Source: Pseudomonas brassicacearum (lineage in GTDB: Bacteria; Pseudomonadota; Gammaproteobacteria; Pseudomonadales; Pseudomonadaceae). From it: DNA of 64,000 bases. This document shows, in pieces, positions 1 to 64,000 of the stretch. Made by a program: the position numbers and the translations under genes. The stretch covers positions 2,356,001 through 2,420,000 of the forward strand of contig NZ_CP045701.2 in the NCBI RefSeq assembly GCF_009601685.2, read 5' to 3'. The notes under the pieces are model-generated. The model was not told where the DNA came from, ran no database searches, and was given only the letters and a program-made list of their open reading frames with translations. The number at the start of each line of letters is the position of its first letter. Positions within the stretch are counted from its first letter, which is position 1.

Positions 1-747
1 TCGGGCCTGGAACCAGACGCCGCGGCGCGCCAAGCCGGCTGGCGAATCTTCGGCGCCAAGCCCGGGGCCTATGGCGCAGGCGTGCAGGGCGCGATTGACG
101 GTCGCTTGTGGCAGAGCCGCGAGGATCTGGCCGAGGTGTACCTGAACTGGGGCGGTTATGCCTACGGCGCCAGCGATGAAGGCACTGCCGCCCGGGAACA
201 GTTCTCCCGGCGCTTGAGCCAGGTGCAGGCGGTGCTGCAGAACCAGGACAACCGCGAGCACGACCTGCTCGACTCCAACGATTACTACCAGTTCCAGGGT
301 GGCATGCTGGCGGCGGTCGAGACCCTCAGTGGTGATGCGGCGGCCAGTTACCATGGCGATCACAGCCAGCCGGACTTGCCCAAGATCCGCACCCTGAAAG
401 AAGAGCTCAACCGCGTCATCCGTTCCCGCGCGGCGAATCCGAAGTGGATCGACGGGGTCAAGCGTCACGGCTATAAAGGTGCGTTCGAACTGGCGGCGAC
501 GGTGGACAACCTGTTTGCCTTCGACGCCACCACCCGATTGATCGACGATCACCAGTACGCCTTGCTGGCCGATGCCTACCTGCTCGACCCGGACACCCGG
601 GATTTCGTCCGCCAGCACAACCCCGACGCCCTGCGGGACATGACCGAGCGCATGCTCGAAGCGCAGCAGCGGGGGATGTGGCAGGAACCGGGTGAGTACC
701 GCGAGGCGCTGGAGAATTTGTTGTTGGACATAGAAGAAGATGGCTGA
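1..747 (+). CDS. cobN: Cobaltochelatase large subunit CobN, C-terminal part (cut by window start)
   Basis: The reading frame is open from base 1 to the TGA ending at 747, giving about 248 residues that match the C-terminal end of CobN/BchH-type chelatase large subunits. Recognisable pieces are a GAKPGAYGAG stretch, a YLNWGGYAYG motif and the conserved tail region with SRAANPKWIDG and HGYKGAFELAATVDNLFAFDAT. CobN binds hydrogenobyrinic acid a,c-diamide and inserts cobalt in the aerobic cobalamin pathway together with an AAA+ partner. That partner is encoded next: the chlI/chlD locus starts 223 bp downstream on the same strand. The N-terminal roughly 1000 residues lie outside the window. Identification is firm; the gene is incomplete only because the window begins inside it. 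Confidence 0.93.
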   Translation, partial: SGLEPDAAARQAGWRIFGAKPGAYGAGVQGAIDGRLWQSREDLAEVYLNWGGYAYGASDEGTAAREQFSRRLSQVQAVLQNQDNREHDLLDSNDYYQFQGGMLAAVETLSGDAAASYHGDHSQPDLPKIRTLKEELNRVIRSRAANPKWIDGVKRHGYKGAFELAATVDNLFAFDATTRLIDDHQYALLADAYLLDPDTRDFVRQHNPDALRDMTERMLEAQQRGMWQEPGEYREALENLLLDIEEDG

Positions 748-835
748 CGTGCCTACTCAGCAGGCGGGACACAATGTCTGTGATGGGTTGACCTGTGGCG
801 AGGGGATTATTCCCGCTGGGTTGCCCCTACCTTCC

Positions 836-944
836 GTAGGAGCTGTCGAGTGCAACGAGGCTGCGATCTTTACCCATACCCCTTAAATCTCAAGCGAAAG
901 ACCAAGATCAAGATCAAAAGATCGCAGCCTTCGGCAGCTCCTAC
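836..944. repeat. REP-like inverted repeat pair (GTAGGAGCTG family)
   Basis: Two inverted copies of a roughly 35-base element face each other: GTAGGAGCTGTCGAGTGCAA with GGCTGCGATCTTT at the left, and AAAGATCGCAGCC with GGCAGCTCCTAC at the right. The same family recurs at 8650-8739 and 32747-32850. It fills the gap between cobN and chlI and could form a long hairpin in the transcript. Such repeats are common between genes in fluorescens-group genomes. Confidence 0.85.
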
Positions 945-970
945 CACCGAACATCCATGAGATATCCAAC

Positions 971-1972
971 ATGACCCACACCCCCCATTTCCCGCTCTGC
1001 GCCGTGGTCGGCGCCGATGACCTGAAACTGGCCCTGTGCCTGGCCGCGATCGATCCGAAAATCGGCGGTGTGCTGATCGAAGGGCCGCGGGGCATGGCCA
1101 AGTCCACCCTGGCCCGGGGCTTGGCGGACCTGCTGGCCAGCGGTCAGTTCGTCACCTTGCCCCTCGGTGCTACCGAAGAGCGGCTGGTGGGCACCCTGGA
1201 CCTGGACGCGGCCCTGGGGCAAGGGCGCGCGCAGTTTTCTCCCGGCGTGCTGGCCAAGGCCGACGGTGGCGTGTTGTACGTCGATGAAGTGAACCTGCTG
1301 CCCGATCATTTGGTGGACTTGCTGCTCGATGTGGCTGCCAGCGGCACCAACCTGATCGAGCGCGACGGCATTTCCCATCGGCATCCGGCGCGCTTTGTGC
1401 TGATCGGCACCATGAACCCGGAAGAGGGTGAGCTGCGCCCGCAGTTGCTCGACCGTTTCGGCCTCAACGTCGCCCTCGACGGTCACACTGCACCGGCTGA
1501 ACGCGCTCAGATCATCCGGCGGCGGCTGGATTTCGACAGCGATCCGCTGGTGTTCTGCGCAGCGTGGGAGACGGCCCAGCAGCAGTTGCGCGAACGTTGC
1601 CAACAGGCACGCGACCGCTTGGCCGGGATCGCCCTGGACGATGCGGCGCTGGCGCAGATCACCGAGCGCTGCTTTGCCGCCGGGGTCGATGGCTTGCGCG
1701 CCGACCTGGTCTGGCTGCGGGCGGCCCGGGCCCATGCGGCTTGGCGCGGGGCTGCTGCGATTGCCGATGAAGACATCGATGCGGTCGCCGAGTTTGCCTT
1801 GCGGCACCGGCGGCATGGGCATTCGACACCGGCACCGTCCCAGGCGCCGCAAACGCCCGCCAATGGAGCGACCCAGCCCAACGAAGGCCAGGGCCAGTGG
1901 GGCGACCTGCCGGCCCGGGCATTGCCGACCGGTGCCCGGCGTGACGTGCCGAGCTGGCCAAAAAAGCCTTAG
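971..1972 (+). CDS. chlI: AAA+ chelatase small subunit (ChlI/BchI-like), zero-frame product
   Basis: A 333-residue AAA+ ATPase related to the small subunit of magnesium chelatase. Residues about 30-50 carry the Walker A region GPRGMAKST, residues about 96-107 the Walker B region GGVLYVDEVNLL, and about 140-160 the conserved GTMNPEEGELRPQLLDRFG segment. The tail from about residue 285 is rich in Pro, Gln and Thr, as in the linker of ChlD proteins. Lying beside cobN, it most likely powers cobalt insertion rather than chlorophyll synthesis, since bacteria without CobS/CobT use ChlI/ChlD-like partners (inference from context). Its TAG stop (1970-1972) lies just after an A AAA AAG heptamer, and the -1 frame stays open to 2631 as a VWA domain, so this ORF is probably the short product of a frameshifting gene. 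Confidence 0.9.
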   Translation: MTHTPHFPLCAVVGADDLKLALCLAAIDPKIGGVLIEGPRGMAKSTLARGLADLLASGQFVTLPLGATEERLVGTLDLDAALGQGRAQFSPGVLAKADGGVLYVDEVNLLPDHLVDLLLDVAASGTNLIERDGISHRHPARFVLIGTMNPEEGELRPQLLDRFGLNVALDGHTAPAERAQIIRRRLDFDSDPLVFCAAWETAQQQLRERCQQARDRLAGIALDDAALAQITERCFAAGVDGLRADLVWLRAARAHAAWRGAAAIADEDIDAVAEFALRHRRHGHSTPAPSQAPQTPANGATQPNEGQGQWGDLPARALPTGARRDVPSWPKKP

Positions 1973-2631
1973 GCATTCGCCCCCGTTCGCCGGCGGGGGC
2001 GAATGCCAGACCCCGTGCCGGACGACTCGACCAGGGCCGCCAGGGCCGCAGCAAAGCGGCGGCCAGCGGTGCGGTGAACTGGCCGGGGACATTGCTCAAT
2101 GGCCGACCACGTCTGCGTGAGGACCTGCGCTTTCATGGGCGCCATCGCTCGCCCCATGAGCTGTGGCTGGTCATCGTCGATGCGTCGGCCTCGACCCGTC
2201 GTCATCGCGCCTTGAGTGACGGCAAGGGCTTGCTGGCGCAGCTGTTCGACGACGCCTACCGCCAACGCGCCCGCCTGGCACTGTTGAGGGCCAGCGGCAC
2301 TGTCCCGAATTGGCAGGTGCAAGGGCTCAAGGCCTCGGCCGGCTTGCGCGACTGGCTCGACGGCCTGGGCGCCGGTGGCGGTACACCGTTGCTGGCGGCG
2401 CTGGAGGAGGCCGGGCGCTGGCTGGTGGCCCGGCGCAAGCGTTACCCGGCGGAGCAGCAGCGGGTCTTGGTGATGACCGATGGACGAGTCAAGGAGGGGC
2501 TTTCACCGCCGTTTCTCGATTGTCCGTGCCTGCTGATCGACATTGAAAGAGGTCCGATCCGCCTGGGGCGGGCCCGGCAGTTGGCGGGGCGGTTGGGGGC
2601 GGAGTATCGGCATATTGATCAAATCACTTGA
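971..2631 (+). CDS. chlD: ChlI-ChlD fusion (AAA+ plus VWA) made by -1 frameshift at 1960-1966
   Basis: Reading zero-frame to 1966 and then frame -1 from 1966 to the TGA at 2631 gives about 553 residues: AAA+ domain, Pro/Gln-rich linker, basic linker and a von Willebrand A domain. The VWA part has a complete MIDAS set: DASAS (about 2188-2202), the Thr of GGGTPLL (about 2374-2394) and the Asp of VMTDG (about 2470-2484). The -1 frame contains no stop from 1771 to 2631 and codes sensible protein right through the join, including residues such as GRSKAAASGAVNWPGTLLNG before the first ATG of that frame (2101, too late to include the domain start). No well-placed ribosome site for an independent VWA gene was seen. 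Making both chelatase subunits from one frameshifting chlD gene has been reported for bacterial and archaeal cobaltochelatases. Not tested here; the alternative is a separate GTG/TTG-started gene. Confidence 0.75.
1960..2007 (+). promoter_or_regulatory. -1 programmed ribosomal frameshift signal: slippery heptamer plus hairpin
   Basis: The heptamer A AAA AAG (1960-1966) is in the correct phase for the chlI frame, its two Lys codons being 1961-1966. A 5-base spacer (1967-1971) contains most of the zero-frame stop. It is followed by a perfect 13-bp stem, GGCATTCGCCCCC (1972-1984) paired with GGGGGCGAATGCC (1995-2007), around a 10-base loop. Heptamer, spacer length and stem match the layout of the E. 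coli dnaX frameshift site. No clear upstream Shine-Dalgarno-like stimulator was seen. Confidence 0.85.
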
Positions 2632-2734
2632 AATGTTCTTTGACTGTGAAGGCCTCATCGCGTCGGTCCCTGATCTGACCATCTAACCCGCATCACTGCA
2701 CTATGCTCAGGCAGCCCCCTCACAGGAGTGAACC

Positions 2735-3727
2735 ATGCGCGTACTCGTCACCAACGCCCAGGACGATTTTCGGGTCAAGGCCTATGCCGGCACCAACGGC
2801 GTGCTGCTCGCCATGGACCTGGCTGAATCCCGGCGCAAGGGTCTGCTGGGCTTTGCCATCGAGAAGCAGCACAGTGACAGGCCCTGGCTGTTCCTGTTCA
2901 ACAGTCTGACCTTCCCCGACAAGGCCCACACCTTTCCTCAGTTCCACGCCACCCCCAGCGACAAGGCACCCTTGCAGAAATTTCGCTGGGCCGACTACGC
3001 AGTCAACCCCGGCGTGACGATTCGCTACCGTGTGCACCTGGCCTATGGCAGCCCCGATGCACCGCAGTTGGGCGACTTCCTGGAGGTCACCGTCACCAGC
3101 GACGACGGGCAGCCGGCCAACCAGCAGGTCATCTTCAATCGGGCGGTGGCCGCCAGCCAGGCGTTCCAGCGCAAGTTTCCTGAAGTGGATGCCTTGATCA
3201 GCGCCAACAAAAAACTGTCCATCGAAGCCTGGCCCGACGCCCCGCGTCGTTGGCTGGAAAATGGCTTGTTGGGACGCTTGACCGGCTTCATCGACCGGGC
3301 GCTGGATGCCAGTTGGGCCCTGGATGTCGCCATCTATGAATACGAACTGCCGGTGATCGTCGAGGCGGTCAACGCCGCTCATGCTCGCGGGGCACAGGTT
3401 CGAGTGCTGTACCACGCCGAACCAGGAGACGACACCACCCAACGCAACGAAGCCAACCTCCAAGCACTGCCGGCCGCCAACAAACGCGGGCGGGTCACCC
3501 ACAACATTTTCCACGACAAGTTCATCGTGCTGAGCAAGGTTGATGGCGGCGGTGCGCTACAACCTGAGGCTGTGCTGTGCGGCAGCACCAACTTCACCGC
3601 CAACGGCGTCTACCGCCAAGCCAACGTCGTTCATGTGCTGGATGACCCACAGGTGAGCGACAGCTACCGCCAAGTGTTCGAGCAGATCTGGGCCGCACCG
3701 CAGAACGTCGATACCATTCGCCAGTGA
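2735..3727 (+). CDS. Phospholipase-D-like protein, first HKD half
   Basis: 330 residues whose C-terminal half is a PLD-type HKD domain: HDKFIVLSK at about residue 255 gives the H-x-K, and GSTNFTANG at about 290 is the usual glycine-serine-asparagine follow-up. Residues 1-150 do not match a fold I can name; they carry no signal peptide. PLD-superfamily enzymes act as HKD pairs, and the next gene supplies the second HKD motif. Both genes are in the same reading frame and only a TGA (3725-3727) plus six codons separate them from the ATG at 3746. The start is preceded by ACAGGAGTGAACC, a good ribosome site. Could be phospholipase, cardiolipin synthase-like or nuclease-like; substrate unknown. Confidence 0.8.
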   Translation: MRVLVTNAQDDFRVKAYAGTNGVLLAMDLAESRRKGLLGFAIEKQHSDRPWLFLFNSLTFPDKAHTFPQFHATPSDKAPLQKFRWADYAVNPGVTIRYRVHLAYGSPDAPQLGDFLEVTVTSDDGQPANQQVIFNRAVAASQAFQRKFPEVDALISANKKLSIEAWPDAPRRWLENGLLGRLTGFIDRALDASWALDVAIYEYELPVIVEAVNAAHARGAQVRVLYHAEPGDDTTQRNEANLQALPAANKRGRVTHNIFHDKFIVLSKVDGGGALQPEAVLCGSTNFTANGVYRQANVVHVLDDPQVSDSYRQVFEQIWAAPQNVDTIRQ

Positions 3728-3745
3728 CTGACCCGGAACAACCCC

Positions 3746-4381
3746 ATGGCACCGAAGAAGGCGCTGTTTACCGGATTCTCGCCACGCACCGGCGAGGGCG
3801 ACCTGGACCGCTTCGTCGACATCATCAAGGGCGCGCGAAAGGACCTGTTGTTCGTCACCGCATTCGTCTTGCCCGAGCGCATTCTCGACGCCGTGCTTGG
3901 CCAGCCCAATGACGACGTGTTGCGCTATGGCCTGCAAAACACCAAGAGCCGCATCACCGGCTTTCACGCCGACCGTACTGCCGAATTCGCCGCCACCGCC
4001 TTGCTCAACACCGGCCTGGAAGGCTGGCTCAAGGAAAACATGAAAGGCCAGAAGGGCAACCTGCTGGTGCACACCAAAGCCATCGTCACCGACTTCACCA
4101 GCGACACACCGACCATCCTCAGCGGCAGCCACAACCTGAGCGCCGCGGCCAGCAATGGCAACGACGAGAACTACCTGATCATCCAGGGCGACACCGACCT
4201 GGCCGACCGCTACGGGCTGGAACTGCTGCGTTTCTATGAGCATTACCGCTTTCGCTACTTCGCGAAAAAACTCGCCCTCAAGCAGGTCAAGCCACTGGCG
4301 GTGGATGACAGCTGGAGTGATGACTATTACCGCGAGGGGGATTTGCGGATGTTGTCCAGGGTGAGGTTTTGCGGGCGTTAG
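3746..4381 (+). CDS. Phospholipase-D-like protein, second HKD half
   Basis: 211 residues in the same frame as the preceding PLD gene. The HKD motif is HTKAIVTDF at about residue 110, followed by GSHNLSAAASNGNDEN, the usual arrangement of the second catalytic half in bitopic PLD enzymes. The stretch before the ATG (3728-3745) has only a weak ribosome site and translates without a stop, as if a former linker. Likely explanations are one ancestral two-HKD protein interrupted by a TGA, or two subunits that pair. It is predicted soluble, with no signal peptide. Confidence 0.75.
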   Translation: MAPKKALFTGFSPRTGEGDLDRFVDIIKGARKDLLFVTAFVLPERILDAVLGQPNDDVLRYGLQNTKSRITGFHADRTAEFAATALLNTGLEGWLKENMKGQKGNLLVHTKAIVTDFTSDTPTILSGSHNLSAAASNGNDENYLIIQGDTDLADRYGLELLRFYEHYRFRYFAKKLALKQVKPLAVDDSWSDDYYREGDLRMLSRVRFCGR

Positions 4382-4436
4382 GTGCAGCGGGTATCCAGTG
4401 CTAGCATAGGGCCATCTGTCGGCCGGGAAAGCTGCC

Positions 4437-4778
4437 ATGAATCGCTGTCACGGAACGTCTGCCTTGCTTCGCGCCTGTATCGCGACCCTGTTGTTGGCGC
4501 TGTGTACTTCGACCCTTGCCGCCAATCAACCGTGTTCCGGGCGCAAGGGCGGGATTGCCGGGTGTGACGGCGATACCTTCCTGTGCAATGACGGCTCCAT
4601 CAGTGCTTCGAAGAAGTCTTGTTCCGCTGTGCTGGGGCTTCGGAACGAGGCCAGGCCGCAGTTGTTGCTCAAATCATCCGAGGGTTGCCAGTGCGGCAGT
4701 GGCAATTACTGCGTCGGTCCCCGGGGCGGGGTCTATTGCCTCACGCCCGGCGGCAGCAAGAGCTACAAGCGCAAATAG
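4437..4778 (+). CDS. Small cysteine-rich exported protein, function unknown
   Basis: 113 residues beginning with a hydrophobic signal sequence ([20 protein letters not shown], probable cleavage after Ala about residue 29). The mature part has seven cysteines in motifs such as [28 protein letters not shown] and [18 protein letters not shown] and a basic C-terminus (SYKRK). This spacing suggests a small disulfide-rich periplasmic or secreted protein. I do not recognise a characterised family. A Gly-rich [17 protein letters not shown] core is the most distinctive element. It stands alone between the PLD pair and a REP-like repeat. Confidence 0.75.
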
Positions 4779-4800
4779 CCAGGCACACCGCCGAACCATT

Positions 4801-4890
4801 GTGGGAGCGAGCTTGCTCGCGATAGCGTCAGGTCAGTCGCCATCAATATTGACTGATATGCCGCCATCGCGAGCAAGCTCGCTCCCACAG
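4801..4890. repeat. Inverted repeat pair (GTGGGAGCGAGC family)
   Basis: GTGGGAGCGAGCTTGCTCGC at 4801 and its complement GCGAGCAAGCTCGCTCCCAC ending near 4889 flank about 45 bases. Each arm is itself partly palindromic (GAGCTTGCTC). The same family recurs at 10839-10931, 16097-16288, 18341-18431, 20810-20890 and 29866-30045. The rest of the gap to 5175 holds no gene I can support. Confidence 0.85.
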
Positions 4891-5175
4891 GGTATCCATT
4901 TACAAATTCCAGGGTGGCTCCGTTTCGGTGCGCCGGGTGCGCCGAGTACCCGGTTTGGGGCCTTGTTACCCGTGCGTCGTGGCCAACGGTAGCAATAGCG
5001 TTCGCACGCAGATGCCACTGTGCGGACGCCTGTTTCTCCCATCCCCCTGATTTCCTTAACTTTCCATTTTCCTCACTCGCGCGCTGCATGCCTGTGGCAC
5101 ACTTTCTGCTGTCTATTCCGTTGTTACATACCATGTTCCGGTATAGCGGAATAAACTGACCTTGGAGTGCTTGCC

Positions 5176-6024
5176 ATGCAACGCCGACCTTCCTTGTTAA
5201 AAGCGTGTGTTTTTCTCTTCGCGGCCACGACGGCTGCCATGGGGGTCGCTCAGGCGGCCGACAGCAAGCTGGACAGCGTGCTGCAGCGGGGGAAATTGAT
5301 CGTGGGCACGGGCAGTACCAATGCGCCGTGGCACTTCCAGGGAGCGGATGGCAAGTTGCAGGGCTTTGATATCGACATTGCGCGGATGGTCGCCAAGGGG
5401 TTGTTCAACGACCCGGAGAAAGTCGAGTTCGTGGTGCAGTCTTCCGATGCGCGCATACCCAACCTGCTGACCGACAAGGTCGACATGAGCTGCCAGTTCA
5501 TCACCGTCACCGCCAGCCGCGCCCAGCAAGTGGCGTTCACCCTGCCGTACTACCGCGAAGGCGTGGGCCTGCTGCTGCCGGCCAACAGCAAGTACAAGGA
5601 AATCGAAGACCTCAAGGCTGCCGGCGACGGCGTCACCGTGGCGGTGCTGCAGAATGTCTACGCCGAGGAATTGGTGCACCAGGCGCTGCCCAAGGCCAAG
5701 GTCGATCAATACGACAGCGTCGACCTGATGTACCAGGCAGTGAACTCCGGCCGCGCCGATGCCGCCGCCACCGACCAGTCCTCGGTCAAGTACCTGATGG
5801 TGCAGAACCCCGGCCGCTACCGCAGCCCGGCCTATGCCTGGAGCCCGCAAACCTACGCCTGTGCGGTCAAGCGTGGCGACCAGGACTGGCTGAACTTCGT
5901 CAACACCACCTTGCATGAAGCCATGACCGGCGTGGAATTCCCCACCTATGCGGCGTCCTTCAAGCAGTGGTTTGGCGTCGAGCTGCCGTCGCCAGCGATC
6001 GGTTTCCCCGTTGAATTCAAATGA
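5176..6024 (+). CDS. Periplasmic amino-acid-binding protein of an ABC transporter
   Basis: 282 residues of the family-3 solute-binding type. A signal peptide occupies about residues 1-28 (ACVFLFAATTAAMGVAQAAD). The mature N-terminus has the usual LDSVLQRGKLIVGTGSTNAPWHF and GFDIDIARMVAKGLF pattern, and a later segment NLLTDKVDMSCQFITVTASRAQQVAF is the typical ligand-loop region. The ATG at 5176 is chosen over a GTG at 5167 because GGAG lies at 5164-5167, eight bases before it. Two permease genes and an ATPase follow on the same strand, so this is the capture component. The ligand cannot be read from sequence; the downstream D-amino-acid and RidA genes make an amino acid or its derivative likely. 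Confidence 0.88.
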   Translation: MQRRPSLLKACVFLFAATTAAMGVAQAADSKLDSVLQRGKLIVGTGSTNAPWHFQGADGKLQGFDIDIARMVAKGLFNDPEKVEFVVQSSDARIPNLLTDKVDMSCQFITVTASRAQQVAFTLPYYREGVGLLLPANSKYKEIEDLKAAGDGVTVAVLQNVYAEELVHQALPKAKVDQYDSVDLMYQAVNSGRADAAATDQSSVKYLMVQNPGRYRSPAYAWSPQTYACAVKRGDQDWLNFVNTTLHEAMTGVEFPTYAASFKQWFGVELPSPAIGFPVEFK

Positions 6025-6078
6025 CCCTGTGAGCCCGGGGCGCCACTTGCTGGCGCTCCGGCTAAGGTACTGCCGACC

Positions 6079-6741
6079 ATGAATTATCAGTTGAACTTTG
6101 CCGCCGTCTGGCGCGATTTCGACACCTTGCTGGCGGGGCTGGGCCTGGGACTTTCCCTGGCGTTGGTGTCGATCGCCATCGGTTGCGTGATCGGCCTGGC
6201 GATGGCGTTCGCGCTGCTGAGCAAACATCGGCTCCTGCGGGTGCTGGCGTCGGTGTATGTCACGGTGATCCGCAATACGCCGATCCTGGTGTTGATCCTG
6301 TTGATCTACTTCGCCTTGCCGAGCCTGGGCATCCGCCTGGACAAGCTGCCGTCGTTCGTCATCACCCTCTCGCTGTACGCCGGGGCCTACCTGACCGAAG
6401 TGTTTCGCGGCGGGCTGATGAGCATTCACAAGGGCCAGCGGGAAGCGGGATTGGCCATCGGCCTGGGCGAGTGGCAGGTGAAGGCCTACGTCACGGTGCC
6501 GGTGATGCTGCGCAACGTGTTGCCGGCCTTGTCGAACAACTTCATTTCGCTGTTCAAGGACACCTCCCTGGCGGCGGCGATTGCCGTGCCGGAACTGACC
6601 TATTACGCCCGCAAGATCAACGTGGAGAGCTACCGGGTGATCGAAACCTGGATGGTGACCACGGCCCTGTATGTCGCGGCCTGTTACCTCATTGCCATGG
6701 TGCTGCGGTATTTCGAGCAGCGCCTGGCGATCCGCCGTTAG
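6079..6741 (+). CDS. Amino-acid ABC transporter permease, first subunit
   Basis: 220 residues with about five hydrophobic membrane segments, of the HisM/GltJ type. The EAA loop is visible as LAIGLGEWQVKAYVTVPVMLRNVLPAL at about residues 126-155. The N-terminal RNTPILVLILLIYFALP stretch is the signature seen in polar amino acid permeases. It starts 55 bp after the binding-protein gene and is separated by 9 bp from the second permease, so one operon is likely. A strong hairpin-like GC-rich sequence between 6025 and 6078 (GGCGCCACTTGCTGGCGCTCC) may modulate expression after the abundant binding protein. Confidence 0.9.
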   Translation: MNYQLNFAAVWRDFDTLLAGLGLGLSLALVSIAIGCVIGLAMAFALLSKHRLLRVLASVYVTVIRNTPILVLILLIYFALPSLGIRLDKLPSFVITLSLYAGAYLTEVFRGGLMSIHKGQREAGLAIGLGEWQVKAYVTVPVMLRNVLPALSNNFISLFKDTSLAAAIAVPELTYYARKINVESYRVIETWMVTTALYVAACYLIAMVLRYFEQRLAIRR

Positions 6742-6750
6742 GAGTTTCCC

Positions 6751-7413
6751 ATGTACGAATCCCCCAGTTGGTTGCATGAGTTATGGGTTGCCCGGGACAC
6801 CCTGTGGAGTGGCTTTCTGACCAGTGTGCAGTGCTCGGTGTTGGCGATTTTGTTGGGCACGTTGATCGGCCTGGTCGTCGGGCTGGTGCTGACTTACGGT
6901 CGGACCTGGATGCGTGCGCCGTTTCGTTTCTACGTCGACCTGATTCGCGGCACGCCGGTGTTCGTGCTGGTGCTGGCCTGCTTCTACATGGCCCCGGCGC
7001 TGGGCTGGCAGATCGGTGCGTTTCAGGCCGGCGTGCTGGGCTTGACGCTGTTTTGTGGCTCTCACGTGGCCGAGATCGTGCGTGGGGCCTTGCAGGCGTT
7101 GCCTCGCGGGCAGATGGAAGCGAGCCAGGCCATCGGCCTGACGTTCTACCAGTCGCTGGGCTACGTGCTGTTGCCCCAGGCCTTGCGGCAGATCCTGCCG
7201 ACCTGGGTCAATTCCTCCACCGAGATCGTCAAGGCCTCGACCTTGCTGTCGGTGATCGGCGTCGCCGAACTGCTGCTCAGCACCCAGCAGATCATCGCCC
7301 GGACCTTCATGACCCTGGAGTTTTACCTGTTCGCCGGGTTTCTCTTTTTCATCATCAATTACGCCATCGAATTACTCGGGCGGCACATTGAAAAGCGGGT
7401 GGCGTTGCCATGA
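6751..7413 (+). CDS. Amino-acid ABC transporter permease, second subunit
   Basis: 220 residues and the same fold as the preceding gene, with the [17 protein letters not shown] signature and the EAA loop [25 protein letters not shown]. Two different permeases form the heterodimeric channel of polar amino acid importers. Its TGA overlaps the ATG of the ATPase gene by four bases (ATGA at 7410), showing translational coupling. The ribosome site AGGAG lies at 6741-6745, shortly before the ATG. Confidence 0.9.
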
Positions 7414-8228
7414 CTGACGTTTCGAATCTCTCCAACACGAACCCCAACATGAACCTCTCCAACACCCAGCCGCTGCTGGACATTCGCGGCCTGCGCAAAC
7501 AATACGGCCCGCTGGAAGTACTCAAGGGCGTGGACCTGAGCATGCAGCGCGGCAACGTGGTCACGCTGATCGGCTCCAGCGGTTCGGGCAAGACCACGCT
7601 GCTGCGCTGCGTCAACATGCTGGAAGAATTCCAGGGCGGGCAGATCGTGCTCGACGGCGAGTCCATCGGCTACGACGAGATCGACGGCAAGCGTGTGCGC
7701 CACGCCGAGAAAGTCATTGCCCGGCACCGAGCCATGACCGGCATGGCCTTCCAGCAATTCAACCTGTTCCCGCATTTGACGGCGTTGCAGAACGTCACCC
7801 TGGGCCTGCTGAAGGTGAAAAAGCTGCCCAAGGACGAAGCCGTGGCCCTGGCCGAGAAATGGCTGGAACGGGTGGGCCTGTTGGAGCGGCGCGATCACTT
7901 TCCCGGCCAGTTGTCTGGCGGCCAGCAGCAGCGCGTGGCGATTGCCCGGGCGATTGCCATGAACCCCAGCCTGATGCTGTTCGACGAAGTCACTTCGGCC
8001 CTGGACCCGGAACTGGTTGGCGAGGTGCTGAACGTGATCAAGGGCCTGGCCGAAGACGGCATGACCATGCTGCTGGTGACCCACGAAATGCGCTTTGCCT
8101 TCGAGGTCTCCGACAAGATCGTGTTCATGAACCAGGGCCGCATCGAGGAGCAAGGGCCACCCAAAGAGTTGTTCGAGCGACCGCAATCACCGCGCCTGGC
8201 GGAATTTCTCAAGAACACGCGTTTTTAA
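7410..8228 (+). CDS. Amino-acid ABC transporter ATP-binding protein
   Basis: 272 residues with the complete ABC ATPase motif set: Walker [10 protein letters not shown] (about residues 55-63), Q-loop [12 protein letters not shown], signature [14 protein letters not shown] and Walker [15 protein letters not shown], then switch His in VTHEM. An insertion between Walker A and Q-loop ([20 protein letters not shown]) is usual in GlnQ/HisP-like members. The N-terminus has about 20 extra Asn/Ser-rich residues ([16 protein letters not shown]), so a later Met at 7449 could be the true start, though coupling to the permease stop favours 7410. It energises uptake by the two permeases upstream. Confidence 0.92.
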
Positions 8229-8254
8229 CTTTTCATTCAATAAGGAGATAACCC

Positions 8255-8644
8255 ATGAGCATTACGCGCTACGGCACCGGCAGCACCGCAGGTGGAGGTC
8301 AGCCTCGGCCATTTGCCCGCGCCGTGGAGGCCGATGGCTGGCTGCACGTGTCCGGCCAGGTGCCGGCGGTGAACGGCGAGATCATTGTCGGCGGGATCGT
8401 CGAGCAGACCCACCAGACCATGAAGAACCTGGTCGCCATTCTCGAAGAGGCCGGATACGGCCTGGAAGACGTGGTGCGCTGCGGCGTATGGCTGGAAGAC
8501 CCACGGGACTTCTGGAGTTTCAACAAGGTCTTTGGCGAGTACTTCAGCCCGGAACACGCCCCGGCCCGGGCCTGCGTGCAGGCGAGCATGATGGTTGATT
8601 GCAAGGTCGAGATCGATTGCATCGCCTACAAGAAAAAGGCCTGA
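8255..8644 (+). CDS. RidA-family enamine/imine deaminase
   Basis: 129 residues of the YjgF/YER057c/UK114 family. Conserved pieces are WLHVSGQVPAVNGEI, GIVEQTHQTMKNLVAILEEAG, VVRCGVWLEDPRDFWSFNKVFGEYF and the C-terminal PARACVQASMMVDCKVEID with the substrate-binding Arg. RidA proteins hydrolyse reactive 2-aminoacrylate-type enamines released by PLP enzymes. Such an enzyme is encoded nearby (9599-10816), which makes a pathway-specific RidA plausible. A good ribosome site (AAGGAG) precedes the ATG. It lies 26 bp after the transporter ATPase and probably belongs to the same operon. Confidence 0.92.
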   Translation: MSITRYGTGSTAGGGQPRPFARAVEADGWLHVSGQVPAVNGEIIVGGIVEQTHQTMKNLVAILEEAGYGLEDVVRCGVWLEDPRDFWSFNKVFGEYFSPEHAPARACVQASMMVDCKVEIDCIAYKKKA

Positions 8645-8649
8645 ACCCT

Positions 8650-8739
8650 GTAGGAGCTGCCGAGCGAAGCGAGGCTGCGATCTTTCCCCAGACAGTTGAG
8701 TCTTAAGTGAAAAAGATCGCAGCCTTCGGCAGCTCCTAC
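8650..8739. repeat. REP-like inverted repeat pair (GTAGGAGCTG family)
   Basis: GTAGGAGCTGCCGAGCGAAG with GGCTGCGATCTTT faces AAAGATCGCAGCC with GGCAGCTCCTAC. A truncated third arm (ACAGCTCCTACG) follows at 8759-8770. The unit sits directly behind the RidA stop and before the IclR gene, so a 3'-end stabilising or terminating role is possible. Confidence 0.85.
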
Positions 8740-8793
8740 AGCGTCGGAGTAAGATTCGACAGCTCCTACGACCAATGAACGGGAATGCAATAA

Positions 8794-9558
8794 ATGACCG
8801 AAGACACCATCAAACGCCGGGCCCGAGGATTGGATCGGGCGTTCGATATCCTCGATTTTCTCAAGGAAATCGGCCAGCCGCTGCGCCCGAACGATATTGC
8901 CAGCGGCATCGGCAGCCCCAAGTCCACGGTCTATGAACTGGTGGCGTCGCTGCTGGAGCGGCGCATCCTCGAGCCGGTGGGCAAGGACGGCCATGTCTAC
9001 CTGGGCCGCCAGTTGTATTTTCTCGGGCAGGCGCACCTGCGGCATTTCGATTTGAGCCGCGAGGCTGACCAGGCCTTGCAGGAGATCGTGCGCCAGACCC
9101 GGGAAACGGCGCAGATGTGCCTGCTCAATGGGCGCAAATACACCGTCGCGCTGATGAAGGAAGGCGAGCGGCATTTTCGCATTTCATCGGACATCGGTGA
9201 AAACGCGCCGATCCCCTGGACGGCGTCCGGGCGCCTGTTGCTGGCGCATCTGAGTGACCAGCAGATCGTCGACCTGATCGACCCCGACGACTTCATTTTG
9301 CCGGACGGCGAGCGCCTGCCCCTGGAGCAATTCCTCAAGGAAATCCGCCAGGCCGGCCTCGATGGTTTTTTCTCCTTCGACAGTGTCGCCGACACCTTCA
9401 CCCACTGTTTCGCCGCGCCGGTCAAAGACCCCGGCGGCGTGGCCATCGCCACCCTGTGCATCGTCGCCCCACGGGCCGACGCCAAGAACAATTACGCCGA
9501 CTACCGCCGGGTGCTGATCGAAAGCGCCAACAACCTGGCCCGTCGGATCAATGAATAG
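8794..9558 (+). CDS. IclR-family transcriptional regulator
   Basis: 254 residues. An N-terminal winged helix-turn-helix covers about residues 8-75 (RAFDILDFLKEIGQPLRPND, IGSPKSTVYELVASLLERRI), followed by the IclR effector-binding domain (about 85-250) with the ENAPIPWTASGRLLLAHL and FAAPVKDPGGVAIATLCIVAP segments. It sits between the RidA gene and the D-amino-acid deaminase-like gene on the same strand, so it probably controls this cluster in response to a small carboxylate or amino acid (inference). The start is an ATG 24 bases after the repeat remnant. Confidence 0.9.
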   Translation: MTEDTIKRRARGLDRAFDILDFLKEIGQPLRPNDIASGIGSPKSTVYELVASLLERRILEPVGKDGHVYLGRQLYFLGQAHLRHFDLSREADQALQEIVRQTRETAQMCLLNGRKYTVALMKEGERHFRISSDIGENAPIPWTASGRLLLAHLSDQQIVDLIDPDDFILPDGERLPLEQFLKEIRQAGLDGFFSFDSVADTFTHCFAAPVKDPGGVAIATLCIVAPRADAKNNYADYRRVLIESANNLARRINE

Positions 9559-9598
9559 ACAGCACCGGCACGAGTGGCCGTGTGCGAGGAGTTCGAAC

Positions 9599-10816
9599 AT
9601 GCCTTCCGCCATCCTTAATGCCGGCGTCGAGAAGGGCGCCGCCACCGTCGGCGCCCACCTGCTACGGGACGTCAGCCTGCCGGCGCTGGTGCTGCATCGC
9701 GCGGCGCTGGAGCACAACATCCGCTGGATGCAAGATTTCGTCACCAGCAGCGGTGCCGAGCTGGCGCCCCACGGCAAGACCAGCATGACCCCCGCGCTGT
9801 TTCGCCGGCAGCTGGAGGCCGGCGCCTGGGGCCTGACGCTCGCCACCGCCGTGCAGACCCGTGCCGCTTACGCCCATGGCGTGCGCCGGGTGCTAATGGC
9901 CAACCAATTGGTGGGCACGCCGAACATGGCGCTGATTGCCGATTTGCTCGCCGACCCGGCGTTCGAATTCCACTGCCTGGTCGATCATCCGGACAACGTC
10001 GCTGACCTGGGCGCGTTCTTTGCCACTCGCGGCGTACGGCTCAATGTGATGATCGAGTACGGCGTGGTCGGCGGCCGGTGTGGCTGCCGGACCGAAGCCG
10101 AGGTGTTGGCCCTGGCCGAGGCTATCCAGGCGCAACCGGCGCTGGCCTTGATCGGCATCGAAGGCTACGAAGGGGTGATCCACGGTGACCACGCCATCAG
10201 TGGCATTCGTGCGTTCGCGGCGTCCCTGGTGCGGTTGGCGGTGCAGTTGCAGGACAATGGCGCCTTTGCCATCGACAAACCGATCATCACCGCCTCGGGT
10301 TCGGCCTGGTACGACCTGATCGCCGAATCCTTCGAAGCCCAGAATGCCCACGGGCGTTTTCTCAGCGTGCTGCGCCCCGGCAGCTACGTGGCCCATGACC
10401 ATGGCATCTACAAAGAAGCGCAGTGCTGCGTGCTGGAGCGGCGCAGCGACCTGCACGAAGGCCTGCGCCCGGCGCTGGAGGTCTGGGCCCATGTGCAATC
10501 GCTGCCGGAGCCGGGCTTCGCGGTAATTGCCCTGGGTAAGCGCGACGTGGCCTACGACGCCGGCTTGCCGGTGCCGCTCAAGCGCTACCAGCCCGGATCG
10601 GACTTGCTGGCGGGTGACGATGTGAGTGGCTGCAAGGTGACGGCGGTGATGGACCAGCATGCGTTCATGACGGTAGCGGCGGGGGTTGAGTTGCGGGTCG
10701 GGGACATCATCTCGTTCGGTACTTCACACCCGTGCCTGACGTTCGACAAGTGGCGGGTGGGGTGCCTGGTGGATGAGCAGTTGCGGGTGGTCGAGAGCAT
10801 GGAGACGTGTTTCTAG
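9599..10816 (+). CDS. D-serine dehydratase/D-threonine aldolase-like PLP enzyme (amino acid deaminase)
   Basis: 405 residues with an alanine-racemase-like PLP barrel at the N-terminus and a D-serine-dehydratase-like C-terminal domain. The PLP lysine is in APHGKTSMTPALFRRQ (about residue 60), and the metal-binding region is represented by DQHAFMTV and FGTSHPCLTFDKW. Members deaminate or cleave D-serine, D-threonine or related D-3-hydroxyamino acids. ATG 9599 is chosen over 9551 because 9551 overlaps the IclR gene and a GCGAGGAG ribosome site lies at 9583-9590. Neighbours (RidA, transporter, sugar-acid kinase) suggest catabolism of a D-amino acid with detoxification of an enamine intermediate. 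The exact substrate is open. Confidence 0.85.
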   Translation: MPSAILNAGVEKGAATVGAHLLRDVSLPALVLHRAALEHNIRWMQDFVTSSGAELAPHGKTSMTPALFRRQLEAGAWGLTLATAVQTRAAYAHGVRRVLMANQLVGTPNMALIADLLADPAFEFHCLVDHPDNVADLGAFFATRGVRLNVMIEYGVVGGRCGCRTEAEVLALAEAIQAQPALALIGIEGYEGVIHGDHAISGIRAFAASLVRLAVQLQDNGAFAIDKPIITASGSAWYDLIAESFEAQNAHGRFLSVLRPGSYVAHDHGIYKEAQCCVLERRSDLHEGLRPALEVWAHVQSLPEPGFAVIALGKRDVAYDAGLPVPLKRYQPGSDLLAGDDVSGCKVTAVMDQHAFMTVAAGVELRVGDIISFGTSHPCLTFDKWRVGCLVDEQLRVVESMETCF

Positions 10817-10838
10817 CCTTTAGACCGAGTCGCGGCTA

Positions 10839-10931
10839 TCGCGGGCAAGCCTTGCTCCCACAGTTGGGCCGCTGCGGACACAGAATTTGTGTTCACCAAA
10901 GATCCCCTGTGGGAGCGGGCTTGCTCGCGAA
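10839..10931. repeat. Inverted repeat pair (GCGGGCAAGCC/GTGGGAGCGGGC family)
   Basis: TCGCGGGCAAGCCTTGCTCC at 10839 faces GTGGGAGCGGGCTTGCTCGC ending near 10929, about 45 bases apart. It is in the convergent sense to the other copies of the GTGGGAGC family (head-in rather than head-out). It fills the gap between the deaminase and kinase genes. Confidence 0.8.
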
Positions 10932-10970
10932 GACGATCTGTAAAACACCGCTGAATTATCAGGATCATCC

Positions 10971-11888
10971 ATGAGCAACCCCAAACCCCGCATCGCCCTG
11001 ATCGGCGAATGCATGATCGAATTGCAACAACGCGCCGACGGCAGCCTCCTGCAAAGCTTCGGCGGCGACACTCTGAACACGGCGGTGTACCTGGCCCGCG
11101 CCCTGGGCGACCGGGGCGCGGTGGATTACGTCACCGCCCTGGGCGACGACAGTTTCAGCGATGCCATGTGCGCGAGCTGGGCTGCCGAGAACATCGGGTT
11201 GCAGCGGGTCCAGCGCTTGCCTGGACGCCTGCCGGGTCTGTATTGCATCCAGACCGATGCGGCGGGTGAGCGGCGATTCCTGTACTGGCGCAACGAGGCA
11301 GCGGTGCGCGATTGTTTTACCACCCCGGCCGCTGGCCCGATCCTGGCTGCGTTGCTGGATTACGATGTGCTGTATTTCAGTGGCGTCACCCTGGCGGTGC
11401 TCGGCGAGCAGGGGCGTGGCAAGCTCATCGAAACTCTGGTCCAAGCGCGCCGGCGCGGGGCGCTGGTGGTGTTCGACAATAATTTCCGGCCCAGGCTCTG
11501 GGCCTCGAACGAAGCGGCGCGGGCGGCGTATCGCAGCGTCTTGCCCTATGTGGAACTGGCGCTGCTGACCGTAGAGGACGAGCAGGCATTGTTCTGTCAT
11601 GCCGACAGCGAGGCGGTGTTCGCCGCCTATGCGCAGCTCGGCACGCCCGAGGTGGTGCTCAAGCGCGGTGCCGAGGCCTGCCTGATTCGGTGTGACGGCC
11701 AGTCTTATGAAATACCTGCCCTGCGGGTCGAGCGCGTCGTGGACACCACGGCGGCGGGGGACTCCTTCAGCGCCGCGTACCTGGCGAGTCGTCTGCTAGG
11801 CGGCAGCCCGGTGGAGGCGGCCGAGGCCGGGCACCTGTTGGCGAGCCGGGTGATCCAGGTGCCGGGGGCGTTGATGCCCCGGGACTGA
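10971..11888 (+). CDS. PfkB-family sugar kinase, 2-keto-3-deoxygluconokinase-like
   Basis: 305 residues of the ribokinase/PfkB fold. The N-terminus has ALIGECMIELQQR and the SFGGDTLNTAVYLARAL signature 1, and the C-terminus has VVDTTAAGDSFSAAYLASRL, signature 2 with the catalytic Asp. The GECMIEL start is typical of KDG kinases. These phosphorylate 2-keto-3-deoxygluconate for Entner-Doudoroff cleavage. Its link with the D-amino-acid genes upstream is not obvious and may reflect use of a sugar-derived or hydroxyamino substrate. An ATG at 10971 follows a CAGGATCATCC leader. Confidence 0.82.
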   Translation: MSNPKPRIALIGECMIELQQRADGSLLQSFGGDTLNTAVYLARALGDRGAVDYVTALGDDSFSDAMCASWAAENIGLQRVQRLPGRLPGLYCIQTDAAGERRFLYWRNEAAVRDCFTTPAAGPILAALLDYDVLYFSGVTLAVLGEQGRGKLIETLVQARRRGALVVFDNNFRPRLWASNEAARAAYRSVLPYVELALLTVEDEQALFCHADSEAVFAAYAQLGTPEVVLKRGAEACLIRCDGQSYEIPALRVERVVDTTAAGDSFSAAYLASRLLGGSPVEAAEAGHLLASRVIQVPGALMPRD

Positions 11889-11903
11889 CTGGGGGGATGT
11901 ACC

Positions 11904-11930
11904 TGTGGGAGCAAAGCTTTGCTCCCACAG
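11904..11930. repeat. Compact palindrome of the GTGGGAGCAAAG family, possible terminator
   Basis: TGTGGGAGCAAAGCTTTGCTCCCACA is an almost loopless perfect palindrome placed after the kinase stop and before the convergent parvulin gene. It is the same repeat family as elsewhere but with the two arms fused. It could end transcription from both sides, though there is no T-run. Confidence 0.7.
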
Positions 11931-11975
11931 GCAAGCTTTGTTTCCACAGACAGGCTTCGCTGACAACGTGATCGA

Positions 11976-12251
11976 TCAATCCCGGTAGAACACCTGCACC
12001 AGGTGATACCCGAACTTGCTCTTGATCGGCCCATGCACTACCCGCAGGGGCTTCTTGAAAATCACCGCATCGATCACCCCGACCATCTGCCCCGGCCTTA
12101 CTTCACCCAAATCGCCGCCGCGTTTGCCCGAAGGGCAGGTGGAGTATTTCTTGGCCAGCACATCGAAGGCTTCGCCCTTGGCGATGCGTTGCTTGAGCTG
12201 TTCGGCTTCTTCGGCGGTTTTCACCAGGATATGGCGGGCTTGGGCTTTCAT
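11976..12251 (-). CDS. Parvulin-type peptidyl-prolyl isomerase
   Basis: 91 residues forming one rotamase domain with no signal peptide: ARHILVKTAEEAEQL, FDVLAKKYSTCPSGKRGGDLGEVRPGQMV, FKKPLRVVHGPIKSKFGYHLVQVFYRD. This is the size of the cytoplasmic PpiC/Par10 proteins. A second paralogue lies at 30052-30333 and has the more usual sequence. The gene is 48 bp downstream of the histidine kinase and on the same strand. Confidence 0.92.
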   Translation of the reverse strand: MKAQARHILVKTAEEAEQLKQRIAKGEAFDVLAKKYSTCPSGKRGGDLGEVRPGQMVGVIDAVIFKKPLRVVHGPIKSKFGYHLVQVFYRD

Positions 12252-12299
12252 TGCTGCGGTGACCTGAACGGTGCGACGGGGCGGCGATTATGCCTCAAG

Positions 12300-14837
12300 T
12301 CAGTTGCCATGGTTGATCATCGTCCGAATCTTGTTGGCCAATAGATCTAGGGTGAAGGGCTTGGCGACCATGTCCATGCCCTGGTCGAGGAACCCCTGGC
12401 GTTCGGCGGCTTTTTGCGCGTAACCGGTCATGAACAGCACTTTGAGCCCCGGCCGGTGCTGGCGGGCGATCTCTGCGAGCTGCCGACCATTCATGCCCGG
12501 CAGCCCGACATCGGTCACCAGCAGGTCGATGCGCTGGTCCGATTCCAGCACGGGAAGCGCGGTCACGGCGTCCCGGGCTTCGAGAGCGGTGTAGCCCAAG
12601 GCCTGCAACAGATCGAGCACCAGCATGCGCACAGCAGGTTCATCCTCCACCAGCAGCACGGTTTCCCCGGCGATGGCCGGCGGTACGACGACTGTCTCTG
12701 GCGTCTCGGGTGGTTGGGTCGGCGAAACGTGCAAGCGCGGCAGGTACAACTGCACCCGCGTGCCCTGGCCCGGCACACTGTCCAGGTTGAGGTGCCCACC
12801 CGACTGCTGGGCAAACCCGTAGATCATCGAGAGGCCCAGGCCGGTGCCCTGGCCGATGGGCTTGGTGGTGAAGAACGGATCGAAGGCCTTGGCCAGCACG
12901 GCGGGGGTCATGCCGCTGCCGTTGTCGCTGACGGCGATCATCACGTAGTCGCCGGCCTTGACCGGCTCCAGGGTGTTGATGTCCGCACCGTCGAGATAGA
13001 CGTTGGCGGTTTCGACGATCAATTCGCCGCCCTCGGGCATCGCATCGCGGGCGTTGATCACCAGGTTGAGCAGGGCGTTTTCCAACTGGCTGGCATCGGT
13101 GCTGACCGGCCACAGCTCATTGGCCAGTTGCAGTTGCAGCACGATGTGATCGCCCGTGGTGCGGCTCAGCAGGTCTTCGAGCGAGCGCACCAGGTCATTG
13201 GCGTCCAGTGGTTTGCGGTCCAGGGACTGGCGCCGGGAAAAGGCCAGCAATCGATGAGTCAGCGCCGCGGCGCGGTTGGCCGAGGACACCGCCGCTTCGG
13301 TGAAGCGCCCGATCTCGTCGGTGCGGCCAGCGGCGATGTAGCGTTGCATCAGGTCGAGGCTGCCGAGGATACCGGTGAGCATGTTGTTGAAGTCATGGGC
13401 AATGCCGCCGGTGAGCTGGCCCACGGCTTCCATTTTCTGCGCATGGCGCAGGGCTTCTTCGGCGCGCTCGCGTTCGAACATCTCGCTTTGCAGCCGGTGA
13501 TTGGCTTCGGCCAGTTGCTGGGTACGGGCGATGACCCGTTCTTCGAGTGTTTCGTTGAGGTTGCGCAGGGCCTCCTCGGTTTTGCGGCTTTCGGTTTCGT
13601 CGATCACAAAGATGTAGAAACCGTTTACTGCACCGTCCGCCCCGTGGCGAGGCAGGTAGTTGACCAGCGAATGGCGCGGGCGCCCGTCGCGATGGCCCAT
13701 TTGCACGGCGAAGGTGCACGGTTTGCCGGCCAGGGCGTCGGCGATCTGCTGGGCGCGGGCGGCATAGGCCTCTTCGCCGAGTACTTCGCGGACCGTCTTG
13801 CCGTAGAGTTCCTGAGGGGTCAGGCCGTACCAGTCCAGGTAGGCACTGTTGTTCAGCCGGAAACGCTCTTGGCGGTCCACGTAGCTGATGAGGATCGGCA
13901 TGGCGTTGATGATCAACTGCAGCTCGGTCTGGCTCTGGCGCAGGGCCTGCTCGGTGCGCTTGCGCTCGGTCAGGTCCAGCGCCGCACCAAGAAAACGCTT
14001 GGGCCGGCCGTGGCGATCCTTGTAGCAACGACCGCGTACGAATACCCAGCGCAATTCACCGTCGGGCCGCAGCAAACGATATTCCTCGGCGTATTCGGTG
14101 CCGTGGGTGATGCAGTGCTTGATGCTGCGAGCGACCATGGCCCGGTCCTCGGGGTGCACGCCTTCGAGGTAGGCGCTGATGGGCAACTGGCGTGACAGGC
14201 TCGGATCGACGCCGTGCAGCAGGGCGAAGTGTTCGTCGGCGATGAAGCGATCTTCGCTGATATCCCAGTCCCAGGTGCCTAACGCATCGGTGGCGGCCAA
14301 GGCCAGTTGCAAGCGTTCCTCGCTTTCGAGCTGGGCCTTGAGACTGGCCTCGGAGCGTCGTTCGAACTCCTGGGCCAATTTTCGCCGTTCGCTGGTTTCA
14401 ATGGCGGTGACCAGGATACCGGCGACGGTGCCGCTTTCGTCGTGCACGGGGCTGTAGGTCAGGTCCAGCCACAAGTCGCAGAAGCGGCCGGCGAAGGGTA
14501 GGCGCCATTGCTGATCGCGGCTGCTGTACGTGCGGCCTTGCAACACGCGGTGATAAATCGGTTCGCTGAAGGCTTTGAGTTCGGGCCATGCTGCGTGGGT
14601 CGGCTGGCCGAACGCCTGCGGATGCTTGTCGCCGACCAATCGGGCAAAGGCGTCGTTGTAGATGTGGGTCAGTTCGTGGCCCCACAGCAAGGCCATTGGC
14701 ATCGGGGAGTGGAGCACGATGTCCACGGCGGTGCGCAGGCTTTGCGGCCAGTTTTGGGTGGTGCCCAGCGGGCTGCGGGTCCAGTCCAGCCGGGCGATCA
14801 GGCTCTGTATGTCGCTGCCGGAGGGCATCGCGCTCAT
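12300..14837 (-). CDS. PAS-domain hybrid histidine kinase with C-terminal receiver
   Basis: 845 residues. Three PAS-like domains are seen at about 20-140, 175-295 ([23 protein letters not shown]) and 300-420 ([30 protein letters not shown]). A coiled-coil stretch ([31 protein letters not shown]) leads to a HisKA domain with the phospho-acceptor His in [16 protein letters not shown]. ATPase boxes [19 protein letters not shown] and [14 protein letters not shown] follow, and then a receiver domain at about 720-840 with the acceptor Asp in [10 protein letters not shown]. No membrane segments are evident, so it is probably a cytoplasmic sensor. No response regulator is adjacent. AGGGGG six bases before ATG 14837 supports this start. 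Confidence 0.92.
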
Positions 14838-14970
14838 GACAGACCCCCTGCAAGTCGTGTCGGTACCGCGGCGTCTACTATCCTCTGAAGAAGGTAAGCG
14901 CGGGTTGATCTGAAGAGTTTCATGCTCGGGTCAGCTTGTTTCAATTGATGTCTCGCGGAAATTTCAGTCC

Positions 14971-16089
14971 ATGGAAATTGATCCCTTGTTGCGAATCCTG
15001 GCGAGCCAGAATGGTTCCGATCTTTACATGTCCACGGGTGCGCCGCCGTGCGCGCGTTTCGAGGGTGTGCTCAAACCCTTGGGGAACGAGGCATTCAAGG
15101 TCGGCGACATTGCCCGGCTCGCCGAGTCTTTGATGGACGCCGAACAGCGCCTTGAGTTCGATCGGGAGTTGGAAATGAACCTGGCGATCTCCCTGGCCGG
15201 CGTCGGGCGGTTCCGGGTCAATATCTTCAAGCAGCGCAATGACGTGTCCATGGTGATCCGCAACGTCAAGCTGGACATCCCGCGCTTCGAAGACCTGAAA
15301 CTGCCTCGAGTGCTGTTGGACACCATCATGCAGAAACAAGGGCTGATGCTGTTCGTCGGCGCGACAGGCTCGGGCAAGTCGACCTCCCTGGCGGCGCTGA
15401 TCGATTACCGCAATCGCAACAGCAGCGGTCACATCATCACCATCGAAGACCCGGTGGAGTATATCCATCGGCACAAGAAATCCATCATCAATCAACGGGA
15501 AGTCGGTGTCGACACCCGCAGTTTTCACGCGGCCCTGAAAAACACCCTGCGCCAGGCGCCGGACGTGGTGCTGATCGGCGAAATCCGCGACCGGGAAACC
15601 ATGGAGCATGCCCTGGCTTTCGCCGATACCGGGCACTTGGTGATTTCCACGCTGCATGCCCACAACGCCAACCAGGCACTGGACCGGGTGATCAACTTCT
15701 TCCCGGAAGAGCGCCGGCCGCAGTTGTTGAACGACCTGGGCAACAACCTCAAGGCGTTCGTCTCCCAGCGCCTGGTGCGCACCCGCACCGGCCAGCGCCG
15801 GGCGGCGGTGGAGGTGATGCTGGGTTCGCCCACGGTGGCCGACCTGATCCGGCGCAACGAGTTCGGCGAGCTCAAGGGCATCATGGAAAAGTCAGAGGAA
15901 CTGGGAATGCAAACCTTTGATCACGCACTGTTCAACCTGGTGGTTGAAGGCGCCATCGATGAGGAGGAAGCCCTGAAAAACGCTGACTCGGCGAACAACT
16001 TGCGATTGCGGTTGAAGTTGCATACCGAGTCGGGTGCGGCGGCGCCACCGGCCGACCCGCCAGCGGGTGAGTGGGGGCTTATGGATTGA
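14971..16089 (+). CDS. PilT/PilU-family type IV pilus retraction ATPase
   Basis: 372 residues. The N-terminal domain (about 1-100) has the family opening ILASQNGSDLYMSTGAPP. The catalytic domain has Walker A GATGSGKSTS (about 130-139), the Asp box IITIEDPVEYIH, Walker B VVLIGEIRDRETM and the His box TGHLVISTLHAHNA. INFFPEERRPQLL is closer to PilU than PilT. Such ATPases power pilus disassembly at the inner membrane. It stands alone, away from other pil genes, in the opposite direction to the kinase on its left, so it may be an orphan paralogue. The last 30 residues are an Ala/Pro-rich tail. Confidence 0.88.
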   Translation: MEIDPLLRILASQNGSDLYMSTGAPPCARFEGVLKPLGNEAFKVGDIARLAESLMDAEQRLEFDRELEMNLAISLAGVGRFRVNIFKQRNDVSMVIRNVKLDIPRFEDLKLPRVLLDTIMQKQGLMLFVGATGSGKSTSLAALIDYRNRNSSGHIITIEDPVEYIHRHKKSIINQREVGVDTRSFHAALKNTLRQAPDVVLIGEIRDRETMEHALAFADTGHLVISTLHAHNANQALDRVINFFPEERRPQLLNDLGNNLKAFVSQRLVRTRTGQRRAAVEVMLGSPTVADLIRRNEFGELKGIMEKSEELGMQTFDHALFNLVVEGAIDEEEALKNADSANNLRLRLKLHTESGAAAPPADPPAGEWGLMD

Positions 16090-16096
16090 GTACTTC

Positions 16097-16288
16097 TGTG
16101 GGAACAACACTTGTGGAAGCAAAGCCTGTGATGAGCCTGTGGGAGCAAAGCCCGTGATGAGCCTGTGGGAGCAAAGCTTGCTCGCGATGAACGATGACGC
16201 GGTAGGTCTGAAAAACCGCGTTGCCTGTATCGCGAGCAAGCTTTGCTCCCACAGGTTTTGCTCCCACAAGTGTTTTTGCTCTCCACAG
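16097..16288. repeat. Complex cluster of GTGGGAGCAAAG-family repeats
   Basis: At least six arms or partial arms of the GTGGGAGC family are packed here: CTGTGGGAACAA, TGTGGAAGCAAAG, CTGTGGGAGCAAAGCCCGTG, CTGTGGGAGCAAAGCTTGCTCGCGATGAAC, and inverted GCGAGCAAGCTTTGCTCCCACAG and TTGCTCCCACAAG, plus a repeated AGCCTGTGATGAG unit. The outermost complete arms form a long hairpin. It separates the pilus ATPase from the convergent acetoacetate-CoA ligase gene. Confidence 0.82.
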
Positions 16289-16306
16289 GTCTGAGGCCTG
16301 TTCAGT

Positions 16307-18262
16307 TCAGGTAGCAAGCTCCGGCCGATCCCGAAACTGCTCCAAAGCCCCGGGGTTGGCCAAGGCATCGGTGTTCTTCACCACCTCGCCATGCACCACA
16401 TTGCGCACCGCCAGCTCCACCACCTTGCCGCTGATGGTTCGTGGAATATCACTGACCGCGAGGATCTTCGCCGGCACATGACGCGGTGTGGTGTTGGCCC
16501 GGATGACCTGGCGGATCCGTTGCACCAGGGCTTCATCCAGTGTCACGCCATCGCGCAGGCGCACAAACAGGACCACCCGGACATCGCCCTGCCATTGCTG
16601 GCCGATGGCGACGCAGTCCAGCACCTGCTCGACCTTTTCCACCTGCCGATAGATTTCCGCCGTGCCGATGCGCACGCCGCCGGGGTTGAGCACGGCATCG
16701 GAGCGTCCATGGATCAAGAAACCGCCGTGGGGCAGTTCTTCGGCGTAGTCACCTTGGGCCCACACGCCGGGAAACTGGCTGAAGTAGGAGGCGCGGAGTT
16801 TTTCCTGCCGAGGGTCGTTCCACAAACCAATGGGCATTGCCGGGAAATGCCGGGTGCACACCAACTCACCTTTTTCACCGATGACCGGGGTGCCGGCCTC
16901 GTTCCAGACTTGCACGGCCATGCCCAGGCTCTTGCCCTGCATCTCGCCCCGGCGTATCGGTGACAGTGGGTTGCCGTTGACGAAGCAGGACACAATGTCA
17001 GTGCCGCCGGACATCGAGGCCAGGCAGACATCGGACTTGATGTCGCGGTACACGTAATCGTAGCTATGGGGCGCCAGCGCCGAGCCGGTGGAGAGCAGGG
17101 TTTTCAGGCTGTCCAAGCGGTGCGTCTGCCGGGGCTTGAGGCCTTCGCTTTCCAGGGTGGCGAGGAACTTGGGGCTGGTGCCGAATACGCTGATGCGCTG
17201 CTGGTCGATCAGGTCCAGCAAGCGCTCGGGGCCGGGGTGGAACGGCGAACCATCGTAGAGCACCACCGTGCTGCCCACGGCGAGGGCCGACACCAGCCAG
17301 TTCCACATCATCCAGCCGCAAGTGGTGTAGTAGAACAGCCGATCCTCGGGCCCGAGGTCGACGTGCAGGCCATGTTCCTTGACGTGTTGCAGCAGCACGC
17401 CGCCGGTGCCATGGACGATGCACTTCGGCACGCCGGTGGTGCCGCTGGAATACAGGATGTACAGCGGGTGGTCGAAGGGCACGCTGACGAAAGCCGGTTC
17501 GCCACCGCTTCGATAAAAGTCGTTCCACAGCGCGACAGCGGCCGAGGTCTTGAAGTCCTCGACGCGGGCGTCAGGCTGGGCATAAGGCAGTACGATCAAT
17601 TGCTGCAATGACGGCAATCGTTCAAGGATTTCGTTGACCTTGGGTCGCTGGTCGATGATTTTCCCGGCATAGCGATAACCCGCGCAGGTGATCAGCACCT
17701 TGGGTTCGATCTGGCCAAACCGGTCGATGACCCCCTGGGTGCCGAAGTCCGGTGACGAGCACGACCAGATAGCGCCCAGGCTGGTGGTGGCGAGCATGCC
17801 GACCAGGGTCTGCCAGGTGTTGGGCATGCAAGCGGCCACTCGATCGCCCCGGGTGACGCCAGCGGCTTGCAGGCTTTTTTGCAGGCCAGTGACATGGGCG
17901 GCGAGTTCGGTCCAGGTCAGTTGTTCCTGGCCGCCGTTTTCGTCGAGCGCCACCACGGCGACGGCGTCATCACGGCGGCGCAGCAGGTGTTCGGCGAAGT
18001 TCAGCGTAGCGCCAGGGAACCACTGGGCGCTGGGCATTTGCGCACCCTCCACCAATACCGCGTCCGGCGCGTGGTGAAAGCGAATCTCGAAGAAATCGAC
18101 AATGGCCTGCCAGAAGGCCTCGCGCTGATCGACGCTCCAGGCGTGCAGGGCCGGGTAGTCGTTCAGTTGCAGTTGATGTCGCGCGTTGACGAACTGGCGA
18201 AAGGCGTTCATGCGCGACTGGGCGATGCGTTCGGGGTTGGGTTGCCAGAGGATGTCGGACAT
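16307..18262 (-). CDS. Acetoacetate--CoA ligase
   Basis: 651 residues of the acyl-adenylate family, length and sequence of acetoacetyl-CoA synthetases. Motifs are the P-loop-like YILYSSGTTGVPKCIVHGTGG (about 270), GWMMWNWL, and the C-terminal GRSDAVLNPGGVRIGTAEIYRQVE with the catalytic-lysine domain ending ISGKVVELAVRNVV. It activates acetoacetate to acetoacetyl-CoA, the step after 3-hydroxybutyrate oxidation by the product of the neighbouring dehydrogenase. ATG 18262 (MSDILWQPNPE) is preferred to 18292 because AGAGG lies before it. Transcribed in the same direction as the dehydrogenase and permease, it is separated from them by about 200 bp containing a repeat. Confidence 0.92.
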   Translation of the reverse strand: MSDILWQPNPERIAQSRMNAFRQFVNARHQLQLNDYPALHAWSVDQREAFWQAIVDFFEIRFHHAPDAVLVEGAQMPSAQWFPGATLNFAEHLLRRRDDAVAVVALDENGGQEQLTWTELAAHVTGLQKSLQAAGVTRGDRVAACMPNTWQTLVGMLATTSLGAIWSCSSPDFGTQGVIDRFGQIEPKVLITCAGYRYAGKIIDQRPKVNEILERLPSLQQLIVLPYAQPDARVEDFKTSAAVALWNDFYRSGGEPAFVSVPFDHPLYILYSSGTTGVPKCIVHGTGGVLLQHVKEHGLHVDLGPEDRLFYYTTCGWMMWNWLVSALAVGSTVVLYDGSPFHPGPERLLDLIDQQRISVFGTSPKFLATLESEGLKPRQTHRLDSLKTLLSTGSALAPHSYDYVYRDIKSDVCLASMSGGTDIVSCFVNGNPLSPIRRGEMQGKSLGMAVQVWNEAGTPVIGEKGELVCTRHFPAMPIGLWNDPRQEKLRASYFSQFPGVWAQGDYAEELPHGGFLIHGRSDAVLNPGGVRIGTAEIYRQVEKVEQVLDCVAIGQQWQGDVRVVLFVRLRDGVTLDEALVQRIRQVIRANTTPRHVPAKILAVSDIPRTISGKVVELAVRNVVHGEVVKNTDALANPGALEQFRDRPELAT

Positions 18263-18340
18263 GGGGTGCCTCTTGTTTTTTTGTGTACACACAAACTATA
18301 GAGCGACCCATTCTTGTGGTGAGGGGATTTATCTCCACTC

Positions 18341-18431
18341 TGTGGGAGCAAGGCTTGCCCGCGATGGCCGCACCGCGGTTCAACAGCTAGACCGCGGTTT
18401 CGTTCATCGCGGGCAAGCCTTGCTCTCACAG
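18341..18431. repeat. Inverted repeat pair (GTGGGAGCAAGGC family)
   Basis: TGTGGGAGCAAGGCTTGCCC at 18341 faces GGGCAAGCCTTGCTCTCACA ending 18430. The inner part contains a second palindrome (ACCGCGGTTCAACAGCTAGACCGCGGT region). It lies between the 3-hydroxybutyrate dehydrogenase stop and the acetoacetate-CoA ligase start, inside the presumed operon. Confidence 0.85.
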
Positions 18432-18465
18432 ATAAGTCCCCTCGCCACAAGGGATCGCAAGGGAT

Positions 18466-19242
18466 TTACTGGGCTAACCATCCACCATCGATATTCCACG
18501 CCGCGCCGCGCACCTGGCTGCCGGCTTCGCTGCACAGGAACAGCACCAGTTCCCCCAGTTGCGGCGGGGTGACGAATTCCAGGGACGGCTGTTTCTCGGC
18601 CAGCAGGTCATGCTGCGCCTGTTGCGGATCGACGCCGGCGGCAATGCGATCATCGATCTGTTTTTGCACCAGCGGCGTCAGCACCCAGCCCGGGCAGATG
18701 GCGTTGCAGGTCACGTTGCTGGTGGCGGTTTCCAGGCCGACCACCTTGGTCAGGCCGATCACCCCATGCTTGGCTGCGACATACGCCGCCTTGCCGACCG
18801 AGCCGACCTGGCCATGCACCGAGGCGACGTTGATGATCCGCCCCCAACCCTTGGCACGCATGCCCGGCAGGCTCAGGCGGGTGGCGTGGAACACCGATGA
18901 CAGGTTGATGGCAATGATCGAGTCCCAGCGCTCCACCGGGAAATCCTCCACGGCGGCCACGTGCTGGATCCCGGCGTTGTTCACCAGGATGTCCACGCCG
19001 CCGAACTCGCGCTCGGCGTAGGCGAGCATGTCGGCGATCTGCGCCGCGTCGCTGACGTCGGCCGGATGATGACCAACCTTGCCGCCGAACTGTTTCACCT
19101 CGGCGATCACTGCCGAGGCATCGCCAAAGCCGTTGAGGATCAGGTTGGCCCCGGCCCTGGCCAGGCTCAGGGCGATACCCAGGCCGATGCCACTGGTAGA
19201 GCCGGTGACCAGGGCCGTCTTGCCTGAAAGAGTGGTTGTCAT
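18466..19242 (-). CDS. bdhA: D-3-hydroxybutyrate dehydrogenase
   Basis: 258-residue short-chain dehydrogenase. NAD site TGSTSGIGLGIA at about 12-23, NNAG at about 90, catalytic Ser in INVASVHGQVGSVGKAAYVAAKHGVIGL with YxxxK (YVAAKHG). The EKQPSLEFVTPPQLGELVLFLCS segment and the C-terminal GAAWNIDGGWLAQ are characteristic of 3-hydroxybutyrate dehydrogenases. It oxidises 3-hydroxybutyrate to acetoacetate. ATG 19242 (MTTTLSGKTALVTG) is preferred to an upstream start at 19278, which would overlap the permease gene. It lies 7 bp after the permease stop, so the two are co-transcribed. Confidence 0.93.
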   Translation of the reverse strand: MTTTLSGKTALVTGSTSGIGLGIALSLARAGANLILNGFGDASAVIAEVKQFGGKVGHHPADVSDAAQIADMLAYAEREFGGVDILVNNAGIQHVAAVEDFPVERWDSIIAINLSSVFHATRLSLPGMRAKGWGRIINVASVHGQVGSVGKAAYVAAKHGVIGLTKVVGLETATSNVTCNAICPGWVLTPLVQKQIDDRIAAGVDPQQAQHDLLAEKQPSLEFVTPPQLGELVLFLCSEAGSQVRGAAWNIDGGWLAQ

Positions 19243-19249
19243 GGGAACC

Positions 19250-20641
19250 TCACACAATGCCAGTGGCGTAGAACACACCGATCACCGCGAAGACCGCGAG
19301 GGTCTTGATCAGCGTAATGCAGAAAATGTCTTTGTAGGCTTCACGGTGGGTCAGCCCGGTGACGGCCAGCAGGGTAATTACCGCGCCGTTGTGGGGCAGG
19401 GTGTCCATGCCGCCGCTGGCCATGGCGGCTACCCTGTGTAGCACTTCCAGGGGGATGTTGGCGGCGTGGGCAGCGTTGATAAAGGTTTCGGACATCGCCG
19501 CCAAAGCGATGCTCATACCCCCCGAGGCGGAGCCGGTGATGCCCGCGAGCAGCGTGACGGTCACCGCTTCGTTGACCAGTGGGTTGGGAATGCTCTTGAG
19601 CCAGTCGGCCAGTACCAGGAAGCCCGGCAAGGAGGCGATGACCGCGCCGAAGCCGTATTCCGAAGCGGTGTTCATCGCCGCCAGCAGTGCACCGCCCACG
19701 GCGCTCTTGCTGCCTTCGGCCAGTTTGCTGCGAATGACCCGGAAACCGAACAACAGCACCATGATGATGCCCACCAGCAACGCTGCCTGCACTGCCCAGA
19801 TCGCGGTCAGTTTGGCGATGTCGCTGGTCACTGGCGTCGCCATGCCCGGCAGCGCCAGGTTGTGGGTCTTGCCATACCACTGGGGGATCCACTGGGTGAA
19901 CAACAGGTTCATGATTCCCACCGCCAGCAGCGGCGAAACGGCGATCCAGGGGTTTGGCAGCTTGATGTCTTCGGCGGTTTCCGGCTCGTTGCGCAGCTCG
20001 GTGCCATAGCCTTCGCCCACACGTTGGGCTTTGTTGCGCTGGCGTTGCAGGAACAGCATGCCGAGGCTGAACACGAAGAGCCCGCCGATCAGGCCCAGCC
20101 ACGGTGCAGCCCAGGCGGTGGTATTGAAGAACGTGCTGGGGATGATGTTCTGGATCTGTGGCGTGCCGGGCAGGGCGTCCATGGTGAACGAGAACGCGCC
20201 GAGGGCGATGGTGGCCGGGATCAGCCGTTTGGGGATATTGCTCTGGCGGAACATTTCGGCGGCGAACGGGTACACCGCGAACACCACGACGAACAGCGAC
20301 ACGCCGCCGTAGGTCAGCAAGGCACAAACCAGCACGATCACCAGCATGGCCTGGCGCGTACCCAACAGGCGAATCGCCGCGGCGACGATGGAGCGGGAAA
20401 ACCCCGACAACTCGATCAACTTGCCGAACACTGCGCCGAGCAGGAACACCGGGAAATACAGTTTGATGAACCCGACCATTTTTTCCATGAACACCCCGGT
20501 GAACGCAGGGGCGACGGCGGATGGGTCGGTGAGCAGGACGGCGCCGAGGGCGGCGATGGGGGCAAAGAGGATAACGCTGTAGCCACGGTAGGCGGCCACC
20601 ATCAGCAGCGTGAGGGCTGCCAAGGCAATGATCACACTCAT
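19250..20641 (-). CDS. GntP-family permease, probable 3-hydroxybutyrate importer
   Basis: 463 residues with about 12 hydrophobic segments. GntP-family hallmarks are the N-terminal VIIALAALTLLMVAAYRGYSVILFAPIAAL and the SGGMDTLPHNGAVITLLAVTGLTHREAYKDI segment near the C-terminus. It is the first gene of the leftward set permease-bdhA-acetoacetate ligase and has a candidate sigma-54 promoter 50 bp before its start. In Pseudomonas this arrangement next to hbcR is linked to 3-hydroxybutyrate use. The substrate is inferred from context, as GntP members also carry gluconate. Confidence 0.88.
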   Translation of the reverse strand: MSVIIALAALTLLMVAAYRGYSVILFAPIAALGAVLLTDPSAVAPAFTGVFMEKMVGFIKLYFPVFLLGAVFGKLIELSGFSRSIVAAAIRLLGTRQAMLVIVLVCALLTYGGVSLFVVVFAVYPFAAEMFRQSNIPKRLIPATIALGAFSFTMDALPGTPQIQNIIPSTFFNTTAWAAPWLGLIGGLFVFSLGMLFLQRQRNKAQRVGEGYGTELRNEPETAEDIKLPNPWIAVSPLLAVGIMNLLFTQWIPQWYGKTHNLALPGMATPVTSDIAKLTAIWAVQAALLVGIIMVLLFGFRVIRSKLAEGSKSAVGGALLAAMNTASEYGFGAVIASLPGFLVLADWLKSIPNPLVNEAVTVTLLAGITGSASGGMSIALAAMSETFINAAHAANIPLEVLHRVAAMASGGMDTLPHNGAVITLLAVTGLTHREAYKDIFCITLIKTLAVFAVIGVFYATGIV

Positions 20642-20691
20642 GGTGTGTCTCCTGGATTGTTATTGTTGTGGTGAAACTGTGGAGGGGCTTT

Positions 20692-20707
20692 AGCGAGTTT
20701 TGTGCCA
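20692..20707 (-). promoter_or_regulatory. Candidate sigma-54 (-24/-12) promoter for the hydroxybutyrate operon
   Basis: On the minus strand the sequence is TGGCACAAAACTCGCT. The GG and GC doublets have exactly the -24/-12 spacing, the -24 half is a perfect TGGCAC, and the -12 half is TCGC instead of TTGC. It lies about 50 bp upstream of the permease ATG, and the adjacent gene codes for a sigma-54 activator. Confidence 0.75.
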
Positions 20708-20762
20708 GGTGTGTAACTGGCTGAAATATAAGGAAATTGTTTGGGGGGTGTAGGGCGGATAT

Positions 20763-20787
20763 GAGAGATTTGTCTCTGGTTTGAGAC
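20763..20787. promoter_or_regulatory. Candidate activator site, GAGA-N6-TCTC-N6-GAGA
   Basis: GAGA (20763-20766), six bases, TCTC (20773-20776), six bases, then GAGAC: two overlapping inverted repeats 56-80 bp upstream of the sigma-54 promoter, the usual distance for an enhancer-type site. The same GAGA-N6-TCTC arrangement occurs again at 20930-20943. Confidence 0.55.
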
Positions 20788-20809
20788 TTCTGTGGGGTGT
20801 ACCGGCCTT

Positions 20810-20890
20810 ATCGCGAGCAAGCTCGCTCCCACAGTTGACCGCGTACTTCAGAAGAAGCCAGCCCCCCTACGGGAGCGAGCTTGCTTGCGA
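20810..20890. repeat. Inverted repeat pair (GAGCAAGCTCGCTCCCAC family)
   Basis: ATCGCGAGCAAGCTCGCTCC at 20810 faces GGGAGCGAGCTTGCTTGCGAT ending 20890. It lies between the two candidate activator sites and behind hbcR. Confidence 0.8.
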
Positions 20891-20929
20891 TGAGTGCGAA
20901 AGCGCTCCAAAAGAAGCTGTCTAAATATA

Positions 20930-20943
20930 GAGACTTGAATCTC
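20930..20943. promoter_or_regulatory. Second candidate activator site, GAGACTTGAATCTC
   Basis: A GAGA-N6-TCTC inverted repeat two bases beyond the hbcR stop, matching the site at 20763-20776 in arm sequence and spacing. About 225 bp from the promoter; whether it is functional is unknown. Confidence 0.4.
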
Positions 20944-20944
20944 T

Positions 20945-22360
<1,416 letters not shown>

Positions 22361-22506
22361 CGGTCATTTCCCGGGAGGTCCGTCGTTCGGCGGCATTATG
22401 CCGGGGCATGCAGGCTGATCAGAAGTCCCTTCCGATTCGTCATGGTTGGAGGGGGAATAAAGTTGTACAGTTCGTTCGGTCTGTACATAAAGGTTGTCAG
22501 CACGTC

Positions 22507-22722
22507 ATGAATAAATTCAATCCTCGAAAGCTGAGGCTTTCCAAGTGGACGGCTTGCAATCCAGTCAATCGAGAAAAGCACTTTCTGGTTCTTCAGCTGC
22601 TTTGCGATGAGCATGGTTCGCCGATTCAGGTGGAATTGCAGGCTGTTCGAAGTGCACGCATCGAATGGCTCGATTGGCAGGTGTTGCGTGACAGCACACG
22701 ATGGAAAATGGGCTGGAGCTGA
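22507..22722 (+). CDS. Small TIGR02450-like conserved protein
   Basis: 71 residues starting MNKFNPRKLRLSKWTACNP, then KHFLVLQLL, VELQAVRSARIEWLDWQVL and RDSTRWKMGW. The NPxKLxxSKWTA opening and Trp-rich C-terminus match the TIGR02450 family of short proteins of unknown function. A longer frame opens at 22408, but the family start fits the ATG at 22507. GC content here is visibly lower than in neighbouring genes, with AT-rich flanks (22440-22500 and 22750-22800). Confidence 0.75.
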   Translation: MNKFNPRKLRLSKWTACNPVNREKHFLVLQLLCDEHGSPIQVELQAVRSARIEWLDWQVLRDSTRWKMGWS

Positions 22723-22880
22723 ACGGGTGCCGCTTGCGAGAATGAGTGAAAGCCTAATTAAGTTGTACATAAACAAAAATATGTACAATTATTTAAAGGT
22801 AGTGGCTTAATGATGCTAAGCCAAGGCCCGCCTTCAGGCAGGCAGTGGTATTGCACTTAACGTCTCTGGGAGTCGTACCC

Positions 22881-24215
22881 ATGTTCATTCGTACTCGCAA
22901 GCATCAGGACGCTTTGCACGAAATCCAAGCCAGGCAGGCGATTCTTGAAGCGCAGCGGGTGGCCCTCCGTGGCGCCATGGCCATGGTGGAGTTCACGGCG
23001 ACAGGGGATGTGCTCGACGCCAGCCCGCTTTTCCTGAAGATGACTGGCTATTCTCTCGAAGAGGTGGTGGGCAAGCACCACTCGATGTTTTGCGAACCTT
23101 CCTACGCGCGCAGTCCGGAAAACGTGGCGTTGTGGCAGCAGTTGGGGCGAGGCGAAAGCGCCGAAGCTCAGTTTTTGCACCTGCGGCGCGCAGGCGGCGG
23201 GATCTGGGTAGAGGCAAACTATGTGCCCGTACACGATAAAGGTTCAGGGGTGCAGCGTATTGTCCAGGTTGTGCGCGACAATCATGAGCGCGTGCTTCGC
23301 GCGCAGACCGAATCCAGTTTCAAGCAGGCGATAGACCGTTCCATGGCGGTCATTGAATTTGACCTGGGCGGTACCGTGGTGCGGGCCAATGAAAATTTCC
23401 TCAAGGTCATGGGGTATCGACTCGAAGAAGTGCTCGGCCAACACCACCGTATATTCTGCCCGCCCAAAGAAGTGCAGAGCGAAGCCTATCGTGGCTTTTG
23501 GGCTGGGCTGAACCAGGGCCGATACATGAATGGGCTTTTCCAGCGTGTCGACAAGCGAGGCGCGACGGTCTGGCTGCAAGCGACTTACAACCCGCTCTAC
23601 GATGCCAATGGGCGTTTGTACGGAGTCGTTAAGTTCGCCACGGACAGCACTCGAGAGGTCGAGCAGCGTCAAACTGAATCAAAAGCGGCGCGGCTGGCGT
23701 TCGAAACGTCTCGCCAAACAGATGAACATACGCAGTTGGGCACCTCGGTCGTCCAGCAAACCGTGACAGTGGTGCAAAGCATTGCTGATGAATTACAGCA
23801 GGTTGCCTTGGGAATCGGTGCGTTGAGCGCCCAGTCCGAGGAGATCGGCAGTATCGTCGATGCCATCCGGGGGATTGCGGAACAGACCAACCTGCTGGCA
23901 CTCAATGCCGCCATCGAAGCGGCCCGAGCCGGGGAGCAAGGACGTGGATTCGCGGTGGTCGCCGATGAGGTGCGCAACCTTGCCCGGCGCACCAGCCAGG
24001 CCACCGTGGCCATTTCTGATGTGGTCGGCAAGAATCGCGAGTTGGCTAAACAGGCGGTGACCAGCATGCAGTCCAGTACGCTCAAGGCGGAGCAAGGCGT
24101 GACGTTGGCAAATCAGGCGGGCACGGTCATCTTGGACATCCATCGCGGTGCCCAACTGGTTGTCACGGTGATTGGCGAATTTGCGCACACCTTGGATCAG
24201 CGGGGCGAGGCCTGA
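22881..24215 (+). CDS. Soluble PAS-PAS methyl-accepting chemoreceptor (BdlA-like)
   Basis: 444 residues. Two tandem PAS domains at about 30-145 ([37 protein letters not shown]) and 150-268 ([37 protein letters not shown]), then a signalling domain with the conserved hairpin tip [38 protein letters not shown]. No transmembrane helix is present, so the receptor is cytoplasmic. This layout and length are those of P. aeruginosa BdlA, a biofilm-dispersal sensor; orthology is inferred. ATG 22881 is chosen over the longer frame at 22845, which has no extra conserved sequence. Confidence 0.88.
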
Positions 24216-24220
24216 TCGCG

Positions 24221-25801
24221 TCAGACCCACCCCGTATGCGCCGCCGCCAACAACTCCTTGGTATAAGGGTGTTGAGGCGAGTCGAACACGTCATGGCTGG
24301 CGCCTTGCTCGACCACTTTGCCGTCCTTTATCACGATCATGTCGTGGGCCAGGGCGCGGACCACCGCCAGGTCGTGGCTGATGAACAGGTAGGTCAAGTC
24401 GTACTTCTCCTGGAGCTGGCGGAGCAGGGCGACGACTTGTTTCTGTACGGTGCGGTCCAGGGCCGAGGTGGGTTCGTCCAGCAAAATCAATGCTGGCTTG
24501 AGCACCAGGGCCCGGGCAATGGCGATGCGTTGGCGCTGGCCTCCAGAAAATTCGTGGGGGTAGCGATCGCGGGTCAGCGGGTCGAGGCCGACTTCCTCGA
24601 GGGCCTGGATCACCCGGGCTTCACACTGTTCGGGGCTGGAGGGCTGGTGGACCTCAAGGCCTTCGCTGATGATCTGCTGCACCGACATGCGCGGGCTGAG
24701 GCTGCCGAACGGATCCTGGAACACCACCTGCATCTGCTTGCGCCACGGCCGCAATGCTTTTTGTGACAGCTGATCGAGGGCCTGGCCCTGGAAGCGAATG
24801 CCGCCTTCGGATTCGATCAGCCGCAGGATCGCCTGGCCGAGCGTGGACTTGCCGGAGCCGGATTCACCGACGATGCCCAGGGTCTTGCCACGCTGGATGG
24901 ACAGGCTGATGCCATCCACGGCGCGCAAGTATTCCTTGCGCCGGAACAGACCGCCGCCCAGGGGGAAACTGACGTGCAGGTCCTGTACCTGCAGCACCTC
25001 TTCGCGCTCGTCCCGGGGCAGGGCTTCGCCTTCCGGCTCGGCGTGCATCAGCTCGCAGCTGTAGGGGTGTTTCGGCGCGCTGAAGAGGGTTTCGCAGGGC
25101 GCCTGTTCAACGATTTCACCCTCTTTCATCACGCACACCCGTTGCGCGATGCTGCGCACCAGGTTCAGGTCGTGGCTGATCAATAACATGGACATGCCAA
25201 GCCGTTGCTGCAGCGACTTGAGCAGCAGCAGAATCTTGCGCTGCACGGTCACGTCCAATGCGGTGGTCGGTTCGTCGGCAATCAACAGTTCCGGCTCGCA
25301 GGCCAGCGCCATGGCGATGATGACCCGCTGCCGCTGACCGCCGGACAGTTGATGCGGATAGGCCTTGAGCCGTTCGGCGGGTTTCTGGATGCCCACCAGG
25401 GTCAGCAGTTCCAGAATGCGCTCGCGCGCCGCTTTGCCCCCCAGGCCCTTATGCAGCATCAGGGTTTCACCGATCTGCTTCTCGACGCTGTGCAGCGGGT
25501 TCAGCGAAGTCATCGGCTCCTGGAAGATCATCGCGATCCGGTTGCCGCGCAGCTCCCGCAGGGCCGTGGTATCGGCGCCCACGAGTTCCTGGCCGCGATA
25601 GCGAATGCTGCCGGTGGTGCGGGCTTGTGTTTCGGGCAGCAATTGCAGGATCGAGTGGGCGGTCACCGACTTGCCGGAACCGGACTCGCCGACCAGGGCC
25701 AGGCATTCGCCGGGGCGGATGTCCAGGCACAAGTTGCGCACCACGGCGTTGTCGTTGAAGGCCACGCTCAGGTCGCGGATTTCGATCAGGTTGTCGCTCA
25801 T
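24221..25801 (-). CDS. yejF: Peptide ABC transporter, double ATP-binding protein (YejF-like)
   Basis: 526 residues containing two complete ABC ATPase domains: Walker [14 protein letters not shown] with [14 protein letters not shown] and [11 protein letters not shown], then [13 protein letters not shown] with [15 protein letters not shown] and [11 protein letters not shown]. Such fused ATPases serve yejABEF-type oligopeptide importers. Start [11 protein letters not shown] at 25801 is chosen over 25819. It is the last of four leftward genes in tight order with single-base or short gaps. The stop lies 5 bp from the convergent chemoreceptor stop. Confidence 0.92.
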
Positions 25802-25826
25802 CTCAAGGTTCCGCTTCATGGTCGTT

Positions 25827-26849
25827 TCACGATCGTGGGTCGAACGCGTCTCGCAACGCTTCGCCGATAAACACCAGTAGAGAGAGAATCAGCGCCAGGG
25901 TGAAAAACGCCGTCAACCCCAGCCACGGCGCTTGCAGGTTTTGCTTGCCCTGGGCAATCAATTCGCCCAGGGAAGCGCTGCCGGCTGGCATGCCGAAGCC
26001 GAGGAAATCCAGGGCGGTGAGGGTGGAGATGGCGCCGGTGAGGATGAAGGGCAGGTAGCTCAGGGTGGCGTTCATTGCGTTGGGCAGGATATGCCGCACG
26101 ATCACCTTGCGGTCCGACAAGCCCAGGGCCCGGGCGGCTTTCACGTACTCAAGGTTGCGCCCGCGCAGAAACTCGGCGCGGACCACGTCCACCAGGGCCA
26201 GCCAGGAAAACAGCGCCATGATTCCCAGCAGCCACCAGAAATTCGGCTCCACGAAGCCCGACAGGATGATCAACAGGTAGAGCACCGGCAGCCCGGACCA
26301 GACCTCCAACAGGCGTTGCCCGAGCAGATCCACCCAGCCGCCGTAGTAGCCCTGCAATGCACCGGCGGCGATGCCGATGAGTGCGCTGATGGCGGTCAGG
26401 GCCAGGGCGAACAGGATCGACACCCGTGCGCCGAAGATCACCCGGGCCAGCACGTCCCGGGACTGGTCGTCGGTGCCCAGCCAGTTCACCGATGAGGGTG
26501 GGCTCGGGGCCGGTTGGTTGAGATCGTAGTTGGGGGTGTCGGCGCTGAACGGGATCGGTGGAAACCACAGCCAGCCGCCGTCCTTGTGGATCAGGTTCTG
26601 CACGTAGCTGCTGCGGTAGTCGGCCTGGAACGGCAGCTGCCCGCCAAATTCCTGCTCGGTATGGCGCTTGAACACCGGGAAATACAGCGAGCCCTGGTAG
26701 CTGAGCACCAGGGGTTTGTCATTGGCGATCAGCTCGCCACCCAGGGTCAGGATGAACAGGCCGATGAACAGCCACAGCGACCACCAGCCCCGACGGTTTT
26801 TCTTGAAACGTTCGAAGCGCCGGCGGCCCAAGGGGGAAAACTTGAACAT
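25827..26849 (-). CDS. yejE: Peptide ABC transporter permease (YejE-like)
   Basis: 340 residues. An N-terminal membrane segment follows RRFERFKKNRRGWWSLWLFIGLFILTLGGELIAND, typical of YejE, then a long periplasmic loop (FQADYRSSYVQNLIHKDGGWLWFPPIPFS) and five more membrane segments with the EAA loop ALGLSDRKVIVRHILPNAMNATLSYLP. Its ATG overlaps the YejB stop by one base (TGATG at 26849). It pairs with YejB to form the channel. Confidence 0.93.
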   Translation of the reverse strand: MFKFSPLGRRRFERFKKNRRGWWSLWLFIGLFILTLGGELIANDKPLVLSYQGSLYFPVFKRHTEQEFGGQLPFQADYRSSYVQNLIHKDGGWLWFPPIPFSADTPNYDLNQPAPSPPSSVNWLGTDDQSRDVLARVIFGARVSILFALALTAISALIGIAAGALQGYYGGWVDLLGQRLLEVWSGLPVLYLLIILSGFVEPNFWWLLGIMALFSWLALVDVVRAEFLRGRNLEYVKAARALGLSDRKVIVRHILPNAMNATLSYLPFILTGAISTLTALDFLGFGMPAGSASLGELIAQGKQNLQAPWLGLTAFFTLALILSLLVFIGEALRDAFDPRS

Positions 26850-27907
26850 CAGGCGTTCCTCGCGGCGAAGTCGATGCGCGGGTCCACCAGGGTGTAGCAG
26901 AGGTCGCCGATGAGTTTGATCAGCAGGCCGAACAGCGTGAAGATGAACAGTGAGCCGAACACCACCGGGTAATCCCGGGACACCGCGGCCTCGTAGCTCA
27001 TGCGTCCGAGGCCGTCGAGGGAAAAAATCACCTCTATCAGCAAAGAGCCAGCGAAGAACACGCTGATGAACGCCTGGGGAATGCCTGAAACCACCAGCAG
27101 CATCGCATTGCGGAACACGTGGCCATACAGCACCCGGCGTTCGCTCATGCCCTTGGCCCGCGCGGTGACCACATACTGGCGCGTGATTTCATTGAGGAAC
27201 GAGTTCTTGGTCAGGATCGTCAGGGTGGCGAAGCCGCCGACCACCAGCGACGTGACCGGCAGCACCAGGTGCCAGAAGTAGTCGGCGATCTTGCCCAGCG
27301 TCGACAGCGACTCGAAGTTATCCGACACCAGTCCGCGTACCGGAAACCAGTTCAGCGAGGTGCCGCCGGCAAACACCACGATCAGAAACATCGCGAACAG
27401 GAACGCCGGCATCGCATAGCCAATGATGATCGCCGTGCTGCTCCACACATCGAATGCCGAGCCGTGACGCACAGCCTTGCGGATGCCCAGGGGGATCGAT
27501 ACCAGGTAAGTGATCAGTGTCGCCCAGAGCCCAAGGGAAATGGTCACCGGCATTTTTTCCAGGATCAGGTCGGTGACCGTCGCGCCGCGAAAGAAGCTCT
27601 TGCCGAAGTCCAGGCGAGCGTAGCTGCTGAGCATCAGCCACAGCCGTTCGTGGGCCGGTTTGTCGAAGCCGTATTGTTTCTCGATGTCCTTGATCAGCTG
27701 CGGATCCAGGCCGCGACTGGCGCGGGAGCTGCCGGTCATGGCGTTGCCCGAACCGCCGACGCTGGCGCTGCCGATGCCTTGCAGGTGGGCGATGGCTTGT
27801 TCCACCGGCCCGCCGGGTGCGGCCTGCACGATGACGAAGTTCACCAGCAGGATAATCACCAGCGTGGGGATGATCAGCAGCAGGCGCCGCACGATATAAG
27901 CCCACAT
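26849..27907 (-). CDS. yejB: Peptide ABC transporter permease (YejB-like)
   Basis: 352 residues. [37 protein letters not shown] is the classic N-terminus of DppB/YejB permeases, and the EAA loop is [25 protein letters not shown]. An 84-base upstream extension to 27991 is rejected because it would lie inside yejA. The ATG at 27907 overlaps the yejA stop by one base (TGATG), so translation is coupled. Confidence 0.93.
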
Positions 27908-29775
27908 CAATGCGGCCCTCCGGGTGTGCCGCGCCTGATACGTTCGGCACGCATCTGCTCGTTGGTCAAGGGTGTGGTGCTCACTTCCCACCAGCTTTCG
28001 ATGGCTTCGTCATTGCTGGCCTGAACTTTCGGGATACCGAAGCGGTTCCACCACACGGTCGAGCTGCCCGGGGGGTAATAGTTGGGGATCCAGTAGTAAT
28101 TCCATTGCAGCACCCGGTCCAGGGCGTGGGCATGGCGCAGCATGTCGGCTTGGGTGTTGGCCTTGACCAAGCCGTCGATCAATGCGTCCACCGCCGGGTT
28201 CTTCAAGGCCATGTAGTTGTTGGCCCCCGGATCGTTGGCTGCTGCCGAGCCGAAGTAATTGTAGAGTTCCATGCCCGGCGATGTACTGACGGGGTAGCCG
28301 GTGATGATCATGTCGTAGTCGCGGCTCATCAGGCGATTGACGTACTGGGATGCGTCGATGCGGCGGATGCTCATGTCGATGCCGATTTGTGCCAGGGTTC
28401 GTTTGTAGGGCAGCAGCAGGCGGTCGATACCGTTCTGGCTGTTCAGGAACGTGAAACTCAGTGGCTCGCCCTCGGCATTCACCAGGCGGTCGCCGTCGGG
28501 TTTCCAGCCGGCCTGCTCCAGCAGCGCCAGGGCTTGCAGTTGCTTGTCGCGGATCACGCCGCTGCCGTCGGTTTTCGGGGCCTGGAAGACCTGGGTGAAG
28601 ACTTCGTCGGGAATCTGCCCGCGCAAGGGTTCGAGAATCGCCAGCTCGCCAGCATCGGGCAGTTTCCGCGCGGCCAGGTCGGTGTTGGAAAAGTAACTCT
28701 GCTGACGCACATAGAGGTTGCGCATCATCTGGCGATTGCTCCATTCGAAGTCCCAGAGCATCGCCAGGGCCTGGCGCACGCGGCGGTCCTGGAACTGCGG
28801 TTTTTGCAGGTTGAAGACGAAGCCCTGGGCGGTCTGGGGGGCCTCGGTGGCCAGGTGGGCCTTTTGCAGGCGACCGTCGCGCAGGGCTGGGCTGTCATAG
28901 CCAATGGCGTAGCCGGTGGCGGAGAACTCGCGATTGTAGTCGTAGGCGCCGCCGCGCAGCACCTGGCGGGCGACGTCGGTGTCGCCAAAATACTCGATGC
29001 TGAAATGGTCGAAATTGTAGAGGCCACGGCTGACCGGCAGGTCCTTGCCCCACCAATCGGCATTGCGCTCGAAGGTAATGCTGCGCCCGGAGTCGACCTT
29101 GCTCACCCGGTAGGGGCCACTGCCCAGCGGGGGCTCGTAGCCGCCACCGTTGGCGAAATCGCGGGTCTTCCACCAATGTTCGGGAAAGACCGGCAGGGTA
29201 GCGATGTCCAGGGGCAGGGTGCGGCTTTCGTTGTTCTTGAAATTGAAGCGAACGGTGCGCTTGTCCTCGACCACGACGTCCTTGACCGCCGCGAACTGGG
29301 TGCGGTAGCGCAGGCTGCCCTGGGTCATCAACAGCTCGAAGCTGTAGCGCACGTCCTGGGCGGTAATGGGTTTGCCATCGGCGAAGCGCGCCTTGGGGTT
29401 CAGGTAGAAACGCAGGGACAGGCCATCGTCGGCCCGCTCCATCTTCTGCGCCACCAGGCCGTAGACGGTATAGGGCTCATCCAGCGAGCGCTGGGCCAGT
29501 GGTGAATACAGCAGGCCATCGATCTGGCTGACGCCGATGCCTTTGTCGATGTAGGGCAGGATGTGGTCGAAATGGCCGATCTCGATGGCCGAGCGGCGCA
29601 TGGTCCCGCCTTTGGGGGCCTGGGGATTGGTGTAGGCGAAGTGACCGAAGCCTTCGGCATATTTGGCCGGTTCGCCATAAACGGTCAGGGCGTGTTGCGG
29701 TGCCGCATCGACGCCGGCGGCGCCTGTCAGCAGGACCACGGCAGTCAATAGCAGGGAGGGGAACGCCAGTCGCAT
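27907..29775 (-). CDS. yejA: Extracellular peptide-binding protein (YejA-like)
   Basis: 622 residues of the SBP family 5. Signal peptide [26 protein letters not shown] (about 1-26), then [32 protein letters not shown] and the [11 protein letters not shown] and WNRFGIPKV landmarks of YejA-type proteins. Start 29775 is chosen over upstream in-frame starts because it begins the signal peptide and has AAGG seven bases before. YejA proteins bind oligopeptides, and in E. coli the system also admits microcin C. It is the first gene of the operon. Confidence 0.92.
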
Positions 29776-29865
29776 TGTCAGCCTTAAAGCCGGGTGATCG
29801 ATGACACGATTTGTACGCGAGCGGCGCATGAATCGCCAGCCCTTGTGGCGAAGGGATTTGTCTGT

Positions 29866-30045
29866 GGGAGCAAGGCCTGTGGGACAAAGCCTTGTGGGAC
29901 AAAGCCCGGTGGATGCAAACCCTGTGGGAGCAAGGCTTGCCCGCGATTGCTGCGCCACCGGTTCAATAGCTAAACCGCGTTATCGTTCATCGCGGGCAAG
30001 CCTTGCTCCCACACGTTCATCGCGGGCAAGCTTTGCTCCCACAAG
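29866..30045. repeat. Cluster of GTGGGAGCAAGG-family repeats with degenerate spacers
   Basis: From left: TGTGGGAGCAAGGC, two TTGTGGGACAAAGC-like units, CGGTGGATGCAAAC, CTGTGGGAGCAAGGCTTGCCCGC, then inverted GCGGGCAAGCCTTGCTCCCACA and GCGGGCAAGCTTTGCTCCCACA. The repeated short units look like successive partial copies. It fills the gap between yejA and the parvulin gene. Confidence 0.82.
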
Positions 30046-30051
30046 GGGCCA

Positions 30052-30333
30052 TCAGTCCTGACGGCTGGTGACTTCCAGCAGGTGGAAGCCGAACTGAGTC
30101 TTGACCGGGCCCTGGACCACATTGATCGGTGCGCTGAATACCACGGTGTCGAATTCCTTGACCATCTGGCCCGGGCCGAACGAACCCAGGTCGCCGCCCT
30201 GACGGCTGGATGGGCAGGAGGAGTTGGTCTTGGCCACTTCGGCGAAGTCGGCGCCGGCTTCGATCTGGGCCTTGAGTTCGTTGCACTTCTCTTCGCTGGA
30301 AACCAGGATGTGGCGGGCAGTGGCTTTAGCCAT
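30052..30333 (-). CDS. ppiC: Parvulin peptidyl-prolyl isomerase PpiC
   Basis: 93 residues, one cytoplasmic parvulin domain: ARHILVSSEEKCNELKAQIEAGADFAEVAKTNSSCPSSRQGGDLGSFGPGQMVKEFDTVVF and VQGPVKTQFGFHLLEV. Near-identical in layout to E. coli PpiC. The start has AAGGAA upstream. The paralogue at 11976-12251 differs mainly in the KKPLRVVHGP segment. Confidence 0.93.
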   Translation of the reverse strand: MAKATARHILVSSEEKCNELKAQIEAGADFAEVAKTNSSCPSSRQGGDLGSFGPGQMVKEFDTVVFSAPINVVQGPVKTQFGFHLLEVTSRQD

Positions 30334-30430
30334 GGGGGAAAATTCCTTTCGCTGTATTTAAAGGTGTTGAGCCTACCGGATTCGTTAACGTGTTGTTGTC
30401 AAAATTGCGTCAAAACCTTGGGCCCGGCGA

Positions 30431-31330
30431 TCAAAGGCCGGCTTTGCGCAGGCGCTCGGCGTGGCGCAGGTAAAGGTCTGTGGGGTTAAGCTCCTTGGGG
30501 TTAGGCTCTGTCGGGTCTGTACCCTTGCGTAACGTGCCGCCTCCTGGAGTGATGGCCTCCATGTGGTCCATGGGATAGTCGGAACGAATGACTTTGCCCA
30601 GGTGCGAACTGAAGCGCCCGACCAGGCCGTCGTTCTGCTCGGCTTCGGTGATGAAGTATCTGGAAAAGGCGCGGTAGAAAACCTGCAAAGGCTGCGATGC
30701 TGCCCCCGTCGTCTCTCGCAACGTACCGCTCCATGAGTAGTAACGCACGCCATTGACCCGGTCCGGGCCGTTCCCGCCCCAGTTCTTCGGCAAGCCCTGG
30801 GGGTATTTGTCGTTGAAGGCGCCCACGCCCTCAGTGGTCAACGTCGCCAGCGCGGCGAGGGCTTTGGGTGACAGCTGCGCCTGTCCGTCAAGCAGCGAGA
30901 TGAAGTCGGCGAACAATGTGGCGACGCCTCTTGCCACATGCCCTGGCAACCGTCCGGGGGTAAGGGCCTTGCGCAGAAAATCCGCCAGTTCGGAACCATG
31001 GTTGGGGCCGCTGACCGACGTGACCGAGGCTACTTTGTCGGGTGCCAGCGCGGCGGCATAGCGCGCGGCCAGCGCACCCTGGCTGTGGCCGATCAGGTTG
31101 ACCCGGGCTGCACCGGTGCCGGCCAGGACCCGATCGATTTGTGCCAGCAGTTGTTCGCCTCTGGCCTCGTTGCAATGGGTGGCCGACAAATAGGGGATAA
31201 ACACCCGGGCACCGCCTGCACGGAGGGCTTGTTTGACGCCATGGAACAGCTCGAAGCCGCCGATCTTGTCAAACCCGAACAACCCATGGACCAACAGGAT
31301 GGGAAACTGAGTGGTTGCATTCCGTTGCAT
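30431..31330 (-). CDS. Triacylglycerol lipase (family I alpha/beta hydrolase)
   Basis: 299 residues. FPILLVHGLFGFDKIGGFELFHGV supplies the oxyanion-hole HGLFG, GHSQGAL the nucleophile elbow with catalytic Ser, and NDGLVGRFSSHLGKVIRSDYPMDHMEA the Asp and His of the triad. Matches Pseudomonas lipases of family I, but there is no signal peptide, so export would need another route or it acts inside the cell. ATG 31330 is chosen with AAAGG upstream. No foldase gene is adjacent, which suggests a foldase-independent form. Confidence 0.88.
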   Translation of the reverse strand: MQRNATTQFPILLVHGLFGFDKIGGFELFHGVKQALRAGGARVFIPYLSATHCNEARGEQLLAQIDRVLAGTGAARVNLIGHSQGALAARYAAALAPDKVASVTSVSGPNHGSELADFLRKALTPGRLPGHVARGVATLFADFISLLDGQAQLSPKALAALATLTTEGVGAFNDKYPQGLPKNWGGNGPDRVNGVRYYSWSGTLRETTGAASQPLQVFYRAFSRYFITEAEQNDGLVGRFSSHLGKVIRSDYPMDHMEAITPGGGTLRKGTDPTEPNPKELNPTDLYLRHAERLRKAGL

Positions 31331-31653
31331 GTTCGTACCTTTTTCGAAGAGGTTCACGTTGAATTTGCGACTTCACTCTAATCCAGCTCCGTGATCGGCG
31401 ATGTAGGAAGAAACCACGCTGAACCAGCGAAACCGGAATAAAAAAAGTGGGAAGAATGGGAAATAACCCGACGGTGCCTATAGGTGTAGGAGGTCTCCTA
31501 TAACCCGAGTTGTTTGCAGCTACGGCTTTGAACGCAAGGGACTACTGCCGTTGTCGACTTGTCTGGCTGTGGGTTTGGGGCGAGCGGGTTTTAATGGCTC
31601 CATTGAGCACCGTTATGCAAACGGTGCCTTCATCCAAGGACTGGAGCCTGTAC

Positions 31654-32715
31654 ATGATCACTTACCCTTCTTCTCAACGACCCCGTTCAACATCAAGCAC
31701 AAGGCTGCCGCCACCGGTCCTGGCCGCGGCCAGGGACGGGGTGATCAATCCCGCTTGGCGCAAGGCCGTCGTTACCGTCAAACCTTATCCGATGATGACG
31801 TGCGGGGATGAGGTGCTGCTGTGTTGGCATGGGCTCAATAACGAGGGTGAGCCTTACCGATATGAAGTGGCCGGGTTCGTCACGCAGCGGCAAGTAGGAC
31901 GAGACCTCGTATTCGTCGTGCGCGAACCGCATATTGCCGAGTTGGACGGTGGCTCGCTGGAGCTCTCCTACCAGGTGACGGGCAAACAGTTGCCGGCCAC
32001 CCTGGTTTCGGAGCACCTGCAATTGGACATCGGTGATGTATCACCGCAACTGCTACCTGCCATTGCCAACGATGCGGTCGGTGGCAGCCTTGACCCGAGT
32101 CGAGTGCCTGACGGAACCTGGGTGACGATTCGGCCCTACGCCAGGATGGCGGTCGGCGATCGGTTGATCCTGACGGCCAGTAAAGGCTCCAACGCGCTTT
32201 GGCGCGACGTGCTGGAGATAGAAACCCATGCTGTCGGTCGTGAGGTGTCGCTCTGGATCGATCATTCGTTGATCGCTCCCCATGTGGGACACAACCTGGC
32301 CCTGGTCTATGTCGTCAGGCGTGGGCATTCGGTGCGCCGTGCCGAGCCCTTGTCATTGCGCGTCGGTCCTCTGCTGCGTCCTGTGTTGAAGGCGCCCAGG
32401 ATTCAGGAGATGAATGATGGGTGGCTTGATGTCGACGATTTGCAAGAGGGAGTGACGATCGTCATCGATGATCCCGGGCTTGAGGTGGGCGAGCTGGTCT
32501 GGTTGCAGTGCAATGGCAATTCCGCTTATGTGCTTGAACGCGAAATCACCGAGGCCACGGCAGGCCAACCGCTCGCATTTGTGGTTCCTGTGGCGTTTTG
32601 GCAGGGTCAAGGCGACAGGTCGGTGGCCGTGTTCTATCAGGTCGAGCGCCTGGATGACGTCAGCCAGCATTCGGAGTGGGTGACGGTCCAGGTTCGTTCC
32701 AGTGCGTCAGCCTGA
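31654..32715 (+). CDS. Protein of three Ig-like repeat domains, function unknown
   Basis: About 353 residues made of three related units of roughly 110 residues, each with a VTVKPYPMMTCGDEVLLCWHGL-like strand pair: PYPMMTCGDEVLLCW, RPYARMAVGDRLILTA and DDPGLEVGELVWLQC. Each unit ends with a strand pattern such as LELSYQVTG, LALVYVVRR or SVAVFYQVE. This is the repeat type seen in large Pseudomonas surface and toxin-associated proteins. No signal peptide is seen from ATG 31654, which has GGAG eight bases before; the frame is open to 31510 upstream, so an earlier start is possible. It is divergent from the lipase gene. Confidence 0.65.
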   Translation: MITYPSSQRPRSTSSTRLPPPVLAAARDGVINPAWRKAVVTVKPYPMMTCGDEVLLCWHGLNNEGEPYRYEVAGFVTQRQVGRDLVFVVREPHIAELDGGSLELSYQVTGKQLPATLVSEHLQLDIGDVSPQLLPAIANDAVGGSLDPSRVPDGTWVTIRPYARMAVGDRLILTASKGSNALWRDVLEIETHAVGREVSLWIDHSLIAPHVGHNLALVYVVRRGHSVRRAEPLSLRVGPLLRPVLKAPRIQEMNDGWLDVDDLQEGVTIVIDDPGLEVGELVWLQCNGNSAYVLEREITEATAGQPLAFVVPVAFWQGQGDRSVAVFYQVERLDDVSQHSEWVTVQVRSSASA

Positions 32716-32746
32716 GCGAAGCGGGAGCGTGCTCCCGCCGGGCTCT

Positions 32747-32850
32747 GTAGGAGCTGTCGAGCGAAGCGAGGCTGCGATCTTTTGATCTTTCGCTCCAGAC
32801 TCAATTGGTAATGGAAAGATCGCAGCCTCGTTTCACTCGACAGCTCCTAC
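32747..32850. repeat. REP-like inverted repeat pair (GTAGGAGCTG family)
   Basis: GTAGGAGCTGTCGAGCGAAG with GGCTGCGATCTTTT faces AAAGATCGCAGCC with TCGACAGCTCCTAC. Third copy of this family in the window and the rightmost repeat of either family that I can find. Confidence 0.87.
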
Positions 32851-32934
32851 GGCGCAGTCCAACGGGAGCAAGTGCTCACCACAATGATCCAGACAAGTCA
32901 CAGTATTTACCCCAGAAGAGGGCGTGTTCGGGAC

Positions 32935-34005
32935 TCAGGCTGGCAATTGCAGCTTGTGATGGGCCTGGCGCAACAACTGCTCAGTGGATTCCCAGCCCAG
33001 GCAACCGTCGGTGACCGATACGCCGTAGCGCATCGATGGGGCCAGCGGCTGGCAGCCTTCGAACAGGTGACTCTCCAGCATCATGCCAATCAGGGAGCGG
33101 TTGCCTTGCAGGCGCTGCTCCAACACGTCATTGAACACCTGCGGCTGACGCAACGGGTCCTTGCCGCTGTTGGCGTGGCTGCAGTCCACCATGATCCGGG
33201 CCGGTATCTTCAGGCGGGTCAGGTCGTGGTGTATCTGCGTGACGTTCTGCTGGTCGTAGTTCGGCCCGCGATGGCCGCCACGCAACACCAGGTGGGTATC
33301 GGGGTTGCCCGGCGTCTGGACGATCGCCGGATGCCCCTGGCTGTCCACACCGAAATGCCGGTGGGGGTGGGCGGCAGAGCGCATGGCATCGCAGGCAATG
33401 CCGACCCCGCCGTCGGTGCCGTTCTTGAACCCCACCGGCATGCCCAGGCCGCTGGCCATTTCCCGGTGGATCTGCGACTCGGTGGTGCGCGCACCGATGG
33501 CGACCCAACTGAGCAGGTCATCGAAGTAACTGGCAGCCATGGGTTGCAGCAGTTCGGTGGCGACGGGCAAGCCCAGTTGCAACATTTCGCGCATCAGTTC
33601 CCGGGACAAGGTCAGGCCGGCGGCCATGTCATCGCTGCCATCCAGGCCAGGATCGTAGGCCAGTCCTTTCCAGCCTACGGTCGTGCGGGGCTTTTCCACG
33701 TAGGCGCGCATGACCAGCAGCGTGCTGTCGCGCACTTCATGGGCCACGCGAGCCAGGTTGGCGGCGTATTCGAGGGCGGATTTCGGGTCGTGGATCGAGC
33801 AGGGGCCGACGATGACCAGCAGGCGGGAGTCCTCGCCGTCGAGGATCGTGCGGATGGCCTGGCGATGGGCACTCACTTGGTGACTCAGCTCGGTACTGAG
33901 CGGCAATTGGTGCTTGAGTTGCAACGAGCTCGGCAGACGCAGGGTCAGGGCTTCGTTGGCAGGGTTGAGCGTGGACAGCGGCAAAGCGGAGACGGACGAA
34001 TTCAT
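32935..34005 (-). CDS. aroF: 3-deoxy-7-phosphoheptulonate (DAHP) synthase, class I
   Basis: 356 residues. Conserved parts are LLVIVGPCSIHDPKSALEYA, the active-site RAYVEKPRTTVGWKGL, IGARTTESQIHREMASGL, GFKNGTDGG, VLRGG, VDCSHANSGK and the C-terminal GVSVTDGCLGWE. It condenses PEP and erythrose-4-phosphate, the first step of aromatic biosynthesis. ATG 34005 with AGGAAG before it is preferred to the 69-codon upstream extension, which runs over a leader ORF. Upstream on the same strand are an aromatic-rich leader peptide and a terminator, so transcription is likely attenuated by aromatic amino acids. Which amino acid also inhibits the enzyme cannot be told from sequence. Confidence 0.93.
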   Translation of the reverse strand: MNSSVSALPLSTLNPANEALTLRLPSSLQLKHQLPLSTELSHQVSAHRQAIRTILDGEDSRLLVIVGPCSIHDPKSALEYAANLARVAHEVRDSTLLVMRAYVEKPRTTVGWKGLAYDPGLDGSDDMAAGLTLSRELMREMLQLGLPVATELLQPMAASYFDDLLSWVAIGARTTESQIHREMASGLGMPVGFKNGTDGGVGIACDAMRSAAHPHRHFGVDSQGHPAIVQTPGNPDTHLVLRGGHRGPNYDQQNVTQIHHDLTRLKIPARIMVDCSHANSGKDPLRQPQVFNDVLEQRLQGNRSLIGMMLESHLFEGCQPLAPSMRYGVSVTDGCLGWESTEQLLRQAHHKLQLPA

Positions 34006-34052
34006 GATCTGGCTTCCTGGACGGGCAGCGGGTTCATTCCCGCGCGCCGGTC

Positions 34053-34205
34053 CTAGTGGGGTGTTCGACAATTGGCCGGATTGGCCCGCAATTGAGGCTT
34101 GCCACCGGTAGGTGACCGATCGGAGGCGGCAGGCTGTCCCGAGCGGTGGCTGGTAAATCGCCAGGCGGAAAAACTGTCGTAACGGTAATAAGTGGCGTAG
34201 TTCAT
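34053..34205 (-). CDS. Tyrosine-rich small ORF between attenuator and aroF
   Basis: 50 codons beginning MNYATYYRYDSFSAWRF, with four Tyr, two Phe and one Trp in the first 17 residues, then a low-complexity Ser/Pro/Arg tail. GAGGATTGAGCC precedes the ATG, a fair ribosome site. It ends 48 bases before the aroF ATG. Its aromatic bias suggests a second leader peptide whose translation affects aroF start access, or a relic. It is too short for the usual gene calls. Confidence 0.5.
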   Translation of the reverse strand: MNYATYYRYDSFSAWRFTSHRSGQPAASDRSPTGGKPQLRANPANCRTPH

Positions 34206-34250
34206 GGCTCAATCCTCAAGTTGTCTGGTGCTGCAAATGTGTGGGGCCTG

Positions 34251-34290
34251 AAAAAACAAAACCCCCGGTCGGGAGGCCGACCGGGGGTTT
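34251..34290 (-). terminator. Attenuator terminator upstream of aroF
   Basis: On the minus strand AAACCCCCGGTCGG, a 4-base loop, CCGACCGGGGGTTT, then TGTTTTTT. A 14-bp perfect stem and T-run make a strong Rho-independent terminator. It lies 48 bases after the stop of the aromatic leader peptide and 245 bases before aroF. Confidence 0.9.
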
Positions 34291-34337
34291 GGAAAACTCT
34301 GGAAGGCGACCCGTTTAAAGTGGGCGCCGGTTGGGTA

Positions 34338-34466
34338 TCAGGCGCGCCAGTGGCTAAACCAATACCCAAAATAAAAGCTGACCGGAGTTTGAACACTGTT
34401 CGCCCGGGCAGCCGCAACCGAGCGCTGGGCGCTGGCGGTTTGACGCGGTGAGAGGGCGTTGAACAT
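34338..34466 (-). CDS. Aromatic-rich leader peptide of aroF attenuator
   Basis: 42 codons, ATG at 34466, TGA at 34338. The C-terminal part reads SFYFGYWFSHWRA, i.e. seven aromatic codons within ten (three Phe, two Tyr, two Trp). GGAGACAGACC precedes the ATG. Position (before a strong terminator and a DAHP synthase gene) and composition are those of a classical attenuation leader responding to Phe, Tyr and Trp tRNA charging together. Confidence 0.85.
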   Translation of the reverse strand: MFNALSPRQTASAQRSVAAARANSVQTPVSFYFGYWFSHWRA

Positions 34467-34621
34467 GGTCTGTCTCCGATGAATGGCCCTGAGCTTACTT
34501 GAGGACGGTGCGCCGGTTCAATCGGAAAATGCTATCGAGGGCATGCAATTGTTCGCCCTGGCTTGAGTCCGCTGGGCTTTATGACACACTTGAGGTTTGC
34601 AGCGCCTCCCAGGGATGACCC

Positions 34622-35383
34622 ATGACCGCTCCAGCCTTCGCCGCCGCCCAGTCGATCTCCATCGCGGGGGACGTCCGTGCCAACCTCGTGCGTCATCAGC
34701 ATTTCATGCAGGCGGCCGCTGAACAGGGTGTGCAGTTGCTGGTGTTTCCTGAACTGTCGCTCACCGGCTATGAACGTGGCCTGGCGGCGGACCTGGCCGT
34801 CCTGCCGGAGGATGCCTTATTGCAACCGCTGCGCGACTTGGCCCGCGAGCTCGGCCTGACAGCGGTGGTGGGCATGCCGATTCGCCTGTCGGCGGATGCC
34901 CCGGTGTTGATCGGCGCGTTGGTCCTCGGTGCCGATGGCTCCCTCGGGGTGTACAGCAAGCAGCACCTGCACCCAGGGGAAGAAGTCGCCTTCGCCCCGG
35001 GCCATGGTGGCTCGATGCTGACGATGGGGCAGGATCGCGTCGCCCTGGCGGTGTGTGCCGATTTTTCCCACGCCAGCCATGCTGCCGCGGCAGCCGGGCA
35101 GGGCGCTACGCTATATGCGGCGGGGGTGTTGATCACCGAGGGCGGCTACGTGCCCGATACGACGTTGCTGCAAGGCTACGCCCGGCAGCACGCCATGACC
35201 GTGCTGGTCGCCAATCATGGCGGCGTCACCGGCGGTTGGGAATCGGCTGGCCGCAGCGCCATCTGGGGCCCGGACGGTTCGTTGCTTGCGGCAGCGCCGG
35301 GCACGGGCGAGCTGTTGGTGGTCGCCCGCCGCGACGCCAACGGCTGGGCAGGGAAGGTCGTACCGGTGCAAGTGCTTGGATGA
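34622..35383 (+). CDS. Carbon-nitrogen hydrolase (nitrilase superfamily)
   Basis: 253 residues. Catalytic triad candidates: Glu in LLVFPELSLTGYE, Lys in GVYSKQHLHPGEE and Cys in ALAVCADFSHASHA. Such enzymes hydrolyse amides or nitriles of small molecules. The Cys motif lacks the more usual CYD/CWD (here CAD), and a NHGGVTGGWESAGRSAIWGPDGSLL segment completes the fold. A GNAT gene follows after 7 bp, suggesting a two-gene operon. Substrate unknown. Confidence 0.88.
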   Translation: MTAPAFAAAQSISIAGDVRANLVRHQHFMQAAAEQGVQLLVFPELSLTGYERGLAADLAVLPEDALLQPLRDLARELGLTAVVGMPIRLSADAPVLIGALVLGADGSLGVYSKQHLHPGEEVAFAPGHGGSMLTMGQDRVALAVCADFSHASHAAAAAGQGATLYAAGVLITEGGYVPDTTLLQGYARQHAMTVLVANHGGVTGGWESAGRSAIWGPDGSLLAAAPGTGELLVVARRDANGWAGKVVPVQVLG

Positions 35384-35390
35384 GGTGTTC

Positions 35391-35825
35391 ATGAGCTTCG
35401 AGTGGCGTGCCGCAACGGCCGGGGACATCGACTTCGCCCGACAGCTGACCTGCGACAATATGCTTGCCTATTACCTCAAGCATGATTTGCTCTGGCAGGA
35501 CGAAGCATTCGATCTGGCCTGGATCATTCGCCAGAACTGGATAATCAGTCGTGAAGGCCAGGCGCTGGGCTTCGTCAGTCTCAGTCGTGATGCCAGGGCG
35601 TTGTATATCCGGGAGCTGCAGATCGACGAGGCGTTCCGGGGGCAGGGCGCCGGTACCTGGGCGATCGGACAAGTTTGGGACCTGGTGGGGCTGGAGCGTC
35701 GCCCGGCTTTGCGCCTGACGGTGTTCAAGGATAATCCGGCCAGGGCATTGTACGAACGGATGGGCCTGCGTGTCGTGGGCGAGGATGAGTGTTTCCTGAG
35801 GATGCAGCGAGACGCCGGTGCTTGA
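35391..35825 (+). CDS. GNAT-family N-acetyltransferase
   Basis: 144 residues. The acetyl-CoA pocket is LYIRELQIDEAFRGQGAGTWAI (motif A with RGQGAG) and LTVFKDNPARALYERMGLRVVGED is motif B. ATG 35391 lies 7 bp after the hydrolase stop with GAGGTG before it; an upstream extension to 35217 overlaps the hydrolase and is rejected. Substrate unknown. Confidence 0.88.
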   Translation: MSFEWRAATAGDIDFARQLTCDNMLAYYLKHDLLWQDEAFDLAWIIRQNWIISREGQALGFVSLSRDARALYIRELQIDEAFRGQGAGTWAIGQVWDLVGLERRPALRLTVFKDNPARALYERMGLRVVGEDECFLRMQRDAGA

Positions 35826-35951
35826 CGCCTCGGGCGTTGTGCCAATAAAGATGTGTTGTAACTTTTATCTGTCCCTTTGCGCTAGGTCTGCCGGATGCTT
35901 TTTGCTAAGGTGTTGTGCAACCCAAATAAGACCAAATCGTGAGGTGTCTGC

Positions 35952-36593
35952 TTGATTAGGGTGTTAGTGGTCGATGACCATGATCTCGTCCGTACGGGCA
36001 TTACACGAATGCTGGCTGACATCGATGGCCTGCAGGTAGTTGGCCAGGCTGAATCCGGGGAAGAGTCCCTGATCAAGGCGCGTGAATTGAAACCCGACGT
36101 GGTGTTGATGGACGTCAAGATGCCTGGCATCGGCGGCCTTGAGGCCACGCGCAAACTGCTGCGCAGTCACCCGGACATCAAGGTGGTCGCGGTGACCGTC
36201 TGCGAAGAGGATCCGTTCCCCACCCGGTTGTTGCAGGCGGGCGCGGCGGGCTATCTCACCAAGGGCGCTGGCTTGAACGAGATGGTCCAGGCCATTCGTC
36301 TGGTTTTTGCCGGGCAACGCTACATCAGCCCGCAAATCGCCCAGCAATTGGCGATCAAGTCATTCCAACCGACCAACGACTCGCCCTTCGATGCGCTGTC
36401 GGAGCGGGAAATCCAGATTGCCCTGATGATTGTCGGTTGCCAGAAGGTGCAGATCATCTCCGACAAGCTGTGCCTGTCGCCAAAAACCGTCAACACCTAC
36501 CGCTATCGTATCTTCGAGAAGCTTTCGATCAGCAGTGACGTCGAATTGACACTGTTGGCGGTGCGCCACGGCATGGTCGATGCCAGCGCCTGA
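35952..36593 (+). CDS. gacA: Two-component response regulator GacA
   Basis: 213 residues. Receiver domain (about 1-120) with acidic pocket DDHD and phospho-acceptor Asp in VLMDVKMPG, Thr/Lys switch residues in VTVCEED and YLTKGAG; LuxR-type helix-turn-helix at about 150-205 ([34 protein letters not shown]). Gene order gacA-uvrC-pgsA is diagnostic. The start is TTG at 35952, preceded by GAGGTG; ATG is absent in a suitable place. GacA is activated by GacS and drives rsmX/Y/Z small-RNA transcription, controlling secondary metabolism and biocontrol traits. It is 2 bp from uvrC. Confidence 0.96.
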
Positions 36594-36595
36594 AA

Positions 36596-38419
36596 ATGAC
36601 TGAATTGTTTGATCCAAGTGCGTTCCTCTCCACCTGCAGCGGTCGCCCCGGCGTGTACCGCATGTTCGACGGCGACGCACGCCTGCTTTATGTCGGCAAG
36701 GCCAAGAACCTCAAGAAACGCCTGGCCAGTTACTTTCGCAAGACCGGCCTCGCCCCGAAGACTTCCGCCCTGGTGGGGCGCATCGCGCAAATCGAAACGA
36801 CGATCACCGCCAATGAAACCGAGGCGCTGCTGCTTGAGCAGACGCTGATCAAGGAATGGCGCCCGCCGTACAACATCCTGCTGCGCGACGACAAATCCTA
36901 CCCCTACGTGTTTCTGTCCGACGGGGCCTTTCCGCGCCTGAGCATTCATCGGGGCGCCAAAAAGGCCAAGGGTCGGTATTTCGGTCCTTACCCCAGCGCC
37001 GGGGCGATTCGTGAAAGCCTCAGCCTGCTGCAGAAAACCTTTTTCGTTCGCCAGTGTGAAGACAGCTACTACAAGAATCGCACCCGGCCCTGCCTGCAAT
37101 ACCAGATCAAGCGCTGCAAGGCGCCTTGCGTAGGGTTTGTCGAGCCGCAGGTCTACGCCGAGGACGTGCGTCACTCGGTGATGTTCCTGGAGGGCCGCAG
37201 CAATGCGCTGACCGATGAACTGTCGGCAGCCATGGAAGACGCGGCGGTCAACCTTGAGTTCGAACGGGCCGCCGAGCTGCGTGACCAGATTGGCCTGCTG
37301 CGCCGCGTTCAGGACCAGCAAAGCATGGAAGGTGGCAGCGGTGACGTCGATGTGATCGCCGCGTTCATCAACCCGGGCGGCGCTTGCGTGCATTTGATCA
37401 GCGTGCGGGGCGGTCGTGTGCTGGGCAGCAAGAACTTCTTTCCCCAAGTGGGTATCGAGGAGGACGTGGCTGAGGTCATGGCGGCGTTTCTGGGCCAGTA
37501 CTACATCAGCAGCCCGGAACGCGACTTGCCTGCCGAGTTGATCGTCAACGTGGTCCACGAGGATTTCCCGGCCCTGATCGAAGCCATCGACAAGCTTCGC
37601 GGTCGTGAACTGACCATCAGCCACCGCGTTCGCGGCACCCGTGCCCGTTGGCAGCAACTGGCCGTGACCAACGCCGAACAGGCCCTGGGCGCGCGCCTGG
37701 CCAACCGTCAACATGTGGCGGCGCGATTCGATGCCCTGGCCGATGTCCTCAACCTGGATGAGCCGCCGCAGCGGCTGGAGTGCTACGACATCAGCCACTC
37801 CAGTGGCGAGGCAACCGTGGCGTCCTGCGTGGTGTTCGGTCCGGAAGGCCCGATCAAGTCCGATTATCGCCGGTACAACATCGAAGGCGTCACCCCCGGC
37901 GATGACTATGCCGCCATGCATCAAGCATTGATGCGGCGTTTCGGCAAGCTCAAGGACGGGGAGGGCAAGTTGCCAGACATCCTCTTGGTCGACGGCGGCA
38001 AGGGCCAGTTGTCCATGGCCCGCGATGTGCTCAATGAACTGATGGTGCCCGACCTGATCCTGCTGGGCGTGGCCAAGGGCGCGACGCGCAAGGCCGGTTT
38101 CGAAACCTTGTACCTGAACGACGCCGCCCATGAGTTCACCCTCAAGGGCGATTCGCCGGCGCTGCACCTGATCCAGCAGATCCGTGACGAAGCCCACCGT
38201 TTTGCCATCACCGGACACCGTGCCCGTCGTGGCAAGACGCGCCGGACGTCTACACTGGAAGGTGTGGCAGGCGTCGGCCCGACGCGCCGCCGCGACTTGT
38301 TGAAACATTTTGGTGGATTGCAGGAACTGTCTCGTGCCAGCATCGAGGAGATAGCCAAAGCACCCGGTATCAGTAAAAAGCTCGCTGAGTCGATTTATGC
38401 AAACCTGCACAGCGAGTAG
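36596..38419 (+). CDS. uvrC: Excinuclease ABC subunit C
   Basis: 607 residues. GIY-YIG nuclease domain at the N-terminus ([26 protein letters not shown]), UVR motif ([25 protein letters not shown]), RNase-H-like nuclease domain ([31 protein letters not shown]) and C-terminal HhH pair ([19 protein letters not shown]). It makes both incisions in nucleotide excision repair. It starts 2 bp after gacA and is co-transcribed with it, as in other Pseudomonas. Confidence 0.97.
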
Positions 38420-38451
38420 AATGCCCGTCAACCTCGCAGCCAGTTGTGCCG

Positions 38452-39012
38452 ATGAATATCCCAAATCTGATTACCGTCCTACGCGTCCTGCTCATTCCGA
38501 TCTTCATTTTGCTGTTCTATTTGCCGTACCACTGGAGCTACATGGCCTCCGCCTCGGTCTTCGCCTTCGCCGCCGCGACGGACTGGCTGGACGGTTACCT
38601 GGCCCGACGCCTGGAGCAGAGCACGCCGTTCGGTGCCTTCCTCGATCCGGTGGCCGACAAGCTGATGGTCGCGGTGGCCTTGGTGCTGCTGGTACAGGAA
38701 CACGGCAACCTCTGGCTGACCTTGCCGGCGGCGGTGATCATCGGCCGCGAAATCGTCGTCTCGGCGCTCCGTGAATGGATGGCCGAGTTGGGCGCCCGCG
38801 CCCAAGTCGCCGTGTCGAACCTCGGCAAATGGAAAACCGCCGCGCAGATGCTGGCGCTGGTGATCCTGCTGGCGAACCCTTCGGATTTCAGCTTCTGGGT
38901 GCTGTTGGGCTATGCGCTGTTGCTGGTTTCCGCTGGGCTGACGCTGTGGTCGATGGTCCAATACCTGCGCGCGGCGTGGCCGCATCTGCGGACGGATGTA
39001 GACCCGAAATAA
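38452..39012 (+). CDS. pgsA: CDP-diacylglycerol--glycerol-3-phosphate 3-phosphatidyltransferase
   Basis: 186 residues, an integral membrane CDP-alcohol phosphatidyltransferase. The active-site motif is [27 protein letters not shown]. It makes phosphatidylglycerophosphate for PG and cardiolipin. ATG 38452 ([18 protein letters not shown]) is chosen over a GTG two codons earlier. Follows uvrC and precedes tRNA-Gly. Confidence 0.95.
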
Positions 39013-39075
39013 AACTTTTTTGAATCAAGGGGTTGACGGCGTAATCTGAGTCTATAGAATGCGCCACACCAAGAC

Positions 39076-39151
<76 letters not shown>

Positions 39152-39159
39152 AGATTCAG

Positions 39160-39191
39160 AAAAAAGCCACTCAGATGAGTGGCTTTTTTTT
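39160..39191 (+). terminator. Rho-independent terminator after tRNA-Gly
   Basis: AAAAAGCCACTC, loop AGAT, GAGTGGCTTTTT with a run of eight T. The same 38-base segment, including the eight bases before it, is repeated exactly after the third att-like copy at 48044-48081. Confidence 0.93.
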
Positions 39192-39609
39192 GCCTGAGAT
39201 TTATGTGCCGAAGCGTCAGCCTTTAACGTTAGTGGTCAATCTCGGGGCAGATGCAACTGCCCAAAAAGGCTCCTGACCAAGTTACAAGGTTGGATTGGTA
39301 CTGACCCAGAATGCGCTCACAGCGGTAGTCGGAGACTGGAGACGCACATTCATCATGGGCGAATCAAAATGGCATGGCCTGGAACACTCATGCTTGGCCC
39401 TCGTATGCCTAAACGCTTCGATAAGCGAAAAATTCCTGCCTCACGATACGCAGCAATCGTGCCGGCGTATCGAGGGCCAGCGGGGCATGGAGGGGCTGTT
39501 ACCTCTGCGAGCAGCAGAACGAGCGCTGTGCTGTTCGAAGCATGGTCGGGGTCGTGCTGTCTACTAGCAACTGCCTTACATGACGTCGATCAAGTACTGG
39601 TTTGAAGCG
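39192..39609. other. Gap without recognisable gene
   Basis: Several short frames exist (for example 39295-39567 and 39369-39605) but none shows a recognisable family, good ribosome site or the third-position GC of the neighbours. Given its place between a tRNA gene and an acquired module, it may be remnant sequence of a mobile element. Confidence 0.4.
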
Positions 39610-40032
39610 TCAGAGCAAGTCGTGGCGCAGGTGTCTTTCGCGTTGCTCCTCGCGTTCTTTGGCCTCGATGCACAGGCTTGCGGTAGGCCGTAATAACAAA
39701 CGCTTGAGTCCGATGGGCTCACCCGTCTCTCGGCACCAGCCATATTCTCCATGGGCCAGGCGGTCCAGTGCTTGATCGATTTTATCCAGTAGCTTCTTTT
39801 CTCGCTCCAACAAGCGCAATTGCCACTGACGCTGCTCTTCAGCGCTGCCGATATCGACAGGATCGCTATTGGTTTCGCCTTCGCGCAAGCCCTCGAACTC
39901 TTCAGCAATACGCGCCTGTAGCTCGCCGCGTTGGTTCAACAGCAGGGCACGGAAGAACTGCTGCTGCTCAGCATTCATATAGTCTTCTGCCGGCAGAGCA
40001 AGCAGCTCGGCCTCGGTTAGCACAGTGGGCAT
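39610..40032 (-). CDS. dksA2: DksA paralogue with incomplete zinc finger (DksA2)
   Basis: 140 residues. Coiled-coil arms surround a DPVDIGSAEE tip, matching DksA's DPADRAxxEE but without one Asp. The finger is GWCRETGEPIGLKRLLLRPTASLCIEAKE: the second and fourth zinc cysteines are Thr and Ala, leaving two Cys, as in P. aeruginosa DksA2. These paralogues replace zinc-dependent DksA on RNA polymerase under zinc limitation. It is transcribed away from the hisI-thrS set, with a candidate Zur box 144 bp before its start. Confidence 0.92.
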   Translation of the reverse strand: MPTVLTEAELLALPAEDYMNAEQQQFFRALLLNQRGELQARIAEEFEGLREGETNSDPVDIGSAEEQRQWQLRLLEREKKLLDKIDQALDRLAHGEYGWCRETGEPIGLKRLLLRPTASLCIEAKEREEQRERHLRHDLL

Positions 40033-40175
40033 GGTGGACCGCTCCTATTGATTTTAGCCAGCCTTGAAACGGCAAAAACGGATCAGTTTGTAGGCGTCAC
40101 AGGCGAGGCGATCGTCTCGGATCTCTCGGACTCATTTTGTTTTTTGAATGCAGACATCAGAGAGGGTTTTCGTTT

Positions 40176-40195
40176 AATGTAATAATATAACACTT
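40176..40195. promoter_or_regulatory. Candidate Zur box
   Basis: AATGTAATAATATAACACTT agrees at nearly every position with the gamma-proteobacterial Zur palindrome AATGTTATAnTATAACATTT. It lies between the divergent dksA2 and hisI-side genes, as expected for a shared zinc-responsive operator. Zur with bound Zn would repress both sides. Confidence 0.85.
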
Positions 40196-40210
40196 AAGCC
40201 GGGCTCACCA

Positions 40211-40405
40211 ATGAACGCACTCGTACTCTCCAGCGCCACACGCTATGCCTGTTGCATCGGTGTCCCCTTTAGACAGGGGGGCGTGCAGGCAACCTTGCCT
40301 GTTCGAGCGCAACGACTGCCCGTCCGGTACGGGACGGCTGCAGACAGTCCGGATCGCAGGGTCGAGCACAAGCACGACTTTCCGATGGCGGTACCACACT
40401 CATGA
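40211..40405 (+). CDS. Possible small protein at head of the zinc-limitation operon
   Basis: 64 codons from ATG 40211, 15 bases after the Zur box, ending in a TGA that overlaps the hisI ATG (ATGA at 40402). The product begins [20 protein letters not shown] and has a double Cys and a basic middle. No family is recognised, and no strong ribosome site was seen. Overlap with hisI suggests translational coupling, but an untranslated leader is the alternative. Confidence 0.4.
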
Positions 40406-40809
40406 GTTTGTGGCTTGAACTTGAACAGGCAGGGCTCGGCGAAGAACAGCCTTTGACTACCGTGCTAGACGCCATTCCTTGGAACGCTGACGGGCTGATC
40501 GGCGCCATCGCCCAGCGGCACGACACAGGAGAAGTGCTTATGTTGGCGTGGATGAACCGTGCGGCGCTGGATGAAACGCTCGCCACCGGCCAAGTCTGTT
40601 ACTGGTCGCGCTCGCGTCAGCAGCTGTGGCGCAAAGGCGAGACCAGTGGCAACCACCAACGCCTGGTCGAAGCGCGCCTGGACTGCGATGGCGACGCCAT
40701 TCTACTGCTCGTCGAGCAACAGGGGCCGGCTTGCCACACAGGACGCCCCAACTGCTTCTACAACGCCATCCGCAACGAGCGGGTGACGGTTATCAGCGTG
40801 CCGCAATGA
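40402..40809 (+). CDS. hisI: Phosphoribosyl-AMP cyclohydrolase paralogue
   Basis: 135 residues. [49 protein letters not shown] and [31 protein letters not shown] match HisI, with the Asp-x-Asp-x-Asp metal site and all three Cys zinc ligands kept. HisI opens the purine ring in histidine synthesis and is a zinc enzyme. A duplicate behind a Zur box is likely a low-zinc backup; the chromosomal hisI is presumably elsewhere. Stop overlaps the yidD start (ATGA). Confidence 0.93.
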
Positions 40810-41045
40810 AGCGCCTGTTGATTGGCCTCGTACGCCTCTACCAATTTCTGATCAGCCCCTTGCTCGGGCCGCGGTGTCGCTTCTATCCGAGCTGTTCGCA
40901 TTACGCCATCGAAGCCGTGCAAAGCCATGGCGCATTTCGGGGTGCCTGGCTGGCAGTGCGCCGCCTGGGGCGCTGCCATCCTTGGCATCCGGGGGGGTAT
41001 GACCCGGTGCCGCCGCACAATCCAACTACAGAGCAAAAAACATGA
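40806..41045 (+). CDS. yidD: Membrane protein insertion efficiency factor YidD paralogue
   Basis: 79 residues. [66 protein letters not shown] is the complete YidD signature with three conserved Cys. The canonical yidD lies in rpmH-rnpA-yidC loci, so this is an extra copy. It overlaps hisI on the left and the carbonic anhydrase gene on the right by four bases each, so translation is coupled. Its role in zinc limitation is not known. Confidence 0.93.
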
Positions 41046-41602
41046 TTCGCAAAAACCCTTCCGGCCATTTACCGGTCATTGCCGAGTCCGCCTACGTGGA
41101 TAAAACAGCGATTATCTGCGGCAAGGTCGTTATTCACGACAACGTCTTCGTGGGTCCCTACGCGGTGATACGTGCTGACGAAGTGGACGAAACCGGTGAT
41201 ATGCAACCCATCGTCATCGGAGCCAATTCCAACATCCAGGATGGGGTGGTCATCCATTCCAAGTCCGGTGCAGCGGTGACTATCGGCGAGCACAGCTCCA
41301 TTGCGCACCGCTCGATAATCCACGGCCCTTGCCAGGTTGGAAACCGGGTGTTCATCGGCTTTAACAGCGTGCTGTTCAACTGCACCGTTGGCGACGGTTG
41401 CGTGGTGCGGCATAACGCGGTGGTCGACGGCTGCGATCTGCCGGCCGGCTTTCACGTTACCTCCACTCAGCGTATCGGGCCCAAGACTGACCTGGCCAGC
41501 CTGCCGCGTGTGAGCGTATCGGCGAGCGAATTTTCCGAGGACGTGGCGCGTACCAATATCGATTTGGTGCGCGGTTACAAAGCCCTGCAGAACGAGTTCT
41601 GA
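41042..41602 (+). CDS. Gamma-class carbonic anhydrase-like protein
   Basis: 186 residues with the left-handed beta-helix hexapeptide pattern. Metal-ligand histidines are visible in DGVVIHSKS and [10 protein letters not shown], and [28 protein letters not shown] is a typical coil run. Gamma enzymes can use Fe or Co in place of Zn, which suits a low-zinc role. P. aeruginosa has a related gene in its zinc-limitation cluster. Starts at ATG 41042 overlapping the yidD stop; dihydroorotase follows after 2 bp. Confidence 0.9.
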
Positions 41603-41604
41603 GC

Positions 41605-42942
41605 ATGAGCAGCGTAGTCATCCGCAACGCCCGCCTGGTCAATGAAGGAAGAGAGTTCGACGCTGATGTATGGGTGCGCAATGGTCGTATCGAACAGATC
41701 GCCAGCAGCATGGGCGGGCGCAATGCCGACGTCGAAATCGACGCCGCTGGCCAGTTCCTGCTGCCGGGGATGATTGACGATCAGGTGCATTTTCGTGACC
41801 CCGGCTCGCCGGCAAAAGGCAGCTTCGCCACCGAATCCAGCGCGGCGGTAGCTGGCGGCATCACCAGCGTGATGGATATGCCCAACACCAATCCGCCGAC
41901 CCTGAGCCTGGAAGCCCTGGCCGCCAAGGAGCACCGCGCCGCGTCCTTTTCCAAGGCCAACTACGGCTTTCACTTCGGCGTCAGCAAGGACAACCTGGAC
42001 ACCGTTGCGGCCCTCGACCCCAATCGAGTGGCTGGGGTGAAGGTGTTTATGGGCGCATCCACTGGCGACATGCTGGTCGATGACATCTACTCCCTGGAGC
42101 GCCTGTTCGCCAACTGCCCGACGATTCTGCTGACCCACTGCGAGAGCACACCACGTATCCGCGAACGCGAAGCCGAATTCCACGCGCGCTATGGCTCGGA
42201 TATTCCGCCCGCCATGCACCCGCTGATTCGCGATGGCGAAGCCTGCTACCAGTCTTCCAGCCAGGCAGTGGCTTTGGCCAAGCGCTTCAACACCCGTTTG
42301 CATGTACTTCATCTGACAACGGCACGAGAACTGGCGTTGTTCGGTACCGGGCCACTGGCCGGCAAGCGCATTACTGCGGAGGTCTGCGCCCATCATCTCT
42401 TGTTCGATGACAGCGACTACGCACTGCTCGGTCACCTGATCAAGTGCAACCCGGCAATCAAGAGCCGTGCCGACCGCGACGCCTTGCGTCAGGCCTTGCT
42501 TTGCGGTCGGCTGGATGTGATCGGTACCGACCACGCTCCGCACACCCTGGAAGAAAAACAGCGCCCCTACGCCCAGGCTCCTTCTGGCCTGCCATTGGTG
42601 CAGCACGCCTTGCCCGCGCTGCTGGAGCTGGTCGCCGACGGCGTGCTGCCGCTGACCACCCTGGTGGAGAAAACCAGCCATGCGGTCGCCGACCTGTTTG
42701 CCATTGAAGAGCGTGGTTTTCTGCGCGAAGGCTATTGGGCTGACCTGTGTCTGATCGAGCGTCTGAGCGAGCCGAGACCGGTGCATGCCGACCCGCTGCT
42801 CGCCCACTGCGGCTGGACGCCATTCCAAGGCCAAAGCATGCGGCACAGAGTGCGCACCACCCTGGTGTCTGGCCAAGTGGCCTGGCATCTGGGCCGCGTG
42901 CAGGACAACTGCCAAGGCTTGCCGCTGCGCTTTAAGCGATAA
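41605..42942 (+). CDS. pyrC: Dihydroorotase paralogue with QxH in place of HxH
   Basis: 445 residues of the amidohydrolase superfamily. Landmarks: GMIDDQVHFRDPGSPAKG (first metal site), GVKVFMGASTG (carboxylated Lys), ILLTHCES, LHVLHLTTARE (metal His) and VIGTDHAPHTLEEK (catalytic Asp). The usual HxH is QxH (DDQVHFRD), seen in one subgroup of bacterial dihydroorotases as far as I recall, so it need not be inactive. It cyclises carbamoyl-aspartate in pyrimidine synthesis. Located in the zinc-limitation set, two bases behind the carbonic anhydrase gene. Confidence 0.88.
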   Translation: MSSVVIRNARLVNEGREFDADVWVRNGRIEQIASSMGGRNADVEIDAAGQFLLPGMIDDQVHFRDPGSPAKGSFATESSAAVAGGITSVMDMPNTNPPTLSLEALAAKEHRAASFSKANYGFHFGVSKDNLDTVAALDPNRVAGVKVFMGASTGDMLVDDIYSLERLFANCPTILLTHCESTPRIREREAEFHARYGSDIPPAMHPLIRDGEACYQSSSQAVALAKRFNTRLHVLHLTTARELALFGTGPLAGKRITAEVCAHHLLFDDSDYALLGHLIKCNPAIKSRADRDALRQALLCGRLDVIGTDHAPHTLEEKQRPYAQAPSGLPLVQHALPALLELVADGVLPLTTLVEKTSHAVADLFAIEERGFLREGYWADLCLIERLSEPRPVHADPLLAHCGWTPFQGQSMRHRVRTTLVSGQVAWHLGRVQDNCQGLPLRFKR

Positions 42943-43014
42943 CCCCATCACGACTAGAACGCTGAACACCCATTAATCAGCGCCTGATCAGTAACCGATT
43001 AGCCAAGGATTTCC

Positions 43015-44940
43015 ATGCTTACCATCACTCTGCCAGACGGCAGTCAGCGTCAGTATTCACAACCTTTGCGCGTGGCCGAAGTGGCTGCCGATATCGGCCC
43101 GGGTCTGGCCAAAGCGGCATTGGCCGGGCGCCTCAATGGTCGCCTAGTGGACACCAGTACCCTGATCGACAGCCACGCCAACCTCAGCCTGGTCACGGCC
43201 CGAGACCCGGAAGGCCTGGAACTGCTGCGCCATTCCTGCGCGCACCTGCTGGCCATGGCGGTGAAGCAGCTCTACCCAAGCGCCCAGGTGACTATCGGCC
43301 CGGTGATAGAAGACGGTTTCTTCTACGACTTCGCCTTCGAGCGTCCCTTTACCCCCGACGATCTGGCGTCCATTCAGGCCCGCATGCAGGAACTGGCCAG
43401 CGCCGATCTGCCGGTCAGCCGCCGCGAACTGCCGCGCGACGCTGCCATCATCCATTTCGAAGCCCAAGGCGAACACTACAAGGCCGAGCTGATCCGCGAT
43501 ATTCCCGAAGACGAGGTGCTCTCGCTGTACCGTCAGGGCGACTTCGAAGACCTTTGCCGTGGCCCGCATATCCCGCGCACTGGCCAGTTGCAGGCGTTCA
43601 AGCTGACCAAGGTGGCCGGCGCCTATTGGCGCGGCGACGCCAAGAACGCGGCGCTGCAGCGCATCTACGGCACCTGCTGGGCTACGCCCAAGGAACTCAA
43701 GGCCTACCTCAACCGCCTGGAGGAGGCGGGTAAGCGCGACCATCGCAAGCTCGGCGCCCAGCTTGACCTGTTTCACTTCGACGACTGCGCCCCCGGTTCG
43801 GTGTTCTGGCACCCCAAGGGCTGGACGCTGTTCCAGCAATTGATCAATTACATGCGCCAGCAGCAGGACGCTGCCGGCTACGTCGAGGTCAACACCCCGG
43901 ACGTGATGGACCGCAGCCTGTGGGAAACCTCCGGGCACTGGTTCAACTACCGCGACGCGATGTTCACCACCACGACCGAAGACGAGCGGGTGTTCGCCCT
44001 CAAGCCGATGAACTGCCCCGGCGCGGTGGCGCTTTACGCCCGCGGCTTGAAGAGCTACCGCGACTTTCCGCTGCGCATGGCCGAGTTCGGCAAGGTGCAT
44101 CGCTACGAACCGTCCGGCGCGCTGCACGGTCTGCTGCGTGTACGTCACTTTACTCAGGACGACGCACACATCTTTTGCACCGCTGCGCAGATGGAGCAGG
44201 AATGCGCCGACACCATTGCCCTGGTGTTCGCGATCTATCGCGACTTCGGCTTTGACGAGGTGGCGGTAAAACTGTCCACCCGACCAGCCAACCGCATCGG
44301 CAGCGACGCCACCTGGGATCAACTGGAAGGCGCACTGTCCGGTGCCTTGCAGCGCATGAATATCGACTACCAATTGAACCCCGGCGAAGGGGCCTTCTAC
44401 GGGCCGAAACTGGAGTTCGTACTGCGCGATGCCATCGGCCGTGACTGGCAATGTGGCACCCTCCAGGTTGACCTCAACCTGCCCGAGCGCTTTGACATCA
44501 GCTACGTCAACGAGCAGGGCGAACGCGAACGCCCGGTGATGTTGCACCGCGCCTTGTTCGGCTCGCTGGAGCGCTTTACCGGCATTTTGATTGAGCAGTA
44601 CAGCGGCCTGTTCCCGCTGTGGCTGGCCCCGCAGCAAGTCGCCGTGCTGACCATCTCCGAAGGGCAGAACGACTATGCCCGCCAAGTGCTTGCCACGCTC
44701 AAGCGTGCCGGTTTGCGTGCGACAGCCGACCTGCGTAACGAGAAGATCGGCTACAAGATCCGCGAAGCCACCCTGCAGAAAGTGCCCTACCTTTTGGTGA
44801 TCGGCGAGCAGGAAAAAGCCGGAGGCCGCGTCACCTTGCGCAGCCGCGCCGGCGAGCACCTCGGCAGTCTCACGCTGAACGAACTGCTCGAGCGCTTGAG
44901 CGAAGAGGCGCGCCCGCCCGGCCAGGAGTTTCCATGCTGA
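43015..44940 (+). CDS. thrS: Threonyl-tRNA synthetase paralogue
   Basis: 641 residues, full length. TGS domain (1-60), editing domain with [16 protein letters not shown] and the C-terminal SRGPHIP/YWRGD region, catalytic class II core with [10 protein letters not shown], and the anticodon-binding domain (about 540-630). The zinc ligands Cys in KPMNCPGAV, His in DDAHIF and His in [13 protein letters not shown] are all kept, so this copy still looks zinc-dependent. Cyanobacteria have a Zur-controlled second ThrRS, which is a precedent. Ribosome site AAGGA before ATG 43015. Overlaps the next gene by seven bases. Confidence 0.95.
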
Positions 44941-45515
44941 TCCGCAAGCTGTTCAAGTTCGAGAGTGCACATATCGTCCGCAACTGCAGCAGCCGACGCT
45001 GTTCGCGCTCGCTCCATGGTCATTCCTACAAAATAGAGGTCCTGCTTGAGGCTGACGCGCTGGATCACGGCCAGATGGTCTACGACTTCGGCCTGCTCAA
45101 GGGCACGGTAGGGGATTTTATCGACGCCTTCGACCATGCAGTGACCTTCTGGGACGGCGACGACCCGGACTACGTCGCGCAGTGCAAACGCTTCTCCGAA
45201 CGCTGGGTATCCTTGCCGGTGTCGCCCAGCGCCGAGCAGTTCTCACGGGTATTCTTCTGCCTGATCGACGCGGTGCTGAGCAATACGCAGATGGCCAACG
45301 GCGAGGTCGGTGTGCGTCTGCACTCGGTGATTGCCCATGAAACCGATACCGGTTATGCACAGTGCTTTCGCGAAGACGCACACAACCCACGCATGGGCGC
45401 GTTCCAGCTGAGCCAGATCGGTTTCTCCGCGCAGGTCAAAGGCGAGTGGGCCAACCCGCAGATGTTCGCCAAGCTGCTGGCCGGTGAAGTCTTTATCAAT
45501 CGTCCGCCGGCCTGA
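44934..45515 (+). CDS. 6-carboxytetrahydropterin synthase/PTPS-like protein
   Basis: 193 residues, longer than E. coli QueD (about 120). Zinc-site histidines: SAHIVRNC and [10 protein letters not shown]; catalytic Cys candidates in [13 protein letters not shown], where the spacing is Cx4HGH rather than Cx3HGH. Later [26 protein letters not shown] and [10 protein letters not shown] complete the fold. Likely a queuosine or pterin pathway enzyme. Overlaps the thrS end; the last gene of the rightward set. Confidence 0.88.
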
Positions 45516-45517
45516 CA

Positions 45518-45817
45518 TCAACTCTTGATGGTCACTGGACAATGGTCGTCGCAGTGGCCATCGTGCGAGTGGTGCAGATGACCGTCCACCAGGTAATCGA
45601 CATGGTCGCCATGCGGAACGGGCTCATGGGCGCAACCTGGCCCGTGTACATGACCTGCGGGGTGGCCGTCGCACTGGTGGGTCGGCGTGCAGCGATCACG
45701 GTTGAGGACATTCACCGAAAGGCTGTGCTCGTCGACGTGATCACCACTACAACTGGCCTCTGCGTGCAGTCGTAACGAGTCTGGAGCCAATACCACACTG
45801 CGAGCTTTCCAGATCAA
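45518..45817 (-). CDS. Histidine-rich probable metal-binding protein
   Basis: 99 codons from a TTG, with a C-terminal half dense in His, Asp and Cys: HPAGHVHGPGCAHEPVPHGDHVDYLVDGHLHHSHDGHCDDHCP. This composition suggests zinc storage or chaperoning. It converges with the PTPS-like gene, stops two bases apart. TTG 45817 is uncertain; a GTG eight codons in is possible. No Zur box is visible upstream. Confidence 0.65.
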   Translation of the reverse strand: MIWKARSVVLAPDSLRLHAEASCSGDHVDEHSLSVNVLNRDRCTPTHQCDGHPAGHVHGPGCAHEPVPHGDHVDYLVDGHLHHSHDGHCDDHCPVTIKS

Positions 45818-45925
45818 GCCACGCTCTCGCTGGTGACTGGAAAGGCCTATTTATCTCCTCCTTGATGCGGGATTGAAACAAGTCCAGAATCAAGTCTTTT
45901 CCTGCTCCGGTAAGAAAAGAAACCC

Positions 45926-45976
45926 CTTAGATTTCAATGGGTCGGACGCCAGATAAGAGTCTCGTTTCCCGCTCCA
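45926..45976 (+). repeat. att-like direct repeat, copy 2 (tRNA-Gly 3' end plus upstream 31 bases)
   Basis: The last 20 bases equal the tRNA-Gly 3' end exactly. The whole 51 bases match 47993-48043 at 45 positions. It closes the zinc-limitation compartment on the right. Confidence 0.75.
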
Positions 45977-46015
45977 AACATAGCGCTGCATAGTTCAACT
46001 GAATCATGCAGCGAA

Positions 46016-46045
46016 CGAAAAAAGGACCTCCGGGTCCTTTTTTCG
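46016..46045 (+). terminator. Rho-independent terminator after att-like copy 2
   Basis: CGAAAAAAGGACC, loop TCCG, GGTCCTTTTTTCG: a 13-bp perfect stem with six T in the descending arm. Its sequence differs from the terminator after copies 1 and 3. Confidence 0.88.
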
Positions 46046-46185
46046 TTTCCGGCGGAAAGCACCGAAACTCGGCGCCATCCGGTGCATTCAGGTCCAGGAT
46101 CGAGTCCAGGATGCGGACGTGCACTGAATCGGCTTGTTGCTGGAGCAGTTTGCACCGCGAGATGAGTATCTAGGCCTAACTCTGT

Positions 46186-46932
46186 TCAGGAACTCGCGAT
46201 TGCACTCTCAGAAGTGACAGTTCGGCATGCCCGCGACTGTCGTGCGGCAATCGCATTGCACAGGGCCCGGGCGACAGGTGCGTAACTGGTCTGGCTGGGC
46301 TGGCCGGCTTCGGGAGCCCCGGTGGGATTGATCAGGTGTACCGCGATCTGTCCTGGCAGCCATGAGACGAGTGGCCAACGGGTGCGATAGGCAGGTTTGG
46401 GCTGGGTATCTGCGGTGGTCGGATCAAAATCGCAGGATGTCACAACCGCTATCCCTATCAGGCAAGCGCCTTCGAGCTGCGAGCGCACGCGGCCAGGATT
46501 TTTCAAGAAGCCCAAGTCCGCGACAACGACCGCGTCATGAATGATCAAGCGGCCTTCGTCGCTCACCTCGATATCGAGAACGACCGCCATGCAGGTCTGC
46601 GCGTCATAGTGGGCAGCGATGCCTTGCGCCCGACCATGTCTTGGCGGTTTGCCCCAATGAGCTTTCTTTGCCGCTTCGGTGATGACGTTCCGCATTCGAT
46701 GGCCCTCGATGCTTGATGAGTGCCGAGTGCCGTCGTCCACTGTCGATGCCGGATCAATCAGCGAAAGCAGATAGTCCCTGTGATCCAGCTTGCAGGCTCG
46801 CACCTGCGCAGCCATGAGTCGCTGTTCGGCGAACAGGCGGAGCAACAGGCCTTTTCTGTCCAGATTGTTGTCGAGGGTCGATTGCCAAGTGAATGGATCA
46901 AGAGCACTGACGTGCGCATCAGGATGGCTCAT
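46186..46932 (-). CDS. Orphan C-terminal segment of molybdenum hydroxylase large subunit
   Basis: 248 residues resembling only the C-terminal part of isoquinoline 1-oxidoreductase/aldehyde dehydrogenase beta subunits: AQGIAAHYDAQTCMAVVLDIEVSDEGRLIIHDAVVVADLGFLKNP, SQLEGACLIGIA, GQIAVHLINPTGAPEAGQPSQTSYAPVARALCNAIAA, the last corresponding to the family's GxGEPGxPPxxPALxNAxxxAxG. Catalytic Glu position in GEPG is Glu-Ala-Gly here. The ATG has AAGGAG seven bases before, so it seems translated as a separate gene. No N-terminal partner is nearby. Truncated remnant or independent domain, undecided. Confidence 0.6.
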   Translation of the reverse strand: MSHPDAHVSALDPFTWQSTLDNNLDRKGLLLRLFAEQRLMAAQVRACKLDHRDYLLSLIDPASTVDDGTRHSSSIEGHRMRNVITEAAKKAHWGKPPRHGRAQGIAAHYDAQTCMAVVLDIEVSDEGRLIIHDAVVVADLGFLKNPGRVRSQLEGACLIGIAVVTSCDFDPTTADTQPKPAYRTRWPLVSWLPGQIAVHLINPTGAPEAGQPSQTSYAPVARALCNAIAARQSRACRTVTSESAIASS

Positions 46933-47369
46933 TGCATTTCTCCTTCCGGTTGATGGCAAGAGGTCCAGCTAAAGCGATGTGTCCTTGGTGCCTGTAACGC
47001 TGGCACCGTAGGGGCGGTCATTGGGGGTACTTTAGGGGGAAGGATCTGACGTCAGAGTGACCGGAGGCTGACAGGAACATGTCAGGCGTTGGGCGAGCCG
47101 GCTTTCCAGCCAGTGAGTTGCTTGTTCGAGAATTGGGAAGTTGGGTATTGATCAATATCGAAGGAGTCAGCGTATCGGCAGCTCGTGTGGTGTCTCCAGG
47201 GTCACGTACTAGTCGATCCAATAGATGCACGTCCCGAGCGGTGACCCAACTATCAGCAAGTGGAACAAACTAATGTCGTGGTAGTCTTCAAATGTGCCCC
47301 TGGCAACGGACGGTTCTTACATGGGGGCGGTCCGCAACACTGGAGTATTTTTTCCATAGGAGGTTTCGC
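46933..47369. other. Intergenic stretch without supported gene
   Basis: Short frames at 47018-47230 and 47079-47273 show no family resemblance. A strong Shine-Dalgarno at 47358-47363 belongs to the next gene. Nothing else was recognised. Confidence 0.4.
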
Positions 47370-47825
47370 GTGCCCTGGAAGTCAAATCTTGTAGTGCTCG
47401 CCCTGTCTGCCGTTGCCTTTTCGGCGCAGGCCCAATCCGATCGTCAAGTGGTCGAGGACATGGTTACTCGCTCGGCCAATGTCTGCCCAGGCCATAGCAC
47501 CGAGCGCACCACGCCCACGGTGAAGGCGGTGCCTGTCGGCGCGTTGCGGGTTATGCTTGACCGCGGCTTGGTCATGTGTCCCGATCGGCGCCTCGATGTC
47601 GGCGCGCCGGCTGTGTTCTACGGTAGAGTTGGCGTGTTTGGATGGAACCCCGAAGTGCCTGCAAGTTCGGAGGTGATCGCCAAGCAGATCGACGCCATGA
47701 CCCGCAAGGACGAGTACCCCTCGGACACTTTGGTTTGGGATGCCAAGGGTATGCCACTTGAGCAGCGCACTGTGCCGGCTTTCGAACCCAAGCCAGGGGC
47801 TGCTGTGCTGTACCAGGTACGGTAA
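47370..47825 (+). CDS. Small exported protein, function unknown
   Basis: 151 codons from GTG 47370, preceded by AGGAGG six bases upstream. Signal peptide KSNLVVLALSAVAFSAQAQ (about 4-22). Mature part has two Cys (SANVCPGHS, LVMCPDRR) probably joined as a disulfide and a FYGRVGVFGWNPEVP segment. No family recognised. It lies in the second att-bounded compartment. Confidence 0.7.
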   Translation: MPWKSNLVVLALSAVAFSAQAQSDRQVVEDMVTRSANVCPGHSTERTTPTVKAVPVGALRVMLDRGLVMCPDRRLDVGAPAVFYGRVGVFGWNPEVPASSEVIAKQIDAMTRKDEYPSDTLVWDAKGMPLEQRTVPAFEPKPGAAVLYQVR

Positions 47826-47992
47826 GCCCTGTCGACGAGGCGCTTGGAAGTAAGTGTCAGGTGGGTTTATGTAGTCATGGCTTCTGAGACACTCTGACGC
47901 GCCCAGCCTTGGTCATTGAATATCCGGCCAGGCAGTTCATCCAAGACCGCACATGCGTGTTTGGTTCGGTGAGTTCCGAGTATTATCATAGC

Positions 47993-48081
47993 CTTAGAAT
48001 TCAATGGGGCGGACACCAGATACGAGTCTCGTTCCCTGCTCCAAGATTCAGAAAAAAGCCACTCAGATGAGTGGCTTTTTT
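47993..48081 (+). repeat. att-like direct repeat, copy 3, with duplicated tRNA-downstream terminator
   Basis: 47993-48043 repeats copy 2 (45/51), ending in the tRNA-Gly 3' end with two changes; 48044-48081 repeats the tRNA downstream flank and terminator (39152-39189) exactly. This is the right boundary of the stacked insertions. Confidence 0.75.
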
Positions 48082-48141
48082 GTGCCTGTCGAAAAACACG
48101 AGTTGAGTTATAAAGAAGCTCAAGAGCGCTACGGCACTCAG

Positions 48142-48174
48142 GGCTAACGCCCGCCCATTAACCAAACGTTAGGC
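48142..48174. other. Possible degenerate integron attC remnant
   Basis: GGCTAACGCCCGCCC...AAACGTTAGGC: a GTTAGGC core and a TAACGCCCGCC motif typical of attC sites, in inverse arrangement 33 bases long. Shorter than a usual attC and one core base off consensus, just before the nitroreductase-like gene. Confidence 0.35.
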
Positions 48175-48199
48175 GTTCAAAGATGGGAGGCGTAGTTCA

Positions 48200-49309
48200 G
48201 TGTTGACGAGAAGAAAGTTCATCGCTACTGCAGCAGTAACGGGGGTGGGTGCCGCAGGGGCCCTTGCGTTCCACACCTCGAGCAAGGGCAGTGTGGAATA
48301 TGAGCATGCCGTGAAGCAGATATGGCGTCACAGCGAACTCGATTCGAGTAACGTTCCGGCAGTACTGCGCGAACTTGTGCGCTACGCAACCCTAGCGCCA
48401 TCCAGTCACAACACCCAGTGCTGGAAGTTCGGGCTGGACGATCAGTCGATTTCAATCCGGCCTGACTATCAACGCAGATGTCCGATTGTCGATCCAGACG
48501 ATCACCACCTTTTTGTCAGCCTCGGCTGCGCCGCCGAGAACCTTGTGCAGGCAGCGGCAGCGATGGGCTTTAGGGGTGATGCCGTTTTCAATACCGGGAA
48601 AAACGAATCATGGAACATCTCCTTGGAGCGCGCAGCGCAGGTCCGAACTCCGCTTTTCGAGGCAATTCCGCGTCGGCAGTCGACCAGGGCCGAATTTGAT
48701 GCCAAGCCTCTTTCAAACGACGAACTGCGGCTTCTGGAAATAGCCGGCTCGGGAAATGGCGTTCGGGTTCAGTTGCTCACGGATAAACAGGACATGGAGA
48801 ATGTCCTTGACTTCGTGGTTCAGGGAAACACCGCACAGATGCGTGATCCGGCATTTGTGCGCGAACTCAAAGAATGGTTGCGTTTCAACGGAGGACAGGC
48901 CGCGAGGCAGGGCGACGGACTGTTTACAGGTTCTTCCGGCAACCCAACGGTCCCCAGTTGGCTTGGTGGCCTGATGTTTGATTTCTTTTTTTCCGAAGAG
49001 TCCGAGAATGACAAGTACGCGCGACATGTTCGGAGCTCCTCCGGCATTGCGGTATTTGTTTCAGCGCTTGAGGACAAGCATCACTGGATCGAGGTGGGGC
49101 GTGCCTTTCAACGGTTTGCTTTGCAGGCAACGGCGATGGATATTCGAACCGCTCACCTTAATCAGCCGGTGGAAGTCGCGTCACTCAGGCCGCAGTTCGC
49201 CAAATCAATCGGTATCTTGGGTCAAAGGCCTGATCTTGTCATTCGATTCGGTCCTGGACCCGAGATGCCCAGATCCTTGAGGCGCCCAATTGAAACCGTA
49301 CTGTTGTAG
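48200..49309 (+). CDS. Tat-exported nitroreductase-like (Acg family) protein
   Basis: 369 residues. MLTRRKFIATAAVTGVGAAGALAF is a twin-arginine signal. Later parts are nitroreductase-like: RYATLAPSSHNTQCWKF (FMN-binding Arg/Ser-Ser-His-Asn), RRQSTRAEFDAKPL, and AFQRFALQATAMDIRTAHLNQPVEV near the C-terminus. Acg-type proteins bind FMN but may act in flavin storage rather than reduction. GTG 48200 has GGGAGG ten bases before. Alone, 34 bp after an attC-like remnant. Confidence 0.82.
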   Translation: MLTRRKFIATAAVTGVGAAGALAFHTSSKGSVEYEHAVKQIWRHSELDSSNVPAVLRELVRYATLAPSSHNTQCWKFGLDDQSISIRPDYQRRCPIVDPDDHHLFVSLGCAAENLVQAAAAMGFRGDAVFNTGKNESWNISLERAAQVRTPLFEAIPRRQSTRAEFDAKPLSNDELRLLEIAGSGNGVRVQLLTDKQDMENVLDFVVQGNTAQMRDPAFVRELKEWLRFNGGQAARQGDGLFTGSSGNPTVPSWLGGLMFDFFFSEESENDKYARHVRSSSGIAVFVSALEDKHHWIEVGRAFQRFALQATAMDIRTAHLNQPVEVASLRPQFAKSIGILGQRPDLVIRFGPGPEMPRSLRRPIETVLL

Positions 49310-49441
49310 ACGCCTGACCATTCGTTCCAGCGGACGTTGGGGTGAAACAGGTGTGAACCTATTTCAGGACCACCTTGCTGTAGGGTACCGGCATGGTGGC
49401 GATCCGGTTTTCCACCTGATTACCTCCCCAGAGCCGGTTGA

Positions 49442-50305
49442 CTACGCCTGAAGTCTTAGCGCGCTGATGATAAAAGCATGAAGGCTATTGACTGCTTTAG
49501 ACCCGCGAGAGGTTCGGCTACGTAGAATCGACACTTCCATAGGTTCAATGTTTCCTAAGCCGTGCTCGTTGCTTAAGACGTGAAGCGATGGCTGCACGCT
49601 GCACTGAGTGATCGCGGCGATAGCGAGTCCTCCCTCGACTGCGGCCACCTGGCCAGCAAGACTGGAGCTGTTGTATACCACCTTGAATTCACGTCCCTGC
49701 TGGGTCAGTGAGTTCACTGCATAGCGTCGAGCCAGGCTCTCTCTTTCGTAGACTGCAATGGGCACCGGGTCTCGCCTCCATAGTTCGAATTGGGGTGAAC
49801 CCACCCAGACCATGGGTTCTTTGAAGAGGAATGTGCCGCTTTGAGGCGTGTCTCTGGACACCAGCGCAAGATCAAGATCGCCGCTTCGCACACGTGGTAT
49901 CAGCGTGGTCGACTGTTCACAGGTCAACTCTATTTCCACGCCTGCGTAGCGCGGCGAAAAGCGCTTCAGAACTGGCGTGAGATACTTTGCCGCGTAGTCC
50001 TCCGCGACGCCAAGGCGGATTCGTCCGGTTAACTCTTCACCGTGAAATGCCGCTTGGGCTTCGGCGTGGAGCGCAAGTATGCGACGGGCGTAGCCCAGCA
50101 GCGTCTGGCCGTCAGCGGTCAGGTGTAGGTGCCTCGGGCCACGACTCAATAGCGGCCGTCCAAGGGCTGCCTCCAGCTTCTTCATCTGCATGCTGACAGC
50201 TGATTGCGATCTGTTGACCTCGTGGGCTGCACCCGATAGCGAACCTGCATCCACCACTGCCACGAAACACTTGAGCCAATCGGTCTGCAAATCGCTGGCA
50301 GGCAT
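49442..50305 (-). CDS. LysR-family transcriptional regulator
   Basis: 287 residues. N-terminal helix-turn-helix DWLKCFVAVVDAGSLSGAAHEVNRSQSAVSMQMKKLEAALGRPLLSR, then the LysR effector domain (about 90-285). Divergent from the LysE-family exporter gene, 112 bp apart, the classic arrangement in which the regulator controls the exporter. MPASDLQ at 50305 is chosen over the ATG three codons earlier. Confidence 0.9.
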   Translation of the reverse strand: MPASDLQTDWLKCFVAVVDAGSLSGAAHEVNRSQSAVSMQMKKLEAALGRPLLSRGPRHLHLTADGQTLLGYARRILALHAEAQAAFHGEELTGRIRLGVAEDYAAKYLTPVLKRFSPRYAGVEIELTCEQSTTLIPRVRSGDLDLALVSRDTPQSGTFLFKEPMVWVGSPQFELWRRDPVPIAVYERESLARRYAVNSLTQQGREFKVVYNSSSLAGQVAAVEGGLAIAAITQCSVQPSLHVLSNEHGLGNIEPMEVSILRSRTSRGSKAVNSLHAFIISALRLQA

Positions 50306-50416
50306 CGCTGTCACCTCTATTCGTTAATCGAATGGCTACGACGTAAATTATGCGCTTTTCATGGCGGTTGTTCACTCGCAGGATGCTGATCAGAATCGAC
50401 ACACTGGGATCGGATC

Positions 50417-51025
50417 ATGCCATTTGAGACTTGGTTGCTCTATCTGTTTACCTGCTGCGGCATAGCGATAGTGCCAGGACCCAATGCGCTCTTAGTGCTT
50501 ACCCATGGAGCCATTCATGGGAGCCGAAAAACGTTGTTCACTATCACGGGTGGCGTTCTCGGCTTTGCCGTCGTGCTTTCACTTTGCGCATTGGGATTGG
50601 GGGCGCTGATCCAGGCGTCGGCCACCTGGTTCACCGCGTTGAAGATAATCGGCGGGCTTTATCTGATCTGGTTGGGCTTCGGGCTTTGGCGTTCCCCACC
50701 CGTCAGTCTTGATGCGACGGGTACCAAGAACTTCCGAGGCCGGTCTCTGTTCCGCCAGGGGTTGGTATCGGCCATTTCAAATCCCAAGGCGCTGCTGCTA
50801 TTCACCGCATTTATCCCGCCATTCCTGGATCCTCACAGAAGCATCATCGCGCAGACGTTCGTCATCGCATTGACTTACGCCGTGGTGGAGTTCGTTGTTG
50901 AGTATCTAGTGGCCAGCGCTGCGCACCAGGTCAGGCCATGGTTAGCCCGAACCGGGCGGCGATTCAATAAAGTTTGTGGTGGTTTTTTTGTTCTTTTCGG
51001 GTTGGTTCTGCCCGTCCATGCTTGA
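50417..51025 (+). CDS. LysE/RhtB-family amino-acid exporter
   Basis: 202 residues, about six membrane segments. CCGIAIVPGPNALLVLTHGAIHGSRKTLFTITGGVLGFAVVLSL is the family signature region and GLVSAISNPKALLLFTAFIPPFLDP the mid-protein one. Exports an amino acid or homoserine-like compound. Divergent from the LysR gene. Its last 84 bases overlap the tail of the convergent AraC gene. Confidence 0.9.
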   Translation: MPFETWLLYLFTCCGIAIVPGPNALLVLTHGAIHGSRKTLFTITGGVLGFAVVLSLCALGLGALIQASATWFTALKIIGGLYLIWLGFGLWRSPPVSLDATGTKNFRGRSLFRQGLVSAISNPKALLLFTAFIPPFLDPHRSIIAQTFVIALTYAVVEFVVEYLVASAAHQVRPWLARTGRRFNKVCGGFFVLFGLVLPVHA

Positions 51026-51847
51026 AGCCATGCTTCGTTTTGGAGCCGACGGCGGCAGCGCCCCGCGTTGTGCAAAATACTGTGCGGGCGTGCTCCCCAG
51101 TGCCTTTTTGAACATGGTGATAAAGGCGTTGACCGAGTTATAGCCCAGCTCGGTTGCAACGTTCTGCACCTTCGCACCACTGGCCAATTCTCGCAGTGCC
51201 ACGACAAGGTGCAACTGTTGCCGCCAGCGTCCAAACGTAAGGCCCGTCTCACGAATCATCAATCGAGACAGCGACCTGTCGCTCATCGCCACGCGTTTGG
51301 CCCACTCGGCTGACGTACTGCGGTCGGAAGGGGAGAGCGTCAGTGCATGTGCTATCGCACGAATTTTTGGATGGCTGGAGATGGGGAGGTTGAAGCGCTC
51401 GCGCGGCATTTCGACCAGTTCGTCGAGGATCACTCTCGCAAGCCTGGCGGCATGGCCAACCGAAGGATAATCGGCAGGCTCCTGTGCCAGCCGATCAACC
51501 ATTTCCCGGATCATTGGGGAGATGGACAGCGTGCAGCAATCCTCGGGTAGGTTCGCCGCTCCGGGGTTCACGAAAAGATAATTGAGCCGGGCATTCGCTG
51601 TCGCCCGTGCGCTATGGGGCACGCCGCCCGGAATCCAGACACCGCAGTTGGGCGGTACGATCCAGATCTCGTTGTCGGCAGTACAAGTGACCGCCCCGTG
51701 CAATGCAAGGATCAGTTGGCCCTTGCGATGCACATGCGTTGGCACTTCCGCCTGGTGATCTGCAAAGTCGAGCTGCCGGGCCACCGCCGGCCGATCCGTG
51801 AGGTCAGGGTCGAAGACGGAAACGGCTGATTGTGTGGGCGGCATCAA
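50942..51847 (-). CDS. AraC-family transcriptional regulator
   Basis: 301 residues. An N-terminal cupin sensor (about 30-110: VPTHVHRKGQLILALHGAVTC, WIVPPNCGVWIPGGVPHS) and C-terminal AraC helix-turn-helix pair (about 180-265: WAKRVAMSDRSLSRLMIRETGLTFGRWRQQLHLVVALRELA, VATELGYNSVNAFITMFKKALGSTPAQYF). About 35 residues after the normal end are coded antisense to the LysE gene and may be a run-on tail. Divergent from the efflux genes, which it probably controls. Confidence 0.88.
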   Translation of the reverse strand: MMPPTQSAVSVFDPDLTDRPAVARQLDFADHQAEVPTHVHRKGQLILALHGAVTCTADNEIWIVPPNCGVWIPGGVPHSARATANARLNYLFVNPGAANLPEDCCTLSISPMIREMVDRLAQEPADYPSVGHAARLARVILDELVEMPRERFNLPISSHPKIRAIAHALTLSPSDRSTSAEWAKRVAMSDRSLSRLMIRETGLTFGRWRQQLHLVVALRELASGAKVQNVATELGYNSVNAFITMFKKALGSTPAQYFAQRGALPPSAPKRSMASSMDGQNQPEKNKKTTTNFIESPPGSG

Positions 51848-51921
51848 GTTGGCAGTTTTTAGGGATATTTTGGAAGAATACTGAATTTATTTGCTTTTGC
51901 AACGCAGCAATAATGGTTCGC

Positions 51922-54033
51922 ATGAACATCCTATCTGCTGTGAACAAACCACCTGGGCGCGCCGCCGTCGGCATAGCGCACGCGGTAGTGTCTCTCCTGC
52001 AAACTCCTGCCATGAGGGCAGATGTGGATGCGGTGCTGTTTTCGGCGAAGAGCTTTGCCGCAGCGATGTTGGCCTACTATGTTTCGCTGCGTATAGGACT
52101 TGCCAATCCTTACTGGGCAATAGTGACCGTCTACATCGTCTCGCAGACCTCGGCGGGTGCGTCGCTCAGTCGCGGTGTCTATCGCTTCGTGGGAACCCTC
52201 GTCGGGGCGGCGGCAACGGTGGCAATCATTCCGAATTTCGTGAACGACCCTATCGTATGCAGCGTGGTGCTCGCCTGCTGGATCGGCCTGTGTCTTTATT
52301 TCTCGCTGCTTGATCGCACGCCAAGAGCCTATGCTTTCGTTCTTGCCGGTTATACCGCGAGCCTGATCGGATTTCCCAGCGTCCTTGATCCAGGCACGGT
52401 GTTTGATACAGCTTCCGTGCGGGTCCAGGAAATCTCCATCGGGATACTGTGTGCCGTTCTAGTGCATCGCTACATCCTGCCCAAACGTATGACGGGTCAG
52501 TTCATTGGCAAGCTGTTGGCAGCGCTGCGGGACGCCCGTCAATTGGCAGCCGATGCCTTGAAGGGAACGCCGAGTGAGAATCGTCGCGATCGGACCCAGC
52601 TTGCAGTGGATCTTCTTGCCCTTCAGGGGCTTGCTTCGCACCTGCCCTATGATCCGGCCCCTGCGCTGCGGCACGAGTCGGTACAACTGATCCATGACCG
52701 GCTCGCGCGATTGCTTGCGCTCGCTGCGGAGATCGAAGACCGGATCCATTCCCTGGGTGTGGGCGGCTACAACTCACCCGATGAACTGGTCGCTTTGCTC
52801 GATGATCTCGCGACGTGGACCTGCGCTGTCGAGGCGACCGACCGGGAGCGCGTCGCGAAATGCTTAATCGCCCGCGCGCGGGCGATCAACAAACGTCTCG
52901 GCGTAGGTGACGCAACGCCAGGCGTCAGGCTCGCCGCTAATCTCGCCGGTTATCTTGGCGAAATGATCGGCCTGCTCCAGGACTGCGACAACCTGGGGCG
53001 CCACATCGTGACTGCCGAGCAATCACGCGAGACGACAGCGCTTCATTGGCCCAAGCCCGCGAAGGGCTACATCTATCACCGCGATCGCTGGATGGCGGGC
53101 CGGGCCGCGTTGGGTGCCATCGTCGGCATCCTGATCAGCTGCGCTTTCTGGATCTGGTCGGCCTGGCCTGAGGGCGGGACGGCCGTATCGATTTTCGGCG
53201 TATGTTGCACGCTGTTCGGAAATGTCGATGCGCCAGCCCCTAACGTCATCAAATATATGCTCGGCTCGATCTATGGAGTGGTCATCAGCTTTGCCTATAG
53301 CTTCGTCATTCTTCCCCAGGTCACGGACTTCGCTCTCCTTGTTGCGGTGCTGGCACCGGCGTTCCTGTTCGCGGGTTCCCTGCAAGCGCGTCCGCCGACA
53401 ACGTTCATGGCGCTCGGTATCACCCTGACCATTCCGATTCTTTCAGGGTTGCGCGCCACCTACGCCGGCGACTTCGCTGCATCCCTCAATACCGTTGTTG
53501 CGCTCTTCGCGGCGGTCGGATTCGGGGCGGTCAGTATGACCTTGTTCCAGACCGTCCCGGTCGACGCAGCGATCAGCCGGCTGCTTCGATTGAGTCGCAG
53601 GGGCGTCAGCCGTCGAGCGCTGGGTGAGGTACCCGATGACCGGCATTGGACGAACCTTATGATCGATCGGACGGCGCTGCTGCTACCCAGGTTACGGGTG
53701 TCCAACAAAGGTTATTCAGATGTTCTCGACGATACCTTGCACCATCTGCGCGTCGGCCACGCTGTTGGATCGCTTCGCAAGATCATCCCGCAGGTCGACG
53801 GCGACATCGCCGAAAAACTGGGTGAGCTGCTTTTCGCGATCGCCGCACGCTTCAGCGCCAGAGACCTTAAGGATCATGTTGATCCGACCGGTTTTGACCA
53901 GCGTATCGAGACCTTGCAGGCGATGATCGCTGACAGCTCGATCAACGACCGCTCGCGGATCGCCGAGCTGCTCATGGACCTTAGGTTTGCCCTAGGTCTC
54001 AGTCATACGGCGAGTGCGCCTCATGATCGTTGA
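51922..54033 (+). CDS. FUSC-family efflux membrane protein (AaeB-like)
   Basis: 703 residues. Two blocks of about five membrane segments each (about 35-175 and 395-540) with cytosolic domains after each: the fusaric-acid-resistance/AaeB layout. Signature pieces are MLAYYVSLRIGLANPYWAIVTVYIVSQ and GRAALGAIVGILISCAFWIWSAWPEGGTAVSIFGVCC. Exports aromatic carboxylates or similar toxic acids. ATG 51922 chosen; earlier in-frame starts exist back to 51832 but overlap the AraC promoter region. First of three overlapping genes. Confidence 0.87.
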   Translation: MNILSAVNKPPGRAAVGIAHAVVSLLQTPAMRADVDAVLFSAKSFAAAMLAYYVSLRIGLANPYWAIVTVYIVSQTSAGASLSRGVYRFVGTLVGAAATVAIIPNFVNDPIVCSVVLACWIGLCLYFSLLDRTPRAYAFVLAGYTASLIGFPSVLDPGTVFDTASVRVQEISIGILCAVLVHRYILPKRMTGQFIGKLLAALRDARQLAADALKGTPSENRRDRTQLAVDLLALQGLASHLPYDPAPALRHESVQLIHDRLARLLALAAEIEDRIHSLGVGGYNSPDELVALLDDLATWTCAVEATDRERVAKCLIARARAINKRLGVGDATPGVRLAANLAGYLGEMIGLLQDCDNLGRHIVTAEQSRETTALHWPKPAKGYIYHRDRWMAGRAALGAIVGILISCAFWIWSAWPEGGTAVSIFGVCCTLFGNVDAPAPNVIKYMLGSIYGVVISFAYSFVILPQVTDFALLVAVLAPAFLFAGSLQARPPTTFMALGITLTIPILSGLRATYAGDFAASLNTVVALFAAVGFGAVSMTLFQTVPVDAAISRLLRLSRRGVSRRALGEVPDDRHWTNLMIDRTALLLPRLRVSNKGYSDVLDDTLHHLRVGHAVGSLRKIIPQVDGDIAEKLGELLFAIAARFSARDLKDHVDPTGFDQRIETLQAMIADSSINDRSRIAELLMDLRFALGLSHTASAPHDR

Positions 54034-54238
54034 TCTCGACGTCGGTGGCGTCCTCATCCCCGGGTTACTGGCGCTGGTATTCGTCGCCATTTTTGCCACC
54101 ATCGCGATAATCCGCGTCCTCTGCGTCGTGGGCATCTACCGCCTGTTCGTTCACTGGCCGCTCGTCGAACTCGCCATTTTCGCGCTCATCTACGGTTTGC
54201 TCGTGCAGCACCTGCCCTCAATCGGACACTTATCTTGA
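54023..54238 (+). CDS. DUF1656 small membrane protein (AaeX-like)
   Basis: 71 residues: IVDLDVGGVLIPGLLALVFVAIFATIAIIRVLCVVGIYRLFVHWPLVELAIFALIYGLLV, two membrane helices as in AaeX. Overlaps the FUSC stop by 11 bases and the HlyD-type start by four. A constant companion of AaeA/AaeB systems, exact role unknown. Confidence 0.87.
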   Translation: MIVDLDVGGVLIPGLLALVFVAIFATIAIIRVLCVVGIYRLFVHWPLVELAIFALIYGLLVQHLPSIGHLS

Positions 54239-55101
54239 AGCCTGTTCTATCCTTGCTCAGCCGCTATGCCCTGACTCTTTGCCTCGTTGCTGGCGCCACG
54301 CTCATTGCGCTGGGGGCGTGGAACCATCACGAGCGAACGCCCTGGACTCGCGACGGGCGAGTGAGCGCCGATGTCGTGCAAATTGCACCGGAAGTCTCCG
54401 GCACTGTCAGTGCCGTCCCGATCGTTGATAACCAGTATGTCCATCGGGGTGACATTCTTTATGTGATCGACCCGCAGCGGTATCGGCTCGCATTGGCGTC
54501 GGCCGAAGCCGACGTCGAAGCCAAGCGCCAGGATAGGCTCGTTCGCCAGGCGGCGGCGCGGCGGCGTGGCCAACTCCGCGATATCGTGTCTCAAGAAGAT
54601 ATTCAGAAAACAGGAGGCGCGGCTGCAGTGGCGGGCGCCACCTATCAAGCAGCGCTGGCGGCTCTGGACCTCGCCAAACTCAATCTCGCCCGCTCGACTA
54701 TCCGCTCGCCGGTCGATGGCTATGTCACTAACCTGAGGTTGCGCCCTGGTGACTATGCGACGGCCGGTTCGACAACGGTTGCTATCCTCGACGCGGCGAG
54801 CTTCTGGATCACTGGTTATTTTGAGGAGACGAAAATCCGGCAGATCCGCGTCGGCAACCCGGCGCAGATCATGCTGATGGGCTTTGATCAGCCTGTATCG
54901 GGGCATGTCGAAAGCATCGGTCGCGGCATCGAGAACAGTAACGATTCGCCAGGTCATCTCGGCCTGCCAAATGTGGCGGCGACATTTACCTGGGTGCGTC
55001 TCGCGCAGCGGATCCCGGTTCGTATCCATATCGATAGGGTGCCACCGGGCGTTGAGTTGGTCGCAGGCATGACCGCGAGTGTTGAGATCATCCCGCTTTG
55101 A
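54235..55101 (+). CDS. HlyD-family membrane fusion protein (AaeA-like)
   Basis: 288 residues from a TTG that overlaps the DUF1656 stop (TTGA). N-terminal anchor YALTLCLVAGATLIALGAW, lipoyl half RDGRVSADVVQIAPEVSGTVSAVPIVDNQYVHRGDILYVIDP, short hairpin, second lipoyl half STIRSPVDGYVTNLRLRPGDYATAG and barrel domain. It links the FUSC pump to an outer-membrane factor, which is not encoded here. Confidence 0.9.
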   Translation: MKPVLSLLSRYALTLCLVAGATLIALGAWNHHERTPWTRDGRVSADVVQIAPEVSGTVSAVPIVDNQYVHRGDILYVIDPQRYRLALASAEADVEAKRQDRLVRQAAARRRGQLRDIVSQEDIQKTGGAAAVAGATYQAALAALDLAKLNLARSTIRSPVDGYVTNLRLRPGDYATAGSTTVAILDAASFWITGYFEETKIRQIRVGNPAQIMLMGFDQPVSGHVESIGRGIENSNDSPGHLGLPNVAATFTWVRLAQRIPVRIHIDRVPPGVELVAGMTASVEIIPL

Positions 55102-55138
55102 GGCGTTGTGCTTTTCAGCCAGCCAGCCAGCCAATCAA

Positions 55139-55876
55139 TCAGGGCAGGGCATGCCCCTCTAAAATCTCGAATCCGTCGTCAATGGGGGCGTAAGCAACAA
55201 CTTCTCGGGTCTTATCAATGGAAAGGCGCTTGTATCTATTGTCTGATACGCCATGAATCACATGGAACCCGTTCAGCTCTGCATCCACGCAACTTCTAAG
55301 TAAAGCTACGACATCCCTCTCGCTGATAAATGCAGCTACATCTCTGTGGCTGTGGGTCTCTCCATGCTGAAACTCGGCTACGTTTGCAATGCGGACTGCA
55401 ATGGTTGTCATTTGACCATCGTTTGCATACATCGATGCGAGAGCCTCCCCAAATGCTTTGCTGACCCCATAAAGATTTCCTGGCCTGGGCGACATATATT
55501 CATGTACCTGGACGTCTTTGGGGTAACCCTCAATGGCCTGGGCACTGCTCGCAAATATGAACCGCCTGCAACCTTGTGCCTTCGCGGCGAACAGCATGTT
55601 GTAGGTGCCAACAATATTTACAGGCAGGAGGGAAGTCATGAAGTTAGCGTCTGGACTCGGGTCAGCAGCTAGATGAATCACGGTGTCGATGCCTTCGCAG
55701 GCCTCAAGGCAGCTTGACTGATCCCTGACATCAAGAGAGAAACTTTGTGCGGATTTCGGAAATTTCTGTACATCTATATCAGCAAGACGCAAATCCAATC
55801 TATCGGCTTGCGCTGTCCAAAAAGCAGTGCCAATCCTACCCGCCGCTCCTGTGACTAAAATTTTTCGCGCGCTCAT
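55139..55876 (-). CDS. NAD-dependent sugar epimerase/uronate-dehydrogenase-like protein
   Basis: 245-residue extended SDR: NAD motif VTGAAGRIGTAFW, HLAADPSPDANF, SSAQAIEGYP and YGVSKAFGE (Tyr-x-x-x-Lys). The absence of a C-terminal substrate-domain extension and the HLAADPSP segment are closest to uronate dehydrogenases, which oxidise glucuronate or galacturonate. Convergent with the efflux genes; no uronate genes nearby, so substrate is open. Confidence 0.8.
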   Translation of the reverse strand: MSARKILVTGAAGRIGTAFWTAQADRLDLRLADIDVQKFPKSAQSFSLDVRDQSSCLEACEGIDTVIHLAADPSPDANFMTSLLPVNIVGTYNMLFAAKAQGCRRFIFASSAQAIEGYPKDVQVHEYMSPRPGNLYGVSKAFGEALASMYANDGQMTTIAVRIANVAEFQHGETHSHRDVAAFISERDVVALLRSCVDAELNGFHVIHGVSDNRYKRLSIDKTREVVAYAPIDDGFEILEGHALP

Positions 55877-56072
55877 GTGTCTGCGTCCTTACCGTTAAGC
55901 TGCATTGAGCATTTGAGATCAGCAGTGCCTGATACATGTCGCACCGATCTAGGTGAGCGGTGGGGGCGGCCGATAGTATTTCAGAAACTTCGGCCCGCGC
56001 CGACTCAGATGGTGTCGGCTACAGTTCCTTGTAGCCTTAGGAATGTATCACGACCGCCACGGAATATTGATC

Positions 56073-56849
56073 ATGACGAAACACCCTCCGCTCCAATCGC
56101 TCGGCTGCGCTGAATGCCGCAACCGCGAGGCGTTGGGGTTTGATTTCACCATGGCCTTCCAGCCTATTTTCAACGTCCGGACACACGCTGCGTTTGCTTA
56201 TGAGGCGTTGGTCAGAGGCGTCAATGGCGAATCGGCTGGCTACATCCTGGGGCTCGTGAACGACAGCAACCGCTACCGCTTCGACCAGGCTTGCCGGGTG
56301 AAAGCCATCGAGGAATCCGCGAGGCTGGGCCTGCTGGACATTCCCGATTGCTTGCTGAGCATTAATTTCCTGCCCAACGCCGTATACCGGCCAGAGACGT
56401 GCATCCGGGCCACCCTGGAAGCGGCGCGCCTGACGCATTTCCCGCCAGAAAGGCTCATGTTCGAAGTGACCGAAGGCGAGAAGGTGGTCGACCCTGGGCA
56501 CCTCAAATCGATTTTCGTGGAGTACCAGCGCCAGGGTTTCATTACCGCCATCGACGATTTTGGCGCGGGCTATTCGGGCCTTAACCTGCTGGCCATGTTC
56601 CAGCCGCAGGTGCTGAAGATTGACATGGCACTGACCCGAGGCATCGATCGAGACCCGGTCAAACAAGCGATCGTTGAAGGTATCATCCTGGTCGCCAGGC
56701 GCTTGGATATCCTGATCATCGCCGAAGGTGTCGAGACCCGTGAAGAAAGCACGACGCTTCTAGGCATGGGAATCGAGCTGATGCAGGGATATTTGTATGC
56801 AAGGCCCGAGGTCGGTCATCTTCCGGCAGGATGCTTTGACTTGGGTTGA
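56073..56849 (+). CDS. EAL-domain protein, probable c-di-GMP phosphodiesterase
   Basis: 258 residues that are essentially one EAL domain. Motifs kept: FQPIFNVRTHAAFAYEALVRG (EAL), INFLPNA, FEVTEGE (Glu metal ligand), AIDDFGAGYSGLN (DDFG), LKIDMALTRG (Lys), IAEGVET and MQGYLYARPEV. Active-site residues look complete, so activity is likely. No sensor domain apart from a short Cys-containing N-terminus (GCAECRNRE). ATG 56073 with GGAA before it. Confidence 0.88.
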   Translation: MTKHPPLQSLGCAECRNREALGFDFTMAFQPIFNVRTHAAFAYEALVRGVNGESAGYILGLVNDSNRYRFDQACRVKAIEESARLGLLDIPDCLLSINFLPNAVYRPETCIRATLEAARLTHFPPERLMFEVTEGEKVVDPGHLKSIFVEYQRQGFITAIDDFGAGYSGLNLLAMFQPQVLKIDMALTRGIDRDPVKQAIVEGIILVARRLDILIIAEGVETREESTTLLGMGIELMQGYLYARPEVGHLPAGCFDLG

Positions 56850-56982
56850 TGTGTCCAAGCTCTTTATTCGTGTTTCCTGATGGGTGTGAACACTGCTAGT
56901 CCGTTGCCCATTCGTCATTCACCGCATTGTGTCCATGATATTCGATGGGCCATTATCGGGCCTCGACATAAGGACACGTCCC

Positions 56983-57468
56983 ATGCCCACGCCTGTACTC
57001 CACCTGTTGTGCGGTAAAATTGCTTCGGGAAAATCCACGCTGGCCCGATCGTTAAAGGCTGAACATTCAGCCATTTTGTTGAGCGAAGATCACTGGCTTT
57101 CAAAGCTCTACCCTGATCAGATCAAATCGGTAGCGGACTACGTCCTGCATGCGCGCCGGATCCGGGATGTCCTGGGGCCGCTGGTTATCGACATGCTCTG
57201 GACGGGGACTCCCGTGGTTCTCGATTTTCCTGCCAACACCCCAGCAGATCGTCATTGGCTGCGCAGCCTGGCTGACACTGCGAAAGTCCCTCACCGTGTT
57301 CACTACATTGAGGTGGACGATGACACCTGCCGCCGAAGACTGCACCACAGGAATGCGCGTGCCGAGCATGACTTCGCAGCCACTGATGCTGAATTCGACC
57401 TGATCACGAGCTACTTTCGTGCACCAGACCAGGTGGAAGGGCTCGATGTTGTCATACACCGAACGTGA
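56983..57468 (+). CDS. Small P-loop kinase-like protein
   Basis: 161 residues. Walker A GKIASGKSTLARSL near the N-terminus, LSEDHWLSKLYP, VVLDFPANTPADRHWL and a YIEVDDDTCRRRLHHRNA lid-like segment: layout of the AAA_33/zeta-toxin-like kinase family acting on small molecules. ATG 56983 has AAGGA eight bases before; the frame is open further upstream. Substrate unknown. Confidence 0.75.
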   Translation: MPTPVLHLLCGKIASGKSTLARSLKAEHSAILLSEDHWLSKLYPDQIKSVADYVLHARRIRDVLGPLVIDMLWTGTPVVLDFPANTPADRHWLRSLADTAKVPHRVHYIEVDDDTCRRRLHHRNARAEHDFAATDAEFDLITSYFRAPDQVEGLDVVIHRT

Positions 57469-58005
57469 TCCGTTGAAAATGTCGGGGCATTAAAGGTGGG
57501 TTTGCGGCTCGCGAAATACGGGGCATCGAATCCATAGGTTCTACGGCAGGAGTGCTTCACGATCCCATCCAGTTATCCAAGAAATCCGTGAGTATGTCTG
57601 TGGATAACTGCGCTGAAGCCAGGTAGGCAGGGCGTTTTAACGGGTGCTCAAAAAATCTACAGGCAGATTGGTATCATCCCGCCGCAGGCCATTGAGTTTA
57701 AAAAGGGCGCTGAAAATCGGGATCACCTTGCATGCATGTTCATCGACGCCATCCGAGAAGTGGCGAGCTGGGCAGCGGGAATTTCAGACAACAAAAAGCC
57801 CGCGCATGACGGGCTCTCTGTATGGGGTCAAATCCTTTTGTCTGTTCAATCTAGGCTTCGTACTGTAAATATTTCGTGAAAAGCATGCTGCGGGAGCGAA
57901 ATAACCGGCATTTGGTCGGATTTTTTGTCGATAGCAAGACAGGGCGCAAACAAAATCCCGGGCAAAGGCCCGCGTAAGGCGGGCCTCTCCATGAAGAGAG
58001 ATCGG
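57469..58005. other. Intergenic region with tandem terminator-like hairpins
   Basis: Frames here (for example 57644-57868) show no family. Two hairpins lie at 57797-57815 and 57966-57986 and fit termination of the leftward Aer gene. Nothing else recognised. Confidence 0.45.
57960..57986 (-). terminator. Terminator of the Aer-type gene
   Basis: On the minus strand AGGCCCGC, loop CTTAC, GCGGGCCT then TTGCC, 20 bases after the stop at 58006. A second hairpin, AGCCCG...CGGGCT followed by TTTTT on the minus strand, lies at 57792-57815. Confidence 0.65.
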
Positions 58006-59571
58006 TTATCGGTTAAACCGCTCGACCAATGAGTACTGCGTGGACGCGGTCCTGGTCAGTTCCTTATTCAGATCTGCCGATTGGTGCGCCTGTTCCGAGG
58101 TTTTATCGGCCAAGTGGGCGATGGTTGTAATGTTTCGGCTGATTTCCTCGGCGACGGCAGTTTGCTCTTCAGTGGCCGCGGCAATCTGGGTGGTCATCTC
58201 GGTGATGTGGGAGACCGCTTCGCTGATGCCCACCAATGCCTTGTCTGCCTCCAGTACCCAGGTCACACCTTCCTGGGCCTGACGATGCCCGCTCTCCATG
58301 GTCTGCACGGCGTTGTTGGACGACGCCTGGAGCTTGGTGATCAGGTCATGGATCTGGGTGGTGGATTGCGAGGTGCGTTGGGCCAGTTGACGAACCTCAT
58401 CGGCCACGACGGCGAAACCCCTGCCCATGTCGCCGGCGCGCGCTGCTTCGATGGCGGCATTTAATGCCAGCAGATTGGTCTGGTCGGCGATTCCTTTGAT
58501 CACGTCAACGACTGTGCCTATTTCATTGCTGTCCTTGGCCAGCTGTGCAACGGTCAGGCCTGTCTCGCCGACCGCGGCGGAGAGGCGCTCGATAGCCTCT
58601 CGGGTGTCTCGGGCCACATCGCGGCCGCGATTGGTCAGCAGGTTGGCTTGTTGAGTAGCGTCAGCCGTGCGCTGGACGTGGCTGGCGACTTCCTGGGTGG
58701 TCGCGGCCATCTGGTTGACCGCGGCAGACACCTGTTCGGTTTCGACGCGCTGACGATCCAGCCCTTTGGAGCTGTCCGTGGCAAGTACATCGGATTGTTC
58801 CGCCAGTTTGCTGAGTTGCTCGGCGGTGTCTTGCAGGCGCGTCAGGCAAGTCTTCAGGCGCGAAGTCTGGCTGACGAAGGCGGTTTCCAGGCGTGCTTGT
58901 GGTCCGCGCGCATCGCTGTACATCTGAGCGATCAGTAAATCGGAGGTAGAGGGCTCTGCCATCCGCAGCAGGCGCAAAGTTCCTCGCATCTGCCAGCGTG
59001 ACGAGAGCAAGCCGATCGGCACGGCGATGCCTACGGCCACGGCAATTGCAACAGGCGTGCTGAAGAACAAGCCGCCCAGGGTGCCTGCCAGCCCCATGGC
59101 TAAGAACGGCAAGCAATCCAGCAGGGACGCTTGCCAAGCATCTTGGCGGGGGACAGCTGGTTTTCCCTGGCTGATGCGCTTATACAGGGATTCAGCTCGA
59201 CGAATCTGATCAGTCGTCGGTTTGACTCTGACCGACTCAAAGCCCACCACTTGGCTGCCTTCAAATATCGGTGTGACGTAGGCGTTGACCCAGTAGTGAT
59301 CGCCATTTCTGGAGCGGTTCTTGACGATACCCATCCACGGGCGGCCTTGCTTGAGAGCCCCCCACATATGGGCAAATACGGCAGGCGGGACGTCAGGATG
59401 GCGGACGATATTTTGCGGGGCGCCAATTAGATCGGTTCTATCAAAACCACTGATCTCGACGAAGGCGTCGTTGCAGTACGTGATAACGCCTCGATCATTG
59501 GTCGTCGAGATGAGTTTCTGGTGGGGGGCGAGTGAAATTTCACGCTGCGTAACTGGCTGATTATTTCTCAT
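58006..59571 (-). CDS. aer: Aer-type PAS aerotaxis receptor
   Basis: 521 residues, the exact length of P. aeruginosa Aer. PAS domain (about 10-120: [42 protein letters not shown]), membrane anchor of two hydrophobic stretches (about 150-195), signalling domain with tip [41 protein letters not shown]. Senses redox or oxygen through flavin in the PAS domain. ATG 59571 ([12 protein letters not shown]) with AAGGA before it is chosen over 59640. Confidence 0.92.
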
Positions 59572-60217
59572 TCCGACTGTTCCTTGATTCCGTGAAAGGT
59601 CATCGGCCAGTAATTGAAAAAAATTAGCGGCGCGCTTCAAAAAATTCTTTTATAACAACGAGTTATATTAATGCGCTTGAGTTGTTTTTTGATCCGGATC
59701 GCTCTTGAGTATAGGTTTGGTTTTGATTAAAAAACCATTGTTACAATCGAAAAGGCTAGCTCTTTTATTAACAAGCAGTCAGTTGACTATCGATGTTCTT
59801 CCAGTGCTACTTCCTACGCGAAGATCATTGCCAGCATTCTTCAACCTGGACTTGGCTAAGGAACGGAGCAAAAGGGGCCATCTGAAGCCGCATGACGCAA
59901 CGCGCAAATGCCGTAAGGCACCTGCCAATGTCCTGACGCTAACGTAGAGATGGCGACAAGGCGCTGAACTTGGAAGGGCGCAGGGCGGACCGATCCGGAG
60001 CGCTTGATGATGCTGATAAAAACAACTCATCCCAAACTGACGAACTGGGTGTACAGGTTCATCCTCCACGCCGCACAGCGCTTGCCGGCTCCGGGTGTTA
60101 ATTAGGTGCTTGTATTGCTGCCGCTATTGCCGATGGTGTGGCAGGTGGCAGGTGGCAGGTGGCAGGTGGCAGGTGGCAACGGCCATGGAAATGAAACGGT
60201 ACGCGCCGAACCTGCTT
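59572..60217. other. Intergenic region, AT-rich then repeat-bearing
   Basis: 59590-59790 is clearly AT-richer than the rest and holds the aer promoter region. Frames at 59705-59947 and 59779-60069 show no recognisable family. A heptanucleotide tandem repeat occurs at 60139-60180. Confidence 0.5.
60139..60180. repeat. Heptanucleotide tandem repeat (TGGCAGG)5-6
   Basis: Five exact copies of TGGCAGG and a sixth ending TGGCAAC, 42 bases, 38 bases beyond the GntR stop. The 7-base unit shifts frame with each copy change. Confidence 0.9.
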
Positions 60218-61219
60218 TCAGCTCAGCCTGGTCAGATACTCCGGCACTTGTTGCTCAGGGAGCACTGACAGAACTTTCAACCGCTGCAACATGCGTTGGC
60301 GGGCGCGGTGAAGGTGTTCCTTGAGGTTCAGCGCTGCTGCGTCGAATGCGCCATGCAATAGCAGCTCTAGAATCAGACGGTGCTCGGCCAGCATGGCTTC
60401 GTCGGGACCGAGGCCCAACTGACTGTAAAAAATCCGACTGATGATCCTGGGGCTCTGGGGCTGCCGGATCAGCGTAGCGATCTTGCGATTGTTTATTCCG
60501 GCGAGGCAGTGGTAGTGCAGGTCTTCTTCAAGTCGTTCGATGCAAGCCAGGCTGCAATGTGGGTTGCTCTGTGCCTCTTTAACCCGAGCCAGCATCGCTT
60601 CAAGGGCTTGCCGGCTAAGCCCTGGTGCGCTCTGGCGTAACGCCTCAGGTTCAAGGCAGGCGCGCAACTCGTAGTCTTCGGTGACCTCCCTGGCGGTGAG
60701 CGGGCCGGCCAGCCACTGGGAGTAGGGTTCCTTTTCCACCAGGCCGCGGTCACGCAGACGCATCAATGCCTCGCGTATCACCGCCCGACTGACGCCGTAA
60801 TGCTCGGCCGCCTTTTGCTCGTCGAGTCGATAGTGCCCGAAGGCAATACAGGTCGATAAAGCCGAGCCAATCTCGTCGAACATCCGCTCGCCCAATGGGC
60901 GGGTATCGACCAGTTCTTCGCTGCTATCAAGGCCAAGTTGCTTGTGGGTAACGGCCAACCGCAGTGGCTCCACTTCAACCCCCTTCGGATTGACCAGATA
61001 ACCGCGGCCATCGAATCGACTGATCAAGCCTTCCTTATGCAGCAGGTCCAATGCTTTGCGCACCGGGACGCGGCTGGTTCCAAACAGCTCGGCCAGAGGT
61101 GCTTCGAGCAGGACGAGCCCTTGAGCCACCTCTCCATTCACGATGGCGTCACGCAGGACCTGGCGGATCATGGCGTAGCGCGATGCAGTGCGGTAATCCT
61201 CGGCGGTCATCGATCTCAT
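60218..61219 (-). CDS. GntR-family regulator with two winged-helix domains and FCD domain
   Basis: 333 residues, longer than the usual 220-250 of the FadR subfamily. The first GntR winged helix is at about 10-75 (YAMIRQVLRDAIVNGEVAQG, LFGTSRVPVRKALDLLHKEGLISRFDGRGYLV), the second at about 105-170 (ERMFDEIGSALSTCIAFGHYRLDEQKAAEHYGVSRAVIREALMRLRDRGLVEK). An FCD effector domain follows (about 185-320: YELRACLEPEALRQ, LHYHCLAGINN, EHRLILELLLHG). Divergent from the amidase-deacetylase-MFS set, which it presumably controls. ATG 61219 or 61210 is possible. Confidence 0.88.
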   Translation of the reverse strand: MRSMTAEDYRTASRYAMIRQVLRDAIVNGEVAQGLVLLEAPLAELFGTSRVPVRKALDLLHKEGLISRFDGRGYLVNPKGVEVEPLRLAVTHKQLGLDSSEELVDTRPLGERMFDEIGSALSTCIAFGHYRLDEQKAAEHYGVSRAVIREALMRLRDRGLVEKEPYSQWLAGPLTAREVTEDYELRACLEPEALRQSAPGLSRQALEAMLARVKEAQSNPHCSLACIERLEEDLHYHCLAGINNRKIATLIRQPQSPRIISRIFYSQLGLGPDEAMLAEHRLILELLLHGAFDAAALNLKEHLHRARQRMLQRLKVLSVLPEQQVPEYLTRLS

Positions 61220-61510
61220 ACGCTTCTCGAAAGGCGGGGGAAGATTCTCGCACAAGTCTGTTGTCACCGTGGACCACGTCATTTGTGCGCGTTCGTAGGG
61301 CCGTTGTTACGATTTTGCACCAAAACGGATATTTTCTAATAAGTACATTATCAGGGTGCCTTAGCTAATTCTGCGCAGAATGCTTTGCGCAAAGGAGTAC
61401 CAACCCGATTGGCAAGGTGTCTAGTTCGAGTGCTGGGCGTAGGCTGATGGCTATAGGTTACCGCTCAGACGTTCCTTCCGTATTCAGTTTGGCACGCTAT
61501 CTGCTCTATA

Positions 61511-61539
61511 AAACGTACATTTTAATAATGAATACGTTT
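61511..61539. promoter_or_regulatory. Candidate palindromic operator upstream of amidase
   Basis: AAACGTA (61511-61517) and TACGTTT (61533-61539) are perfect inverted arms around 15 AT-rich bases, 13 bases before the amidase ATG. A related AAGTACATTAT occurs at 61341-61351 nearer the GntR start. Fits a repressor site for the divergent GntR protein. Confidence 0.5.
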
Positions 61540-61552
61540 GTTGGTGGATCAG

Positions 61553-62929
61553 ATGGCCCATACCAGTCCTCAATTACCGCTTGAGTCCGATGCATTGGCG
61601 ATGGCGGACGCATTCGCCTCGGGCAGCAGCGACCCGGTCAAGGCATTGGAAGAAACGCTGGCCAGGGTGGCGCAAGTCGATGACGTGTTCATCTCTCTCT
61701 GTTCGGCGCGTGCCTTTCGCGAAGCCCACTCATCAGCCGCACGCTGGAAGGCCGGACAGCCGGCAAGCGCACTGGACGGCGTACCCATTGCCTGGAAAGA
61801 CATGTTCGACGTCGCAGGCAGCCCAACCACCGCAGGCGCAGCCGTGCGCCGCGACATTACGCCAGCGCTGCTTGACGCGAATGTCGTAGGTCAACTGGCT
61901 AAAGCCGGAATGGTCAGTGTGGGGAAAACAAACCTTAGCGAGTTCGCTTACTCAGGCCTTGGACTCAATCCCCATTTTGGAACGCCGCACAATCCAGTCG
62001 GGCTGGACCAGCCACGCATTCCGGGCGGCTCGTCCTCAGGCTCAGCGGTCGCGGTCGCGGCGGGAATCGTACCGATTGCCATGGGCACGGACACCGCAGG
62101 GTCAATCCGAATTCCAGCGGCCTTCAATGGGCTGGTGGGATTTCGCAGCAGTTGCAGGCGTTACAGTCGCGAAGGCGTCTTTCCGCTCGCGCATACCCTC
62201 GACAGTGTCGGGCCTCTGACACGTAGCGTGCGTGATGCCTTGGCTATCGATGACATCCTGTGCGGGCGCACCAAGTCGACATCACTCATCCCCCGCGGTC
62301 TGGCAGGGCAGCGTTTTTGGGTCGACCAGTCGGCCCTTGAGGATGCACGTGTAGAACCTGCGGTGCGTGACAACCTGCTGAACTGCTTGAGCGTATTGAA
62401 AGATCACGGTGCGCTGATTGACCTGCGGCCTTCGCCAGCCTTTCAAGCGACGCTTCAGCTTATCGAGGCGCAAGGCTGGCTTGGCGCCCCTGAGGCTTTC
62501 GCTCTGCATCAGCCTCTGCTCGACAGCGATGCCGCCACCCGACTCGACCCCCGCGTGCGACGCCGTCTGGAAGCCGCACGTGCATTTCCCGCCAGCCAGT
62601 TGATCAACCTCCACAGCGCGCGCAACCGGCTGCAGCAACAAATGACCGATGAGCTGGATGGCGCGTTTTTGATTACACCGAGCGTAGCCCATGTGGCGCC
62701 ACCTCTGTCGCCACTGGAAGCCGATGACGAGCTGTTCGTGCGCACCAATCTCGCGACGTTGCGCCTGACCATGCCCGGCAGCTTGCTGGATCTGCCGGGA
62801 GTGTCACTGCCCAGCGGCCGCGATGCGCTCGGTTTGCCCACCGGCATGTTGATTAGTGCGCCTGCGGGTGAAGACTTTCGATTGTTGCGCGCGGCGCTGG
62901 CAGTGGAAGCCGCGTTGCGCCAGCCCTGA
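61553..62929 (+). CDS. Amidase-signature hydrolase (GatA/AtzF-like)
   Basis: 458 residues. Catalytic Lys in VPIAWKDMFDV, cis-Ser and nucleophile Ser in IPGGSSSGSAVAVAAG and GTDTAGSIRIPAAFNGLVGF: the full Ser-cisSer-Lys set. Releases ammonia from an amide. ATG 61553 is favoured by GGTGG before it; 61538 is an alternative. It probably forms an operon with the deacetylase 39 bp downstream. Confidence 0.88.
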   Translation: MAHTSPQLPLESDALAMADAFASGSSDPVKALEETLARVAQVDDVFISLCSARAFREAHSSAARWKAGQPASALDGVPIAWKDMFDVAGSPTTAGAAVRRDITPALLDANVVGQLAKAGMVSVGKTNLSEFAYSGLGLNPHFGTPHNPVGLDQPRIPGGSSSGSAVAVAAGIVPIAMGTDTAGSIRIPAAFNGLVGFRSSCRRYSREGVFPLAHTLDSVGPLTRSVRDALAIDDILCGRTKSTSLIPRGLAGQRFWVDQSALEDARVEPAVRDNLLNCLSVLKDHGALIDLRPSPAFQATLQLIEAQGWLGAPEAFALHQPLLDSDAATRLDPRVRRRLEAARAFPASQLINLHSARNRLQQQMTDELDGAFLITPSVAHVAPPLSPLEADDELFVRTNLATLRLTMPGSLLDLPGVSLPSGRDALGLPTGMLISAPAGEDFRLLRAALAVEAALRQP

Positions 62930-62968
62930 AACCCACGACTGATTTGATAAAACCGCAGGAGAACAATG

Positions 62969-63847
62969 ATGGCTAAAGAAATTCTGTGCGCCTTCGGCGT
63001 CGACGTAGACGCCGTGGCAGGCTGGCTGGGCTCGTATGGTGGTGAGGATTCGCCTGACGATATTTCCCGCGGCCTGTTCGCCGGCGAAATTGGCGCCCCG
63101 CGCTTGCTCAAGCTATTCGAGCGTTACGGCCTGCGCACCACTTGGTTTATTCCCGGGCACTCGATGGAAACCTTCCCCGAGCAGATGAAGGCCGTGGCCG
63201 ACGCCGGCCACGAAATCGGCGTGCACGGCTACAGCCACGAAAACCCGATTGCCATGACCGCCGAGCAGGAAGAAATCGTGCTCGATAAATCCATCGAGCT
63301 GATCACCCAGGTCACCGGCAAACGCCCCACTGGCTATGTCGCGCCGTGGTGGGAGTTCAGCAAAGTCACCAACGAGCTGCTGCTGAAAAAAGGCATCAAA
63401 TACGACCATAGCCTGATGCACAACGACTTCCACCCCTACTACGTACGCAAGGGCGACAGCTGGACCAAGATCGACTACAGCCAGCATCCCGACACCTGGA
63501 TGAAACCCTTGGTGCGCGGTGAAGAAACCGATCTGGTGGAGATTCCGGCCAACTGGTACCTCGACGATTTGCCGCCGATGATGTTCATCAAAAAGGCCCC
63601 CAACAGTCACGGTTTCGTCAACCCACGTCACCTCGAGGAAATGTGGCGCGACCAATTCGACTGGGTCTACCGCGAACACGACTACGCGGTGTTCACCATG
63701 ACTATCCACCCCGATGTATCCGGTCGCCCGCAAGTGCTGCTGATGCTTGAACGTCTGATCGAACATATCCAGAGCCATGCCGGCGTGCGCTTCGTCACTT
63801 TCGACGAAATCGCCGACGACTTTGTCCGTCGCCAACCCCGTACCTGA
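62969..63847 (+). CDS. Polysaccharide-deacetylase-family hydrolase (PuuE/PgdA-like)
   Basis: 292 residues. NodB-homology landmarks: [17 protein letters not shown] (Asp-x-Asp motif), [29 protein letters not shown] (His-x-x-x-His), [10 protein letters not shown] and [13 protein letters not shown]. The opening resembles allantoinase PuuE and HpPgdA proteins, which act on small amides or peptidoglycan, rather than chitin deacetylases. Start 62969 with AGGAG seven bases before. Between an amidase and an MFS gene, so a small-molecule catabolic role is more likely than wall modification (inference). Confidence 0.87.
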
Positions 63848-63871
63848 CACCCACCCTCCGAGGCGCGATTC

Positions 63872-64000
63872 ATGTCTATCTACAACAAGCTTGACCTGAC
63901 TGGCTGGAAACCCCGGCAGTTGACGTCCCAGGAAGTACGTTTCGCCACCTGGATCGCCTTCTTCGCCTGGGTGTTTGCGGTGTATGACTTCATCCTGTTC
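63872..64000 (+). CDS. MFS transporter, N-terminal fragment (cut by window end)
   Basis: 43 codons visible: MSIYNKLDLTGWKPRQLTSQEVRF then the first membrane segment TWIAFFAWVFAVYDFILF, the opening of a major-facilitator symporter of the metabolite:H+ type. 24 bp after the deacetylase stop, so probably the uptake component of this gene set. The rest is outside the window. Confidence 0.7.
   Translation, partial: MSIYNKLDLTGWKPRQLTSQEVRFATWIAFFAWVFAVYDFILF

Follow-up and report, generated by a model that had tools for sequence, protein, structure and literature searches.

The fs-chlD gene of Pseudomonas brassicacearum lies at 971-2631 of the window (the whole 64,000-nt stretch of DNA that was analysed, to which all positions refer), on the forward strand and directly 3′ of cobN, whose product is the large subunit of the aerobic cobalt chelatase. 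The C-terminal part of CobN is encoded at 1-747 of the same strand (PF02514, E 3.7e-100; TIGR02257, E 2e-113); its whole open frame begins before the window, comprises 1258 aa and was found in the genome at G000:C1:2353385-2356696. The zero frame of fs-chlD (971-1972, forward strand) encodes a 333-aa ChlI-type AAA+ protein with matches to PF07728, PF17863 and PF01078, to the BchI/ChlI structures 6l8d, 8osf and 1g8p and, in its best stretch, to positions 88-327 of the 641-position cobaltochelatase model TIGR02442. Where a Walker A motif is expected, this protein has GPRGMAKS, in which A precedes K; the usual form has G before K. The −1 frame (1945-2631, forward strand), which after a slip would supply a linker and a ChlD-type VWA domain (PF13519, E 2.9e-6), is open from 1945, five codons upstream of the slippery heptamer, runs for 221 further codons after the slip and stops at 2629-2631. 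This half matches TIGR02442 at positions 459-641 of 641 as well as BchD of structure 2x31 (E 2.6e-7), and the single TIGR02442 model spans both frames in order. The VWA half also carries DASAS, GGGTP and TDG, which we take to be as in a MIDAS site. Both halves thus have their likeness in the magnesium chelatase subunits BchI/BchD and ChlI/ChlD; those are encoded by two separate genes, whereas fs-chlD is one gene and adjoins cobN rather than chlH. Between cobN and the ChlI frame there is an inverted repeat at 836-944 whose arms, 836-870 and 910-944, are 71% complementary; its core of 14 nt (858-871 and 917-930) pairs perfectly, and the element presumably resembles a dispersed intergenic repeat. 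Two same-strand neighbours farther downstream, 2735-3727 and 3746-4381, contain one PLD-like domain each.

The ChlI frame ends in CCA AAA AAG CCT TAG, which places the slippery heptamer A_AAA_AAG (1960-1966, forward strand) in phase with it, just where the AAA+ frame ends and the VWA domain continues in the −1 frame, as the original prediction had stated from the letters. The zero-frame stop TAG (1970-1972) follows one codon past the heptamer. The predicted 5-base spacer is CCTTA at 1967-1971, and behind it folding places a stem-loop, the likely stimulator, with arms at 1972-1987 and 1992-2007 and a loop at 1988-1991. This stem had been described as perfect and 13 bp long; its strength stood up, and its length had to be corrected slightly upward, to 14 Watson-Crick pairs plus 2 G-U pairs. 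The segment 1950-2020 has a minimum free energy of -36.5 kcal/mol (z -3.34), with only 1 of 200 dinucleotide shuffles equally stable, and the 60 nt downstream of the heptamer fold at -35.5 kcal/mol, compared with -20.3 at the next best of the 19 A6A/A6G sites in the window (both strands, overlapping sites counted apart). A pattern search for tRNA-Lys genes returned two, both UUU, and no CUU tRNA-Lys with up to 3 mismatches allowed, a limit at which a divergent CUU tRNA could escape.

A strong G+C-rich inverted repeat right at the ChlI stop might also be read as a transcription terminator that would cut the transcript short behind the ChlI frame. No T run lies 3′ of the second arm, where AGACCCCGTG comes next, and the VWA coding frame continues through the stem in 135 of 140 Pseudomonas loci; we consider a terminator extremely unlikely, and it was rejected for want of a T run.

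The arrangement resembles that of E. coli dnaX, where A_AAA_AAG, a spacer of about 5 nt and a hairpin direct a −1 slip that gives two AAA+ products. The claim that the sites match the dnaX layout held for the in-phase A_AAA_AAG, for the spacing and for the hairpin about 5 nt downstream, but not in two respects. The SD-like element that dnaX carries some 10 nt 5′ of its heptamer was not found in fs-chlD: the anti-SD duplex scored -2.2 both here and as the median of the relatives, against a median of -1.8 at control positions, in a test run on the distinct sequences of the relatives. An SD-like upstream stimulator was rejected because anti-SD pairing is no better than at control positions. Moreover, slippage yields the short product in dnaX, whereas in fs-chlD it would yield the long one.

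The AAA+ half is present in 374 of 398 genomes of the genus (E 1e-30), of which 140 were examined at the slip site, namely the window's own genome, the best 29 others and 110 hand-picked ones, 79 of which were included because they scored low or had frames of unusual length; the remaining 234 genomes with an AAA+ match lie outside the site-level count. A check of the heptamer across Pseudomonas, proposed along with the original prediction, came out in its favour: AAAAAAG exactly 10 nt before the zero-frame stop, with VWA in the −1 frame, was found in 135 of the 140 loci, from as many genomes, the stop being TAG, TGA or TAA in 88, 44 and 3 of them. The other five comprise two contig ends and three loci whose AAA+ frame breaks off or shifts upstream of the slip site, be it through natural loss or assembly error (L109 in G164, L113 in G080 and L114 in G034). 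L109 retains the heptamer downstream, L113 reads AGAAAAG and L114 shows none; the heptamer is thus missing in L113 and L114, yet in both the AAA+ frame itself is broken. Loss of the heptamer together with two independently started genes, the outcome named beforehand as contrary to a programmed frameshift, was looked for in the 140 loci and is absent from them. A blastn search of 1900-2100 against a plasmid collection gave no match.

Codon usage at the two heptamer Lys residues was counted without a heptamer filter in the 134 of the 140 genus loci that align at both residues. AAA was found in 132 of 134 and AAG in 133 of 134, the exceptions being L113 (GAA AAG, the broken gene) and L121 (an alignment offset, with the heptamer present). 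No other of the 196 conserved columns is so uniform in its codon as these two (100% of 132 and 99.3% of 134); at the two other conserved Lys columns the commonest codon accounts for 53% and 75%. In the heptamer-selected loci of 132 genomes, a partly circular sample, the two Lys codons are the only ones of 206 columns without synonymous variation. These genus-wide numbers make a very strong case for selection on the slip site. That the break is an accident, a decayed gene or a sequencing error, has in its favour the frame break as such and the three of 140 genus loci (L109, L113 and L114) that look broken or shifted; since 135 of the 140 loci, each in a different genome, are interrupted at the very same base and both halves are retained as protein families, we regard this explanation as virtually negligible. 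The shared break is the ground on which the pseudogene reading was rejected.

Slippage might occur during transcription rather than on the ribosome, so that RNA polymerase slipping on the A6 run yields the long product, which we judge highly improbable. There is a run of six A at the site, but that is short for RNA polymerase slippage; the codon in which the run gives way to G reads AAG at 133 of the 134 loci aligned (the exception, L121, being the alignment offset with its heptamer kept), and a helix is kept close downstream of the run, matching the expectation for ribosomal slippage. On the other side, the runs of published relatives reach 11 A in the examples given by Antonov et al. (PMC3711429).

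To assess the stem, 164 distinct 60-mers were pooled, restricted to members with the heptamer and the −1 relation, from the 140 genus loci and from a second set consisting of the best 80 matches listed, which shares genomes with the first. The stem, like the heptamer, proved conserved on the Pseudomonas-wide check: an 8-bp helix, set off from the heptamer by 3-8 bases, was complete in 146 of the 164 sequences as against 14.8% of synonymous shuffles, where the helix register was picked for best pairing, so that pair counts lean upward, with the shuffles treated alike. The median stability z against synonymous shuffles was -1.31, compared with +0.23 in 492 control windows further along the frame. 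The stem appears weak in some lineages, since only 44 of the 164 sequences have z below -2 and 25 have z of 0 or above. In 159 sequences, again only those with heptamer and −1 relation and with a register likewise picked for best pairing, the pairs 7-12 bases past the heptamer are kept in 157-159, and several of them show more than one Watson-Crick type; a tree-aware covariation analysis of the same 159 found no tested pair significant, with too few independent events. As judged from predicted pairing, the long stem is a trait of the window's nearer relatives, and the shorter helix is that of most genus loci read.

The same sequences bear on the reading that fs-chlD is two separate genes, the VWA half being translated from its own start, GTG 2074, coupled to the ChlI stop. 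GTG 2074 is indeed the first ATG, GTG or TTG of the −1 frame and lies upstream of the VWA domain. The equivalent position could be placed in 131 of the 164 sequences, where it is GTG in 36 and ATC in 67, and 31 of the 164 lack any ATG, GTG or TTG within the opening 50 codons of the −1 frame. A separate VWA start would also leave the near-frozen heptamer unexplained, and we find it very unlikely. The internal start was rejected because its start codon is not conserved. The programmed −1 frameshift joining the ChlI part to the ChlD VWA part is, by contrast with these alternatives, a well supported reading of the sequence, and the conservation agrees here with what has been published for the Pseudomonas gene in the parts of three papers that deal with it (PMC3711429, PMC5009743, PMC9227772).

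We sought CobN in 30 genus genomes carrying fs-chlD and in 20 of the 24 lacking it. All 30 carriers gave a CobN match, which exceeds the cut-off in 29 and is divided between two contig pieces in the other (G162), while the 20 genomes without fs-chlD comprised 12 with no CobN, seven with a distant CobN-like protein and one with a match above the cut-off. This distribution across the 50 tested genomes indicates that fs-chlD goes with CobN. The single CobN above the cut-off without fs-chlD, in G273, is on a small contig. The distant CobN-like proteins (G060, G082, G180, G185, G242, G260 and G317; 1408-1491 aa, below the TIGR02257 cut-off) are perhaps, from their sequences, another chelatase-like enzyme.

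As in the CobNST aerobic cobaltochelatase, a cobN gene is at hand, adjoining fs-chlD; the difference is that profile searches of the P. brassicacearum genome gave no match to CobT and none to CobS above the cut-off (best 27.7 bits against 558.55). No second gene resembling the AAA+ half was detected in this genome at E 1e-30. One further strong PF01078 match (314.6 bits) is in a 526-aa frame that is probably YifB. In 21 Pseudomonas-type genomes, no CobS match exceeded 123 bits. Presence of cobN without a separate small-subunit gene is described in the literature as an enrichment in fs-chlD genomes and not as a rule, and the P. brassicacearum genome fits it, with cobN present and a separate small-subunit gene absent. 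In P. aeruginosa, cobN is reported to be required for aerobic B12 synthesis (PMC5962746).

Among the best 80 matches listed, 62 carry the heptamer 10 nt ahead of the stop, with VWA in the −1 frame, one (L173) has the heptamer directly before the stop and three Burkholderiales have A_AAA_AAA; nine are unbroken in frame 0, L228 is unreadable owing to masked bases, L213 has the heptamer on a contig that ends soon after, and three are contig ends. The nine unbroken ChlI-VWA open reading frames among the matches listed (L216, L217, L219, L220, L221, L223, L224, L226 and L229) belong to Neptuniibacter, Motiliproteus, Marinomonas, Psychromonas and MAGs, all outside Pseudomonas. CobN is present in six of these nine genomes (G398, G400, G401, G402, G403 and G407), in two pieces in G401, and in these same six other TIGR02030 matches reach at most 34 bits and CobS at most 36 bits, with no CobT, absences that are uncertain where the genomes are draft or metagenome assemblies. 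The other three (G399, G404 and G405) have CobS-like and CobT-like genes below the curated cut-offs, and no CobN was found in G404. Two of the three frameshifted Burkholderiales among the matches listed, both Caballeronia, also have CobS-like (526-538 bits) and CobT-like (252-261 bits) matches, likewise below the curated cut-offs. In ten relatives that show no evident frame break, a search for an early stop as in dnaX turned up only scattered A or T runs, none of them conserved.

Since six relatives have CobN and an unbroken ChlI-VWA with no small subunit found, the short product may not be needed and ChlI-VWA alone may work with CobN; these six suggest that a genetically encoded pair of lengths is not a universal trait. 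The frameshift could then serve to meter how much full-length ChlD is made, not to supply a missing small subunit, with the short product a by-product or regulator, which we consider possible but rather improbable. Relatives that encode ChlI-VWA in one frame and show no separate small subunit offer a natural comparison on the need for the short product.

We instead consider it very likely that fs-chlD belongs to the aerobic B12 pathway and that a −1 slip on A_AAA_AAG, aided by the hairpin, gives ChlI-VWA beside the ChlI-like protein, both acting with CobN. Normal decoding would stop at 1970 and release the 333-aa ChlI-like AAA+ protein. Both Lys codons on A_AAA_AAG should be able to re-pair one base back, and a fraction of the ribosomes, aided by the hairpin just downstream, would slip by −1 and continue in that frame to make ChlI-VWA, a protein of some 553 aa that would be the ChlD-like medium subunit. 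Both products would join CobN in cobalt insertion, the role of CobS and CobT presumably being taken over by the two fs-chlD products. We infer that both are made in this P. brassicacearum strain, in a ratio that frameshift efficiency may set, and that they work jointly with CobN.

The locus presents a clean case of recoding, in the cobalt insertion step of aerobic B12 synthesis, that gene annotation splits in two. Antonov reportedly treated the fs-chlD frameshift cluster in 2020 (Mol Biol Evol). What we found in P. brassicacearum, a ChlI-like AAA+ part followed by a ChlD VWA part in the −1 frame, a conserved A_AAA_AAR site and a downstream structure as predicted stimulator, places the gene in that cluster. 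The frameshift in fs-chlD of Pseudomonas is already known and was described in 2013: PMC3711429, PMC5009743 and PMC9227772 cover fs-chlD in Pseudomonas, and the statement in the original prediction that frameshifting chlD genes had been described was confirmed by the same sources. Antonov et al. (PMC3711429) list Pseudomonas among the six genera of a −1 'magnesium chelatase' cluster whose members are annotated as two adjacent genes; for three members tested in E. coli, frameshifting was 63% with 11 A, 40% with 9 A and 10% with 7 A. The gene, the genus, the −1 direction, the A_AAA_AAR site and the two-adjacent-gene annotation are common to that cluster and to our locus, whereas the P. brassicacearum sequence itself differs and its site is G-ended, the measured 2013 cassettes being given, in the section that lists them, as A_AAA_AAA or longer runs and not as A_AAA_AAG (PMC3711429). 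The A_AAA_AAR slip site is stated elsewhere to be under strong purifying selection (PMC5009743), and the P. protegens stem printed in that paper, for which triplex formation and divalent cation binding are suggested, is very like the P. brassicacearum stem. In Kuznetsov et al. (PMC9227772), P. aeruginosa is listed among the genomes that have fs-chlD and is assigned to stage 8.

One genus locus departs from the usual arrangement at the other end of the gene. In L044 (G176, G176:C1:2217545-2222287), CobN and ChlI form a natural fusion, encoded without an intervening stop in one open frame of 1582 aa with the heptamer retained, from whose sequence a slip would yield a CobN-ChlI-VWA protein.
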